A stretch of 39,997 nt of DNA, from positions 1 through 39,997 of the forward strand of contig JAGGUL010000104.1 of assembly GCA_021158525.1 (NCBI GenBank). The letters run 5' to 3'. Under the pieces are notes generated by a model. It saw nothing but the letters and a program-made list of their open reading frames with translations. It had not been told where the DNA came from and made no database searches. The first letter of the stretch is position 1, and each line of letters starts with the position of its first letter. Positions 1 to 39,997 of the stretch are shown here, one piece after another. This stretch comes from Candidatus Hydrothermota bacterium. Its GTDB lineage: Bacteria > Hydrothermota > Hydrothermia > B15-G9 > DRBW01. The position numbers and the translations under genes were made by a program.

Positions 1-407
1 ACCGCAGGGCCCTTATGAGAAATCAGGTAATTTCGCTTTTCACGCACGGCAAAATCAGGACCACGCTTCAGAAGGCTAAAGAGACGAGAAGATACGCCGA
101 AAAGATGATCACCCTTGCGAAGAAAGGTGATCTTCACTCGCGGAGGCTTGCTCTCTCCTTTCTGACCGACAGGAAGATCACAGGAAAGCTCTTCCACGAA
201 ATAGCGCCGCTCTTTTCCAACAGGAACGGGGGCTACACGCGCATCATCAGGCTTGGCCCGAGAAAAGGGGACGGCGCCGAAGAGGCCCTCCTCGAACTTC
301 TTGAGTTCCCGCGGGAGGAAAAAGAAGAGTCAGGTAAGGGCAAAAAGGGTAAAAAGGCCAAAAAGGAGAAAAAGGAAAAACAGACGGGGCAGCAGGCGGA
401 GCAATAG
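1..407 (+). CDS. rplQ: 50S ribosomal protein L17, 5'-truncated by the window edge
   Basis: This is the large-subunit protein bL17. The frame is open from base 3, and the codons before the first ATG (base 15) read R-R-A-L, matching the family's HRRALMRN segment, so that ATG is internal and the true start lies left of the window. Diagnostic stretches are [27 protein letters not shown] and [15 protein letters not shown]. After the conserved ALLELLEF end there is a tail of about 30 residues that is almost entirely Lys/Glu/Gly ([16 protein letters not shown]), longer than in E. coli L17 and likely an rRNA- or solvent-exposed extension. Upstream neighbours are probably rpoA and ribosomal genes, but that is inference. 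It is tail-to-tail with comEC, with 20 bases between the stops and no obvious terminator hairpin. Confidence 0.96.
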
Positions 408-427
408 GGTACCTCAACTTTCGCCGC

Positions 428-1783
428 TCATTCTTTTTTCCAGCGCCCTCTGTGGAGGGTTTTTATCATTATCAGAAGTATGCAATAATACAGAAAACAT
501 AAAGCGGGAGGAAAACTGCCCGCCTTCTGAAAGGCACCGGGCAAAGAAGATGCCCTGTCGATAACCCAGAGTAAAACCCCAAGTCCTTTTTCTGCCAGTA
601 CTGTGTAGCTAAGGGCAACCCTGACCGATAGGAAGCTGAACGTAAGCCCGAGGAGCATCCAGGTCAAAATGAGCCACAAGCCGGGAATTGCAAGGAGATT
701 TACGAAAGGAGAAAGGGGAGAGAAGCCACCGAAAAGGGCCAGGGATACGGGAAGCGTGAAAAGCTGAGCTGCGAGGGAGACCGTGAGGGATGAAACGAGA
801 TATCTGATCGCCTTCTTGCCCCCAGAAAACCTCGAAATCACGGGCAAACTATAAAGTATACCAAAAGTTGCAAGATATGATAACTGAAAACCCCCCTCGA
901 AAAGCCCCTCCGGGAAGAGAAAGAGAAAAATAAGCCCTGAAAACCCCAGGGAATTGAGGCCGTAGCTCTTTCTTTCGAACAGAAGCCCCAGCATAAAGCC
1001 AGTGATCAGGAGGACAGCCCTCCACAGTGAGGCCCTAAGCCCCACAAGGTACAGGTAACTGTAAAGAAAGACCATGGATAGAAGAACCGTCGTCCTGCGA
1101 CCTCCCCTGAAAAGTCCAAGCATGAAGAAAAAGACAGAGAAGATCAGGCCCACATGTAAGCCGGAGAGGGCAAGGAGATGCATGGTCCCTGTTAGCCTCA
1201 TCTTCCTTTTGATCTCAGCCGGAACCGACCTCCTCTCACCGAGAAGGAAAGCCCTCATCAGTCCGGAACACTTCCTTGAAATGCAGAGCCTGTTGATTCT
1301 CCTCCTTAGACTTCGCAGAGCCCTTCCTCTCAAACTACGTTTTCCCCATTTCAGCACCCTCCTTGCCCTGAGCCTGCAGTCGATCCCCGAATGAAAAAGA
1401 TATCGATCGAACTCGTCCCGGAGGTCAAGAGGCAAAAGGTCGCCCGCGAGGAAAATTTTCGATCCCGGGGGCAAGGAAGGCCATCGTCCCCAATAAACCT
1501 CCTGGTTCAGAGAAGTCCCGCGGAGGATTGCCTCTCCCCTGCCCTCCCCTGAGACTTCCAGGTGGATCCTGACCCCCCGAATCCTCCTCTTGAGATGAAA
1601 CCGCGTAGAGATCTCGACCCGATTGCGGATACCCCCTGCGAGGAAAAGGAACCCCAGAAAATGCACGTAATTCAATTTTTCGAAGAAGATCAACATCAGA
1701 AAAAGGGCGGATCCAGCCAGAACTAACGGCAGCCAGCTCCGCGACGCGTAGATCCCCGCCGAAAAGGCGAGGAAAGCCCACAA
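428..1783 (-). CDS. comEC: ComEC/Rec2-family DNA uptake channel, membrane domain only
   Basis: A 451-residue polytopic inner-membrane protein. Hydrophobic helices near the N-terminus are followed by a soluble, basic OB-like region (about residues 65-150). The competence-domain signature LLALSGLHVGL follows at about residues 203-213, then a run of transmembrane helices to the C-terminus. ComEC carries single-stranded DNA across the inner membrane during transformation. The usual C-terminal metallo-beta-lactamase-like domain is absent: the protein ends at WKKE, just after the last membrane helix. Short ComECs of this kind exist in several phyla, so this need not be a broken gene. The start is uncertain: the frame opens with TTG at 1783, has no good Shine-Dalgarno sequence, and no ATG lies close upstream. 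It stands alone between rplQ and the ABC operon. Confidence 0.85.
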   Translation of the reverse strand: MWAFLAFSAGIYASRSWLPLVLAGSALFLMLIFFEKLNYVHFLGFLFLAGGIRNRVEISTRFHLKRRIRGVRIHLEVSGEGRGEAILRGTSLNQEVYWGRWPSLPPGSKIFLAGDLLPLDLRDEFDRYLFHSGIDCRLRARRVLKWGKRSLRGRALRSLRRRINRLCISRKCSGLMRAFLLGERRSVPAEIKRKMRLTGTMHLLALSGLHVGLIFSVFFFMLGLFRGGRRTTVLLSMVFLYSYLYLVGLRASLWRAVLLITGFMLGLLFERKSYGLNSLGFSGLIFLFLFPEGLFEGGFQLSYLATFGILYSLPVISRFSGGKKAIRYLVSSLTVSLAAQLFTLPVSLALFGGFSPLSPFVNLLAIPGLWLILTWMLLGLTFSFLSVRVALSYTVLAEKGLGVLLWVIDRASSLPGAFQKAGSFPPALCFLYYCILLIMIKTLHRGRWKKE

Positions 1784-2015
1784 TGCTGGATAACGATGAA
1801 TCCCCTCCCCTATTATCGAAATCCACCCCCTTTAGCTTTGTCCGTAGTCCCCAGTTAAGCCAAAAATTCTCTCCCTTTCTTTATCCCTGCCTCTTCTTAC
1901 CCCTTGATCCCAAAAACCACGAAATCACTTCCTTCAACTACCTGTGTAAACTCATCCTCATATGACGCAACTGAAGCAGATCCTTAAAAGCTACAACCTC
2001 ACTGCAAAATCCAGG
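1784..2015. other. Non-coding gap upstream of comEC
   Basis: About 230 bases between the comEC 5' end and the 3' end of the DUF4340 gene. It is pyrimidine-rich on the + strand. I see no tRNA, repeat, convincing hairpin or consensus promoter, unlike the other upstream regions in the window. The short open frames crossing it have no recognisable protein character. It presumably holds a weak comEC promoter. Confidence 0.5.
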
Positions 2016-2930
2016 CTATTTTTTCTTCTTCCCATTCTTCTCCTTCAGCAATTCTTTCAACCTGCTAACCGTGTAGGAAGCTATAATGTAAACCTGATCG
2101 TCTCCCTCTTTGCCCAGATAGTACCGGTTTTTGTCATCTTTCTCCCCCACCTTCAGCTTCACCTCCTCGCCGCCGATAGGAACGAGGGTCACGCTGTACT
2201 GAGGATCGTCGAGGCCCGCGGCAGCAAACGATATGGTGTCATCGAAGGAAACGGCCGTCAACCTGGACCAGGTGCCGAGGAAGGACCGGATCTTGCTTGT
2301 GTCGCAATCTCCTTCCTTGACCGAATAGAGCGTATCCTCTTTAACGACTCTGCAGAATTTCTCTCCCTTCCTGACGGAGAACTCCTCTATACTATCCCTG
2401 TCAAACTCGACTATCTTTCTATCCCGCCACCTGTCAGGGCTCGCGTAAAAAACGGACCTCAGGTACCTGTTGGCCAGGTACACGCCTTTCTCGCCGGCTT
2501 TTCTGACGTAGCTCGAGTTGAAATCGGGCCCGCTCTTTCCCACGATGATGTCCAGAACCGTATCTTCTCCTGACAGAAACAGAGCTCTCAAGCCCTTTTC
2601 GTCGACCTCATATTCCCCGTATCTCTCGCTACTCGAAGAGACGAGTTCGCCCCGAAGGGAATCGAGAGTCCCAAAAAGACGATCTATCTTCTTCTCATCC
2701 GTCCTCTTCTTTTTCCCGAGGATCTCCACGAACCACGAACCGTCCTCTTTAACGAGCCTCGACGTATCGCTGTCACGGGAAATGACGATCTGATCGATTT
2801 TTTCGGTCTGTTTCTCCGAGATAAGTCTTTTCAAATGAGGGCTGAGCCTTCTTGTCCTGCTTCTTTCCACGAGAAAGGCCAGTAAGGCGAGGATAATAAG
2901 TATTATGAGCAGCTTTACCGTTCCCCTCAT
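2016..2930 (-). CDS. DUF4340-like membrane-anchored protein of the Gld-type ABC operon
   Basis: A 304-residue protein with one N-terminal membrane helix (about residues 6-20, LLIILIILALLAFLV) and a long extracytoplasmic part. The part after the helix (EKIDQIVISRDSDTSRLVKEDGSWFVE and the later repeat around GEKFCRVVKEDTLYSV) has the pattern of DUF4340, a family of beta-rich repeats often encoded next to GldG-type proteins. It is the last gene of a four-gene operon; its ATG lies one base after the gldG-like stop, with AGGAGG about 9 bases upstream inside gldG. Its function is unknown, and it probably forms the extracytoplasmic part of the transporter together with the GldG-like protein. The C-terminus is Lys-rich (KEKNGKKKK). 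Confidence 0.75.
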   Translation of the reverse strand: MRGTVKLLIILIILALLAFLVERSRTRRLSPHLKRLISEKQTEKIDQIVISRDSDTSRLVKEDGSWFVEILGKKKRTDEKKIDRLFGTLDSLRGELVSSSSERYGEYEVDEKGLRALFLSGEDTVLDIIVGKSGPDFNSSYVRKAGEKGVYLANRYLRSVFYASPDRWRDRKIVEFDRDSIEEFSVRKGEKFCRVVKEDTLYSVKEGDCDTSKIRSFLGTWSRLTAVSFDDTISFAAAGLDDPQYSVTLVPIGGEEVKLKVGEKDDKNRYYLGKEGDDQVYIIASYTVSRLKELLKEKNGKKKK

Positions 2931-2931
2931 C

Positions 2932-4431
2932 TCAAAAAGCCTCCTTTTCCCTTCTCCTTATATAATACCTGACAAGGCCAAAGACGATTACCACCACAGC
3001 CATGCCGAAAGTATTGAAGAGCTTGAAAAGCGTCTTCGCGGTATCGGACACGGGTTTTATTGGCCTCTCCACTGCGAGCTTGGACCTGATGGATATAAGC
3101 TTCTCTCCGAATCCGAGATAATCCACAGCGTTCATGAAGAAAGCAAGGTTCTCTTCGTAGTTGCGTACGAACCCATCTTCCAGGAATTTGGAGTTCCCGA
3201 CAACGAGGATAGCTGTCTCGGGGCTCAGCAGGGTGTCCTCTGAGGTCGAATCGGAAAAGGCGGACTTGAAATTACCCTTGAGGAGCACGGCCAGAACCCT
3301 TTTCTCCGTACCGCCGGGTTTGGGCTTGGGGAGCATCTCGGGGTTCAGCGTTATATAGCCCTCCTGAGTCCAGCTCCTGTGCGTGGTCATCACGAGAGTA
3401 TCGACCGACAGGGAAGAATCACCGACGAACTCCAGCGATGAGGGCCAGGGAAACACCGGCGAGCTGAGGTCCCTCACTATGGGGTTGGTTCTGGATAGGT
3501 TTTCTTTACGAACTTTGACCCAGCAGGGATAGGGAACGAAAAACCTGATATACCCCGAGCTGAAGGGAGCTATCTCGTTGGAAACATCCATAACCAGATC
3601 TCTTTTCACCCTGACTCCGTATGACTCGAGGAATTTCAGAGGTTCCCTGGGAGCGGGATGGGCTTGGAGGTTCTCCCCCACCTCTATTCCGTCGGCAAGG
3701 AAGATAACTCTCCCGCCCTTCATTATGTAAGAATCTATCTCCTTCTTCATGGCCTCATCGAGCTTGCTCACACCGGCTACAACCAGGAGATCGAGATCGA
3801 GCGGTACGGAGTCTTTTACCTCGACGACCTGATACTGCTTTGACATCTCGTCTCTGACCTCGCTGTAGTCTTCGTCGAAACTATGATCGTCGCCGGATAG
3901 AACGAAGCCGACCTTTCTCTCGCCGCCCTCCACGAGTTTGAGTATCCTCGAGGTCAACTCGTATTCTATATTGTCAGCTCGGTTGAGCACCGGAATGATC
4001 TCGTTCTTGTCACCATAGAAAAGAGCCACCCCGAGATAGCCCTTGACCACTTCCAGTTTGTTCCTCGCGAGGACGTTCATCTGAACGGGCGGGATGCCGA
4101 GCCTCATCACCATCGACTCCGTCTCCTTGTCCTTCTGTGGATCTATGAACTCCACCCTGACCTTGCCACGGGATGCGGCGCGGTATTCCTCGAGGAGATC
4201 AGAGAGCTGTTCGCGCAGGGGAAGCAAATTAGGCGGCAGTTTTTTGGAAAAGAAAACCTTTATTATGAGGAGATCATCGAGATTCCTGACCGCTTCCTTC
4301 GAAGATCTCGAGAGGGTATAGAGCTTCCCGGAGGAAAGGTCCGCCCTGACAAACAGCCTGGATGAGATGAAATTGAGGACGACGAGGATCAGAAAAACAA
4401 GCAATACGTTGACGTACTTTTCCCTTCTCAT
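2932..4431 (-). CDS. GldG-like auxiliary protein of an ABC-2 type transporter
   Basis: A 499-residue protein with an N-terminal membrane helix (about residues 7-28), a large extracytoplasmic region, and a C-terminal helix (about 468-490) followed by a basic tail (RRREKEAF). Family features are the opening RADLSSGKLYTLSRSSKEAV, the VRVEFIDPQKDKE segment and the central VGFVLSGDD plus LLVVAGVSKLDEA region, typical of GldG/IFT52-like 'ABC-type uncharacterized transport system' proteins. GldG works with GldA and GldF in gliding Bacteroidota, but homologues are widespread in non-gliders, so the gene alone does not prove gliding. It overlaps the upstream permease gene by 4 nt (ATGA), which points to translational coupling. 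Confidence 0.82.
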   Translation of the reverse strand: MRREKYVNVLLVFLILVVLNFISSRLFVRADLSSGKLYTLSRSSKEAVRNLDDLLIIKVFFSKKLPPNLLPLREQLSDLLEEYRAASRGKVRVEFIDPQKDKETESMVMRLGIPPVQMNVLARNKLEVVKGYLGVALFYGDKNEIIPVLNRADNIEYELTSRILKLVEGGERKVGFVLSGDDHSFDEDYSEVRDEMSKQYQVVEVKDSVPLDLDLLVVAGVSKLDEAMKKEIDSYIMKGGRVIFLADGIEVGENLQAHPAPREPLKFLESYGVRVKRDLVMDVSNEIAPFSSGYIRFFVPYPCWVKVRKENLSRTNPIVRDLSSPVFPWPSSLEFVGDSSLSVDTLVMTTHRSWTQEGYITLNPEMLPKPKPGGTEKRVLAVLLKGNFKSAFSDSTSEDTLLSPETAILVVGNSKFLEDGFVRNYEENLAFFMNAVDYLGFGEKLISIRSKLAVERPIKPVSDTAKTLFKLFNTFGMAVVVIVFGLVRYYIRRREKEAF

Positions 4432-5141
4432 CTCTTATCCTCCACTGCTCTTAAGCTGAGATACAGGAAAAACCAGATAACGGAGAGATAGTAGATCACG
4501 TCTCTCGAATCTATCACGCCGCGTGCTATGGAGTCGAAGTGAGAACCGAGCCCGAGATACCTGAAGACAGATGCGATCGCCGGCGGAAGGGTCACGAGGA
4601 CGAAGTTCTCGCCAACGAGAAACAGCGCAAAGCAGATAATCGCCCCGAGGATAAAGGCAACTATCTGGCTGTCGGTGAGGCTCGAAGCAAAGGTCCCTAT
4701 GGATATGTAAGCCGCTCCGAGGAACAGAGCTCCGAGATATCCGCCGATTATCTGTCCCACATCGGGGCTTCCCAGAAAGGCACCTGTTATGGGAAGAGGC
4801 AGTGTGAGCAGAAGAGAAATCCCAAGAAAGGCCAGACTCGCCAGGAATTTCCCGGTAAGGACCTGACTCTCCTTAAGCGGCAGGGTGAAAAGGATCTCGA
4901 TCGTCCCGAGTTTCCTCTCCTCAGCCCAGATCCTCATTGTGATGGCAGGGATGAAGAGCAGGAAGAGCCACGGCATGAGAAGGAAGAAAGACCTGAAACT
5001 GAGCTGATTCACGATGAAAAATCCCCTCAGGAAGAGCCAGTTCGCCAGGACGAGGAAAACGACGAGATATATGTACCCCATCGATGATTGAAGATAAGAC
5101 CTGAATTCCTTCCTGAAAACAGCTCTTACCCCTTTCATCAT
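4428..5141 (-). CDS. ABC-2 type transporter permease, GldF-like
   Basis: A 237-residue integral membrane protein with six predicted helices, including GYIYLVVFLVLANWLFLRGF, FLLMPWLFLLFIPAITM, FLASLAFLGISLLLTLPL, IVAFILGAIICFALFLV and VIWFFLYLSL. The motif FIPAITMRIWAEERKLGTIE after helix 2 is characteristic of GldF/NosY-like ABC-2 permeases. It is the channel-forming partner of the ATPase just upstream. The gene overlaps the ATPase gene and the GldG-like gene by 4 nt each. Two consecutive ATGs open the frame; GGAGGA lies immediately before the first, so the second (5138) has the better Shine-Dalgarno spacing. The substrate is unknown. Confidence 0.87.
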   Translation of the reverse strand: MMKGVRAVFRKEFRSYLQSSMGYIYLVVFLVLANWLFLRGFFIVNQLSFRSFFLLMPWLFLLFIPAITMRIWAEERKLGTIEILFTLPLKESQVLTGKFLASLAFLGISLLLTLPLPITGAFLGSPDVGQIIGGYLGALFLGAAYISIGTFASSLTDSQIVAFILGAIICFALFLVGENFVLVTLPPAIASVFRYLGLGSHFDSIARGVIDSRDVIYYLSVIWFFLYLSLRAVEDKR

Positions 5142-6070
5142 TCCTCCGTTGTTAACTGTAAAAATACCTCCTCAAGGGTAGCCCTTTCCCTCCAGATCTC
5201 GAGAAGCTTGAAGTTGTGTTCCACGGCGAAGTCAAAGAGCTTCTCCCGAATATCCTCAGCCCCTTTAGGCCTTATGGCGAACTTGAACTCATCGCCATCA
5301 ACCGATACGAGCTGAAAATCCTCAATGAAATCCAGTGAAGTGAGCTCTCTCTCAAGATCAGCCCTTCCATCCTTGAAAACCGCATAGAGAGTCTCGCCCT
5401 TTTCCGCTTTCCTTTCGAGCTCCTCGATCGTGCCTTCGGCCACTATTCTGCCCTTGTTGATGATGATAACCCTGGAACTCGTGGCCGAAACCTCGGGGAG
5501 AATGTGCGTTGAGACAACGACCGTCTTCTCCCTTCCGAGGTCCTTGATAAGACCCCTTATCTCCACGATCTGAGAGGGGTCCAGCCCCGATGTCGGCTCA
5601 TCGAGTATCAATATATCCGGGTCGTGAAGCAGAGCCTGCGCCAAACCCACTCTCTGCCTGTAACCTTTGGAAAGCTCGCCTATAGGCCTTTTCAGGACGC
5701 CGCTAATCCCTGCGATCTCCGAAACCCTGCCCATCGCTTCCCTCAGTTCGGAGCTCTCCAGTCCTCTGGCCTCGCCGATGAACTCGAGGTATTCCCTGAC
5801 CTGCATATCCATATAAAGCGGATTATCCTCGGGAAGGTAGCCTATCCTTCTTTTCACCTCAATGGGATATGAAGCGACATCGTAACCGGCGACCACAGCA
5901 TTTCCCCCGTCGGGCCTGAGGTAACCGGTGATGATCCGCATGGTTGTGGTTTTTCCCGCTCCGTTCGGGCCGAGAAACCCTATGATCTCTCCCTTCTTTA
6001 TGGAAAAGCTAACACCATCCAGTGCCCTCACCTGACCATAAGTTTTTACGAGATCGTTGACCTCTATCAT
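5138..6070 (-). CDS. ABC transporter ATP-binding protein, GldA-like
   Basis: A 310-residue ATPase of the ABC-2/CcmA/GldA class. The Walker A GPNGAGKTT lies near residue 35, the ABC signature appears as LSKGYRQRVGLAQALLHDP, Walker B plus the catalytic Glu as ILILDEPTSGLD, and the switch His as VVSTHIL. About 90 C-terminal residues form the small domain common in drug, lipid or polysaccharide exporters. It is the first gene of the transporter operon: a consensus promoter lies at 6124-6152, and AAAGGAG stands 8 bases before the ATG. It powers export through the GldF-like permease; the cargo cannot be read from the sequence. Confidence 0.9.
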   Translation of the reverse strand: MIEVNDLVKTYGQVRALDGVSFSIKKGEIIGFLGPNGAGKTTTMRIITGYLRPDGGNAVVAGYDVASYPIEVKRRIGYLPEDNPLYMDMQVREYLEFIGEARGLESSELREAMGRVSEIAGISGVLKRPIGELSKGYRQRVGLAQALLHDPDILILDEPTSGLDPSQIVEIRGLIKDLGREKTVVVSTHILPEVSATSSRVIIINKGRIVAEGTIEELERKAEKGETLYAVFKDGRADLERELTSLDFIEDFQLVSVDGDEFKFAIRPKGAEDIREKLFDFAVEHNFKLLEIWRERATLEEVFLQLTTEE

Positions 6071-6123
6071 CGCCCGGCTCCTTTGTTGATCTGATCTATA
6101 ATCCCCCTACTGAAAGCCCTGAA

Positions 6124-6152
6124 ATTTTATCCTCGGAGGCTAAGGCTGTCAA
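6124..6152 (-). promoter_or_regulatory. Sigma70-type promoter of the GldA-like ABC operon
   Basis: On the minus strand, TTGACA (6152-6147) and TAAAAT (6129-6124) are separated by exactly 17 bases. This predicts a start near 6117 and a leader of about 47 nt before the ATPase gene. It lies back-to-back with the tRNA-Ala promoter. Confidence 0.75.
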
Positions 6153-6219
6153 TATTAAGATCCGGGAACCGCTACCAAGTTCCCCCAAATTTTTCCAGAG
6201 CCAGAATTCCGCCAAGCCC

Positions 6220-6248
6220 TTGACAGAAAAGAGATAAGAACTTAATAT
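6220..6248 (+). promoter_or_regulatory. Sigma70-type promoter of tRNA-Ala
   Basis: TTGACA (6220-6225), a 17-base spacer and TAATAT (6243-6248) place transcription start near 6255, nine bases before the mature tRNA 5' end. The -35 is perfect; the -10 matches four of six. Confidence 0.65.
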
Positions 6249-6263
6249 ATGCTCCAGTCTCGT

Positions 6264-6336
6264 GGGGATGTAGCTCAGTTGGGAGAGCACAGGCTTTGCA
6301 AGCCTGGGGTCGGGGGTTCGAATCCCCCCATCTCCA
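6264..6336 (+). tRNA. tRNA-Ala (anticodon TGC)
   Basis: A complete 73-base cloverleaf. The acceptor stem GGGGATG pairs with CATCTCC (one G-T pair). The D arm is GCTC-AGTTGGGA-GAGC. The anticodon arm CAGGC-TTTGCAA-GCCTG gives anticodon TGC (GCN codons, Ala). A five-base variable region GGGTC precedes the T arm GGGGG-TTCGAAT-CCCCC, and the discriminator is A. The 3' CCA is not encoded (CTT follows), so it must be added by a nucleotidyltransferase. It stands alone, outside an rRNA operon. Confidence 0.98.
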
Positions 6337-6397
6337 CTTTAAGGACAGCAATATCCCCCTCCTGCTTCGTTCATTCCCCTGTTACCTCAGTGATTTT

Positions 6398-6814
6398 TCA
6401 GCGGCTTATCCTTTTGGTCCTCAAGTCCTTACGAGGAAGAACCTCCATGGTAGCGCAGTCGGAATCGATCGCTGAACCGATCCTGGCTTCCACACAGGCC
6501 GTGTATGTCCCAACGTACTGTGAATCCTCCGGTATGTAAATTCTGACTGCCTCAGATTTAGTCTCACCAGCAGCGAGATAAAAGGTCACCATGTTCGACT
6601 GAATGACCACGCCGTCCTTCCGCAGGGTCCCCTTGATCTGCACGAATCCGGCCTCATCGCCACAATTGGTAACTTCACCGGAGATAGTCACTGTCTGCCC
6701 TATGTAGGCCGAGGATGGAGCCTCTATGTCGATCTCCACACAGTCGGCGGCCCATGCCCCGCCCACGAGGGCTAAAGTTGCCACCACAGCCATCACCATA
6801 TACTTAACCTTCAT
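6398..6814 (-). CDS. Small secreted protein with a predicted Ig-like fold
   Basis: A 138-residue protein with a clear signal peptide (MKVKYMVMAVVATLALVGGAWA, cleavage after AWA). The mature part of about 115 residues alternates beta-strand-like segments (AYIGQTVTISGEVTNCGDEAG, GTLRKDGVVIQSNMVTFYL), resembling a CARDB/Ig-like beta-sandwich. It contains four Cys residues (ADC, TNC, TAC, SDC) that could form two disulfides. GGGAGG stands seven bases before the ATG. It follows the FG-GAP gene by 64 bases on the same strand. I do not recognise a specific function; a cell-surface or periplasmic role is inferred from the signal peptide only. Confidence 0.75.
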   Translation of the reverse strand: MKVKYMVMAVVATLALVGGAWAADCVEIDIEAPSSAYIGQTVTISGEVTNCGDEAGFVQIKGTLRKDGVVIQSNMVTFYLAAGETKSEAVRIYIPEDSQYVGTYTACVEARIGSAIDSDCATMEVLPRKDLRTKRISR

Positions 6815-6878
6815 CTCACTACCTCCCTTTTATAAAAAGCACCAGTAGAAAATAACTTCGTTTTCTTTACCTTCCTCT

Positions 6879-8519
6879 CTATGGCGTTCCGCAGGGGTGG
6901 GAAGAACAGTGGAGAGTGTCTCCCGTCGGGTCAGGACCACATCCGGGATAAGGGGAAGGAGGCTCAGGACCTCCTGAATACAGGAAATCAGACAGATAGG
7001 TCAGATCGCTGTAGTTCACCTGACCGTCATCGTTCAGGTCGGCGGCATCAAGACAGGCCGGACTGAAACCTCCTCCATAAAGGTAATTGGCGGTGAGCAC
7101 GAGGTCAACGGGATTAACGATGAAATCGCCGCTGACATCTCCCCTGATAAAATTCGATTCTGAAGGAGCGCCGGGTATGCCGTACAGAAATGCTTTTCCG
7201 CTGTAACTGTCGGCCCCCATGGCGCCGGCCAGGAAATCGCCATTTCCATCGCCGTTTACGTCTCCCGCTCCGCCCACGGAATAGCCCAGAAGGTATCCCG
7301 ACCCCCCTCCGACCATAGCCGTATCGAGGGTAAGTCCACTCCCGTCCGAGATATATAAATAAACTTTTCCTGCATCGGCACCGCCAGAATCATCTCCGTC
7401 AGCGCCTATCACCAGGTCGTCATATCCATTGTCATCTATATCTCCAGCGCCTGCCACGCTGTATCCAAAGCGGATAGAATCCCAGGAAGAGGTTATCTGA
7501 GCGTCGGGAATGGAATCCATGGGCGACCCCCCATAGAAGACATAGACTTTCCCACTCTCGCCGGAATATCCGTAGGCACCGACAACCACGTCACTGTACC
7601 CATCGCCGTTCAAATCCCCTGCCCCCGAAAGCGACCAGCCGAAATAACTGTAGGCTGTCTCCCCCACGAGGATCAGATCGGGCAGGGTGTCCATATCCGG
7701 TCCACCGAAGAAAACATAGGCCCTGCCCACATTGAGATTGGCCTGATAATCGAAACCGTAAGCTCCTATGATCAGGTCATCATAACCATCCCCATTCAGA
7801 TCGCCAGCCCCGCTGACCGCACGGCCGAATCTCTCCCCCTCCGTCTCGCCGGTGAGGATCAGGTCAGGCAGGGTATCTATGTCGGTCCCACCAAAGAAAA
7901 CATAAGCCCTGCCCACGTTTTCCAGCGTGTCCCCACCGGAGATCAAATCGTACTTATAGGCCCCGACGACAAAATCTCCGTAGCCGTCCCCGTTGAGATC
8001 GCCCGCCCCCGATACGGATATCCCGAAATAGTCCTTTTCCCTTTCCCCGTGAAACACAAGATCGGGAACAGAATCCATTGAGGGCCCACCGAGATAAAGG
8101 CAAGCCTTTCCCGCCCGCAGCCCAGCATCGGAATTGAAATGGGCACCTATGATGACATCGGAATAGCCATCTCCGTTGACATCGCCCGCACAGGATACAG
8201 AAACGCCAAGAAAATCGCCAGGGTTCCCGACGAAGGTCAGATCGGGAACTGCGTCGGGAGGATAACTGCCGAGATAAAGGTAGACTTTGCCGGCACTGGT
8301 CCCACCGTCGTCATTGGCATCGGCTCCAACAAGGAAATCGGCGTAACCATCGCCGTTAACATCACCAGCTTCGGAAACGAAAATGCCGAATTGATCTCCC
8401 GAACTCTCTCCGCTCAACGACAAAAAAAGCTCAACCCCCTCGGCGCGAGCCCAGGCCAGAAATGACAATAGCAACAATCCTATATTAAAGAAGCCCTTCC
8501 TCATTTCCGTTTTCTTCAT
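6879..8519 (-). CDS. Secreted FG-GAP beta-propeller protein with C-terminal dockerin
   Basis: About 546 residues from ATG 8519 (the frame also opens at TTG 8534, and another ATG lies at 8504). A signal peptide (FFNIGLLLLSFLAWARA) is followed by seven copies of an FG-GAP/integrin-alpha repeat with the calcium-loop core GD(V/L)NGDGYxDxxxGA (copies six and seven vary), enough for one seven-bladed propeller. A type I dockerin-like module follows at about residues 460-525: its first loop GDVSGDFIVNPVD is degenerate and its second, ADLNDDGQVNYSD, is good. A Pro/Cys-rich tail of about 30 residues with four Cys ends the protein. Dockerins dock to cohesins in cellulosomes, but this 'dockerin plus GGP linker' form is also common in surface proteins of FCB-type lineages without cellulosomes. 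Binding partners are unknown. None of the candidate starts has a clear Shine-Dalgarno sequence. Confidence 0.87.
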   Translation of the reverse strand: MKKTEMRKGFFNIGLLLLSFLAWARAEGVELFLSLSGESSGDQFGIFVSEAGDVNGDGYADFLVGADANDDGGTSAGKVYLYLGSYPPDAVPDLTFVGNPGDFLGVSVSCAGDVNGDGYSDVIIGAHFNSDAGLRAGKACLYLGGPSMDSVPDLVFHGEREKDYFGISVSGAGDLNGDGYGDFVVGAYKYDLISGGDTLENVGRAYVFFGGTDIDTLPDLILTGETEGERFGRAVSGAGDLNGDGYDDLIIGAYGFDYQANLNVGRAYVFFGGPDMDTLPDLILVGETAYSYFGWSLSGAGDLNGDGYSDVVVGAYGYSGESGKVYVFYGGSPMDSIPDAQITSSWDSIRFGYSVAGAGDIDDNGYDDLVIGADGDDSGGADAGKVYLYISDGSGLTLDTAMVGGGSGYLLGYSVGGAGDVNGDGNGDFLAGAMGADSYSGKAFLYGIPGAPSESNFIRGDVSGDFIVNPVDLVLTANYLYGGGFSPACLDAADLNDDGQVNYSDLTYLSDFLYSGGPEPPSPYPGCGPDPTGDTLHCSSHPCGTP

Positions 8520-8521
8520 AT

Positions 8522-8550
8522 AAATTAATGGCAAGGGGACTTATTGTCAA
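8522..8550 (-). promoter_or_regulatory. Putative promoter of the FG-GAP gene, abutting its start
   Basis: Minus-strand TTGACA (8550-8545), 17 bases, TAATTT (8527-8522). The implied start, near 8515, lies just downstream of the ATG at 8519 and about 11 nt before the ATG at 8504. Either translation starts at 8504 with a very short leader or another promoter is used. The -10 is only a four-of-six match. Confidence 0.4.
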
Positions 8551-8557
8551 TAATAGT

Positions 8558-8586
8558 TTGAAAAGAAGTTGAGGCGGGCATAAAAT
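8558..8586 (+). promoter_or_regulatory. Promoter of the nucleotidyltransferase-egsA operon
   Basis: TTGAAA (8558-8563), 17 bases, TAAAAT (8581-8586) predicts a start near 8593 and a 17-nt leader that contains the strong AGGAGG (8598-8603) six bases before GTG 8610. Confidence 0.7.
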
Positions 8587-8609
8587 AAGAAACGGAAAGG
8601 AGGCTCATT

Positions 8610-9329
8610 GTGAAGGCGGTTTTTCTGGCAGCCGGTCTGGGGAAAAGGCTCCATCCCATTACCCTTAAAGTGCCAAAGGGCTTGATAGAGATAGAAGGCA
8701 AAACCCTCCTCGAGCGCGCCATTGAATCCCTTGAAAAATATACCGACACAGAGAAAATAATCTTTGTAACCGGCCACGGGGGTAACCTCATAAAAAATAA
8801 GTTCGGCACTGATAGCCTATTCCTCTACGTGGACAACCCTCACTACGAGGCCAGGAACAATATCTACTCCCTTTACCTGGCTTTTCCCCACATCGGCGAT
8901 GCTCCTTTCCTGTTATTCAACTCCGACGTCCTTTTCCATCCTGCAATACTCGAAATGGCCCTCGAGAATGGCCCCGACACCTTTCTCATTATCGACAACA
9001 CGAAGGAACTCGGCGAGGAGGAGATGAAAGTCATAATCGAGGGAGACAGAATCCGGGATATCTCCAAAGCTCTGGACCCGAGCCTCTCCCACGGCGAATA
9101 CATAGGGATATCCAAGTTCTCCCGGAAGGGGGGGATGGTCCTTAGAAGGCACATAGAAGACCTGATAAGAAAGGAAAAATACGAGGAATTTTACGAGGCG
9201 GGCATCCGGCTGATGCTCGATGAACATCCGGTGATGGCCACTTACACCGGGGGCCTGCCCTGGATAGAGATAGACGACCACAGGGACCTTGAAGAGGCAA
9301 AGGAGATGGCGAGATTATGGGATTTATAA
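8610..9329 (+). CDS. LicC/IPCT-like sugar- or polyol-phosphate nucleotidyltransferase
   Basis: A 239-residue GT-A-fold nucleotidyltransferase that would transfer a nucleoside monophosphate (likely CMP) to a phosphorylated alcohol. The signature loop LAAGLGKRLHPIT lies at residues 6-18 with the following Lys in VPKGLIE. The metal-binding Asp is D106 in LLFNSDVLF, and a segment at about 77-91 (NPHYEARNNIYSLYLA) resembles phosphocholine cytidylyltransferase (LicC) and inositol-1-phosphate cytidylyltransferase. It starts at GTG behind a strong AGGAGG. It overlaps the glycerol-1-phosphate dehydrogenase gene by 13 nt, which suggests that G1P, or something made from it, is the substrate; that is inference from context. 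Alternatives are an NDP-sugar or phosphocholine enzyme. Confidence 0.83.
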   Translation: MKAVFLAAGLGKRLHPITLKVPKGLIEIEGKTLLERAIESLEKYTDTEKIIFVTGHGGNLIKNKFGTDSLFLYVDNPHYEARNNIYSLYLAFPHIGDAPFLLFNSDVLFHPAILEMALENGPDTFLIIDNTKELGEEEMKVIIEGDRIRDISKALDPSLSHGEYIGISKFSRKGGMVLRRHIEDLIRKEKYEEFYEAGIRLMLDEHPVMATYTGGLPWIEIDDHRDLEEAKEMARLWDL

Positions 9330-10372
9330 AGAGATCGCTCGACATCCCCGTTTTTCTGGAAATCGGGGAAAGGACGAGCCACGACGTTCCGGCCATCGTA
9401 TCCAGGTGGAACCTCAAGTTCTGGAAAATCCTGGTCCTCGACGATGACATAACGAGAGACCTGGCCGGACTGAGGATACTGAGGGACTTCGTCTCCGATG
9501 GTGCTTCCTGCCAGGAGGTTGTCGTGGAAAATTCCACCTATGAAGAGGTGGAAAAAATAAGAAAGATATTCCACGAGGGTCTGTTTGACCTTGTTGTCTC
9601 GGTGGGAGGCGGCAAAGTGATCGATGTGGGGAAAATGGTCGCCTATATGGAGAATACGAATTTTATCAGCGTGCCTACCGTCCCCTCTAACGACAGCATA
9701 TCCTCTCCCATTGCTGTCATCACCCACGACGGCCACAAACGAAGTCTCGGGGCCAAAATGCCCACGGGTGTCATCGTGGACCTCTCGATAATCCGCAATG
9801 CACCTCTCAGATACATAAAAAGCGGCATATCCGATGTCATCTCGAATCTGTCCGCTGTGAGCGACTGGATACTCGCCCATGAGATGGGAAAAGACAGATA
9901 CGATACCTTCGCCGCCATGATCTCCGAGTCATCGGCCCTCAATCTGCTCGGGGCCGCAGACAACGAGATAAGGGATCCCGAATTCCTTCAGGTGCTTCTC
10001 AAGGCACTTATTCTCAGCGGAATAGCCATGGGGGTGGCAGGAACCTCCAGACCCTCATCGGGCAGCGAGCACGAGATCTCCCATGCCATCGATACACTCT
10101 ATCCGAACCGTGCCCTCCACGGCGAACAGGTCGGCGTTGCAAGCCTCTTCACCATGTACCTCCAGAAAAACCCCCATTATGAAAAAGTTCGAAAGCTCTT
10201 CGAAAAGCTCGGCCTCCCCAAAAAAACCGAGCACATCAACGTATCCAGAAAGGAGTTTATCGAGTCGGTCCTCTATGCTCCGAGGACCAGGCCCGGAAGG
10301 TATACCATCCTGGAACACCTCGATCTAAAGCCGCCCGAAATAGAAAAGATACTGGAAGAGATCGATCTCTAA
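9317..10372 (+). CDS. egsA: sn-glycerol-1-phosphate dehydrogenase (archaeal type)
   Basis: A 351-residue iron-type alcohol dehydrogenase superfamily enzyme that reduces dihydroxyacetone phosphate to sn-glycerol-1-phosphate with NAD(P)H. The dinucleotide-binding motif SVGGGKVIDVGK lies at residues 95-106, followed by the family-specific SVPTVPSNDSISSPIAV (118-134). The metal ligands expected for G1PDH are present: D173 (GISDVISN), H252 (GSEHEISHAID) and H268 (LHGEQVG). G1P is the backbone of archaeal membrane lipids; bacterial homologues are known in Firmicutes (AraM) and in some FCB-group candidate phyla. It is the second gene of a two-gene operon and is closed by the hairpin at 10393-10418. 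No prenyl transferase for archaeal-type lipids is visible in this window. Confidence 0.9.
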   Translation: MGFIKRSLDIPVFLEIGERTSHDVPAIVSRWNLKFWKILVLDDDITRDLAGLRILRDFVSDGASCQEVVVENSTYEEVEKIRKIFHEGLFDLVVSVGGGKVIDVGKMVAYMENTNFISVPTVPSNDSISSPIAVITHDGHKRSLGAKMPTGVIVDLSIIRNAPLRYIKSGISDVISNLSAVSDWILAHEMGKDRYDTFAAMISESSALNLLGAADNEIRDPEFLQVLLKALILSGIAMGVAGTSRPSSGSEHEISHAIDTLYPNRALHGEQVGVASLFTMYLQKNPHYEKVRKLFEKLGLPKKTEHINVSRKEFIESVLYAPRTRPGRYTILEHLDLKPPEIEKILEEIDL

Positions 10373-10392
10373 GGGAGCTCAGACGAAAAAAT

Positions 10393-10418
10393 AAAGGGGG
10401 CATTTATGCCCCCTTTTC
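10393..10418. terminator. Bidirectional rho-independent terminator
   Basis: A perfect inverted repeat, AAAGGGGGCAT with ATGCCCCCTTT, around a tiny TT centre. It is followed by TTTTCGTTTTC on the plus strand and by TTTATTTTTTC on the minus strand. It sits between the convergent genes egsA and the FN3 lipoprotein and should serve both. Confidence 0.88.
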
Positions 10419-10442
10419 GTTTTCTGACTTACTTCCTTCACC

Positions 10443-11252
10443 TCAGGGCGTGGGCAACCACCTCAGCATACTGATTCTCTGATAGACACACTGGAGCTGC
10501 ACAGCCCCGTCTGTCCCTATGGAGAGCACCTTGACCTTGGCGAAGTGATCGCCTGTATTGAGCTCATCGTAAGGCTGCGTGTCAATCCAGATGTGGTACA
10601 CCGTGTTGACCACAAGGGGATCCTGCGTGTAAGGTGAGACGTAACCCGATCCAACGGGATCGGCAATGGTGATGCTGTCCAGATTTGAGGTCAGAGCGAC
10701 CTTAAACCCGGTCTCTATGTCGTTAAAAGCATCGCCCTGAGAGTTGTAGCTCGGAGCCACGAAGTGGATCTGAGCCGGCACCACCTGATTGGGAGTAAAA
10801 TCGTCGAGATAGATATGGAAATTGGAATAATTGGCGGTATCGAGAAGGGAATAGGAGACAGCAACGCCGTCGCTGTTCCATCCCATGGCGCTATACCCTG
10901 TGGAGCTCCTCTCGTAGATAGTTATGTCCGACGAGACGGGCGCCACATTGATCGTAACCCTGTCGCTCTCGAGATTGCCTTTGTACGCTGAAACCCCTAT
11001 CTCTTTGCCGACATTCGTGACGGTGTAGCTCGTGGATGTGCCTTCATAGATTAGATCATCGTCGACGTAGACGCGATAGCCGTCAGCGTCGGTCACGGCA
11101 TCCCACGTGAGGGAAAGCCCGCTGCCATCGCTGGTAACCGCATACTGCAGGTTCTCAGGAGGAAGTACCTCCGTTTCCTCTGAGGTACATCCGCTGAAGA
11201 CAAACAGGGCTACGAGGACAACACCTGAAAATATTACAAGCCTTCTCAACAT
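10443..11252 (-). CDS. Lipoprotein with a fibronectin type III-like domain
   Basis: A 269-residue predicted lipoprotein. The N-terminal signal (LVIFSGVVLVALFVFSGC) ends in the lipobox FSGC, so Cys21 would be lipidated. Residues of about 32-103 look like a fibronectin type III domain (PPENLQYAV, LSLTWDAVTDADGYRVYVDD, TSYTVTNVG). The remaining 165 residues are beta-rich and resemble no family I know. The gene follows the small coiled-coil lipoprotein by 18 bases with AGGAGGG before the ATG, so the two probably share the promoter at 11568-11596. It is likely outer-membrane anchored; the function is unknown. Confidence 0.8.
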   Translation of the reverse strand: MLRRLVIFSGVVLVALFVFSGCTSEETEVLPPENLQYAVTSDGSGLSLTWDAVTDADGYRVYVDDDLIYEGTSTSYTVTNVGKEIGVSAYKGNLESDRVTINVAPVSSDITIYERSSTGYSAMGWNSDGVAVSYSLLDTANYSNFHIYLDDFTPNQVVPAQIHFVAPSYNSQGDAFNDIETGFKVALTSNLDSITIADPVGSGYVSPYTQDPLVVNTVYHIWIDTQPYDELNTGDHFAKVKVLSIGTDGAVQLQCVYQRISMLRWLPTP

Positions 11253-11270
11253 ATCACATCCCTCCTATTC

Positions 11271-11540
11271 TTACTTTTTCTTAAGGGGCGGTAGATTCTT
11301 CTTCGTCGAACCTGTGGTCCCGCCGCTTTTCTTCGATGATTTTTTGCCGGCCTTTGTCTGGGCCATCTCTTCGATCTTCTGAGTTAACTCATCGATCTTC
11401 TTCTCGATGTTACTCACCTTGGTCTCAAGGACAGCCACCTTGGCCTTCAGGTCCGAGACCTCCTGGCTGCCCGTCTGCTGACAGCCCGATAGCCACAGGG
11501 CCAGCAGAGCAATTACTACAACCCCTGCGATTTTTTTCAT
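11271..11540 (-). CDS. Small coiled-coil lipoprotein, Lpp-like in layout
   Basis: An 89-residue lipoprotein from ATG 11540. This start is chosen over the longer frame because GGAGGAGG (11553-11546) and a promoter lie just upstream. The signal peptide ends in the lipobox LSGC. The mature protein begins with a heptad coiled coil (VSDLKAKVAVLETKVSNIEKK and onward, with Val, Leu and Ile at a/d positions) of about 40 residues, then a Lys/Ser/Gly linker, and ends PPLKKK. A lipid anchor, a trimer-type coiled coil and a terminal Lys are the layout of Braun's lipoprotein, which staples the outer membrane to peptidoglycan. There is no clear sequence homology, so this is an analogy, not an assignment. 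Confidence 0.8.
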   Translation of the reverse strand: MKKIAGVVVIALLALWLSGCQQTGSQEVSDLKAKVAVLETKVSNIEKKIDELTQKIEEMAQTKAGKKSSKKSGGTTGSTKKNLPPLKKK

Positions 11541-11567
11541 AATAACCTCCTCCTTTTGGTTTAACCT

Positions 11568-11596
11568 ATAATAAATTGAGACCACTTCAGTGTCAA
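11568..11596 (-). promoter_or_regulatory. Promoter of the lipoprotein pair
   Basis: Minus-strand TTGACA (11596-11591), 17 bases, TATTAT (11573-11568). The predicted start near 11561 gives a 21-nt leader holding the GGAGGAGG ribosome-binding site. It lies directly behind the polX stop. Confidence 0.8.
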
Positions 11597-11612
11597 CAGC
11601 CTCAGGCCCGGA

Positions 11613-13349
11613 TTATGCTCCCATCCTTTTTCTCTTGGATCTGAGAAATTCAAGGAGCTCATCGAGCTCCATGGTGTTGAGCAGGTCGCCGGGCTCGAGC
11701 CACGCCCTTCGCGCCACCCCCACCCCGAGGACCATCATCCAGAGCTGTCCTATATTATGGGTATCGGTCCCAATGGAAAGTTTGACGCCTATTTCTTTTG
11801 CCCTCCTCGAATAGATATCGTTGAGGTCGAGCCTCTCGTAATAGGCGTTGATCTCGAGGGCGGTGCCCGTCTCGGCAGCCTTTTCTATGATCTTCTCCAC
11901 ATCGACCCTGTATCCCTCCCTGGTGGATATGAGCCGGCCCGTCGGATGAGCGATCACATGCACGTAGGGGTTTTCCATTGCCTTCAGGATTCGGGAAGTT
12001 GTGTCCTCGTTCTTGGACCATATATGGACAGCAGCCACCACGATGTCGAGCTCTCTGAGTATCTCATCGGGGTAATCGAGGGTGCCATCCTGGAGGATAT
12101 CGACCTCCGTCCCCATGAGCAGCTTAACGCCATCCAGGGTCTCGTTCAGCCGCTTTATCTCCCCCATCTTACGGAGAAGCCTCTCCACCTCAAGCCCACG
12201 GGCATATTTAACGCTCTGAGAGTGATCACACACGGCGATATAGCTGTAGCCCCTATCCTTTGCCCTACGGGCTATCTCCTCCAGCGTCGCTGTTCCATCG
12301 GAATATCTGGAGTGAACGTGAAGGTCCCCCTTGATGTCGGATAGCTCCACCAGTTCGGGCAGCCTGTTTTCATGGGCTGCTTCGATCTCTCCCCTGTCCT
12401 CTCTGAGCTCCGGTGGAATCCAGGGCAATCCGAGGGCACCATAAACCTCCTCCTCTGTCCTCCCGGCTATCATCTCGCTGCCCCTGAAAACTCCGTACTC
12501 CGAGATCTTCAACCCCCTTTCCTTGGCTATGGTCCTGAGGTGAATGTTATGGGCCCTAGAACCGGTGAAATACTGGAGAGCGGCGCCGTAGCTCTCCTCG
12601 GGGACCACTCTGAGGTCAACCTGATAGCGATCGTGAAAGATGACGGAACCTTTGGTCTCTCCCGCGGCGAGAACCCTTGTAACCCCGGGCAATTCAGTGA
12701 AATATCGGATTATCTCGCCTCCTCTGGTGCCCGTCACCAGAATGTCCAGGTCACCGACAGTCTCACGCATCCTCCTGAAGGACCCAGCGGGTGAAATAGC
12801 CTTGACCTCTTTCAATTTTTTCATGGATTCCAGTATGTCCTGCACAATGGGAAAGGCGAGGCCGAGCGGTATCCTCTCCTTCATCTTCTCGTAAAGCTCA
12901 AGGCCTTTCATTATGTTCTCTATCTTCTTGGCTCCCATGCCGGGGAGGGAGGCAAGAGACCCATCCTCGAGGACCCGCTTGAAGTCCTGCAGTGTTCTAA
13001 CTCCGAGCTTATCATAGGCCAGCTTCAGGGTTTTGGGGCCTATCCCCTGGACGTCGAGGAGATCGAGGAGCTCGGTCGGCACCTTTTCCATGACCTCTTC
13101 GTATCTCTTGATTTTTCCAGTCTCGAGGTATTCGGCGATCTTCTCGGCCATGCTCTTCCCTATCCCCGGGATCGATTCGAGTCCCTGAAGGCCCTTCTTC
13201 CTGAAGATCTCCTCTACTTCTTCAGGAAGGTCTCTCAGGACTCTGGACGCCTTTCTGTATGCCGAGACCCTGAAAGGATTTTCGCCGAGAAACTCAAGTC
13301 CATCGGCAATTTTATCGAAAATCTCGGATAGCTTCTTGTTCTTGCTCAT
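11613..13349 (-). CDS. polX: DNA polymerase X with C-terminal PHP domain
   Basis: A 578-residue family X polymerase/3'-5' exonuclease used in base-excision and gap repair. The N-terminal 8-kDa-like domain and helix-hairpin-helix motifs (SIPGIGKSMAEKI near 60, VQGIGPKTLKL near 100, LPGMGAKKIENI near 135) bind DNA. The nucleotidyl-transferase site has GS at 189-190, Asp200 and Asp202 (GDLDILV) and Asp245 (VDLRV). The C-terminal PHP metal site shows HVHSRYSDG (344-352), AVCDHS, AVH, AHPTGR and DTHN. Length matches bacterial PolX (about 570). GGGAGG stands five bases before the ATG. It lies 44 bases after the glycosyltransferase and has its own putative promoter. Confidence 0.96.
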   Translation of the reverse strand: MSKNKKLSEIFDKIADGLEFLGENPFRVSAYRKASRVLRDLPEEVEEIFRKKGLQGLESIPGIGKSMAEKIAEYLETGKIKRYEEVMEKVPTELLDLLDVQGIGPKTLKLAYDKLGVRTLQDFKRVLEDGSLASLPGMGAKKIENIMKGLELYEKMKERIPLGLAFPIVQDILESMKKLKEVKAISPAGSFRRMRETVGDLDILVTGTRGGEIIRYFTELPGVTRVLAAGETKGSVIFHDRYQVDLRVVPEESYGAALQYFTGSRAHNIHLRTIAKERGLKISEYGVFRGSEMIAGRTEEEVYGALGLPWIPPELREDRGEIEAAHENRLPELVELSDIKGDLHVHSRYSDGTATLEEIARRAKDRGYSYIAVCDHSQSVKYARGLEVERLLRKMGEIKRLNETLDGVKLLMGTEVDILQDGTLDYPDEILRELDIVVAAVHIWSKNEDTTSRILKAMENPYVHVIAHPTGRLISTREGYRVDVEKIIEKAAETGTALEINAYYERLDLNDIYSRRAKEIGVKLSIGTDTHNIGQLWMMVLGVGVARRAWLEPGDLLNTMELDELLEFLRSKRKRMGA

Positions 13350-13369
13350 GGCAACCTCCCTGATCTCTT

Positions 13370-13397
13370 ATTTTAAGCCGAGGAAGAACTGGTTCAA
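13370..13397 (-). promoter_or_regulatory. Putative polX promoter
   Basis: Minus-strand TTGAAC (13397-13392), 16 bases, TAAAAT (13375-13370), predicting a start about 14 nt before the polX ATG and just upstream of its GGGAGG. The -35 overlaps the last codons of the glycosyltransferase gene. Confidence 0.5.
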
Positions 13398-14791
13398 GAT
13401 GCCGGCAGTCCCCGCGAGATCAGGCCAGCCCTGTTAATCAACTTCCGGCGCTCCATGGCGGCTTTCCTCGCAAGAGTCTTCAGATTTATTTTTCTCTCCT
13501 CGTCGGTCGTGATGTCGGAAGAGCTGCCGTGTTTCCTGTAGCGATACAAAACGCGGTGTATCCTGACGAGATCGTGGCTCTCCACAGCCTTCAGTACCAT
13601 ATCGTAATCCTCGCCGAAATCGGGGAAATTCCGTTCGTCGAAAAGCCCGAGTTTCAGAAGCACGCTCCTCCTCCAGATCCTCAAAGCGCCTGCTCCCTCG
13701 GTCCTCAGGATATTATTCCTGTCAAATTCGAGATGCCTGACCACGTCCAGTTCATCTATCGCAAAACCCTCTTCATCTATAACCTCATAATACGAAACTC
13801 CGAGAGCTGCATCGGGGTGTCGCTCCATAACGTCAAGAGCCACCTCCAGTGCATCCGGCGTGTATTCGTCGTCTGAATCGAGCTGAGCCACATACCGCCC
13901 CCGTGAGTTGAGCACACATAAATTGAGGGCTCTCGCCAGGGTTCCCCCCTCGACAAAAATAGGCCTAATCCTTTCGTCCTTCTCCGCATAATCGGCGATT
14001 ATCTCCCTGGTGCCGTCGGTCGAGCCCGTGTCGGTTATCACCGCCTCGAAGTCGACGAAAGTCTGCCTCATCAGGCTGTCAAGGGCTCTCCCAATGAACC
14101 TGGCGCGGTTTCTAACGGGTATGATGATGGATATGGGGATCTCGCCGCCCACATCAAATACCCTCCGGACTCCGCCAGAAAGAAAGGCACCCCTCCGTTT
14201 GAGCATGTCCTTAAAGGCCTTCTCCACCTCCCTCTCGAGATCAGGGGGATACTTGAGATAACTGAAAGAGGCGAGGAGCCCACGCCCCATTTCGCCTCCC
14301 CGAACCTCGTAGAGAGCTCTGGGGACCCGAACGATCTCCCCTCCTCTCTCCTCCAGACGAAGCCTGAAATCGTAAAGATATGCCCTTTTGAATTCAGACC
14401 TGAGCCCGAGCTCCAGGAGCACACTTTTTTTCACGCCGAGGACATGGCCCAGGGGGAACCTCTCCGTGATGTCCCCGGGATAATCATAGAGCCTTCTCAA
14501 ACTTCTGCCCTCGAGGAAATCGCTGTAAACGAGGGCCGGAGTCGGCCTCCTCATGGCATCGACGAAATGCCTCTCAAACCCCTCCAGGAACCTGACGGGC
14601 CTGAGGAGGAGAAGCAGATACTCCCCGCTCGCCCTTCTGGCCGCCTCGATTATAAAGGGAACATCCTCCCTGACTTCTATAACGTTAACGTTGCTAAAAT
14701 CGGCCCTCTCCCGGGTGAAAATCTCGGTGTTCTCGGAATTGATCGCGCCGGAGGGAAGGAACTTCCCTCCGGCGCAGATAAGGCTGATCAT
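13394..14791 (-). CDS. Glycosyltransferase family 2 protein with a degenerate N-terminal half
   Basis: A 465-residue protein. The C-terminal half (from about residue 216) is a GT-A family 2 glycosyltransferase: PISIIIPVRNRARFIGRALDSL, then TDTGSTDGT, the metal-binding DSD at 305-307 (AQLDSDDEYTPDA), and the acceptor-side FGEDYDMVLKA. The N-terminal about 200 residues look like a second GT-A-like fold (ASGEYLLLLLRPVRFLEGF, LVYSDFLEG, PLGHVLGVKKSVLLELG) without a clear DXD, so it may be inactive. It probably adds a sugar to a cell-envelope glycan; donor and acceptor are unknown. Its ATG overlaps the htrA stop by one base, so it is the last gene of the TPR-clpC-bamA-htrA operon. Confidence 0.87.
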   Translation of the reverse strand: MISLICAGGKFLPSGAINSENTEIFTRERADFSNVNVIEVREDVPFIIEAARRASGEYLLLLLRPVRFLEGFERHFVDAMRRPTPALVYSDFLEGRSLRRLYDYPGDITERFPLGHVLGVKKSVLLELGLRSEFKRAYLYDFRLRLEERGGEIVRVPRALYEVRGGEMGRGLLASFSYLKYPPDLEREVEKAFKDMLKRRGAFLSGGVRRVFDVGGEIPISIIIPVRNRARFIGRALDSLMRQTFVDFEAVITDTGSTDGTREIIADYAEKDERIRPIFVEGGTLARALNLCVLNSRGRYVAQLDSDDEYTPDALEVALDVMERHPDAALGVSYYEVIDEEGFAIDELDVVRHLEFDRNNILRTEGAGALRIWRRSVLLKLGLFDERNFPDFGEDYDMVLKAVESHDLVRIHRVLYRYRKHGSSSDITTDEERKINLKTLARKAAMERRKLINRAGLISRGLPAS

Positions 14792-16338
14792 CAGTCCTCA
14801 GGCCTTATGGCTATTATCCTGGGAATTCCCTGCCTCTTTATGTAGAAAATGATGGGTCTTTTCCTGCTCTTGTATTTCTTCTTAGCCTTCTTGAAATCGT
14901 CGAGAGCGTTGACCTTCACTCCCCCCACCTTGTAGATGACATCGCCTGTCCTTATCCCGGCATCGGCGGCTTTGCCCTCCAGATCGACATCCACCACGAC
15001 GACTCCGGCATCTTCCTTAATGCCAAGGGACTTGGCTCTGTCAGACCTGACATCCACCACTTTCATCCCGAGCCAGGAGACCTCCCCCTTCCCCACTTTC
15101 TCTTCCTCACTTTCCTCCTTCTTAGCTGTCACCTGTTCGCCCGGGTATTCGGCCAGTTCCAGCTTTACTTCCTTTTCCTTTCCATCTGGTTTTTTAATTT
15201 TGAGAGTCACCTCGGTTCCGGGAGGCGTCTCAGCCACCATGAGTCTGAGGGACTGAACGTCTTTGACGGGCTTCCCGTTGAACTCCACTATGAGGTCGCC
15301 GTCCTCGAGGCCCGCTTTCTCCGCGGGGGTTCCCTTCTCCACCTGCACAACGAGCGCTCCCATGGGCTTTTCAAGGCCGTAAGCTTCAGCGATATCGCCG
15401 CTCACATCCTGGATTCTGACCCCTATGTATCCCCTGACAACCTTCCCCTTCTCGATCAGCTGTCCGGCTATGTACTTCGCCAGGTTTATGGGGATCGCAA
15501 AGCCGATACCTATAAAACCTCCCGACGGGGTGGTTATGGCCGTGTTTATGCCTATTACCTCTCCCCTTATGTTGATAAGGGGACCTCCGGAGTTGCCGAA
15601 ATTGATGGCGGCGTCGGTCTGAATGAAATCCTGATAATCGGGACCCTCGGGAAGGTTGATGCCAGACCTGCCCTTCGCGCTTATCACGCCAACAGTCACC
15701 GTCCTGTCGAGACCGAAGGGATTGCCTATGGCAATGGCCCAGTCGCCCACCTCTATCTTATCTGAATCCCCGAGCTTCGCCACGGGGAGCTCCCTGTCAC
15801 TCTTTATCTTGAGCACGGCGATGTCGGTTCGGGGGTCTTTTCCCACGAGCTCCACGTTTTTTCCCTTGTACTCGCTCTTGTCCGAGAGCCTGACAATTAT
15901 CTTATCGGCCCCCTTAACCACGTGGTTGTTGGTCAGGATAAAGTATTCATCGCCCTTTCGATCGAAAATAAAGCCGGACCCCAGAACATGGGCCTTTCTC
16001 TCGGGCATGCTGAAAGGCTCAGATTCGAAAAATTTCTTAAAAAATTCTTCGAAAGGACCCTTGTACTCAAAGCGGAAGGGAGCTTCCTCTTCCCTGACTA
16101 TTCTCTCGGCGGCTATGTTGACCACAGCGGGCATCACTTCCTTTGTGACCTTGACGAAGGGAGAATGGAATCCATCGGCAGTTAAACCGGAAGGAAACTC
16201 AGATTCCGCAAATTCCTTGATTTTCTCGGAGGTCTGCGCCTGAGTTACCGGCAGAAGGCCCAACCTGGCAGTCAGGACAAGACCAGAGATCAGCCCCAAA
16301 GCAAAGAGCAACACAGCCCATTTCCAGGTCTTCCTCAT
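14791..16338 (-). CDS. htrA: Periplasmic serine protease/chaperone, Do (HtrA/DegP) family
   Basis: A 515-residue protein with an N-terminal signal or anchor helix (WAVLLFALGLISGLVLTA). The trypsin-like catalytic triad is His139 (TNNHVVKG), Asp172 (RTDIAVLK) and Ser250 (NFGNSGGPL). PDZ domains follow at about 300-390 (YIGVRIQDV onward) and 420-510 (WLGMKVVDV onward), separated by a Glu/Lys-rich linker. It degrades or refolds misfolded envelope proteins. The gene sits 15 bases after bamA, with AAGGAGGTGAGG as ribosome-binding site, so outer-membrane insertion and its quality control are made from one message. Length and layout are normal for DegP. Confidence 0.96.
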   Translation of the reverse strand: MRKTWKWAVLLFALGLISGLVLTARLGLLPVTQAQTSEKIKEFAESEFPSGLTADGFHSPFVKVTKEVMPAVVNIAAERIVREEEAPFRFEYKGPFEEFFKKFFESEPFSMPERKAHVLGSGFIFDRKGDEYFILTNNHVVKGADKIIVRLSDKSEYKGKNVELVGKDPRTDIAVLKIKSDRELPVAKLGDSDKIEVGDWAIAIGNPFGLDRTVTVGVISAKGRSGINLPEGPDYQDFIQTDAAINFGNSGGPLINIRGEVIGINTAITTPSGGFIGIGFAIPINLAKYIAGQLIEKGKVVRGYIGVRIQDVSGDIAEAYGLEKPMGALVVQVEKGTPAEKAGLEDGDLIVEFNGKPVKDVQSLRLMVAETPPGTEVTLKIKKPDGKEKEVKLELAEYPGEQVTAKKEESEEEKVGKGEVSWLGMKVVDVRSDRAKSLGIKEDAGVVVVDVDLEGKAADAGIRTGDVIYKVGGVKVNALDDFKKAKKKYKSRKRPIIFYIKRQGIPRIIAIRPED

Positions 16339-16353
16339 GAGAACCTCACCTCC

Positions 16354-18621
16354 TTAGAAGCTTGTTCCGATTTGAAACTGGGTCATCCATTTGTTCCCCA
16401 GTTTATCAAAGCCATAAGACTCATATATCCCCAGCACTCCCACCATGGGAATCTCTATGTTAAATCCCACACCTGCGCCTTTCTTATAGCTGCCGGGTTT
16501 GAAGTCGACAAATCTGTCCGCCGTGAACCCGGCGTCGAAGAACCCCACTACGTAGAAGCCCTCGGCAGGCCTGTACCTCAGCTCGAGGGTAACCGTGTTG
16601 AAAACCCGCCCGCCTATAAGGGCTCCGTTTCTATAGATCCCTATGCTCCTGTCGTCATATCCTCTAACCCCGTAGTAATCCGTTCCCCCGAGGAGAAAAC
16701 GCTTGTACAGGGGAACTTCGATGGAACTGGAGAGGCTTTCGAGGTGGCCCAACCGGGTCCTTCCGTGAAGTATGACCTTCTCACCTATCAATGGCCTGAA
16801 GGTACCTGCTTCAAGGAGCTGGCGGAAGTAATGAGCTTCTCCTCCCAGAATGCCGCCCGCCTTCTCCACGGAATAAGAAATCCTGGTCCCCTTTATGGGG
16901 TTGAATATCCTGTCCCGGGAATCATGGGTCAGGCTGAAGTTAGCCCTCGACGTGAGCTGAGGTCCCTCTCCCCAGTAGGCGAGATAGTTCTCCAGTTCTG
17001 CCGAGACATCCTTCAGCTCGACTTTTTCCAGAGTATAGCCCAGGGAAAGGTGCCAGTAGTCGTTCCAGAGCCTCTTCGAATAGAAAATCGACCCTCCCTT
17101 CTGTATCTCTTTATATTCCGGATAATAGTGGCCGAGGTTGTGAACGTCGAAGCCCAGTGACTGAGGCTTCCCGAAAAGCCAGGGCTCGGTGAAGGCAAAC
17201 CTGAAATTCCTCACCTTCTTGCCGAAATCCACCGTGATGTTCACCGACTGCCCCCTGCCGAACATGTTGGGCTGGTTAAAATTGAGGTTCCCAAAAAAGC
17301 CTTCTGCCTGAGAGTAGCTGACTCCTCCGCCTATCTGCCCGGTGCTCTTCTCCTCAACGTGAAAAACCAGGTCGACAAAACTGGTGTCCTCCGTCTGGCG
17401 AAAGTTAACCCCCACGTTGCCGAAATAATTGAGATACATCAGGTCTCTCTGGCTCTTGATCAGTTTCCCGGTCGAAAAATATTCGCCCGGATATATATCC
17501 AGCTCCCTCCTGATGACCGATTCCCTGGTCTTCGTGTTTCCGGCTATGTCTATCAGCCTCACCTTCACGCGGTTCCCCTCATAGATTCTGAATTCGATGT
17601 CGACGATCGAGTCCTCTCTGACCTTTTCAAGCGGCACCGCATGAGCATAAATGTAGCCCGAATCGCCATAGAGGACCTGTATCGCGGTGAGAGCTCGCTC
17701 CAACCTGGTCTGACTGTGAGCCTGAGGGTCCCAGCTTTCTCCCTTGTATATCAGGGTTATGGCTTCCCAGAGCCCCGGTTTCTCCTCAACGAGGACCACT
17801 TTTTCGGCGAGAAAGTCGTCGGAATAAACAGTGTTGCCCTCAAAAGAAACTTCTCCGAATACATACCTCGGCCCCTCCTCGATTTTGACGTAGAGGTAGA
17901 TCCCGTCATCCCTGTATTCCACGCCGCTGGAATCGATCCTGGCCTCGGGATGACCGTGGTCGGCGTAATAACGCACTATCCTGTCCAGGTCCTCTTCCCA
18001 CTGATCCGGGTCAAACTTCCCGCTTCGGAGGAAGGACTTTTCTTTGTTTTTCATTATCGATTTTATCTTCTTCGTGCTCACCGCCCTGTTTCCCTCCACG
18101 ATTATCTTCTTTATCAGGAACTTCCTGTTCTCGTGAATATCGAGCGTGAGTATCGCCTCACCGTTTTTATCGGGCTCCGAGAAGCGATAATCGACACTAA
18201 CTTTAAGATACCCCTTCCTCCTGTAAAGTTCCTTTATCTTATGTTTCGCCCTGAAAAGGTTGTAGTCGGAGAGGGGCGTGCCCGGCGGAAGGTCGAGGCT
18301 GTCCCTGAGTTCTCCCGTTCCGATCTTCTTGTTCCCCTTTATGACCAGTTTCTTGAGGCGCGGGTTCTCATGCAATTTCACGATGAGCTTAAGGGAAGAA
18401 TCGGGATTATATCTGCCGTAAACCCGAACGCTGTCGAAATACTCCGATCCCATGAGGGATTTGATGGCGTTGCGGATCGAGAGGGCAGAGACCTCTTCTC
18501 TGCCGGAGAGGCCCATGCGGAAGACGACAAAATCGGGCGAAGACCACCTTAATCCCTGAACTTCTATACCGGAGATGTTTATCCCGCCTGATAGGAGAAA
18601 GAACAGGATGAGATGGGTCAA
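16354..18621 (-). CDS. bamA: Outer membrane assembly factor BamA (Omp85)
   Basis: A 755-residue Omp85 protein that inserts beta-barrel proteins into the outer membrane. A short signal peptide (LILFFLLSGG) is followed by about five POTRA domains (GIEVQG, KLVIKGNKKIGTGEL, IKKIIVEGNRAVSTKKI, FGEVSFEGNTVYSDDF, RLIDIAGNTKTRESVI), then a 16-strand-type barrel. The lid-loop motif GVRGYDD lies near residue 655 and the C-terminus ends in Phe (QIGTSF), as expected for an outer-membrane barrel. The start is TTG at 18621, supported by GGAGG exactly six bases upstream, formed by the last codons of clpC, whose stop is three bases upstream. Its presence shows the cell is diderm. Confidence 0.95.
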   Translation of the reverse strand: MTHLILFFLLSGGINISGIEVQGLRWSSPDFVVFRMGLSGREEVSALSIRNAIKSLMGSEYFDSVRVYGRYNPDSSLKLIVKLHENPRLKKLVIKGNKKIGTGELRDSLDLPPGTPLSDYNLFRAKHKIKELYRRKGYLKVSVDYRFSEPDKNGEAILTLDIHENRKFLIKKIIVEGNRAVSTKKIKSIMKNKEKSFLRSGKFDPDQWEEDLDRIVRYYADHGHPEARIDSSGVEYRDDGIYLYVKIEEGPRYVFGEVSFEGNTVYSDDFLAEKVVLVEEKPGLWEAITLIYKGESWDPQAHSQTRLERALTAIQVLYGDSGYIYAHAVPLEKVREDSIVDIEFRIYEGNRVKVRLIDIAGNTKTRESVIRRELDIYPGEYFSTGKLIKSQRDLMYLNYFGNVGVNFRQTEDTSFVDLVFHVEEKSTGQIGGGVSYSQAEGFFGNLNFNQPNMFGRGQSVNITVDFGKKVRNFRFAFTEPWLFGKPQSLGFDVHNLGHYYPEYKEIQKGGSIFYSKRLWNDYWHLSLGYTLEKVELKDVSAELENYLAYWGEGPQLTSRANFSLTHDSRDRIFNPIKGTRISYSVEKAGGILGGEAHYFRQLLEAGTFRPLIGEKVILHGRTRLGHLESLSSSIEVPLYKRFLLGGTDYYGVRGYDDRSIGIYRNGALIGGRVFNTVTLELRYRPAEGFYVVGFFDAGFTADRFVDFKPGSYKKGAGVGFNIEIPMVGVLGIYESYGFDKLGNKWMTQFQIGTSF

Positions 18622-18623
18622 CC

Positions 18624-21071
18624 TCAGCCTCCGGCAGAGCTCTCCACGACAGTTTCCTCGGACTTAAATTTTATCCTGTCCTTCTCGAGAAGAACGATCA
18701 CTTTCTCCCCCTCTTTGATGTCGCCCCTGAGAATCGCCTCGGAAAGCGGCTCCTCCAGTTCCTTCCTGATTACCCTCCTCAACGGCCTCGCGCCGTATTC
18801 GGGATCATAACCCATCTCCACCAGCTTTTCCTTGGCCTCTGGCGTCAGCTCGAGTTCAATGGACTTCTCGGCGAGCCTCTTCCTGAGGTCGCGCAGCATG
18901 ATCTCGATGATCTGGCCGATCTGCTTTTTCTCGAGAGGCCTGAATATGATAACCTCGTCGATCCTGTTCAAAAATTCGGGAGGCGCTATCTTCTTGAGCT
19001 CAGCGTGGAGGAAGTCCTTCATCTTCTCGTAATCCTGAAGGTTCTCCTCGCTGCTCTTGAAGCCCACTCCCTTGGCCCTCTTGATGAATTTGGTTCCTAT
19101 ATTGGAAGTGAGTATTATAACGGTGTTCCTGAAACTCACTTTCCTTCCAAAGCTGTCGGTCAAAACTCCTTCCTCCAGGATCTGGAGGAGGATATGAAAG
19201 ACATCGGGATGGGCCTTCTCAAATTCGTCAAAAAGCACGACCGAATAGGGTTTTCTCCTGACCTTTTCGGTGAGCTGCCCCCCTTCCTCGTAGCCGACAT
19301 AACCGGGAGGCGCTCCGATGAGTTTAGACACGTTGAACCTCTCCATGTACTCGGACATGTCGAGCTCCACGAGGGCCTCCTCGTCGCCGAAGAGGAATTC
19401 GGCGAGAGCTTTCGCCAGCTCGGTCTTCCCCACGCCGGTGGGACCGAGGAATATGAAAGAACCGATGGGTCTCCGCGGGTCCTTTATGCCCGCCCGAGAA
19501 CGGCGAATGGCCTTGGAAACTGCCTCGATCGCCTCCCTCTGTCCCACGACCCTTTTCTCGAGCTCCTCTTCCATCTTCAGCAATTTCGCCTGCTCCCTCT
19601 CCTCGAGGCGGAAAAGCGGGATGCCCGTCCATCTTGAGACGACCTCCGCCACCTGCTCAGCAGTGACGGTCAGCCCATCGTCCTTCGCCTGCAACATCCT
19701 CTTTCTCTCCGCTATCTTCCTCTCAAGCTCCTTCTCTCTGTCTCTATATTTGGCCGCTTTCTCGAATTCCTGCTTTGAGATGGCCTCCTCTTTAAGTTCC
19801 CTGACCCTCTCGAGCTCAACCTTCTGCTGCTCGAGGATCTCGTCGGAGGCCGAGGAGCTCAATTTCACCTTGGCGCCCGCCTCATCAAGGACATCGATGG
19901 CCTTATCGGGAAGATACCTGTCAGCAATGTACCTGTCGGCGAGCTTCGCCGCAGCTTCGATGGCGTCGTCGGTGTACTTGACGCCGTGGAATATCTCGTA
20001 TTTCTCCTTGAGCCCCCTGAGGATCTCTATGGTCTCATCCACCGTGGGGGGATCGACCATCACGGGCTGGAACCTCCTCTCCAGGGCACCGTCTTTCTCT
20101 ATGTGCTTTCTGTACTCTTCCAGCGTGGTAGCGCCGATGACGTGGATGAGGCCGCGCGCCAGTGCGGGTTTCAAGATATTAGATGCATCAATGGCACCTT
20201 CGGCCGCACCAGCCCCTATCACGGTATGAAGCTCATCTATGAAAAGTATGACATCCGGCGATTTGGAGGCCTCCGTGACTATTGCCTTAAGCCTCTCCTC
20301 GAACTGGCCTCTGTATTTTGTGCCCGCCACGACCGCGGCCAGATCCAGGGCCAGAATCCTCTTGTCGAGAAGAGCATCGGGGACCTTGCCCTCGACGATC
20401 CTCTGGGCCAGACCTTCCACAATGGCCGTCTTGCCCACTCCGGGCTCCCCGATGAGAACCGGGTTGTTCTTCTTCCTCCTCGAAAGTATCTGAATGACCC
20501 TCTCTATTTCCCTCTCGCGACCTATCACCGGATCGAGCTTGTTCTCCCTGGCCATCTGGGTCAGGTCTATTGAGAAGTTCTCGAGGGTCCTGGTCTGGCT
20601 TTTGGTGCTCTTGGCCGGTGCTCCCTCGGGCTTCCCGAGGAGCCTCAAAGCCTCCTCCCTGACCATTTCAAGTTCTATCCCCAGGTTCATGAGGATCTGG
20701 GCAGCGATCCCCTTCCGTTCCCTGAGGATACCGAGGAGAATGTGCTCAGTCCCTATGTAATTGTGCCCCAGCCTCTTTGACTCTTCAAAGGCGTAATTCA
20801 TCGCCCTTCGGGCAGAGGCATTCAGGGGGATCTCACCGACAGAAATGGGTCCCCTGCCTGGAGGCACTGCTTCCTCCACAGCCTGTCGAAGTTCTGACAG
20901 GTCCAGGCCAAGATTGGTAAGCACCATAGCGGCTACTCCCTCGCCGATGCGGGAGAGCCCGAGGAGAAGGTGCTCCGTACCGATATAGTTATGGAGCAGC
21001 CTGATGGCCTCCTCGCGGGCGAGGTAAAGCACCCTCTTGGCCCTTTCAGTGAACCTGTCGTTTAAGAACAC
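18624..21071 (-). CDS. clpC: ATP-dependent Clp protease ATP-binding subunit ClpC
   Basis: An 815-residue Hsp100 unfoldase. Two N-terminal Clp repeats ([12 protein letters not shown] and [12 protein letters not shown], about residues 28 and 104) precede AAA module 1 (Walker A GEPGVGKT at 208-215). A UVR-type middle region ([21 protein letters not shown]) follows, then AAA module 2 (Walker A GPTGVGKT near 542-549) and the small C-terminal domain with ARPLRRVI. With ClpP it degrades cytosolic proteins. The start is GTG behind GGGAGGTGAT. There is no ctsR/mcsAB neighbour as in Firmicutes; instead it lies between a TPR membrane protein and bamA. Confidence 0.96.
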
Positions 21072-21092
21072 AGAATCACCTCCCTTGTCCTG

Positions 21093-21773
21093 CTATCTGG
21101 CGCTAATCGCGCCTTTTAAAAACTTCATCTCCCCTCTCACGTCTCCGTAAAGAGGGTTATCTTTATATTTCTGTTCGAATTCCTCCAAAAAATCAAGGGC
21201 CTTTTTGTAGTCCCCCGCCGCTTCGGCTGCGAGAGCGGCCTTATAGAGATAAATTGCCTTCTGGCTCTCGAAGGGAGCCAGTTCCTTCGCCCGCAAATAA
21301 TTCTGCACAGCTTTCTGTGGATCTCCTTTGCTCAGCGCGATCGAACCGAGCGCAGCATAGGCGCCCGATTCCATAAGGGGATCGTGGGGCTTGGACTTGA
21401 GAAATCGCTCGTAATATCTTTCAGCCTCGTCCATGTTTCCCTGACGCAGGCTGAAGTCTCCCAGGTAGTAAAGGGACCTCTTGCCCTCGATTTTGTTCGA
21501 AGCCGTCTGAGCCAGGTTTCTGAATATCTCCACCGAATTCGCCGTGTCCCCGCTCATGTAGAGTGAGACCGCCTGAATGTAGCTGAGCCTGACCTGGGGA
21601 GGAGCCGCACCGCCGGAGGAGAAAAAGAAGTAACCTGCGACGAAAGCAGCCACCACGATGACGAATCCCCACATCACCTTCTCGCGGTCCTTCACCACGT
21701 AGTTCATCACCCTCGTGATGAACTCAAGAATCGGATCCTTCCGCAGTTCTTCCTTCGTAACTTTTCCTCGCAT
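21093..21773 (-). CDS. TPR-repeat membrane-anchored protein (YfgM-like)
   Basis: A 226-residue protein from ATG 21773. The frame opens further upstream, but the promoter at 21792-21820 and the AAGGAG ribosome-binding site fix the start here. The N-terminus is cytoplasmic (about 35 residues), then one membrane helix (WGFVIVVAAFVAGYFFF, about 37-53), then a periplasmic TPR solenoid (YIQAVSLYMSGDTANSVEIF, SLYYLGDFSLRQGNMDEAERYYERFL, GSIALSKGDPQKAVQNYLRAKEL, ALAAEAAGDYKKALDFLEEF). Layout and size match YfgM/Bam-associated TPR anchors, which act in periplasmic chaperone networks. As first gene of the clpC-bamA-htrA operon it fits a role in outer-membrane protein biogenesis; this is inference. Confidence 0.82.
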   Translation of the reverse strand: MRGKVTKEELRKDPILEFITRVMNYVVKDREKVMWGFVIVVAAFVAGYFFFSSGGAAPPQVRLSYIQAVSLYMSGDTANSVEIFRNLAQTASNKIEGKRSLYYLGDFSLRQGNMDEAERYYERFLKSKPHDPLMESGAYAALGSIALSKGDPQKAVQNYLRAKELAPFESQKAIYLYKAALAAEAAGDYKKALDFLEEFEQKYKDNPLYGDVRGEMKFLKGAISAR

Positions 21774-21791
21774 AGCGCTCCTTTTCAAGAA

Positions 21792-21820
21792 ATTATATCC
21801 GCGTATCGGCTTCCTGTCAA
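21792..21820 (-). promoter_or_regulatory. Perfect-consensus sigma70 promoter of the clpC-bamA-htrA operon
   Basis: Minus-strand TTGACA (21820-21815), exactly 17 bases, TATAAT (21797-21792): all twelve consensus positions match. Start near 21785 leaves a 12-nt leader with AAGGAG before ATG 21773. No CIRCE- or CtsR-like operator is visible next to it, so high constitutive expression is the simplest reading. Confidence 0.88.
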
Positions 21821-21855
21821 GGTAAGAAGGCGTTTTCCCTTTGAGTTTTAGCATC

Positions 21856-21884
21856 TTGACAGGGAAAGCCGGTCAAGATAAAAT
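21856..21884 (+). promoter_or_regulatory. Promoter of the mutS-mreBCD-PBP2-rodA run
   Basis: TTGACA (21856-21861), 17 bases, TAAAAT (21879-21884), start near 21891, 39 nt before the mutS GTG. It is divergent from the clpC operon promoter, with the two -35 boxes 35 bases apart. Confidence 0.82.
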
Positions 21885-21929
21885 TTCAAGGTCTTATCTT
21901 AACAGCTGTGACAAATAGAGAACATTCAC

Positions 21930-24488
21930 GTGAGAAAAAAAACCGCAACTCCAAAAAGAGGGGGAGATGCTATATCCCCGATTTTGAAGCAATACCTGGA
22001 GGTAAAAGCACGGCACCCCGACGAGCTTCTCTTTTTCAGGATGGGGGACTTCTACGAGCTCTTCTTTGAGGACGCCGAAAAGGCTTCCAGAGTCCTGGAC
22101 ATCACCCTCACTTCGAAACCCATGGGCAAGGGACACAGGGTTCCCCTCGCTGGCATACCTGTAAAAGCAGCCGAGAGCTACCTCGCCAGGCTTCTAAAGG
22201 CGGGGTACAGGGTGGCCATATGCGAGCAGACGGGCGAGGGTAAAGGGCTTATGAAGAGAGAAGTGGTTGAAGTGATAACTCCCGGCACGGTCTTTTCTCC
22301 CTCGCTTCTATCGGCGGACAGGCACAATTATCTCGGAGCATTGCTCGAAAAAGGAGGGACTCTTTTCGCTGCCCTCTGCGACCTCACCACCGGCGATTTC
22401 TTCGTTCTCGAAGCTGACAGGGAAAGAGCCCTCGAAGAGCTCAGAAAAAGGGGAGTGGCCGAGGTGCTTTTCCCTGAGGACATGGAGCCTCCCGAGGGCC
22501 CCTGGTCGCCGACCCCCTATCCATCCCTCTATTTCGAGCCCGACTTCGCCGAGGATGTCCTCAAGCGTTTCTTCGGCGTCTTGAACCTGGAGGGGTTCGG
22601 CTTGAAAAGCAGGGAAAGAGCTGTAGGCGCTGCCGGCGCCCTGTTACATTACCTCAAGGGAAAGAAGGAGGGCATGCTGGGCCACCTCAAGGGCCTCCGT
22701 AAGCTAAACCTGCTTTCCAGGATGTACCTGGACAGCAAGACTATACGAAATTTAGAGCTCGTGGAGAAGATACGGCCTGAAGAGGGAAGCACCCTCAGGG
22801 ATGTCATAAACAGGACGAAAACTCCCATGGGCGCTCGGAAACTCACCGAATCTATAATCTCGCCCATGACCGATAAGAAACAGATAATATCGCGGCTGAA
22901 CAGGGTCGAAGCGCTGGTAGAAAACGAGAGAAATCTGAAGGAAATCACTGAATTTCTGAAAGGAATAAAAGACCTGGAGAGGATGACCGCCAGGATCGCC
23001 GCCGGAAGGTCTTCCCCCCCAGAGTTCGTTCGCCTCGCCTCTTCGCTCGAGAAACTGCCTTCCCTCAGGGAAAGGCTCATCGGCATAGATGCCCTCCGGG
23101 ATCTTGCCGAGGAGCTTCCAGACCTCAATGAGCTGGCAGAAAATATAAGGAATGTCATCGTGGACGATCCTCCAGCAACCGCAGACCAGGGCGGCTTCGT
23201 GAGAGAAGGGGTCGACCCAGAGCTCGATGAGCTGAGGGAGCTGGCCCTGGGAGGGAAGTCGAGGATCCTCGAGATCGAGAGGAAAGAAAGGGAGAAAACG
23301 GGCATACCTACTTTGAAAGTGGGTTACAACACCGTATTCGGCTATTACATCGAGGTGACAAAGGCCCACCTGAGCAAGGTTCCTGCCCATTACATAAGGA
23401 AACAGACACTCACCTCGGCCGAGAGGTTCATCACCGAGGAACTGAAAAACCTGGAAAACCTCATCCTCGGTGCCGAGGAGAAGGCAGTAGCGAGGGAAAA
23501 GGAGCACCTCGAGAGGCTGCGAGAGATGGTGAGGCTCCGGGCAGGGGAAATCAAAAAAGCAGCCGATACGGTGGGGGAAATCGACCTCGTGGCGAGCTTT
23601 GCCGAAACTGCCATAAAAAACAGATACGTCAAACCCATCATCCGCGACGATGAGGCGCTCGTGATCAGAGGCGGAAGGCACCCTGTCGTGGAGGTCCTCC
23701 AGGAGGAGCCCTTCGTCCCAAACGACACCTACATGGACACGGATGACAACAGGGTTCTCATCATAACGGGACCCAACATGGCGGGCAAATCCACTTATCT
23801 AAGGCAGGTAGCCCTGATCGTGATAATGGCCCAGATGGGGTCCTTCGTCCCCGCCGACGAGGCCGAGATAGGGATCGTCGACAGGGTGTTCACCAGGATC
23901 GGCGCCTCCGATGACCTCTCCCGCGGCGTGTCAACTTTCATGGCCGAGATGATCGAGACCTCCCAGATACTCACCAACGCCACGGGAAAGAGCCTCATCA
24001 TTCTCGATGAAGTCGGAAGGGGGACCTCCACCTATGACGGGCTCGCCATAGCCTGGTCCGTCATAGAATACATCAACGAGAAAGTAGGGGCAAAAACGCT
24101 CTTCGCCACCCATTACCATGAGCTGGCTGAACTCGGCAGGAGGTTAAGAGGTATCAAAAACTATACGGTTTCCGTCAGAGAATGGGGAGATGAGGTCATA
24201 TTTTTGAGAAAGGTCGTTCCCGGCGAGACCGACAGAAGTTACGGCATCCATGTCGCTAAACTGGCTGGACTTCCGCGGGAGGTTATTGACAGGGCAAAGG
24301 AAATCCTGGAAATAATAGAACGTCGAAATGCCATAAAGGCCACATTCAGGCCGGACAGGGTGCAGCTGTCCCTCTTCGGGGGCGAAGACCCCTTGAGAAA
24401 AAGGCTAAAAGAGCTTAAGCTTGATGAAATCACTCCGAAGGAGGCGCTTGACCTCCTTTACAATTTGAAGGAGGAACTCGAAAAATGA
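21930..24488 (+). CDS. mutS: DNA mismatch repair protein MutS
   Basis: An 852-residue MutS that recognises mismatches. The N-terminal mismatch-reading motif is present as FFRMGDFYELF (F-x-E is FYE), followed by connector, lever, clamp and ATPase domains. Walker A GPNMAGKST is near residues 614-622, with DLSRGVSTFMAEM, the Walker B region SLIILDEVGRGTSTYDG and ATHYHEL. Near the C-terminus, QLSLF (in RVQLSLFGGED) is a textbook beta-clamp-binding pentapeptide. The start is GTG; I see no strong Shine-Dalgarno sequence in the 39-nt leader. Its TGA overlaps the mreB ATG (ATGA), so repair and cell-shape genes are translationally coupled. Confidence 0.97.
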   Translation: MRKKTATPKRGGDAISPILKQYLEVKARHPDELLFFRMGDFYELFFEDAEKASRVLDITLTSKPMGKGHRVPLAGIPVKAAESYLARLLKAGYRVAICEQTGEGKGLMKREVVEVITPGTVFSPSLLSADRHNYLGALLEKGGTLFAALCDLTTGDFFVLEADRERALEELRKRGVAEVLFPEDMEPPEGPWSPTPYPSLYFEPDFAEDVLKRFFGVLNLEGFGLKSRERAVGAAGALLHYLKGKKEGMLGHLKGLRKLNLLSRMYLDSKTIRNLELVEKIRPEEGSTLRDVINRTKTPMGARKLTESIISPMTDKKQIISRLNRVEALVENERNLKEITEFLKGIKDLERMTARIAAGRSSPPEFVRLASSLEKLPSLRERLIGIDALRDLAEELPDLNELAENIRNVIVDDPPATADQGGFVREGVDPELDELRELALGGKSRILEIERKEREKTGIPTLKVGYNTVFGYYIEVTKAHLSKVPAHYIRKQTLTSAERFITEELKNLENLILGAEEKAVAREKEHLERLREMVRLRAGEIKKAADTVGEIDLVASFAETAIKNRYVKPIIRDDEALVIRGGRHPVVEVLQEEPFVPNDTYMDTDDNRVLIITGPNMAGKSTYLRQVALIVIMAQMGSFVPADEAEIGIVDRVFTRIGASDDLSRGVSTFMAEMIETSQILTNATGKSLIILDEVGRGTSTYDGLAIAWSVIEYINEKVGAKTLFATHYHELAELGRRLRGIKNYTVSVREWGDEVIFLRKVVPGETDRSYGIHVAKLAGLPREVIDRAKEILEIIERRNAIKATFRPDRVQLSLFGGEDPLRKRLKELKLDEITPKEALDLLYNLKEELEK

Positions 24489-25540
24489 GGTGGATTCTTA
24501 AAAAACTCGGCAGCATCTGGGGCAATGAGGTCGCGGTGGACCTGGGAACCGCCCAGACCCTCATTTATGTTAAGGGAGAGGGGATTGTCCTCAGGGAACC
24601 CTCGGTGGTTGCCGTCGATAAGGTCACTGGCCAGCTCATCGCCGTTGGTCTTGAGGCCAAGAAAATGCTCGGGAAAACCCCGGACGGCATAATCGCCAAA
24701 AGGCCTATGAAGGACGGGGTCATAGCTGACTTTGAGCTGGTTCAGGAGATGCTTTACGCCCTTCTCTCCAGGGTCCTGAGGAGAAATTTACTGGTCAGGC
24801 CCAAGGTCCTTATCGCCGTCCCATCGGGCATCACCGAGGTCGAGAGAAGGGCGGTCAGGGATTCGGCAGAAAACGCAGGGGCACGAGAGGTACTTCTCGT
24901 GGCCGAGCCCGTTGCTGCGGCCGTCGGTATAGGCCTGCCCATAGAAGCCCCCAAGGGCAACATGATCGTGGACATAGGGGGTGGCACAACCGAGATCGCG
25001 GTTATAGCCCTCTCGGGCATCGTCACAAATACCTCGATAAGGATAGCTGGCGACGAACAGGACGAGGCAATCGCCAACTACATCAAGAAAAAATACAACA
25101 TCCTCATCGGCGAACAGACGGCAGAGATGATAAAGATGGAGATCGGAAACGTATTCCCAGACTCAGAAGAAAGAAAAATGGAGGTCAGGGGACGGGACCT
25201 TATCCTGGGCACGCCCAAGACAATAGAAGTGACGTCAAGTGAGATCAGAAACGCGCTGAGAGAGCCTGTCTCCCAGATAATCGATGCCATCAAGAAGGCA
25301 CTGGAGAGGACCCCCCCGGAGCTGGCAGCGGATATAATCGACAGAGGCATCTTCATGACCGGAGGTGGCTCCCTGTTGAAAGGGCTCGATGCCCTCATAA
25401 GGGAGGAGACAAACCTCCCTGTCAAGCTGGTAGAAAACCCCCTGGAGTGCGTTGCCCTCGGAGCCGGCAAGATCCTGGAGGACCTCCCCAGGTACGAAAA
25501 GGTGATACTCAAACCGAGAAAACCGCTCGGAGTTAGGTGA
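24485..25540 (+). CDS. mreB: Rod shape-determining actin homologue MreB
   Basis: A 351-residue bacterial actin that forms membrane-bound filaments guiding lateral wall synthesis. The N-terminus carries a Trp/Ile/Leu amphipathic start (MRWILKKLG), often a membrane anchor. Phosphate loop 1 reads DLGTAQTLIY (usual form DLGTANTL, so Asn to Gln here), phosphate 2 reads MIVDIGGGTTEIAV, and the adenosine motif is FMTGGGSLLKGLD. Length is typical (about 345). It overlaps mutS by 4 nt and mreC by 4 nt (GTGA). Confidence 0.96.
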   Translation: MRWILKKLGSIWGNEVAVDLGTAQTLIYVKGEGIVLREPSVVAVDKVTGQLIAVGLEAKKMLGKTPDGIIAKRPMKDGVIADFELVQEMLYALLSRVLRRNLLVRPKVLIAVPSGITEVERRAVRDSAENAGAREVLLVAEPVAAAVGIGLPIEAPKGNMIVDIGGGTTEIAVIALSGIVTNTSIRIAGDEQDEAIANYIKKKYNILIGEQTAEMIKMEIGNVFPDSEERKMEVRGRDLILGTPKTIEVTSSEIRNALREPVSQIIDAIKKALERTPPELAADIIDRGIFMTGGGSLLKGLDALIREETNLPVKLVENPLECVALGAGKILEDLPRYEKVILKPRKPLGVR

Positions 25541-26244
25541 AAGCCCCTCAGAGAATAATCGCGATATTCCTCCTCCTGAGTTTTCTCTTTGCGATCCCGG
25601 AAGTACGTCGGGTCACGACCTCCTATCTGTTGCATTCCTTTTACATCCCGCTTCTGAAAGCAGAAGCCACCGTCATTGATTTTCTGAACGTGAAAAGGGA
25701 AAGGGAAGACCTGCTGAGAGAGCTCGCCACAGTCAGGCGCTATGCCGTAAAGGAAAAACTCAACCTTTTCCTCGAAGAAAACGCCATCAGGACATCGGCG
25801 ATCCCCATTGCTTACTCTCCCCTCGGTGTGCCCACGAGAATAGCCCTGAATAAGGGAAAAGAATCGGGCATAGAATACGGAGATCCCGTGCTCCAGAAAG
25901 GAAACCTGGCCGGAAAGATAACGGAATCGATGGAGGGCTTGTCCTCGTTCCTCACCCTTCTCTCCGATGAGATGAAAGTGGGCGTCGTCGACACGAGAAG
26001 CGGGGCGCTGGGGGTCCTTAGGGGTGGACTAGAGCCTGCCCTTCTATACATCCCGGAGTGGGCCGACGTGAAGCCCGGCGACACCCTCGCTACTTCGGGT
26101 CTGGGGGGAGTTTTTCCCAGGGCTATACCCGTCGGAATTATCTCCGACACGCTTCCCTCGGAAGATCCCTTTTACCGTAACATCAGGGTAAAACTTTTCG
26201 TCGATTATTACTCGGCGGGCAGCTACACGGTCCGAAGAAAATGA
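25537..26244 (+). CDS. mreC: Rod shape-determining protein MreC
   Basis: A 235-residue bitopic protein. A single N-terminal membrane helix (IIAIFLLLSFLFAI) precedes a short coiled coil (VKREREDLLRELATVRRYAVKEKL) and a periplasmic double beta-barrel domain (PTRIALNKGKESGIEYGDPVL, GKITESMEGLSSFLTLLSDE, GDTLATSGLGGVFPRAIPVG), the hallmark of MreC. It links MreB to PBP2 and RodA. It starts at GTG overlapping the mreB stop. It is shorter than E. coli MreC because it lacks the disordered C-terminal tail. Confidence 0.92.
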   Translation: MKAPQRIIAIFLLLSFLFAIPEVRRVTTSYLLHSFYIPLLKAEATVIDFLNVKREREDLLRELATVRRYAVKEKLNLFLEENAIRTSAIPIAYSPLGVPTRIALNKGKESGIEYGDPVLQKGNLAGKITESMEGLSSFLTLLSDEMKVGVVDTRSGALGVLRGGLEPALLYIPEWADVKPGDTLATSGLGGVFPRAIPVGIISDTLPSEDPFYRNIRVKLFVDYYSAGSYTVRRK

Positions 26245-26672
26245 GAGGGCTCAAATTAGCAATACTCGTTTTGCTGCTCCTGATCCTCGCGATGGTCGAA
26301 GCGAGAATCCTGATCAGAGGCTTCCCCATTCTCACCCTTTCCCTTCTGATGCCCCTTTCCCTCGGCATCGCGACGGAGGTATTCGTCCCTATAGCCTTTC
26401 TGGCCGGAATATTGAAGGACGGACTCTTTCCGCAGAACCTATGGGTTTCGCCCTTCCTCTTCGTGATCACCGGGCTGATAGGGTATATCTTCAGGGGATA
26501 CGTTAACTTGAAACTCACTGCCCCAAAGCTATTCTATTTCCTGCTGTTTAGCCTGTTTTACATACTGGCTTTGAGCTGGGCTTCCGGGGTCGGGATATCT
26601 CCCGCCAACCTCGTCTCGGCCGTCCTGACCACATCACTGCTATCCCTTGTCGTATCATGGGCAATACAGTGA
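26241..26672 (+). CDS. mreD: Rod shape-determining protein MreD
   Basis: A 143-residue hydrophobic protein with about five membrane helices (LAILVLLLLILAMVEARIL, LSLLMPLSLGIATEVFVPIAFLAGIL, PFLFVITGLIGYIFRGY, LFYFLLFSLFYILALSWA, LSLVVSWAI). The sequence is poorly conserved, as usual for MreD; the call rests on size, topology and position between mreC and PBP2. Its ATG overlaps the mreC stop by 4 nt. Confidence 0.85.
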   Translation: MRGLKLAILVLLLLILAMVEARILIRGFPILTLSLLMPLSLGIATEVFVPIAFLAGILKDGLFPQNLWVSPFLFVITGLIGYIFRGYVNLKLTAPKLFYFLLFSLFYILALSWASGVGISPANLVSAVLTTSLLSLVVSWAIQ

Positions 26673-28366
26673 GGTACAAGGGTTTTCTTTACCTGTTCTT
26701 CGCCCTCTGGGGTCTTCTTCTTTTGAGGCTGGTGAAAATCCAGATTCTGGACCACGAACAGTATCTGAAACAGGCCGAAAAAAACTACATAAAGCCCCTC
26801 CGCGTGCCTCCCCTTCGCGGGAAGATTCTGGACAGAGAAGGCCGCGTTCTCGCAGACTGGAAACCGATATTCAGGATCTCAGTCCTGGGCGAGAAAACCA
26901 CGAAGGAGGGACTCCTCGAGCTCTCCAGGCTCCTTCACGTCGATATAGACCCTGACACCATAATCGGCCGGCCCGGATACATCAGGATAAAGGACGGGGC
27001 CTCCCTGGAGGAAGTGATCTCCGTCGAGGAAAGGGAGGACCGCTTCCCCTGGATTGTAGTCAGCACAATTCCCACGCGCAGATACCTCTATGACGGGGCT
27101 TTCTTCCATCTCCTCGGCTATACCGGCGAGGTCAGCCCCTCTGACCTGGAGAGGGACCCGAATTACAGGCCCGGGGACATCATCGGAAAGTCCGGCGTGG
27201 AGAAAGAATATGAGGAAATGCTGCGAGGGAAACCTGGATACAAGTTTTACTCCGTCGATGCCACGGGGAAGATAATTGAAACCGATCCGCGACCTCCTAT
27301 CCTTCCCGTTAAGGGCAAGGACATCGTTCTCACCGTTGACCTCGGCCTCCAGCTCTATGCCGATTCTCTCTTCAGTGACTACAGAAGAGGAGTTGCCGTT
27401 GCCCTCGATCCGAGAAACGGGGACGTCCTCTTATTCTATTCGAAACCCTATGCCGATCCCAATGTCCTTTCCATGGGCATCTCCAGGGAAGAATGGAAAA
27501 AGTTACTCGAGAGAAAGGACAATCCCCTCCTCGACCGTTGCATCGCGGGGCTTTATCCTCCCGGTTCCATCTTCAAACTTGTGACTGGGGCCATTGCCCT
27601 TGACCTGAAACTGGTACGACCCCACGACCGTCCCGTAGTCTGCAGAGGTGCCTACAAAATGGGCAACAGGCTCTGGCGCTGCTGGCTCCCCTCGGGCCAC
27701 GGCGCCCTCGATTTTTATCATGCCATCGAACAGTCCTGTGACGTATATTTCTATTATCTCGGCCAGAAAATCGGCCTTGCCCGCTTTCTGAAATACGTCA
27801 GGAACTTCGGCCTGCAGGAAAAACTTGGGATAGACCTCCCCGGAGAGAAGGGCGGATTTATCCCCGACATGGCCTGGTACGAGGAGAGGTACGGAAAAGG
27901 CAGAGTTCCCGAGGGCCTCGTCCTGAACCTGGCGATAGGTCAGGGGGAAATACTGCTCACGCCTCTGGATCTCGCCTTTCTGACTGCGCTTATCTCGAGG
28001 GATTCGACGGCCACACCTCACATACTGAAGGCAAACCCCGAAAAGCTATCCTGGCACAGAGCTCCTGTCGAAGGAAGCATATTAGAACACATAAGGAGAG
28101 GCATGTACCTCGCCGTGAACGGCGAAGAAGGAACGGGCGTAAACGCCCAGATAGAGGGCATTGAGGTGGCCGGCAAAACTGGCACGGCGCAAAACCCCCA
28201 CGGCAAGGAGCACGCCCTGTTTGCGGCCTTCGCTCCATATGAGGATCCACAGATCGCTGTTGTGGTCATCGTGGAGAACGCTGGACATGGGGGTAGCTTC
28301 GCAGCTCCCATAGCGGGAAAACTCATAGAAAGGTATCTAAAGGGCAAAGAAAATGCCAAGAAGTGA
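26657..28366 (+). CDS. mrdA: Penicillin-binding protein 2 (elongasome transpeptidase)
   Basis: A 569-residue class B PBP that cross-links lateral-wall peptidoglycan. An N-terminal membrane helix (FLYLFFALWGLLLLRLV) precedes the dimerisation/pedestal domain with PLRGKILDREGRVLAD, then the transpeptidase domain: the nucleophile motif SIFK at Ser304, SCD at 360-362 and KTGTAQ at Lys507 (numbering from ATG 26657). All three catalytic motifs are intact. Start choice: ATG 26657 overlaps mreD by 16 nt, while GTG 26669 would give the same 4-nt GTGA overlap seen at mreB/mreC and may be the real start, four codons in. It partners with RodA immediately downstream. Confidence 0.95.
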   Translation: MGNTVRYKGFLYLFFALWGLLLLRLVKIQILDHEQYLKQAEKNYIKPLRVPPLRGKILDREGRVLADWKPIFRISVLGEKTTKEGLLELSRLLHVDIDPDTIIGRPGYIRIKDGASLEEVISVEEREDRFPWIVVSTIPTRRYLYDGAFFHLLGYTGEVSPSDLERDPNYRPGDIIGKSGVEKEYEEMLRGKPGYKFYSVDATGKIIETDPRPPILPVKGKDIVLTVDLGLQLYADSLFSDYRRGVAVALDPRNGDVLLFYSKPYADPNVLSMGISREEWKKLLERKDNPLLDRCIAGLYPPGSIFKLVTGAIALDLKLVRPHDRPVVCRGAYKMGNRLWRCWLPSGHGALDFYHAIEQSCDVYFYYLGQKIGLARFLKYVRNFGLQEKLGIDLPGEKGGFIPDMAWYEERYGKGRVPEGLVLNLAIGQGEILLTPLDLAFLTALISRDSTATPHILKANPEKLSWHRAPVEGSILEHIRRGMYLAVNGEEGTGVNAQIEGIEVAGKTGTAQNPHGKEHALFAAFAPYEDPQIAVVVIVENAGHGGSFAAPIAGKLIERYLKGKENAKK

Positions 28367-29546
28367 AGCACGCGCTTTCATAATAATCCCCTTCACGCTC
28401 CTCGCCATGGGGCTTGTGGAGCTCTCGTCCATAAGTCAGTTCTATTTCGAGAGGCAACTTGCATGGGCTTTCTTCTCGGTTTCCGTCTTCGCTCTCTTTG
28501 CCCTCGTGCCCCTGAAATTCTGGAAAGCTCTTGGGATCCCCCTTTACTTGGCGTCGCTCCTTTTCCTGGCCCTCGCTCTGGCAATAGGCGGACCCGGTCC
28601 TAGAAGATGGCTCCAGTTTGGAAGCACCAGGTTCCAGCCCTCGGAGCTGGCAAAGCTCGGATACATACTGGTTGCCGCGAGAATCCTCTCCAACCGAAGA
28701 AAGAGTCAGATAGCCCTTCTCCTTCAGCTCGGCTTCCTCGCCCTGATTCCCTTCCTCCTGACCATAGCCGAGCCCGACCTGGCGACTTCCGTCACCTTTC
28801 TCTGGATCTATGTGGTTCTGCTTTTCCTTTTTGACATATCTCCTTTTTACCTCGCTTTTCTCCTAATGCCGCCCCTCGCGGTGATAACATCTTTCTCCCC
28901 CATCCTCTTTCTGCTTCTCTTCGTCGGAGCCCTGCTTTACTCCCGTTACATAAAGGCTGGCCTGGCCTACACCGTGAGCCTCCTGACCCTCATCCTGTTC
29001 CTCGGATTCAGCACCCCCCTCATATGGAAAAAGGCTTTGAAGCCCTATCAGAGGGAAAGGGTTATAGCCTTTCTCGCCCCGGAAAAATACAGGACGGGAT
29101 CGGGATGGCAGATCCTCCAGGCCAGGATCGCTTTAGGTTCGGGGGGGCTGGGAGGAAAGGGATATGGCCGAGGGACGCAGAAAGGTCTTTCCTTTCTCCC
29201 TGCTGCCCATACTGATTTCATCTTCTCGAGTTTCGGCGAGGAGTTCGGATTCGTAGGGTCTTTTCTCGTCTTCATTCTTTTCAGCGGGCTGATCTACACA
29301 ATCCTGCGGTCCTCTTTCAAAATGCGAGATCGCTTCAGGAGAGCCCTTGGCATCGGCATCGGCGCCTATTTCACATACCACTTCCTGGCCAATATAGGCA
29401 CAAACCTCGGATTCTTTCCCGTGGCTGGAGTTCCACTTCCTTTCATGACCTATGGAGGAAGTCACCTCACCGTCGAAGCGGCTTTGCTGGGGCTTTTGAT
29501 CAGAGCGCTCAGGGAAGAGAGCTCAAGCTACCGAATCTTGGAATAA
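28353..29546 (+). CDS. rodA: Peptidoglycan glycosyltransferase RodA (SEDS family)
   Basis: A 397-residue polytopic SEDS protein that polymerises lipid II during elongation. Family motifs are RRWLQFGSTRFQPSELAK (the W-x-x-x-G-x-x-x-x-QPSE block), the YQRERVIAFLAPEKYRTGSGWQILQARIALGSGG region, GKGYGRGTQKGLSFLPAAHTDFIFS with the catalytic-region Asp and EEFGFVG, and the end FMTYGGSHLTVEA. About ten membrane helices. It overlaps mrdA by 14 nt and ends two bases before the convergent DUF59 gene. Confidence 0.96.
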   Translation: MPRSEARAFIIIPFTLLAMGLVELSSISQFYFERQLAWAFFSVSVFALFALVPLKFWKALGIPLYLASLLFLALALAIGGPGPRRWLQFGSTRFQPSELAKLGYILVAARILSNRRKSQIALLLQLGFLALIPFLLTIAEPDLATSVTFLWIYVVLLFLFDISPFYLAFLLMPPLAVITSFSPILFLLLFVGALLYSRYIKAGLAYTVSLLTLILFLGFSTPLIWKKALKPYQRERVIAFLAPEKYRTGSGWQILQARIALGSGGLGGKGYGRGTQKGLSFLPAAHTDFIFSSFGEEFGFVGSFLVFILFSGLIYTILRSSFKMRDRFRRALGIGIGAYFTYHFLANIGTNLGFFPVAGVPLPFMTYGGSHLTVEAALLGLLIRALREESSSYRILE

Positions 29547-29548
29547 TC

Positions 29549-29860
29549 TCAGATGTTATAGCCATAAGATCGAAGTACCCTCTTCCCCTCTTCGGAGATC
29601 CTGTCCACAGTCCAGGGAGGATCCCAGACGATTTCCACTTCCGCGTCCTCAACGCCCTCGAGTTTGAGAAGGCGATCCTTTGCCTGCATCGCTATGGCGC
29701 CAGCGAGCGGGCAACCGCGGGCCGTGAGCGTCATCTTAACGTGTACCTTGTTCCCCTCGATCTCTATGCCGTAAATAAGCCCGAGGTCCACTATGTTGAT
29801 GGGGATCTCGGGATCAAATACCTCTTTAAGTGCCTCTATTACTCTTTCCTTGGTCAGCAT
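29549..29860 (-). CDS. MIP18/DUF59 family iron-sulfur assembly protein (SufT/PaaD-like)
   Basis: A 103-residue protein from ATG 29860, chosen because GGAGG stands just before it and the promoter lies behind it. DUF59 features are [20 protein letters not shown] at about residues 15-32 and the single Cys in TARGCPLAG (Cys50), followed by [14 protein letters not shown]. Proteins of this family help mature Fe-S clusters; similar stand-alone genes are often called 'metal-sulfur cluster biosynthetic enzyme'. It is monocistronic here, tail-to-tail with rodA. Confidence 0.9.
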
Positions 29861-29880
29861 ATTTCCTCCTTCTTCCGTGC

Positions 29881-29909
29881 ATTTTACCAGAGAAAACATG
29901 ACATGTCAA
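29881..29909 (-). promoter_or_regulatory. Promoter of the DUF59 gene
   Basis: Minus-strand TTGACA (29909-29904), 17 bases, TAAAAT (29886-29881). Start near 29874 gives a 14-nt leader with the GGAGG site. Confidence 0.8.
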
Positions 29910-29965
29910 GATATCGGCCTATCTTTGAAGCGATGTCCTCCATCTTTATAATCTGAAAAAGTGAC

Positions 29966-29994
29966 TTGACAAACTAACTAAGGAAAAGTATTAA
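29966..29994 (+). promoter_or_regulatory. Promoter of the KaiC-like cluster, predicted leaderless
   Basis: TTGACA (29966-29971), 17 bases, TATTAA (29989-29994). The -10 end at 29994 puts +1 near 30001, two bases before ATG 30003, and no Shine-Dalgarno sequence is correctly spaced before that ATG. A second -10 candidate, TAATAT (29992-29997), gives the same conclusion. Confidence 0.6.
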
Positions 29995-30002
29995 TATACG
30001 CT

Positions 30003-30866
30003 ATGGAAAACCTGATAAAAGAAAGTATAAAAAATCTTAGCGAAGTGGGAAAAAAGGCGCCGAGGCTCGAGGGGGTGCCCTCGGGCGTTGAGGGATTGGA
30101 CGACCTCTTTTTCACGTCGAAAATCCAGGATGGCAGGGCGATCCGGATGCCGCTCGGCGGAATACCGCGCTACTCCGTCGTCAACCTGACCGGGATCTCC
30201 GATACGGGGAAATCCCTCATGGCCGAACAGTTCGCCGTCAAACAAGCAGCGCGTGGGAAGAGGGTGGCTTTCGTGACGGTGGAAACTCCTGCCACATTCC
30301 TCTCAGTGGGGCTCAAGGAAAGGGCCTTTGCCATGGGCTTCCAGGAGACCGAGGAGATCGAGAAGAACATATACATCATCGACGCAGCCAGCTATTCGGC
30401 CCTCAGAGAAGACATAAAGGTCCTCCTCGACACCCTGGCCTACGCGATAAAAACCTACAGGATCGATTTCACCGTCATCGACTCCATCACTGGCCTCTAC
30501 GAGGCTAAGGAGATGCTCGCCAGGACCTTCGTCAGGCAGGTTTACAACTTCCTCAAAAAATGGTATCAGACAGCCCTCCTCGTCTCCCAGAAACGCTCAG
30601 GGCACGAAGAGCTGTCGGCAGAAGCCGCCGGTGGATATGCGGTGTCCCACATCGTCGATTGCACAATGGTCCTGTCGAAACGCATAATCCAGAGTCAGTA
30701 CGACGAACGGATCTACAAAAAACCGATCGGAGAGCTCATCAGGTTCTTCAGGATCGACGGCTGCAGGATGTGCGGCCACGACACCGATACCCATCTCATG
30801 GAGATCACCGAACTCGGCCTGGTCAAAATAGAAAAGAGCCTGAAGGAATACCTCAAAAAACAATAA
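30003..30866 (+). CDS. KaiC/RadA-like single-domain RecA ATPase with C-terminal Cys/His cluster
   Basis: A 287-residue RecA-superfamily ATPase of the KaiC group. Walker A is GISDTGKS at 64-71, the catalytic Glu region is VTVETPAT (Glu94), and Walker B ends at Asp160 (FTVIDSITG). A loop 2-like segment GHEELSAEAAGGYAVSHIVD precedes a probable metal site: Cys254, Cys257, His259 and His264 (CRMCGHDTDTH). It has one KaiC domain, not two, and none of the phosphorylation-linked circadian context. From memory it matches the 'KaiC domain protein, AF_0795 family' seen in thermophilic archaea and bacteria, which sits next to a small regulator as it does here. It is the first gene of a four-gene operon. 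A regulatory or DNA-transaction role is likely; the actual function is unknown. Confidence 0.85.
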   Translation: MENLIKESIKNLSEVGKKAPRLEGVPSGVEGLDDLFFTSKIQDGRAIRMPLGGIPRYSVVNLTGISDTGKSLMAEQFAVKQAARGKRVAFVTVETPATFLSVGLKERAFAMGFQETEEIEKNIYIIDAASYSALREDIKVLLDTLAYAIKTYRIDFTVIDSITGLYEAKEMLARTFVRQVYNFLKKWYQTALLVSQKRSGHEELSAEAAGGYAVSHIVDCTMVLSKRIIQSQYDERIYKKPIGELIRFFRIDGCRMCGHDTDTHLMEITELGLVKIEKSLKEYLKKQ

Positions 30867-30879
30867 AGGAGGTGGGAAG

Positions 30880-31500
30880 ATGCCGGTCTTACGTCCTGAT
30901 GAAATTCAGCAGTACGACATCGATACAATAGCCATCAGGGTTTTTCTGAAGGCCCTCGAGATCATAGGAGGGCCGAGAAAGCTCATTGAGCTCAGAAACC
31001 TCACGTGGATCACCTCGCTGATGGAGGCCGCCTATGCCGTTGTCCTTGCCGATCAGTCCCTCAAAACCGAGGACGAGATAGCTGAATTCCTGGGTCTGAC
31101 GAGACAGACCGTGAGAAACATCCTCAGGGCCGATCCGGAGCTCGTAATGCAGAAACTCGAAGGGGAACTCCAGGAAAAAACGCCGCGAGCCCACACGGCT
31201 GGCGGTCTGGCCAAACTCGCCCACAAGGAGATCAAAGAGGGCAGAGATTACCTCAATTTCTTCATTTACGCCCTTGAAAGTGCATCGGAGAGCCTGGGCA
31301 TATACTGGCCCATTGAAGTGCTCAGAAAGATAAAGGGAATGGACTTCCCTGTCGACAAAGAGGAGCTCGCAGAGAGGCTCAGAGGCCTCTCGATAAAGAA
31401 CGTCCCTTCAGAGGAGATCCTGGAAAAACTCGACTATCCGGTGAAGAGCCCCAGCGATCTCTTGCACAAGATCAGAAAAAGCCTCGAAGGAGGAGGATAA
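30880..31500 (+). CDS. HTH regulator of the 'near-KaiC' type
   Basis: A 206-residue protein. A helix-turn-helix is visible at about residues 63-83 (TEDEIAEFLGLTRQTVRNIL), resembling sigma-region-4/LuxR-type HTHs. The rest is helical, with AHKEIKEGRDYLNFFIYALES and a C-terminal KNVPSEEILEKLDYPVKSPSDLLHKI. It appears to be the partner family (probable regulatory domain found beside KaiC-domain proteins) known from thermophile genomes; this is recalled, not searched. It follows the ATPase by 13 bases with AAAGGAGGTG, so stoichiometric co-expression is expected. It probably binds DNA and is controlled by the ATPase. Confidence 0.75.
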   Translation: MPVLRPDEIQQYDIDTIAIRVFLKALEIIGGPRKLIELRNLTWITSLMEAAYAVVLADQSLKTEDEIAEFLGLTRQTVRNILRADPELVMQKLEGELQEKTPRAHTAGGLAKLAHKEIKEGRDYLNFFIYALESASESLGIYWPIEVLRKIKGMDFPVDKEELAERLRGLSIKNVPSEEILEKLDYPVKSPSDLLHKIRKSLEGGG

Positions 31501-33225
31501 ATGGTAATACACAAAAGGCATGCCCAATTACTAAAGATCGCCGCAGAAAAGGGCATAAAATTCAGCGACGTGGAGGGCGATGACATAAGCTATCTCGATC
31601 AGCTCGATAAAATGGGCCTTATCGAACTCGACGAGGAGGGAATCTTCGCCCCCACTTATTCGGGCGCTCTCCTCATCGAGACCATAGAGAGTGCCCCGGA
31701 GTTCGGAGGCCTTCCCCTCGAGAAGTGGGACGAGGACTTCCGTTTCATCGGTTCCGAGATAATCTCAATGCTCCACACCGCTTATCTCACCCAGAGTCGC
31801 ACCGGTCCTGTTTTCGAGAAGGAGCTCGGGATAAGAGGCTTCGCGAAAGACGGCAAGCTCACCCCCATCGCTCACAACGTGATCGAACTTTTCGAGAAGG
31901 CACACCCCCGGCTCGTCATCTCCAGGGAACTCGCCGATTACCTGCGGAAGATGCCGCCGGGTCCTGGCTACAGGAAACACCTTCCAGCGGAAAAACATGT
32001 GCTCCTGGAACTCGAGGGAATGAGACTTCTGTCTTTCAGCATCCCGAAGAGCGATATCTTTTCGCTCTCCGGACTCGGCCAGCAGCTGAGGGCCGCCATA
32101 ATCCACAGCGCTCCGGCTTACGAGGTCATCATAGAAGAGAGAATATTGAGGGCTTTCCTCAGGGGCGATTACCGGGAACTCCCGGAATTTAGCAGGCTGG
32201 TTGCCATGGCATTCGTCAAGCCCGACGGCGAACTTCTGACGGCGGGACGACATCTGATCCCAGCTGCCCGGATTTACTTCGAGGGCCCTATAACACTGAA
32301 TCCATCCGTTGACCTACAGCTTTTCGACATCTATGCGCTGAAATGCCTGGAAGAGCTCGAGAAAAATGGGGAAAGGCCGTCCGAAGAGAGGGTAGCCGAT
32401 CTCATAAAAAAGAAGTTCAAGCTCGAGAGCATCAACGTGAGGAAACATCTCTACAGGCTCGTCGCCGCGAGGCTGGCTGACATCTGCTTCAGCGGAGATG
32501 AAGAGTGCTTCAGGCTCACCGATTGGGGCAGAGAGGCATGCGAAGACCAGGTGAAGAGGGAAAGGCCCATCCCGGCCCATGCCGTGAAATCCATAACGCT
32601 GACCAGGATGGAATACACAGCGCCTGAATACGAATGGTTCACAGCGGGAGAAAAGGCCGGCCTGACGGGCAACGGTTACCCGTCGAAGTCCGGGCTTCTC
32701 TATGCCAGGATAGCTTCTAACTCGCGCAGGATACCATTCATAGACCGAACTGCTGCCAATGCCTTAAGGCTCATTCCCCTGACCAGAGGCATCTACCTCG
32801 AGGAACTCAGGGCTCTCTGGAAGGAAAGCGGGAACCTTGACGATATCCTATCTCACCTCGACGCAAGCCTCATCGTGGACCTTCTGCCCGGGGAAGCCCT
32901 CGTGCTGACCGAAGTCGGCAAGCTGATCAAAAGGGCCATCCAGGGCTGTCCTGAGTCCACACAGTATCCTATCACCCCGGCTCTGGCTCTCCTCGTGAGC
33001 AAACTCGGTGATCACCTGGAGGAGGGAGCCGAGTTCACGGAAGCCCTGAAAAGGACGGAGAAAGAGCTTGGATTTCCTTCAAAATACGTGGAAAACCTGG
33101 TCCTTGCGGCCAGACGATGCCGCTATTTATCGGCAAGAAATCTGACACAGAACGGAAAATACCTCAGACAGGCCGTCAAACTCCTCACGGAGATCAGGGA
33201 GATCTGGGAGGAGATCATGGTCTAA
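31501..33225 (+). CDS. DUF505-like protein built from tandem winged-helix units
   Basis: A 574-residue soluble protein, likely DUF505 (moderate confidence). Reading it by eye, about seven segments end in a wing-like strand plus helix with a small residue in the turn: about 48-60 (FAPTYSGALL), 119-130 (LTPIAHNVIEL), 187-197 (FSLSGLGQQL), 245-256 (LLTAGRHLIP), 337-346 (FRLTDWGREA), 467-477 (LVLTEVGKLI) and 547-557 (NLTQNGKYLRQ), each preceded by helix-rich HTH-like sequence. No catalytic motif is seen. The ATG directly follows the stop of the HTH gene (GGAGGAGG inside that gene), so translation is coupled. A large DNA- or protein-binding scaffold for the KaiC ATPase is a reasonable inference. 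Confidence 0.62.
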   Translation: MVIHKRHAQLLKIAAEKGIKFSDVEGDDISYLDQLDKMGLIELDEEGIFAPTYSGALLIETIESAPEFGGLPLEKWDEDFRFIGSEIISMLHTAYLTQSRTGPVFEKELGIRGFAKDGKLTPIAHNVIELFEKAHPRLVISRELADYLRKMPPGPGYRKHLPAEKHVLLELEGMRLLSFSIPKSDIFSLSGLGQQLRAAIIHSAPAYEVIIEERILRAFLRGDYRELPEFSRLVAMAFVKPDGELLTAGRHLIPAARIYFEGPITLNPSVDLQLFDIYALKCLEELEKNGERPSEERVADLIKKKFKLESINVRKHLYRLVAARLADICFSGDEECFRLTDWGREACEDQVKRERPIPAHAVKSITLTRMEYTAPEYEWFTAGEKAGLTGNGYPSKSGLLYARIASNSRRIPFIDRTAANALRLIPLTRGIYLEELRALWKESGNLDDILSHLDASLIVDLLPGEALVLTEVGKLIKRAIQGCPESTQYPITPALALLVSKLGDHLEEGAEFTEALKRTEKELGFPSKYVENLVLAARRCRYLSARNLTQNGKYLRQAVKLLTEIREIWEEIMV

Positions 33226-33238
33226 AAGGAGGAGGAAG

Positions 33239-34093
33239 ATGTACGATCCCATCTCGTTGCTTTTTCTAATCATATTTCTGTTCGGGCTTCTCTATCCTCA
33301 GATTCAACACAAGACGCTCCTCGGCAATAGGCTTGCCCTGATCAAAAAACTCGAGAAGAAGAGGGGCACGAGGGTCATCACCATGATCCACCGACAGGAA
33401 AAGATAGGCCTCTTCGGCATACCTTTCTTCAAGTTCATAGACATAGAGGATTCCGAGGAGATACTCAGGGCGATCAGGCTGACCCCGAAGGACATCCCAA
33501 TAGACCTCGTCCTGCACACCCCCGGCGGGCTCGTCCTCGCCTCGACCCAGATCGCAAAGGCCCTCAAGGACCATCCGGCGAAAACCACCGTCATCATACC
33601 CCATTACGCCATGAGCGGCGGGACCCTGATAGCACTCTCCGCCGACGAGATCATAATGGATCCCCACGCGGTTCTGGGCCCGGTGGATCCACAGCTGGCC
33701 GACTCGGAGGGAGGAGCCGTCCCCGCCGCGTCCATATTGAAGGCCGTCGAGGTGAAGGGTCCCGAAAACGTCGAGGACGAAACCCTCATGAAGGCCGATG
33801 TGGCCGAAAAAGCCATAACACAGGTCAAACAGATCGTTTATGAACTCCTCGAGGGCAAGATGGACAACGAAAAGAGGGAAGAGATCGCGGAAAGACTGAG
33901 CCGTGGCCACTGGACCCACGATTATCCTATCACCCTGGAGGAAGCGAAAAAATTGGGCCTTAAAATATCGACCGATGTCCCCGAAGAGGTCTATACCCTG
34001 ATGAGCATGTATCCTCAGAGCTCCCAGAGAAGGCCGAGCGTGGAATTCATACCCATCCCTTATCAGTCTCCTCGGGGCTCGAACCAGAGTTAA
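33239..34093 (+). CDS. Membrane-anchored ClpP-class serine protease (SDH/SppA-like)
   Basis: A 284-residue protein with an N-terminal membrane helix (SLLFLIIFLFGLLYP, about 6-20) and a crotonase/ClpP-fold domain. Motifs are HTPGGLVLAST (93-103) forming the oxyanion strand, the nucleophile Ser126 in YAMSGGT, and the following DEIIMDPHAVLGPVDPQ block, which together indicate the 'serine dehydrogenase proteinase'/SppA-like family PF01972. It probably cleaves membrane or secreted peptides. It starts 13 bases after the DUF505-like gene with AAGGAGGAGG and so belongs to the KaiC-like operon, an unusual partner for such an ATPase. Confidence 0.84.
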   Translation: MYDPISLLFLIIFLFGLLYPQIQHKTLLGNRLALIKKLEKKRGTRVITMIHRQEKIGLFGIPFFKFIDIEDSEEILRAIRLTPKDIPIDLVLHTPGGLVLASTQIAKALKDHPAKTTVIIPHYAMSGGTLIALSADEIIMDPHAVLGPVDPQLADSEGGAVPAASILKAVEVKGPENVEDETLMKADVAEKAITQVKQIVYELLEGKMDNEKREEIAERLSRGHWTHDYPITLEEAKKLGLKISTDVPEEVYTLMSMYPQSSQRRPSVEFIPIPYQSPRGSNQS

Positions 34094-34121
34094 AAGAGGA
34101 AACTTTCTTAAAAGGGAAAAC

Positions 34122-34150
34122 TTTCAATGAAGAATGGCCCGCAGTAAAAT
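34122..34150 (+). promoter_or_regulatory. Putative leaderless promoter of holA
   Basis: TAAAAT at 34145-34150 is a good -10, and +1 seven bases on would be the A of ATG 34157. The -35 region (TTTCAA at 34122-34127) is weak. A short near-direct repeat, GGAAACTTTC and GGAAAACTTTC, lies just upstream (34098-34125). No spaced Shine-Dalgarno sequence precedes the ATG; AGGG touches it. Confidence 0.45.
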
Positions 34151-34156
34151 AGGGAT

Positions 34157-35128
34157 ATGCCCCACAAGGGATACGAATTTTTAAAAGCTCTCAAGAGGGG
34201 CGAGCTCGCGTCCCACCTCTACGTGCTGGCAGGACGGGAAGAGCTTATGATGGAGAGCGCCCTGAAGATCCTCGAGGAAAAACTCGCTCCCTGCGACAGG
34301 AAGGTATATTACATCGACGAGATGACAGTCCAGGAGTTGCTCCAATCCTCCTCTACCGGCGACCTCTTCGGCAGTTCCCGGAAGATCACGGTGATCAAGG
34401 GGATAGAGAAATCCAGGAAAAAGTCGAAAAAACAGCTGCTGGAGCTTTTCCAGAGCCTATCCGGCGGTTTTTTCGATGTCGATAACCCCCTGGTCATCTA
34501 CATCAGGACCTCCGGAATGAAGGAGAGGAAGAGGAACGAACTCATGAGAAACCTGCGCGACATTGAAAAAACCGCCGAGACCGAATTCCTCAAGGGCGCC
34601 CTCTTTGTCGAATTTCCTCTCCTGGTGGAGGACAGGAACACCGCTCACCTGTTCCGAAAATGGATCAAAAACTGGTTCGAGAGGAAGGGGATAGCCCTCG
34701 ACGGGGAAACACTGGAAAAACTCAAGTCTTCTCTTCCCCCTGAGCTCAAAGAGGCACAGGCCGAGATGAAAAAACTGCTTCTCTACACAGACGGAGCCCC
34801 TCCGTCGCCCGAAGATGTCGAAGAGGTAGTTTCGAAAAGCGAGGAGGTACTGATAAAAGATCTCTCCCGTCTGATTCAAAAAGGAGACAATCGTTTCGCC
34901 GCTTTAACCCTCAAAAAGCTTCTCGACAGCGGCGTCAGGCCGAACCACATTCTCGCCTATCTGCTCGTGGTCCTGGCGCGTCACCTCAGAGACAACGGGC
35001 GTAAGGCCGCTTTTAGATCAGCTCTGAAAAAGGCGGAGAGAGCCGTGGAACTGGAGGGAAGACTGAAATCCCAGCCAGTCTCCGATTCCCTGCTCCTTCT
35101 TCTTCTATCGGAGGAACTTTCTCGATGA
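34157..35128 (+). CDS. holA: DNA polymerase III subunit delta
   Basis: A 323-residue clamp-loader subunit that opens the beta clamp. The order of segments is typical: the N-terminal AAA-like LYVLAGREELMMESALKIL, YYIDEMTVQELLQSSSTGDLFGSSRKITVI (the loop resembling LFG-x-x-R-x-V that touches the clamp), then LVIYIRTSG, and a C-terminal collar with LIKDLSRLIQKGDNRFAALTLKKLLDSGVRPNHILAYLL. Walker A is absent, as normal for delta. It overlaps the next gene by 4 nt (ATGA). Confidence 0.9.
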   Translation: MPHKGYEFLKALKRGELASHLYVLAGREELMMESALKILEEKLAPCDRKVYYIDEMTVQELLQSSSTGDLFGSSRKITVIKGIEKSRKKSKKQLLELFQSLSGGFFDVDNPLVIYIRTSGMKERKRNELMRNLRDIEKTAETEFLKGALFVEFPLLVEDRNTAHLFRKWIKNWFERKGIALDGETLEKLKSSLPPELKEAQAEMKKLLLYTDGAPPSPEDVEEVVSKSEEVLIKDLSRLIQKGDNRFAALTLKKLLDSGVRPNHILAYLLVVLARHLRDNGRKAAFRSALKKAERAVELEGRLKSQPVSDSLLLLLLSEELSR

Positions 35129-36840
35129 TGAGCTTCCTGGCCGCCCTCGTCTTTCTGCTGTCTTCGTCGGGAACGGAGAGCAACGAATACATCCTCCTGT
35201 CAAATTATTATCTGGAATCGGGACAGGCCGACAGTGCCATCGAGGTCCTCAGGAAGGCCTTCTCGGAAACGGGCGAACATGAATTTCTTCTGAGGATAGC
35301 GGAGATCTACATAGACAGGGGAAAATACAAAAAGGCCCTGCCCTACACATCCCGATGCCTGAAAGAAGTCGAGGAACCCGACGCCTACAGGTTGCATGCC
35401 CTTGCGCTTTACGGGCTGAAAAAGGAGAAAGATGCCCTAAAGACGATCAAGGAGGGCCTCCGAAAATTCCCCGAAAACCCATCCCTGCTGCACCTCCTCG
35501 GAAACCTCTACGACATAGAAGAGAAAAGAAAGAAGGCTCTCGAATACTACCTCAAGGCTCTAAGGCGTGCTCCGGATTCGACAGACCTCCTGGTGGATTA
35601 TGCCACGCTCCTCTATAGATGCGGCCGGAGCGACTCAGCTCTGTCGATCCTGGAGAGAATTTACGGTGAGGTAGAGGGAAATTACAGGGCAGAGCTTACG
35701 CTTTCCGGAATATACGAAGAAAGAGGAGAAACAAAAAAGGCCCTCGAGCACCTGGAGAAAGCTTATTCAATGAACCCGATGAGCATCCCCCTTCTCGTCA
35801 AGCTCGGGCAGTTGAGCATTGACCTGGGCGAAAATGAGGATGCCATCAAATACCTGTCCCTGGCAAAGTCCCTCGATCCCCTGAATGCGGACACCAGAAG
35901 GCTCCTGGGCATCGCCTTCTACAGAATAGGTGAGACAGAGGACGCCCTGAATGAGGAGATGGTCGCCCTCTATCTGACTCCCCGCAACTCGGAGGTTCAC
36001 TATTACCTGGCGAGGACCTTCGCGGAACTCGGGGCCGACTCACTGGCATTGAAACACGTGAGAAAAGCCATAAAGCTAAAACCAAGGCCCGAATACAGGC
36101 TCTTCGAGGCCTATCTACTTGTAACAGGGCTTAGGTTTAGGGAAGCCATCAGGAAGTTGAAATCGATGGAAGAGGACCTCAATCCGCCCGGGTATTATCT
36201 TCTCGGCACGGCCTACTTCGGGCTGGAAAATTACAAGAACGCATTGAAATACTTCAGGAAAGCTTCGGAGCTGGACACGGCGAATTATCGCTACAAAAGG
36301 ACTGTGGCCGAACTTCTCGAGCAGCTCGGGGAGAAGGAGAAGGCCCTTGACATCCTCGAAAAGATGTCAGAGAACTATCCTGACAGCACCGAGCTGAAGT
36401 TCAGGATGGCAATGCTTCTCGCAGAACTCGATGAGATGGCCAGGGCAGAATCCCTCTTCGCTCTCATAGTTCAGGAGGACTCGACTGATGCAGCTGCCTA
36501 TAACAACTGGGGATATTTCCTGGCGACCAAGGGAGGCGATCTCGACTCGGCTCAAAAACTGGTGGCAAAGGCCCTGGAGCTGGAGCCAGACAATCCGTTG
36601 TATCTGGATTCCATGGGGTGGATCTACTTTCTCAAAGGCGATTATCGGACTGCCTTCGATTACGTGAAGAGGGCCGTGGAGGGAGGTGTTCGCGACCCCG
36701 AGATACTGGAGCACATGGGAGAAATTCTTCTGAAGCTAGGGCAGAAGGAAGAGGCACTGAAATATTTCAGACAGGCCCTGAAAATCGACCCTTCCAAGAA
36801 GGAATTAAAGGAAAAGATAAAGCGCTGTGAAAAGGATTAA
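35125..36840 (+). CDS. Tetratricopeptide-repeat protein, likely exported
   Basis: A 571-residue protein with a short hydrophobic N-terminus (MMSFLAALVFLLSSSGTES) that looks like a signal peptide, followed by about 14 TPR units to the C-terminus, for example ALEYYLKALRRAPDSTDLLVDYATLLYRCG, KALEHLEKAYSMNPMSIPLLVKLGQLSIDLG and NNWGYFLATKGGDLDSAQKLVAKALELEPDNPLYLDSMGWIYFLKGDY. The last of these (LDSMGWIYF) resembles bacterial outer-membrane-linked TPR proteins. It sits between holA and coaE with overlapping ends, which says little about function. It is probably a periplasmic scaffold. Confidence 0.82.
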   Translation: MMSFLAALVFLLSSSGTESNEYILLSNYYLESGQADSAIEVLRKAFSETGEHEFLLRIAEIYIDRGKYKKALPYTSRCLKEVEEPDAYRLHALALYGLKKEKDALKTIKEGLRKFPENPSLLHLLGNLYDIEEKRKKALEYYLKALRRAPDSTDLLVDYATLLYRCGRSDSALSILERIYGEVEGNYRAELTLSGIYEERGETKKALEHLEKAYSMNPMSIPLLVKLGQLSIDLGENEDAIKYLSLAKSLDPLNADTRRLLGIAFYRIGETEDALNEEMVALYLTPRNSEVHYYLARTFAELGADSLALKHVRKAIKLKPRPEYRLFEAYLLVTGLRFREAIRKLKSMEEDLNPPGYYLLGTAYFGLENYKNALKYFRKASELDTANYRYKRTVAELLEQLGEKEKALDILEKMSENYPDSTELKFRMAMLLAELDEMARAESLFALIVQEDSTDAAAYNNWGYFLATKGGDLDSAQKLVAKALELEPDNPLYLDSMGWIYFLKGDYRTAFDYVKRAVEGGVRDPEILEHMGEILLKLGQKEEALKYFRQALKIDPSKKELKEKIKRCEKD

Positions 36841-37414
36841 ACTCGGCATCACAGGCCCCCCTGGATCGGGCAAGACTACCCTGGCGAAGTACTTCCAGGA
36901 AAAGGGAGCCGCGGTCATATCGCTTGATGAGCTGGGCAGGGAAATCACTCTGAGAAAACTCGAGGAAGTGGGAAAAGCACTCGGAATCGACCTCAAGGAC
37001 CAGCCCGTGGAGATCCAGAGAAAATTGATAGGAAAGCGAGCTTTCTCAGATGTGAATAAGCTGAAGAAACTCGGGGAGATAGTCCATCCAGAGCTCAAAG
37101 AGGAAGCACTCCGCCGGCTCCGCGAGGCCGAGGGAGAACTCACTGTGGTGGAGGGGGCTCTGCTCTTCGAACTCGGTCTTCACGAACACGTGGACAGGGT
37201 CATAACCGTTATTGCCCCTGAAGAACTTCTCCTCCGACGTTTTCTGGAGAAAAGCGGATACGACGAGAAGGCATTTCGCGTGATCCTGTCCTATCAGTGG
37301 CCTCAGGAATGGAAGGGGCTTTCGTCGGACTTCGTGATCAACAATACCGGGGACCTCAGCTCCCTCAGGGAGAGGGCCTTTAAGATACTGGAGAGGTTAA
37401 GGCAGGACCCCTGA
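36827..37414 (+). CDS. coaE: Dephospho-CoA kinase
   Basis: A 195-residue P-loop kinase for the last step of coenzyme A synthesis. The P-loop is GPPGSGKT at 10-17 (usual form GGIGSGKS), followed by VISLDELGRE, where most CoaEs have IDAD-x-x-x-R. The RAFSDVNKLKKLGEIVHPELKEEALRRL segment matches the F-x-D-x-x-x-x-x-x-L-x-x-I-x-HP-x block well, and VVEGALLFE and DFVINNTGD match later blocks. The variant P-loop and the Glu in DELGRE make it divergent, but the layout is convincing. Start is GTG, overlapping the TPR gene by 14 nt. Its TGA directly abuts the convergent TPR gene's stop (TGATCA). Confidence 0.85.
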   Translation: MKRIKLGITGPPGSGKTTLAKYFQEKGAAVISLDELGREITLRKLEEVGKALGIDLKDQPVEIQRKLIGKRAFSDVNKLKKLGEIVHPELKEEALRRLREAEGELTVVEGALLFELGLHEHVDRVITVIAPEELLLRRFLEKSGYDEKAFRVILSYQWPQEWKGLSSDFVINNTGDLSSLRERAFKILERLRQDP

Positions 37415-38827
37415 TCACAAAAGCGTCCTGAAGTATTCGGAAAAAGAGGAATCTGGATATTTAAGGATGAATTCCCTCAAAACTTCCTTGGCAAGGGCAG
37501 GGTCATTGAGCCTTTCGCTGGCTATTTCATAGGCCCTTAAAGCACATTCTCCGGCGATGTAACCCGGAGATTTTCGGTAGATCTCCCTGTAGAGGGAAAA
37601 AGCATCTCCCCATTTCCCCTCCTTCTCCATAACTTTTCCCCACAGGTAGCCGAAACAAGGCTTCAGGGCCCCGCCACTGCCATAGCGATCTCTGGCTATC
37701 CTCGCCGCCTTCTCGGCATCGCCTGAGAGAAGGTAGCCGAGGGCCTCAAAATATTTTCTCGCCTCGCCCTCAGAACCCGACATCAGGATCTCCTTGAAAT
37801 AGAAAACGTCGTTGACCCTCTCGCCCGCGATATACCTCCGAAGCAACATATTGAAAAAAGAATCGGCCAGGGCAAAATCTCCCCGGATTAGAGAGGCAAG
37901 ACCGCAATAATAAAGTCCCTCCTGGGTCGTGTCGCACTCCGAGCATTCCTTTAAGGCCTCCTCCGATTTGCCCATCTTTATCAGGGCCTTGATCCTCACG
38001 GGATCGAACCCGCGAGACGGCGCGGCCTTGAGGACGAGGTCAGGCCTGTTCAGCCTTTCCAGGTAAACATCCATGATCAGATCGCGGGCCCCCTTTACTC
38101 CGCCTTCCTCGGCTTTTCGCAGATGTTCAACGGCTTTCTCGTACTCCCCGAGCTCTGAGAGGCAACGTCCCATCAGAAATTCCCAACGGGCGTCCCTCTC
38201 TTTCTCGTCGAAACCCTGAAGGATCGACAGGGCCACGGAAGGCTCTCCCATCTGCAGGGCTTCTCTGGCAAGAGCTATGTTGGCGTGAACCTCGCCGGCC
38301 AGTTCAAACTCCCTGGCGGCCTTCTCAATTTTGCCGGCACTGAGATAGAGTTCAGCGAGAACCAGATGAGCCCTGGTGATCTTCCTGTGCCTCTTCATCC
38401 ACTTTCGAACGAGCTCTATCGCCTTCTCCTTCCCGAGATAGCGGCTCACCATAAGGACCTCCCGCTTCACCCTTCCCGGGTCCTCGCCCTCGATAAGCCG
38501 ATTCATCGCCTCTCTTATGGCAACCTCGTAGTCGCGTTTCTCCAGGGCGCGAATATAAAATTCCCTCGCAAAGAGATAATCCATGCCCAGCTTTTTTCTG
38601 CCTCTCTCGAGAAGAGCATAGGCCTCTTCCTTTAATCCGCTGGACCTCAAGAAAATGGCGGCCTTTCGATAGGCTTCGGGGTCGGATTTTTTTTCCACAA
38701 ATTGCTCGATAACCCCGATGGCTCCGGCAGTATCGCCGCTCCTGATCAAACGCCTGGCCCTGATAAGAAGGCTGTCCTGAAGCGACACTATCTGACTCAG
38801 GAGGAAAACAAGGAGGAGAGAATTCAT
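37415..38827 (-). CDS. Secreted tetratricopeptide-repeat protein
   Basis: A 470-residue protein with a signal peptide (MNSLLLVFLLSQIVSLQ) and helical TPR/SEL-like repeats throughout: AIGVIEQFVEKKSDPEAYRKAAIFLRSSG, AHLVLAELYLSAGKIEKAAREFELAG, WEFLMGRCLSELGEYEKAVEHLRKAEEGG and the C-terminal EVLREFILKYPDSSFSEYFRTLL. It may be a periplasmic or outer-membrane lipoprotein-free scaffold; no catalytic motif is visible. Its ATG overlaps the HD gene's stop by 4 nt, so the two are co-transcribed. Confidence 0.8.
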   Translation of the reverse strand: MNSLLLVFLLSQIVSLQDSLLIRARRLIRSGDTAGAIGVIEQFVEKKSDPEAYRKAAIFLRSSGLKEEAYALLERGRKKLGMDYLFAREFYIRALEKRDYEVAIREAMNRLIEGEDPGRVKREVLMVSRYLGKEKAIELVRKWMKRHRKITRAHLVLAELYLSAGKIEKAAREFELAGEVHANIALAREALQMGEPSVALSILQGFDEKERDARWEFLMGRCLSELGEYEKAVEHLRKAEEGGVKGARDLIMDVYLERLNRPDLVLKAAPSRGFDPVRIKALIKMGKSEEALKECSECDTTQEGLYYCGLASLIRGDFALADSFFNMLLRRYIAGERVNDVFYFKEILMSGSEGEARKYFEALGYLLSGDAEKAARIARDRYGSGGALKPCFGYLWGKVMEKEGKWGDAFSLYREIYRKSPGYIAGECALRAYEIASERLNDPALAKEVLREFILKYPDSSFSEYFRTLL

Positions 38828-39372
38828 AACCCCAGTTCCTCGCTAACGCCAACCATGGCTTCCAGGCAGAGCGTGAGGAAGGTGTCCAGGTCTATTCCGA
38901 GGCTCTCGGCGCTTCTCATCTGCTCCCGGGACGCGCCGGCGGCAAACCTCTTCTCCTTAAACCTCTTTTTGAGAAACCTGAGGTCAAGTCCCTTCAGGGA
39001 TTTGCTGGGATGCATGAGGGCACAGGCGACGATAAAGCCTGTGGTCGGATCCACCGCGTATATGGCTTGCTCCATCGGCGTTTCGGATTCCTTTTTCCCT
39101 GCATGGGCCAGTATGGCATTCAGCACACGCTCGTCGCTGAACCCCATTTCTTTCAGCATCTCCACTGTGCGCCAGGCGTGTCGGCCGAAATCATCCAGCG
39201 TCTCCTCGTAATCAAGGTCGTGGAGAATCCCGGCAATTTCCCAGAGATCCGGATCCTCGCCGAAGTGCTGGGCAAGCCTTCTCATACAGGCTCCCGTCGC
39301 TATCATGTGTTTGACAAGGTTCTTCTTGCTTACCTTTTCCTTCACCAGCTTCAGGGCTTCATCTCTCGTCAT
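38824..39372 (-). CDS. HD-domain phosphohydrolase (HDIG family)
   Basis: A 182-residue protein with the HD metal site: His22 (VKHMIATGACM), His51-Asp52 (AGILHDLDY), His65 (GRHAWRTVEML) and His90 (ILAHAG). The later segment IYAVDPTTGFIVACALMHPSKSL is typical of the small 'HDIG' hydrolases often annotated as metal-dependent phosphohydrolases. The substrate (nucleotide or cyclic dinucleotide) is unknown. No Shine-Dalgarno sequence precedes the ATG; a perfect TATAAT ends eight bases upstream, suggesting a leaderless message. Confidence 0.88.
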   Translation of the reverse strand: MTRDEALKLVKEKVSKKNLVKHMIATGACMRRLAQHFGEDPDLWEIAGILHDLDYEETLDDFGRHAWRTVEMLKEMGFSDERVLNAILAHAGKKESETPMEQAIYAVDPTTGFIVACALMHPSKSLKGLDLRFLKKRFKEKRFAAGASREQMRSAESLGIDLDTFLTLCLEAMVGVSEELGL

Positions 39373-39379
39373 GTTTAAA

Positions 39380-39385
39380 ATTATA
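39380..39385 (-). promoter_or_regulatory. -10 element at the HD gene start (leaderless)
   Basis: Minus-strand TATAAT at 39385-39380 puts +1 at about 39373, one base before the ATG at 39372. The -35 at the 17-base position (TTTTAA, 39408-39403) is poor. The -10 overlaps the stop codon of the small ORF next to the transposase, so the neighbouring element may supply part of the promoter. Confidence 0.5.
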
Positions 39386-39494
39386 CGACAGCGCGGCCGT
39401 TCTTAAAAGCCGCAGAACTCACAGCAAGTATTTGATTTTGCTCCCCCTCTTCCTCAAAATTAGTTCTTACCGAAATCTTCGTTTTCTCACTCAT
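39381..39494 (-). CDS. Small hypothetical ORF following the transposase
   Basis: An ATG-to-TAA frame of 37 codons (MSEKTKISVRTNFEEEGEQ to NGRAVV). It begins six bases after the transposase stop and has a strong AGGAGG site inside the end of that gene. It ends in the promoter of the HD hydrolase. The peptide is acidic in the middle and matches nothing I recognise. It may be a second gene of the insertion element, or only its left-over end. Confidence 0.45.
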   Translation of the reverse strand: MSEKTKISVRTNFEEEGEQNQILAVSSAAFKNGRAVV

Positions 39495-39500
39495 CGCTGG

Positions 39501-39997
39501 TTAACCTCCTTTCCTCCTGTGAACCCTCTCAAGCTGATTATACAACCTGACTATAGCCCTGTTAATTTCTACAATGTCCAGACCCTCCTTGATCTCCTTT
39601 AACCTGCCCTTCACAACCACTGAAATAGACGGATCCTCCATCACCCTCTGGTATGGCGTCTTGATGTCGTACACCCTCCTGTACCTTTTCCCCACCTTCC
39701 TCTTCTCTTTTAACCTCATCGTCGGTATAAAGTAATTATGCCTCAATTCAATGTATCGATACATCTCCTCCAGTATCTTTAACTCCGCCTCCGTATCGTA
39801 TCGCGCATACCCCACATACCTCCTCACTACTATCATGTTCCTGTTCTCCACGTGTGGGTTGTCATTGCTAACATGCTCCCTGCTCCTCGTGAATTCTATA
39901 CCCTCCTCCCTGCAATAATTGAGCAAATGTGAATTGATAAACTCGCTCCCGTTGTCACTGTGAATATGCCAAAAAGCAAAAGGCGACCTCTTCTTTA
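39501..39997 (-). CDS. DDE/rve-type transposase, 5' part beyond the window
   Basis: The frame stays open to the right edge. The visible part of about 164 residues starts KKRSPFAFWHIHSDNGSEFINS, giving the second catalytic Asp (SDNGSEF), and continues with SREHVSNDNPHVENRN, giving the catalytic Glu (VEN), as in retroviral-integrase-like transposases of the IS3/IS481 kind. The C-terminus is Lys/Arg-rich (KEKRKVGKRYRRVYD). The first Asp and any N-terminal HTH lie outside. The reading frame is intact as far as it goes. Confidence 0.85.
   Translation of the reverse strand, partial: KKRSPFAFWHIHSDNGSEFINSHLLNYCREEGIEFTRSREHVSNDNPHVENRNMIVVRRYVGYARYDTEAELKILEEMYRYIELRHNYFIPTMRLKEKRKVGKRYRRVYDIKTPYQRVMEDPSISVVVKGRLKEIKEGLDIVEINRAIVRLYNQLERVHRRKGG

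What the first reader, a model, noticed from the sequence alone, without database searches (positions are those of the whole stretch)
8610..10372. Archaeal-type G1P dehydrogenase coupled to a LicC/IPCT-like nucleotidyltransferase in a bacterium
The two genes overlap by 13 nt behind one good promoter and end at a strong terminator, so they form a closed two-step unit. G1PDH makes the glycerophosphate enantiomer typical of archaeal lipids. Together the enzymes could make a CDP-glycerol of G1P stereochemistry for a polymer, glycolipid or compatible solute, rather than for archaeal membrane lipids. All expected G1PDH metal ligands are present. The product is inference.
Basis: partly seen in the sequence, partly recalled or inferred. 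Interest (0 to 1): 0.58.

Follow-up and report, generated by a model that had tools for sequence, protein, structure and literature searches.

The report
Bacterial mirror-image CDP-glycerol gene pair
Two adjacent genes in a bacterium, and in many others such as Streptomyces, look like a small assembly line that makes the mirror-image ("archaeal") form of glycerol phosphate and loads it onto a carrier nucleotide, probably to decorate the cell surface; this would mean that the first gene is not a sign of archaeal membranes.

Summary
In detail: 8610-9329 encodes a LicC/PntC-like nucleotidyltransferase and 9317-10372 a glycerol-1-phosphate dehydrogenase (G1PDH); the genes overlap by 13 nt. The pair is widespread: 16 of 147 genomes of the phylum have it, and 76 of 80 named G1PDH loci (mostly Streptomyces) carry the nucleotidyltransferase next to the G1PDH. 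A third gene, a CDP-alcohol phosphotransferase, adjoins the pair in many relatives; the window's genome has its closest counterpart unlinked, inside a glycosyltransferase cluster. GGGP synthase is absent from 18 of 18 sampled pair genomes outside the phylum and 8 of 16 inside it, while 50 of 52 unpaired G1PDH genomes have it. So the pair works without archaeal-lipid enzymes. Best reading: DHAP -> sn-glycerol-1-phosphate -> CDP-1-glycerol -> glycerol-1-phosphate on a surface lipid or glycan, by the logic of LicC and PntC modules. A 2021 paper calls CDP-1-glycerol likely absent from bacteria. Substrate and product are inferred, not shown.

The parts
8610..9329 (+). LicC/PntC-like nucleotidyltransferase (P0001, 239 aa); proposed CTP:sn-glycerol-1-phosphate cytidylyltransferase
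   Evidence: Pfam NTP_transf_3; closest PDB folds PntC 6pd2, LicC 1jyk, MurU 4y7u, IPCT 4jd0; R13, K23 and K153 align with PntC R15, K25 and K153
9317..10372 (+). sn-glycerol-1-phosphate dehydrogenase (P0002, 351 aa)
   Evidence: Fe-ADH_2 1.1e-33; NCBIfam G1PDH 1.6e-92, below its cut-off; PDB folds 3ce9, then G1PDH 4rfl/4rgq and 5fb3; metal ligands present
9317..9329 (+). 13-nt overlap of the two genes
   Evidence: the same 13-nt overlap in 74 of 76 named pair loci and in Streptomyces fungicidicus, but not in all relatives of the window
8596..8603 (+). Shine-Dalgarno-like AAAGGAGG before the first gene
   Evidence: read from the sequence
9299..9305 (+). Shine-Dalgarno-like AAAGGAG before the second gene
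   Evidence: read from the sequence
8558..8586 (+). sigma-70-like promoter candidate TTGAAA-17-TAAAAT
   Evidence: the number of such sites equals the shuffle expectation
10393..10416 (.). terminator-like hairpin of 10 pairs between convergent genes
   Evidence: the number of such sites equals the shuffle expectation

Best explanation
The two genes are the front half of a head-group module. Step 1: the G1PDH reduces dihydroxyacetone phosphate with NAD(P)H to sn-glycerol-1-phosphate (G1P). Step 2: the LicC/PntC-like enzyme joins G1P to CTP, giving CDP-1-glycerol (the mirror image of the CDP-3-glycerol of TagD) and pyrophosphate. Step 3: a membrane CDP-alcohol phosphotransferase, encoded next to the pair in many relatives and probably at G000:C18:9969-10340 in this genome, moves glycerol-1-phosphate from CDP-1-glycerol onto a lipid-linked glycan, glycolipid or lipid bound for the cell surface. 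Shown: the gene pair, its conservation across phyla, the catalytic residues, and independence from GGGP synthase. Inferred: the substrate of step 2, the partner and direction of step 3, the acceptor. In this organism the same G1P pool may also feed GGGP synthase.
For: Pair conserved: all 16 phylum genomes with a close nucleotidyltransferase (14 at E<=1e-90 plus 2 cut by contig ends) have it beside the G1PDH; 76 of 80 named G1PDH loci have it adjacent, mostly Streptomyces but also Kineosporia, Solirubrobacteraceae and Kerfeldbacteria; the 80 were the best 80 of a capped scan. Third gene: CDP-alcohol phosphotransferase contiguous with the pair in family f18, Kerfeldbacteria and Streptomyces; across 147 genomes the 11 stand-alone matches at E<=1e-16 to the f18 protein all lie in pair genomes, the window's genome included; the two others at that level are long fused IPCT-DIPPS-like frames in non-pair genomes. 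Independence from archaeal lipids: GGGP synthase in 0 of 18 pair genomes outside the phylum, 8 of 16 inside, against 50 of 52 unpaired G1PDH genomes (Fisher p 6e-5, not corrected for relatedness). Chemistry: R13, K23 and K153 match residues whose alanine mutants nearly inactivate PntC (PMC6697681); the residue that contacts the amine in PntC and its LicC equivalent (E104/D105) is N104 in 87 of 87 paired enzymes with that column (mostly Streptomyces), D in an aminotransferase-linked relative and M in IPCT-like ones. Module logic: related nucleotidyltransferases sit with CDP-alcohol phosphotransferases and/or other head-group makers such as PEP mutase. Surface context: glycosyltransferases and Wzz around the C18 partner, flippases beside the f3 and Kerfeldbacteria pairs, glycosyltransferase and ABC transporter in Streptomyces.
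Against: No enzyme assay exists. N104 is not exclusive to the pair (9 of 17 others have it). The dehydrogenase tree does not unite the paired forms (7 changes, weak backbone) and the nucleotidyltransferase tree needs 4 changes. The partner in this genome is unlinked and only 39% identical over about 120 residues; no such partner at E<=1e-12 in the four f3 pair genomes or in G021. In Streptomyces the downstream CDP-alcohol protein did not match my catalytic pattern; the upstream DUF5941 protein did. The window's genome does hold GGGP synthase and a DGGGP-synthase-like gene. CpgD, a cytidylyltransferase of the same broad family, did not use glycerol-1-phosphate (PMC12275187). The f18 neighbours beyond the triad do not look like surface genes by eye.
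Confidence: 0.63

Rival explanations
1. The G1PDH serves archaeal-type ether lipids: G1P goes to GGGP synthase and DGGGP synthase encoded elsewhere, and the nucleotidyltransferase next to it is incidental or does a separate job.
For: The genome has GGGP synthase (C98:10508-11155, TIGR01769 above cut-off) and a UbiA protein whose best models are DGGGP synthases though below cut-off; 58 of 68 G1PDH genomes of the phylum have GGGP synthase; G046 and G047 keep G1PDH and GGGP synthase without the nucleotidyltransferase.
Against: The adjacency recurs in Actinomycetota and Kerfeldbacteria without GGGP synthase and in f18/f19; CarS not found. It may be true in addition to the main reading rather than instead of it.
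Confidence: 0.15
2. The pair makes a soluble phosphodiester solute: CDP-1-glycerol is joined to inositol-1-phosphate or glycerol phosphate to give glycerophosphoinositol or diglycerol phosphate.
For: PMC8262930 cites an unidentified Archaeoglobus activity preferring Gro1P and archaeal glycerophosphoinositol synthesis; G064 has, two genes beyond the pair, a protein that looks by eye like inositol-phosphate synthase; this genome has an inositol-phosphate synthase and an IPCT-like gene.
Against: The likely partner phosphotransferase of this genome sits among glycosyltransferases and Wzz; flippase and ABC-transporter neighbours point to the cell surface.
Confidence: 0.12
3. The nucleotidyltransferase activates something else (inositol-1-phosphate, phosphocholine, a phosphonate or a sugar phosphate), the dehydrogenase making a different polyol phosphate or phosphonate alcohol.
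For: Sequence alone does not fix the substrate; its closest fold is PntC; relatives occur in phosphonate loci.
Against: No PEP mutase above cut-off in this genome (26.2 against 31.5 bits); IPCT-like gene present separately; dehydrogenase is G1PDH by family and fold.
Confidence: 0.1

Closest known systems
LicC, CTP:phosphocholine cytidylyltransferase (PDB 1jyk)
   Same: fold (TM 0.81 by query); activation of a small head-group phosphate for cell-surface transfer; conserved N-terminal loop and metal-site Asp
   Different: head-group contact D105 is N104 here; partner is G1PDH, not choline import and kinase; next step is a CDP-alcohol phosphotransferase rather than LicD
PntC, CTP:2-aminoethylphosphonate cytidylyltransferase (PDB 6pd1/6pd2, PMC6697681, passages read)
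   Same: best fold match (TM 0.89 by query); catalytic R15/K25/K153 conserved as R13/K23/K153
   Different: head-group contact E104 is N104; no PEP mutase above cut-off in the genome
CpgD, phosphoglycerate cytidylyltransferase (PMC12275187, part 1 of 4 of the text read)
   Same: same broad cytidylyltransferase family; makes CDP-glycerate for a lipid head group
   Different: does not use glycerol-1-phosphate; no dehydrogenase partner reported in the part read
IPCT-DIPPS (PDB 4jd0, 4mnd)
   Same: nucleotidyltransferase plus CDP-alcohol phosphotransferase logic
   Different: a separate IPCT-like gene is present in this genome; P0001 lies outside that clade and scores 71.9 against a 580-bit cut-off
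AraM/PcrB of Bacillus subtilis (AraM 9h4x)
   Same: bacterial G1PDH
   Different: feeds a GGGP-type ether lipid; AraM is a more distant match than archaeal G1PDH
TagD and Cps3B/Cps7B glycerol-phosphate cytidylyltransferases (PMC8262930)
   Same: CDP-glycerol forming
   Different: different superfamily (TagD assignment recalled); Cps3B/Cps7B prefer Gro3P; no G1PDH partner
Streptomyces teichoic-type synteny block with araM, tagGH, GT2, CDP-alcohol PT and sugar-phosphate nucleotidyltransferase (PMC13118837)
   Same: the same kinds of genes as in L035
   Different: reported as synteny only in the passage seen; no pathway or CDP-1-glycerol proposed there

Membership tests
G1PDH (EgsA) | Fe-ADH_2 domain and G1PDH as the best family model | tested here: met
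G1PDH (EgsA) | NCBIfam equivalog cut-off (413 bits) | tested here: not met
   310 bits; filed as a bacterial G1PDH homologue, not as the archaeal equivalog
G1PDH (EgsA) | metal ligands Asp/His/His (identity as ligands recalled) | tested here: met
   D173, H252, H268 invariant in 51 of 51; aligned with 4rgq
G1PDH (EgsA) | fold | tested here: met
   pLDDT 92.7; top PDB matches 3ce9 then 4rfl/4rgq
G1PDH (EgsA) | DHAP reduction to sn-glycerol-1-phosphate | not testable with these tools
   needs an assay
LicC/PntC-like cytidylyltransferase | fold | tested here: met
   pLDDT 94.8; PntC and LicC among top matches
LicC/PntC-like cytidylyltransferase | motif GXG(T/S)RX4-8PK | tested here: inconclusive
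   GLGKR...PK: Lys in place of T/S, the rest present
LicC/PntC-like cytidylyltransferase | catalytic Arg, Lys, Lys | tested here: met
   R13, K23, K153
LicC/PntC-like cytidylyltransferase | CTP and head-group specificity | not testable with these tools
   needs an assay
PntC | phosphonate context (PEP mutase) | tested here: not met
   26.2 bits against cut-off 31.5 in the own genome
IPCT | clade and model score of IPCT | tested here: not met
TagD-type glycerol-3-phosphate cytidylyltransferase | cytidylyltransferase-like (HIGH) Pfam domain (family assignment recalled) | tested here: not met
   only NTP_transf_3, NTP_transferase and IspD hits
CDP-alcohol phosphotransferase partner (C18) | catalytic motif DxxDGxxA(R/K)...GxxxDxxxD (motif recalled) | tested here: met
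   DCIDGKLARLQNRQSAVGYLFDRLFD
archaeal membrane-lipid pathway | GGGP synthase, DGGGP synthase and CarS in the genome | tested here: inconclusive
   GGGP synthase found, DGGGP-synthase-like below cut-off, CarS not found

The most novel reading that the evidence does not exclude
A widespread bacterial Kennedy-type route to sn-glycerol-1-phosphate head groups. Phosphatidylglycerol and lipoteichoic acid carry glycerol-1-phosphate, normally obtained by way of G3P and PG. Here the same enantiomer would be made directly by a G1PDH, activated as CDP-1-glycerol and transferred by a CDP-alcohol phosphotransferase to a membrane lipid or lipid-linked glycan. Bacterial G1PDH would then in large part be a cell-surface enzyme, not a relic or import of archaeal membranes.
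Probability: 0.35. Interest if true: 0.8.

Novelty: new variant of a known kind. Interest (0 to 1): 0.63.

Why it matters
G1PDH in bacteria is usually read as capacity for archaeal-type lipids and is used in arguments about the lipid divide and LUCA (PMC6431249, PMC5059525, passages read). A conserved G1PDH-cytidylyltransferase unit in bacteria without GGGP synthase gives G1PDH a second job and would remove part of that evidence. [quoted passage not shown] this pair is a direct candidate source of CDP-1-glycerol, and Streptomyces makes it testable in the laboratory.

Tried and rejected
IPCT: rejected, a separate IPCT-like gene exists and P0001 is outside its clade. Phosphonate activation: rejected for this genome, no PEP mutase above cut-off. 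Glycerol dehydrogenase GldA: rejected by family and fold ranking. A 13-nt overlap as a sign of common descent: not claimed; f18 pairs abut without overlap and other pairs differ. A single origin of paired G1PDH: not supported by the tree. Gly145 in the dehydrogenase (21 of 23 paired, 5 of 28 unpaired) is only a lead. Catabolic use of imported G1P: PMC12718374 read in two reference-list passages only; nothing bearing on the pair was found.

Searches for prior description in the held open-access library: plus 34 on CDP-inositol. Searches (cytidylyltransferase + iron-containing alcohol dehydrogenase + CDP-alcohol phosphatidyltransferase; Streptomyces + CDP-glycerol + glycerol-1-phosphate) gave 0 papers. 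The Streptomyces synteny itself is in print (PMC13118837). Most subscription journals are not held.

Full report
What is there. Two genes on the + strand, 8610-9329 (239 aa, GTG start) and 9317-10372 (351 aa), overlap by 13 nt. Upstream is a divergent FG-GAP/dockerin gene, downstream a convergent gene of no Pfam family. A sigma-70-like promoter and a hairpin terminator can be drawn, but their number equals the shuffle expectation. Against the same-genus genome G021 dN/dS is 0.11 and 0.04.

The dehydrogenase. Fe-ADH_2 at 1.1e-33. The best NCBIfam model is NAD(P)-dependent G1PDH, 1.6e-92, 310 bits under a cut-off of 413; glycerol dehydrogenase is 63 orders of magnitude weaker. By sequence and by predicted fold (pLDDT 92.7) the nearest solved structures are 3ce9, a Clostridium protein deposited as glycerol dehydrogenase, then archaeal G1PDH 4rfl/4rgq and 5fb3; Bacillus AraM 9h4x ranks lower. 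D173, H252 and H268 are invariant in 51 of 51 homologues. It is the only match in its genome.

The nucleotidyltransferase. The predicted fold (pLDDT 94.8) is nearest to PntC, then LicC, MurU and IPCT. R13, K23 and K153 correspond to R15, K25 and K153 of Tde-PntC, whose alanine mutants nearly lose activity (PMC6697681, passages read; alignment). PntC E104 and LicC D105 lie by the head-group amine in that paper; here the position is Asn, in 87 of 87 paired enzymes with the column filled (one fragment lacks it), most of them Streptomyces; 9 of 17 unpaired relatives also have Asn, an aminotransferase-linked one Asp, IPCT-like ones Met. An uncharged head group fits Asn; this is inference. The matching of LicC D105 to this column rests on the paper and my reading of the motif, not on a structural alignment.

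The pair is conserved. In the phylum 68 of 147 genomes have the dehydrogenase. A close nucleotidyltransferase (E<=1e-90, or cut by a contig end) occurs in 16, each time beside the dehydrogenase (coordinates). The four without are two WOR-3 MAGs, one Kerfeldbacteria contig that begins inside the dehydrogenase, and an Aenigmatarchaeota archaeon whose G1PDH is followed at once by a gene that contains the GGGP synthase match of that genome. The set is dominated by Streptomyces, so 76 is not 76 independent cases. WOR-3 titles among the hits suggest that the window's phylum is candidate division WOR-3, but this was not established.

The third gene. A CDP-alcohol phosphotransferase precedes the pair in family f18, follows it in Kerfeldbacteria, and flanks it on both sides in Streptomyces, where the upstream one is the DUF5941 protein. 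The window's genome has four such genes; the one on C18 is the best counterpart of the f18 protein (39% over about 120 residues), has the full catalytic motif and lies among GT1/GT4, GT2, GT9 and Wzz-like genes. Across 147 genomes, the stand-alone matches at E<=1e-16 number 11, all in pair genomes; two more at that level (G122, G076) are long frames, taken as the fused IPCT-DIPPS type, in non-pair genomes; at E<=1e-12, 25 genomes match, and the four f3 pair genomes and G021 have none. In f3 the gene just upstream of the pair is a polysaccharide flippase.

Separation from archaeal lipids. GGGP synthase is found in 8 of 16 pair genomes and 50 of 52 unpaired G1PDH genomes of the phylum (Fisher p 6e-5, uncorrected; seven of the eight negatives are one family). 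Of 20 further genomes tested, the 18 with the pair (one, L109, inferred from its broken contig) have none, and the two without it, an archaeon and a WOR-3 MAG, both have one (completeness of these genomes not given). G046 and G047 keep G1PDH and GGGP synthase and lack the nucleotidyltransferase. So the two uses of G1P come apart in both directions. The window's genome has both: GGGP synthase above cut-off, a UbiA protein closest to DGGGP synthases, two PlsY, no CarS match. Its single G1PDH probably serves both; this is inference.

Module logic. Relatives of P0001 in other bacteria sit beside a CDP-alcohol phosphotransferase and an aminotransferase (Sulfitobacter), a CDP-alcohol phosphotransferase (Pseudomonas), or PEP mutase and phosphonopyruvate decarboxylase (Rhizobium); a Roseomonas locus shows no such partner. 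In the window's module the head-group maker would be G1PDH. The paper on PntC describes LicC as mirroring the Kennedy pathway.

Prior knowledge. [quoted passage not shown] PMC13118837 (two passages) reports the Streptomyces synteny of araM with tagGH, GT2, a CDP-alcohol phosphatidyltransferase and a sugar-phosphate nucleotidyltransferase, without a pathway. PMC12275187 (part 1 of 4 read) shows CpgD making CDP-glycerate and not using glycerol-1-phosphate. PMC7852524 and PMC6431249 (passages) treat bacterial G1PDH and GGGP synthase as archaeal-lipid capacity. I found no paper that proposes a G1PDH-fed CDP-1-glycerol module (searches listed under Tried and rejected).

Verdict. Enzyme specificity, the partner in this genome and the product remain unproved.

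Noticed in passing
G000:C98:10508-11155 (L094), G000:C103:34592-35308 (L182), G000:C9 and C84 (L186, L187): The window's genome has GGGP synthase, a DGGGP-synthase-like UbiA and two PlsY together with G1PDH: capacity for mixed archaeal and bacterial lipids. In the phylum 58 of 68 G1PDH genomes also have GGGP synthase, unlike the Cloacimonetes MAGs of PMC7852524, which lack G1PDH.
   Followed up: partly
window 9749-9751 (Gly145 of the dehydrogenase): Gly145 occurs in 21 of 23 paired and 5 of 28 unpaired dehydrogenases; three of the five are from family f12, and two of those three genomes carry a paired-type nucleotidyltransferase at another locus.
   Followed up: partly
L086, L087 (G001, G002): Nucleotidyltransferases with the paired-type signature sit between two genes that look like alkaline-phosphatase-superfamily enzymes (by eye, no family search), apart from the G1PDH of the same genomes.
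   Followed up: no
window 6264-6337 +: tRNA-Ala (TGC), the only tRNA found in the window.
   Followed up: no
window 6879-8534 -: FG-GAP repeat protein with a dockerin-like C-terminal stretch, 551 aa; a similar gene lies at the same place in G021.
   Followed up: no
window 11613-13349 -: DNA polymerase X-type protein with helix-hairpin-helix and PHP domains.
   Followed up: no

Follow-up and report, generated by a model that had tools for sequence, protein, structure and literature searches.

A predicted operon joining a KaiC-family ATPase and its neighbouring regulator to a DUF505 protein and a membrane-anchored protease in a Hydrothermota bacterium: a candidate heat-stress and protein-quality-control module

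The DNA analysed here is a single stretch of 39,997 nucleotides (referred to below as the window) from the genome of a Candidatus Hydrothermota bacterium, an uncultured and probably heat-loving organism whose assembly is of 2.0 Mb and 97% complete, with candidate division WOR-3/Hydrothermota MAGs as its nearest named relatives. In the window lie four intact ORFs, here designated kai, hth, duf and sdh, all of them on the plus strand and with coordinates as first given in an earlier note on this DNA (Table 1). The gaps separating kai from hth, hth from duf and duf from sdh are 13, 0 and 13 bp, respectively, and strong Shine–Dalgarno sequences (AAGGAGG, AAGGAGG and AAAGGAGGAGG, in gene order) precede hth, duf and sdh. 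On the basis of shared strand, short gaps and a single lead promoter, the four genes are predicted to constitute one operon. The earlier note had described four genes read in one direction from a single promoter with strong downstream Shine–Dalgarno sequences, and on this the coordinates, gaps, ribosome-binding sites and conserved lead promoter all agree.

Table 1. Features of the predicted operon, with positions numbered from the first nucleotide of the window
Feature	Position	Strand	Description
lead promoter	29966..29994	+	-35 TTGACA 29966-29971, 17-nt spacer, -10 TATTAA 29989-29994
kai	30003..30866	+	287 aa, single-domain KaiC-family ATPase, TIGR03878
hth	30880..31500	+	206 aa, TIGR03879 'near KaiC' regulator with C-terminal DUF2795
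duf	31501..33225	+	574 aa, DUF505, tandem winged-helix units
sdh	33239..34093	+	284 aa, predicted membrane-anchored Ser/Asp/His ClpP-like protease

The lead promoter is found directly before the kai ATG, where the arrangement TTGACAA, 17-nt spacer, TATTNATA is kept in six genomes belonging to two families (f1 and f2), the rest of the DNA upstream of kai having diverged among the same six. The -10 box ends 8 nt from the kai start codon and a good Shine–Dalgarno sequence is absent before kai, and for these reasons the kai mRNA is probably leaderless. A second match to the promoter consensus (TTGAAG-16-TATAAT, 29925-29952) is kept within the genus only and was dropped as the operon promoter in favour of the conserved TTGACA–TATTAA pair. 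Downstream, holA (34157) starts 63 bp past sdh and follows sdh in the sister genome only. Both holA and a divergent SufT-like gene were considered as members of the module but, as each adjoins the operon within the genus only, they were left out.

The kai protein matches TIGR03878 (thermo_KaiC_2) along the entire model (1-259 of 259) with a score of 440 bits against a cut-off of 232.2. It comprises a single RecA/KaiC domain with a P-loop (GISDTGKS, aa 64-71), E94 and a Walker B motif (VIDS, aa 158-161); in an alignment of 15 proteins, the P-loop residues and E94 are invariant and the motifs overall are invariant or nearly so. Among solved structures, low similarity to KaiC, PH0284 and SSO2452 is the closest found. 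Its scores set it apart from circadian KaiC, ArlH and RadB. As a circadian KaiC (TIGR02655) it was rejected, scoring 29.8 bits against a cut-off of 546 and possessing one domain where two are required.

The product of hth scores 116.8 bits against TIGR03879 (near_KaiC_dom, cut-off 65.1) over aa 27-121, and aa 142-184 correspond to DUF2795 (27.7 bits, cut-off 25), a C-terminal domain that is absent from some hth orthologues. The protein is mostly helical overall, with a helical N-terminal domain and a conserved helix-turn-helix (HTH) segment at around aa 61-86, for which the best match (HTH_23) is weak and DNA binding putative. The predicted model of hth is moderate (pLDDT 81, pTM 0.60). A fold search with this model returned weak HTH-type matches, none at E<0.001, and no fold was assigned for that reason; searching solved structures by sequence gave nothing useful. 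The family records for TIGR03878 and TIGR03879 assign no function to the pair, in line with its description in the earlier note as known but functionally unexplained in thermophiles.

The duf protein matches PF04458 (367.7 bits, cut-off 28.7) in two stretches that cover both halves of the model. Here the predicted structure is confident (pLDDT 91.6, pTM 0.89) and would contain about eight tandem winged-helix units, as counted from the pattern of secondary structure. When single units were used as Foldseek queries, winged-helix DNA-binding proteins were matched (AF1382, STIV F93, PadR and KAT6A) with probability 1.00 and TMt of 0.66-0.75, but E >0.1; Foldseek gave no whole-chain match for the model, and a sequence search found no solved structure for DUF505. 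In a phylogenetic tree, the operon DUF505s form one clade with the copy from a duf-sdh pair (family f3, below) and solo copies from Aminicenantes, apart from 46 others. Judged by its sequence, the operon form is a shorter, diverged DUF505 subfamily, the DUF505s of Aquificota and Campylobacterota being a longer form of ~620-660 aa encoded by solo genes.

The fourth protein, sdh, scores 442 bits against PF01972 (cut-off 31.3) and 419 bits against NF047768 (cut-off 250). The sequence HYAMSGGT and residues S126, H122, D136, D150 and H227 are invariant in an alignment of 22 proteins, the catalytic Asp and His being candidates among D136/D150 and H122/H227. A single N-terminal hydrophobic helix (~aa 6-20) is followed by a Lys/Arg-rich stretch, so that by the positive-inside rule the catalytic domain is predicted to lie in the cytosol, where it could meet the kai, hth and duf proteins. 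No solved structure for sdh was found by sequence search. Assignment as an SppA signal peptide peptidase was rejected (TIGR00706, 32.6 bits against a cut-off of 155). The identities that the earlier note had named were thus borne out by profile searches above the curated cut-offs, for the TIGR03878 and TIGR03879 proteins as well as for DUF505 and the PF01972-family protease; the N-terminal helix is in line with the membrane location of the last, and the predicted model and single-unit fold matches agree with the notion of DUF505 as a multi-winged-helix protein.

Is the association of these four genes conserved? The complete kai-hth-duf-sdh order is shared by four families that belong to one class, WOR-3/Hydrothermota (L039 in f1; L040 and L042 in f2; L045, from genus g18, in f6; L058 and L118 in f11), and is partly visible in L041, G008 and G116, where contig ends interrupt it. 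Other families of the class have the same genes in other arrangements. In f4 the order is kai-sdh-hth (L015, L108). In f7 one contig carries hth-AIM24-sdh and another ends with sdh-kai, which would give hth-AIM24-sdh-kai across the contig break. In f3 a contig carries duf-sdh, kai and hth being located elsewhere, and f9 has kai-AIM24-hth (L046, L104, L234) with duf and sdh elsewhere. That the same genes recur in rearranged orders argues for joint function more strongly than a single inherited block would, and we regard functional linkage of the four as very likely. The tie that the earlier note drew between duf and sdh on the one hand and kai and hth on the other, which it had made dependent on conserved adjacency in other genomes, stands: that adjacency recurs in four families and is permuted elsewhere.

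The picture outside the class is different. A scan of genome contigs identified 267 kai relatives, of which 80 loci were kept. The hth gene is present at 34 of the 80, nearly always adjoining kai or one gene off, and the loci bearing it include metagenome-assembled genomes (MAGs) labelled as DPANN archaea, Aminicenantes, Campylobacterota, Desulfofervidaceae and Dictyoglomaceae. Here kai-hth is usually the sole adjacency kept, with DUF505 and sdh mostly solo. No TIGR03879 neighbour was found at Aquificota kai loci, nine of which have a gene for a 72-aa XRE-type HTH protein instead, and in Aquificota and Campylobacterota DUF505 has no core neighbour and sdh, too, is solo. In one Bacteroidota genome (G123, the only DUF505 carrier among 148 sampled from that phylum) hth lies immediately upstream of DUF505, whose genome has kai and sdh at other sites; when the genes flanking DUF505 were surveyed in Aquificota, Bacteroidota and Acidobacteriota, no other hth-duf case emerged. 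Four pairs (kai-hth, hth-duf, duf-sdh and kai-sdh) are therefore each adjacent at some locus that lacks the full set, and in the phyla surveyed the adjacency of all four genes was not found outside the WOR-3/Hydrothermota class. Of the four-gene adjacency that the earlier note envisaged across thermophilic bacteria and archaea, the kai-hth part holds and the duf and sdh part does not. As kai or kai-hth is found in MAGs assigned to Hydrogenobacter and other Aquificaceae, Nitratiruptor and Dictyoglomaceae, groups with cultured members, tests in cultured relatives look possible.

Presence of the genes was also compared across 120 genomes of the phylum, counting strong matches. There are 29 carriers of kai, 30 of hth, 22 of DUF505 and 31 of sdh; kai and hth are carried together by 28 genomes, kai and sdh by 26 and duf and sdh by 20, and kai or hth is present wherever DUF505 is. 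Fisher tests at genus level give p = 2e-6 to 2e-15, values that ignore phylogeny and come from a sample in which most carriers belong to one class. In two nearly complete genomes kai-hth and duf are present but sdh is missing, and three others have sdh but neither kai nor hth. Presence of kai or hth also tracks reverse gyrase, found above cut-off in 23 of the 31 genomes with kai or hth versus five of the 89 others. In genus g7, reverse gyrase, kai, hth and duf are all present in G017 and G025 and all absent from G012 and G022, which are 99-100% complete. The correlation is clade-structured and imperfect, and the window's own genome has no reverse gyrase match above the cut-off. Amongst 149 genomes sampled from Acidobacteriota (the phylum of genome G143), kai is present in five, DUF505 in three and both in two.

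Further clues come from the genes that join the core. At some loci this is a gene for an Hsp100 protein of ~1000 aa, whose best match is ClpB, under the equivalog cut-off, and which includes a Clp_N segment in L045. Hsp100 follows hth in f8 (L094), the two genes overlapping by ATGA, and precedes sdh in f25 (L171) with a TAATG overlap. In f6 and f11, Hsp100 is divergent from the kai-hth-duf-sdh operon across a palindrome, GAATTGTCAAG-N-CTTGACAATTC; all three f6 and f11 loci have GAATTGTCAAG-N-TTGA(C/T)AATTC in the Hsp100/kai intergenic region. The palindrome overlaps both -35 boxes and, because six of its 11 arm bases would be needed by the -35 box anyway, its reading as an operator rests on the remaining arm bases and on conservation in two families. 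In the window, Hsp100 is not beside the operon, the nearest being ~9 kb away. The second recurrent partner is AIM24 (PF01987, TIGR00266), which in f7 and f9 is flanked on both sides by core genes. Outside operons of the kai-hth-duf-sdh type, sdh directly follows a rhomboid protease gene at seven loci, in Desulfofervidaceae, Calditrichota, Aminicenantes, an unnamed bacterium and WOR-3 family f29. We lean towards a role for the module in heat and proteostasis, by a small margin over its having some other role. The sensing device suggested in the earlier note, with membrane proteolysis linked to transcription or DNA state, stays a proposal, which the Hsp100, AIM24 and rhomboid neighbours and the correlation with reverse gyrase now direct towards heat and protein quality control.

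How might the module work? Our favoured reading, to which we would give an even chance, is that in heat-loving WOR-3/Hydrothermota bacteria the four genes form an ATP-driven module for regulation and protein quality control, in which protein or membrane damage is coupled to transcription. The KaiC ATPase would form an ATP-dependent ring, bind the TIGR03879/DUF2795 regulator and switch the DNA binding of the latter according to ATP state or load, with the tandem-winged-helix DUF505 protein as a second, larger partner that may bind DNA or the transcription machinery. The membrane-anchored, cytosol-facing SDH protease would cleave the regulator or membrane proteins that heat has damaged, and this cleavage would report membrane or protein damage to transcription. 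That the ATPase, regulator and protease form this specific circuit is a good deal less likely than the general reading. A broader proposal, of an undescribed heat-stress regulatory system in which a KaiC-ring ATPase, an SDH protease, a TIGR03879 switch and DUF505 are coordinated with Hsp100 via a shared palindromic divergent promoter, is tentative and has a slightly better prospect than the circuit.

Could the module act on DNA instead? KaiC might work in the manner of the RadA/RadB recombinases, with hth and DUF505 organising or repairing the hot chromosome and the protease turning over DNA-bound complexes. The kai domain is of the RecA type, and its weaker matches include RadB and RecA; hth and DUF505 are two partners of DNA-binding type; and the best weak structural matches of hth include the HTH regions of ParB/Noc. 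The correlation with reverse gyrase would fit as well. Set against DNA maintenance, no repair or recombination gene recurs beside kai-hth across the 80 loci, the linked genes being Hsp100, AIM24 and a membrane protease, and the ParB matches are weak (E ~1) and cover the HTH alone. We consider DNA maintenance unlikely.

A little less likely again is that the four genes are chance neighbours, DUF505 and sdh having joined the known kai-hth pair once, with the block inherited thereafter and no joint function. The SDH proteins of the operons belong to one clade and the operonic DUF505s likewise form one, so that the four-gene order could go back to a single founding event, and the adjacency of all four is confined to one class. 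Hitch-hiking, however, would decay to unlinked genes and not to new orders, whereas kai-sdh-hth, hth-AIM24-sdh, duf-sdh and, in another phylum, hth-duf re-join the same genes, whose presence is moreover correlated across genomes.

Equally improbable in our estimation is that the SDH protease is a regulated target only, KaiC-hth (with DUF505) forming a conditional switch for envelope proteases in which proteolysis has no part in sensing. Being last in the operon, and pairing elsewhere with Hsp100 or with a rhomboid protease, sdh does look like an effector. This reading does not readily explain the kai-sdh-hth order, in which sdh is found between ATPase and regulator, although from sequence data the two readings are hard to tell apart. 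Finally, a surface-structure or pilus-type (ArlH/FlaH-like) KaiC signalling module is extremely unlikely since, although kai shares homology with the ArlH and KaiC_arch families (37-67 bits), such matches are far under the cut-offs (36.8 versus 215 for ArlH) and pilus, archaellum and secretion genes are not recurrent neighbours.

Returning to the favoured reading of a regulatory and quality-control module, the kai-hth pair was previously without assigned partners or role, and the pattern of linkage now offers a testable hypothesis of heat and membrane-protein quality control, based on rearranged linkage to a protease, a winged-helix protein, Hsp100 and AIM24 together with the reverse gyrase correlation. 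It also offers KaiC as a candidate link through which protein damage could reach transcription, along with a predicted structural description of DUF505. The four families and the kai-hth pair are already known but the assembled module appears to be undescribed in the literature searched. That literature, which does not extend to the 2017 KaiC survey of Makarova and colleagues, yielded no paper joining DUF505 with KaiC and only incidental mentions of DUF505 and DUF2795.

Parallels with known systems can be drawn at several levels. Like serine proteases of the SppA/NfeD/ClpP type, sdh has an N-terminal membrane anchor and is related to the SppA, NfeD1b and ClpP models, but it falls under the SppA and SohB equivalog cut-offs and belongs to the SDH family NF047768. 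The CtsR-McsAB-ClpC operon of Firmicutes is a heat-shock operon in which a small HTH regulator is co-transcribed with a Clp-class Hsp100, a layout comparable with that of L094. Its regulator family is unrelated to that of the window, however, where a KaiC ATPase stands in the place of McsAB, and CIRCE sites were found at none of 24 kai loci. KaiC-like ATPases reportedly serve as signal-transduction hubs in archaea, according to Makarova, Galperin and Koonin in 2017 (mBio 8:e01959-17, as cited in PMC6393860). The likeness lies in a single-domain KaiC beside an HTH protein; the window differs in being bacterial and in having a membrane protease and a partner made of tandem winged helices.

In P. 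furiosus, PF1931 and PF1932 have consecutive locus numbers; PF1931 probably belongs to the sister KaiC family UPF0273/TIGR03877, so the two provide an analogy only, and the link to DUF505 and SDH is on the side of the window. The likeness is that PF1931, a KaiC-domain protein, and PF1932, a predicted regulator, are both Phr heat-shock targets and strongly heat-induced (PMC10746257), which counts, as an analogy, towards the heat role favoured above. There is also the thermophile pair TIGR03878/TIGR03879 itself, with both proteins of the window above the curated cut-offs and encoded by adjacent genes; to this pair the window operon adds DUF505 and a membrane protease, and its relatives add links to Hsp100 and AIM24.

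A GAATTGTCAAG-N-CTTGACAATTC palindrome separates the divergent genes for the Hsp100 unfoldase and the KaiC-family ATPase (kai) at three related loci (L045, L058 and L118) and overlaps both -35 boxes; it is a candidate operator shared by the two genes. In the window, the SufT/DUF59-type gene next to the operon has its own promoter (TTGACA-17-TAAAAT), adjoins the operon only within the genus and encodes a product scoring below the TIGR02945 cut-off. Envelope-stress-type genes (HtrA/DegP-type protease, BamA and Hsp100) lie ~9 kb upstream of the operon.

Additional genes accompany the core genes elsewhere. The AIM24 gene (PF01987/TIGR00266), which separates kai from hth in family f9 and, in f7, is inserted between hth and sdh, is possibly a fifth component of the kai/hth/duf/sdh system. 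In Aquificota, a small XRE-type HTH gene (72 aa) adjoins the TIGR03878 kai in the place of TIGR03879 (L061 and eight other loci) and may be its non-homologous replacement. In family f3 (L050, L051), kai is followed by genes for a conserved membrane-type protein and a larger protein with N-terminal hydrophobic segments, the latter without a match in Pfam.

The Bacteroidota genome G123 carries hth-DUF505 on one contig, with kai and sdh on others; as the sole DUF505 carrier among 148 sampled genomes of its phylum, it suggests transfer. In several other lineages, a rhomboid protease gene directly precedes that of the SDH protease (L154, L155, L156, L157, L158, L160, L232), a second partnership for the SDH enzyme.

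Coordinates of features in the window and at homologous loci
Feature	Location	Positions	Strand	Remark
Palindrome	L045	5458-5481		
Palindrome	L058	9917-9939		
Palindrome	L118	9933-9955		
hth-DUF505 pair	L141	4119-6822	-	G123
SufT/DUF59-type Fe-S assembly gene	window	29549-29899	-	divergent from operon
HtrA/DegP-type protease, BamA, Hsp100 (815 aa)	window	14791-21071	-	consecutive
Small XRE-type HTH gene	L061	1079-1294		72 aa
f3 genes 3' of kai	L050	1175-2016		71-72 aa and 202-229 aa proteins
f3 genes 3' of kai	L051	5084-5908		71-72 aa and 202-229 aa proteins
AIM24 gene	L046	6390-7061		
AIM24 gene	L216	769-1452	-	
AIM24 gene	L234	7735-8430
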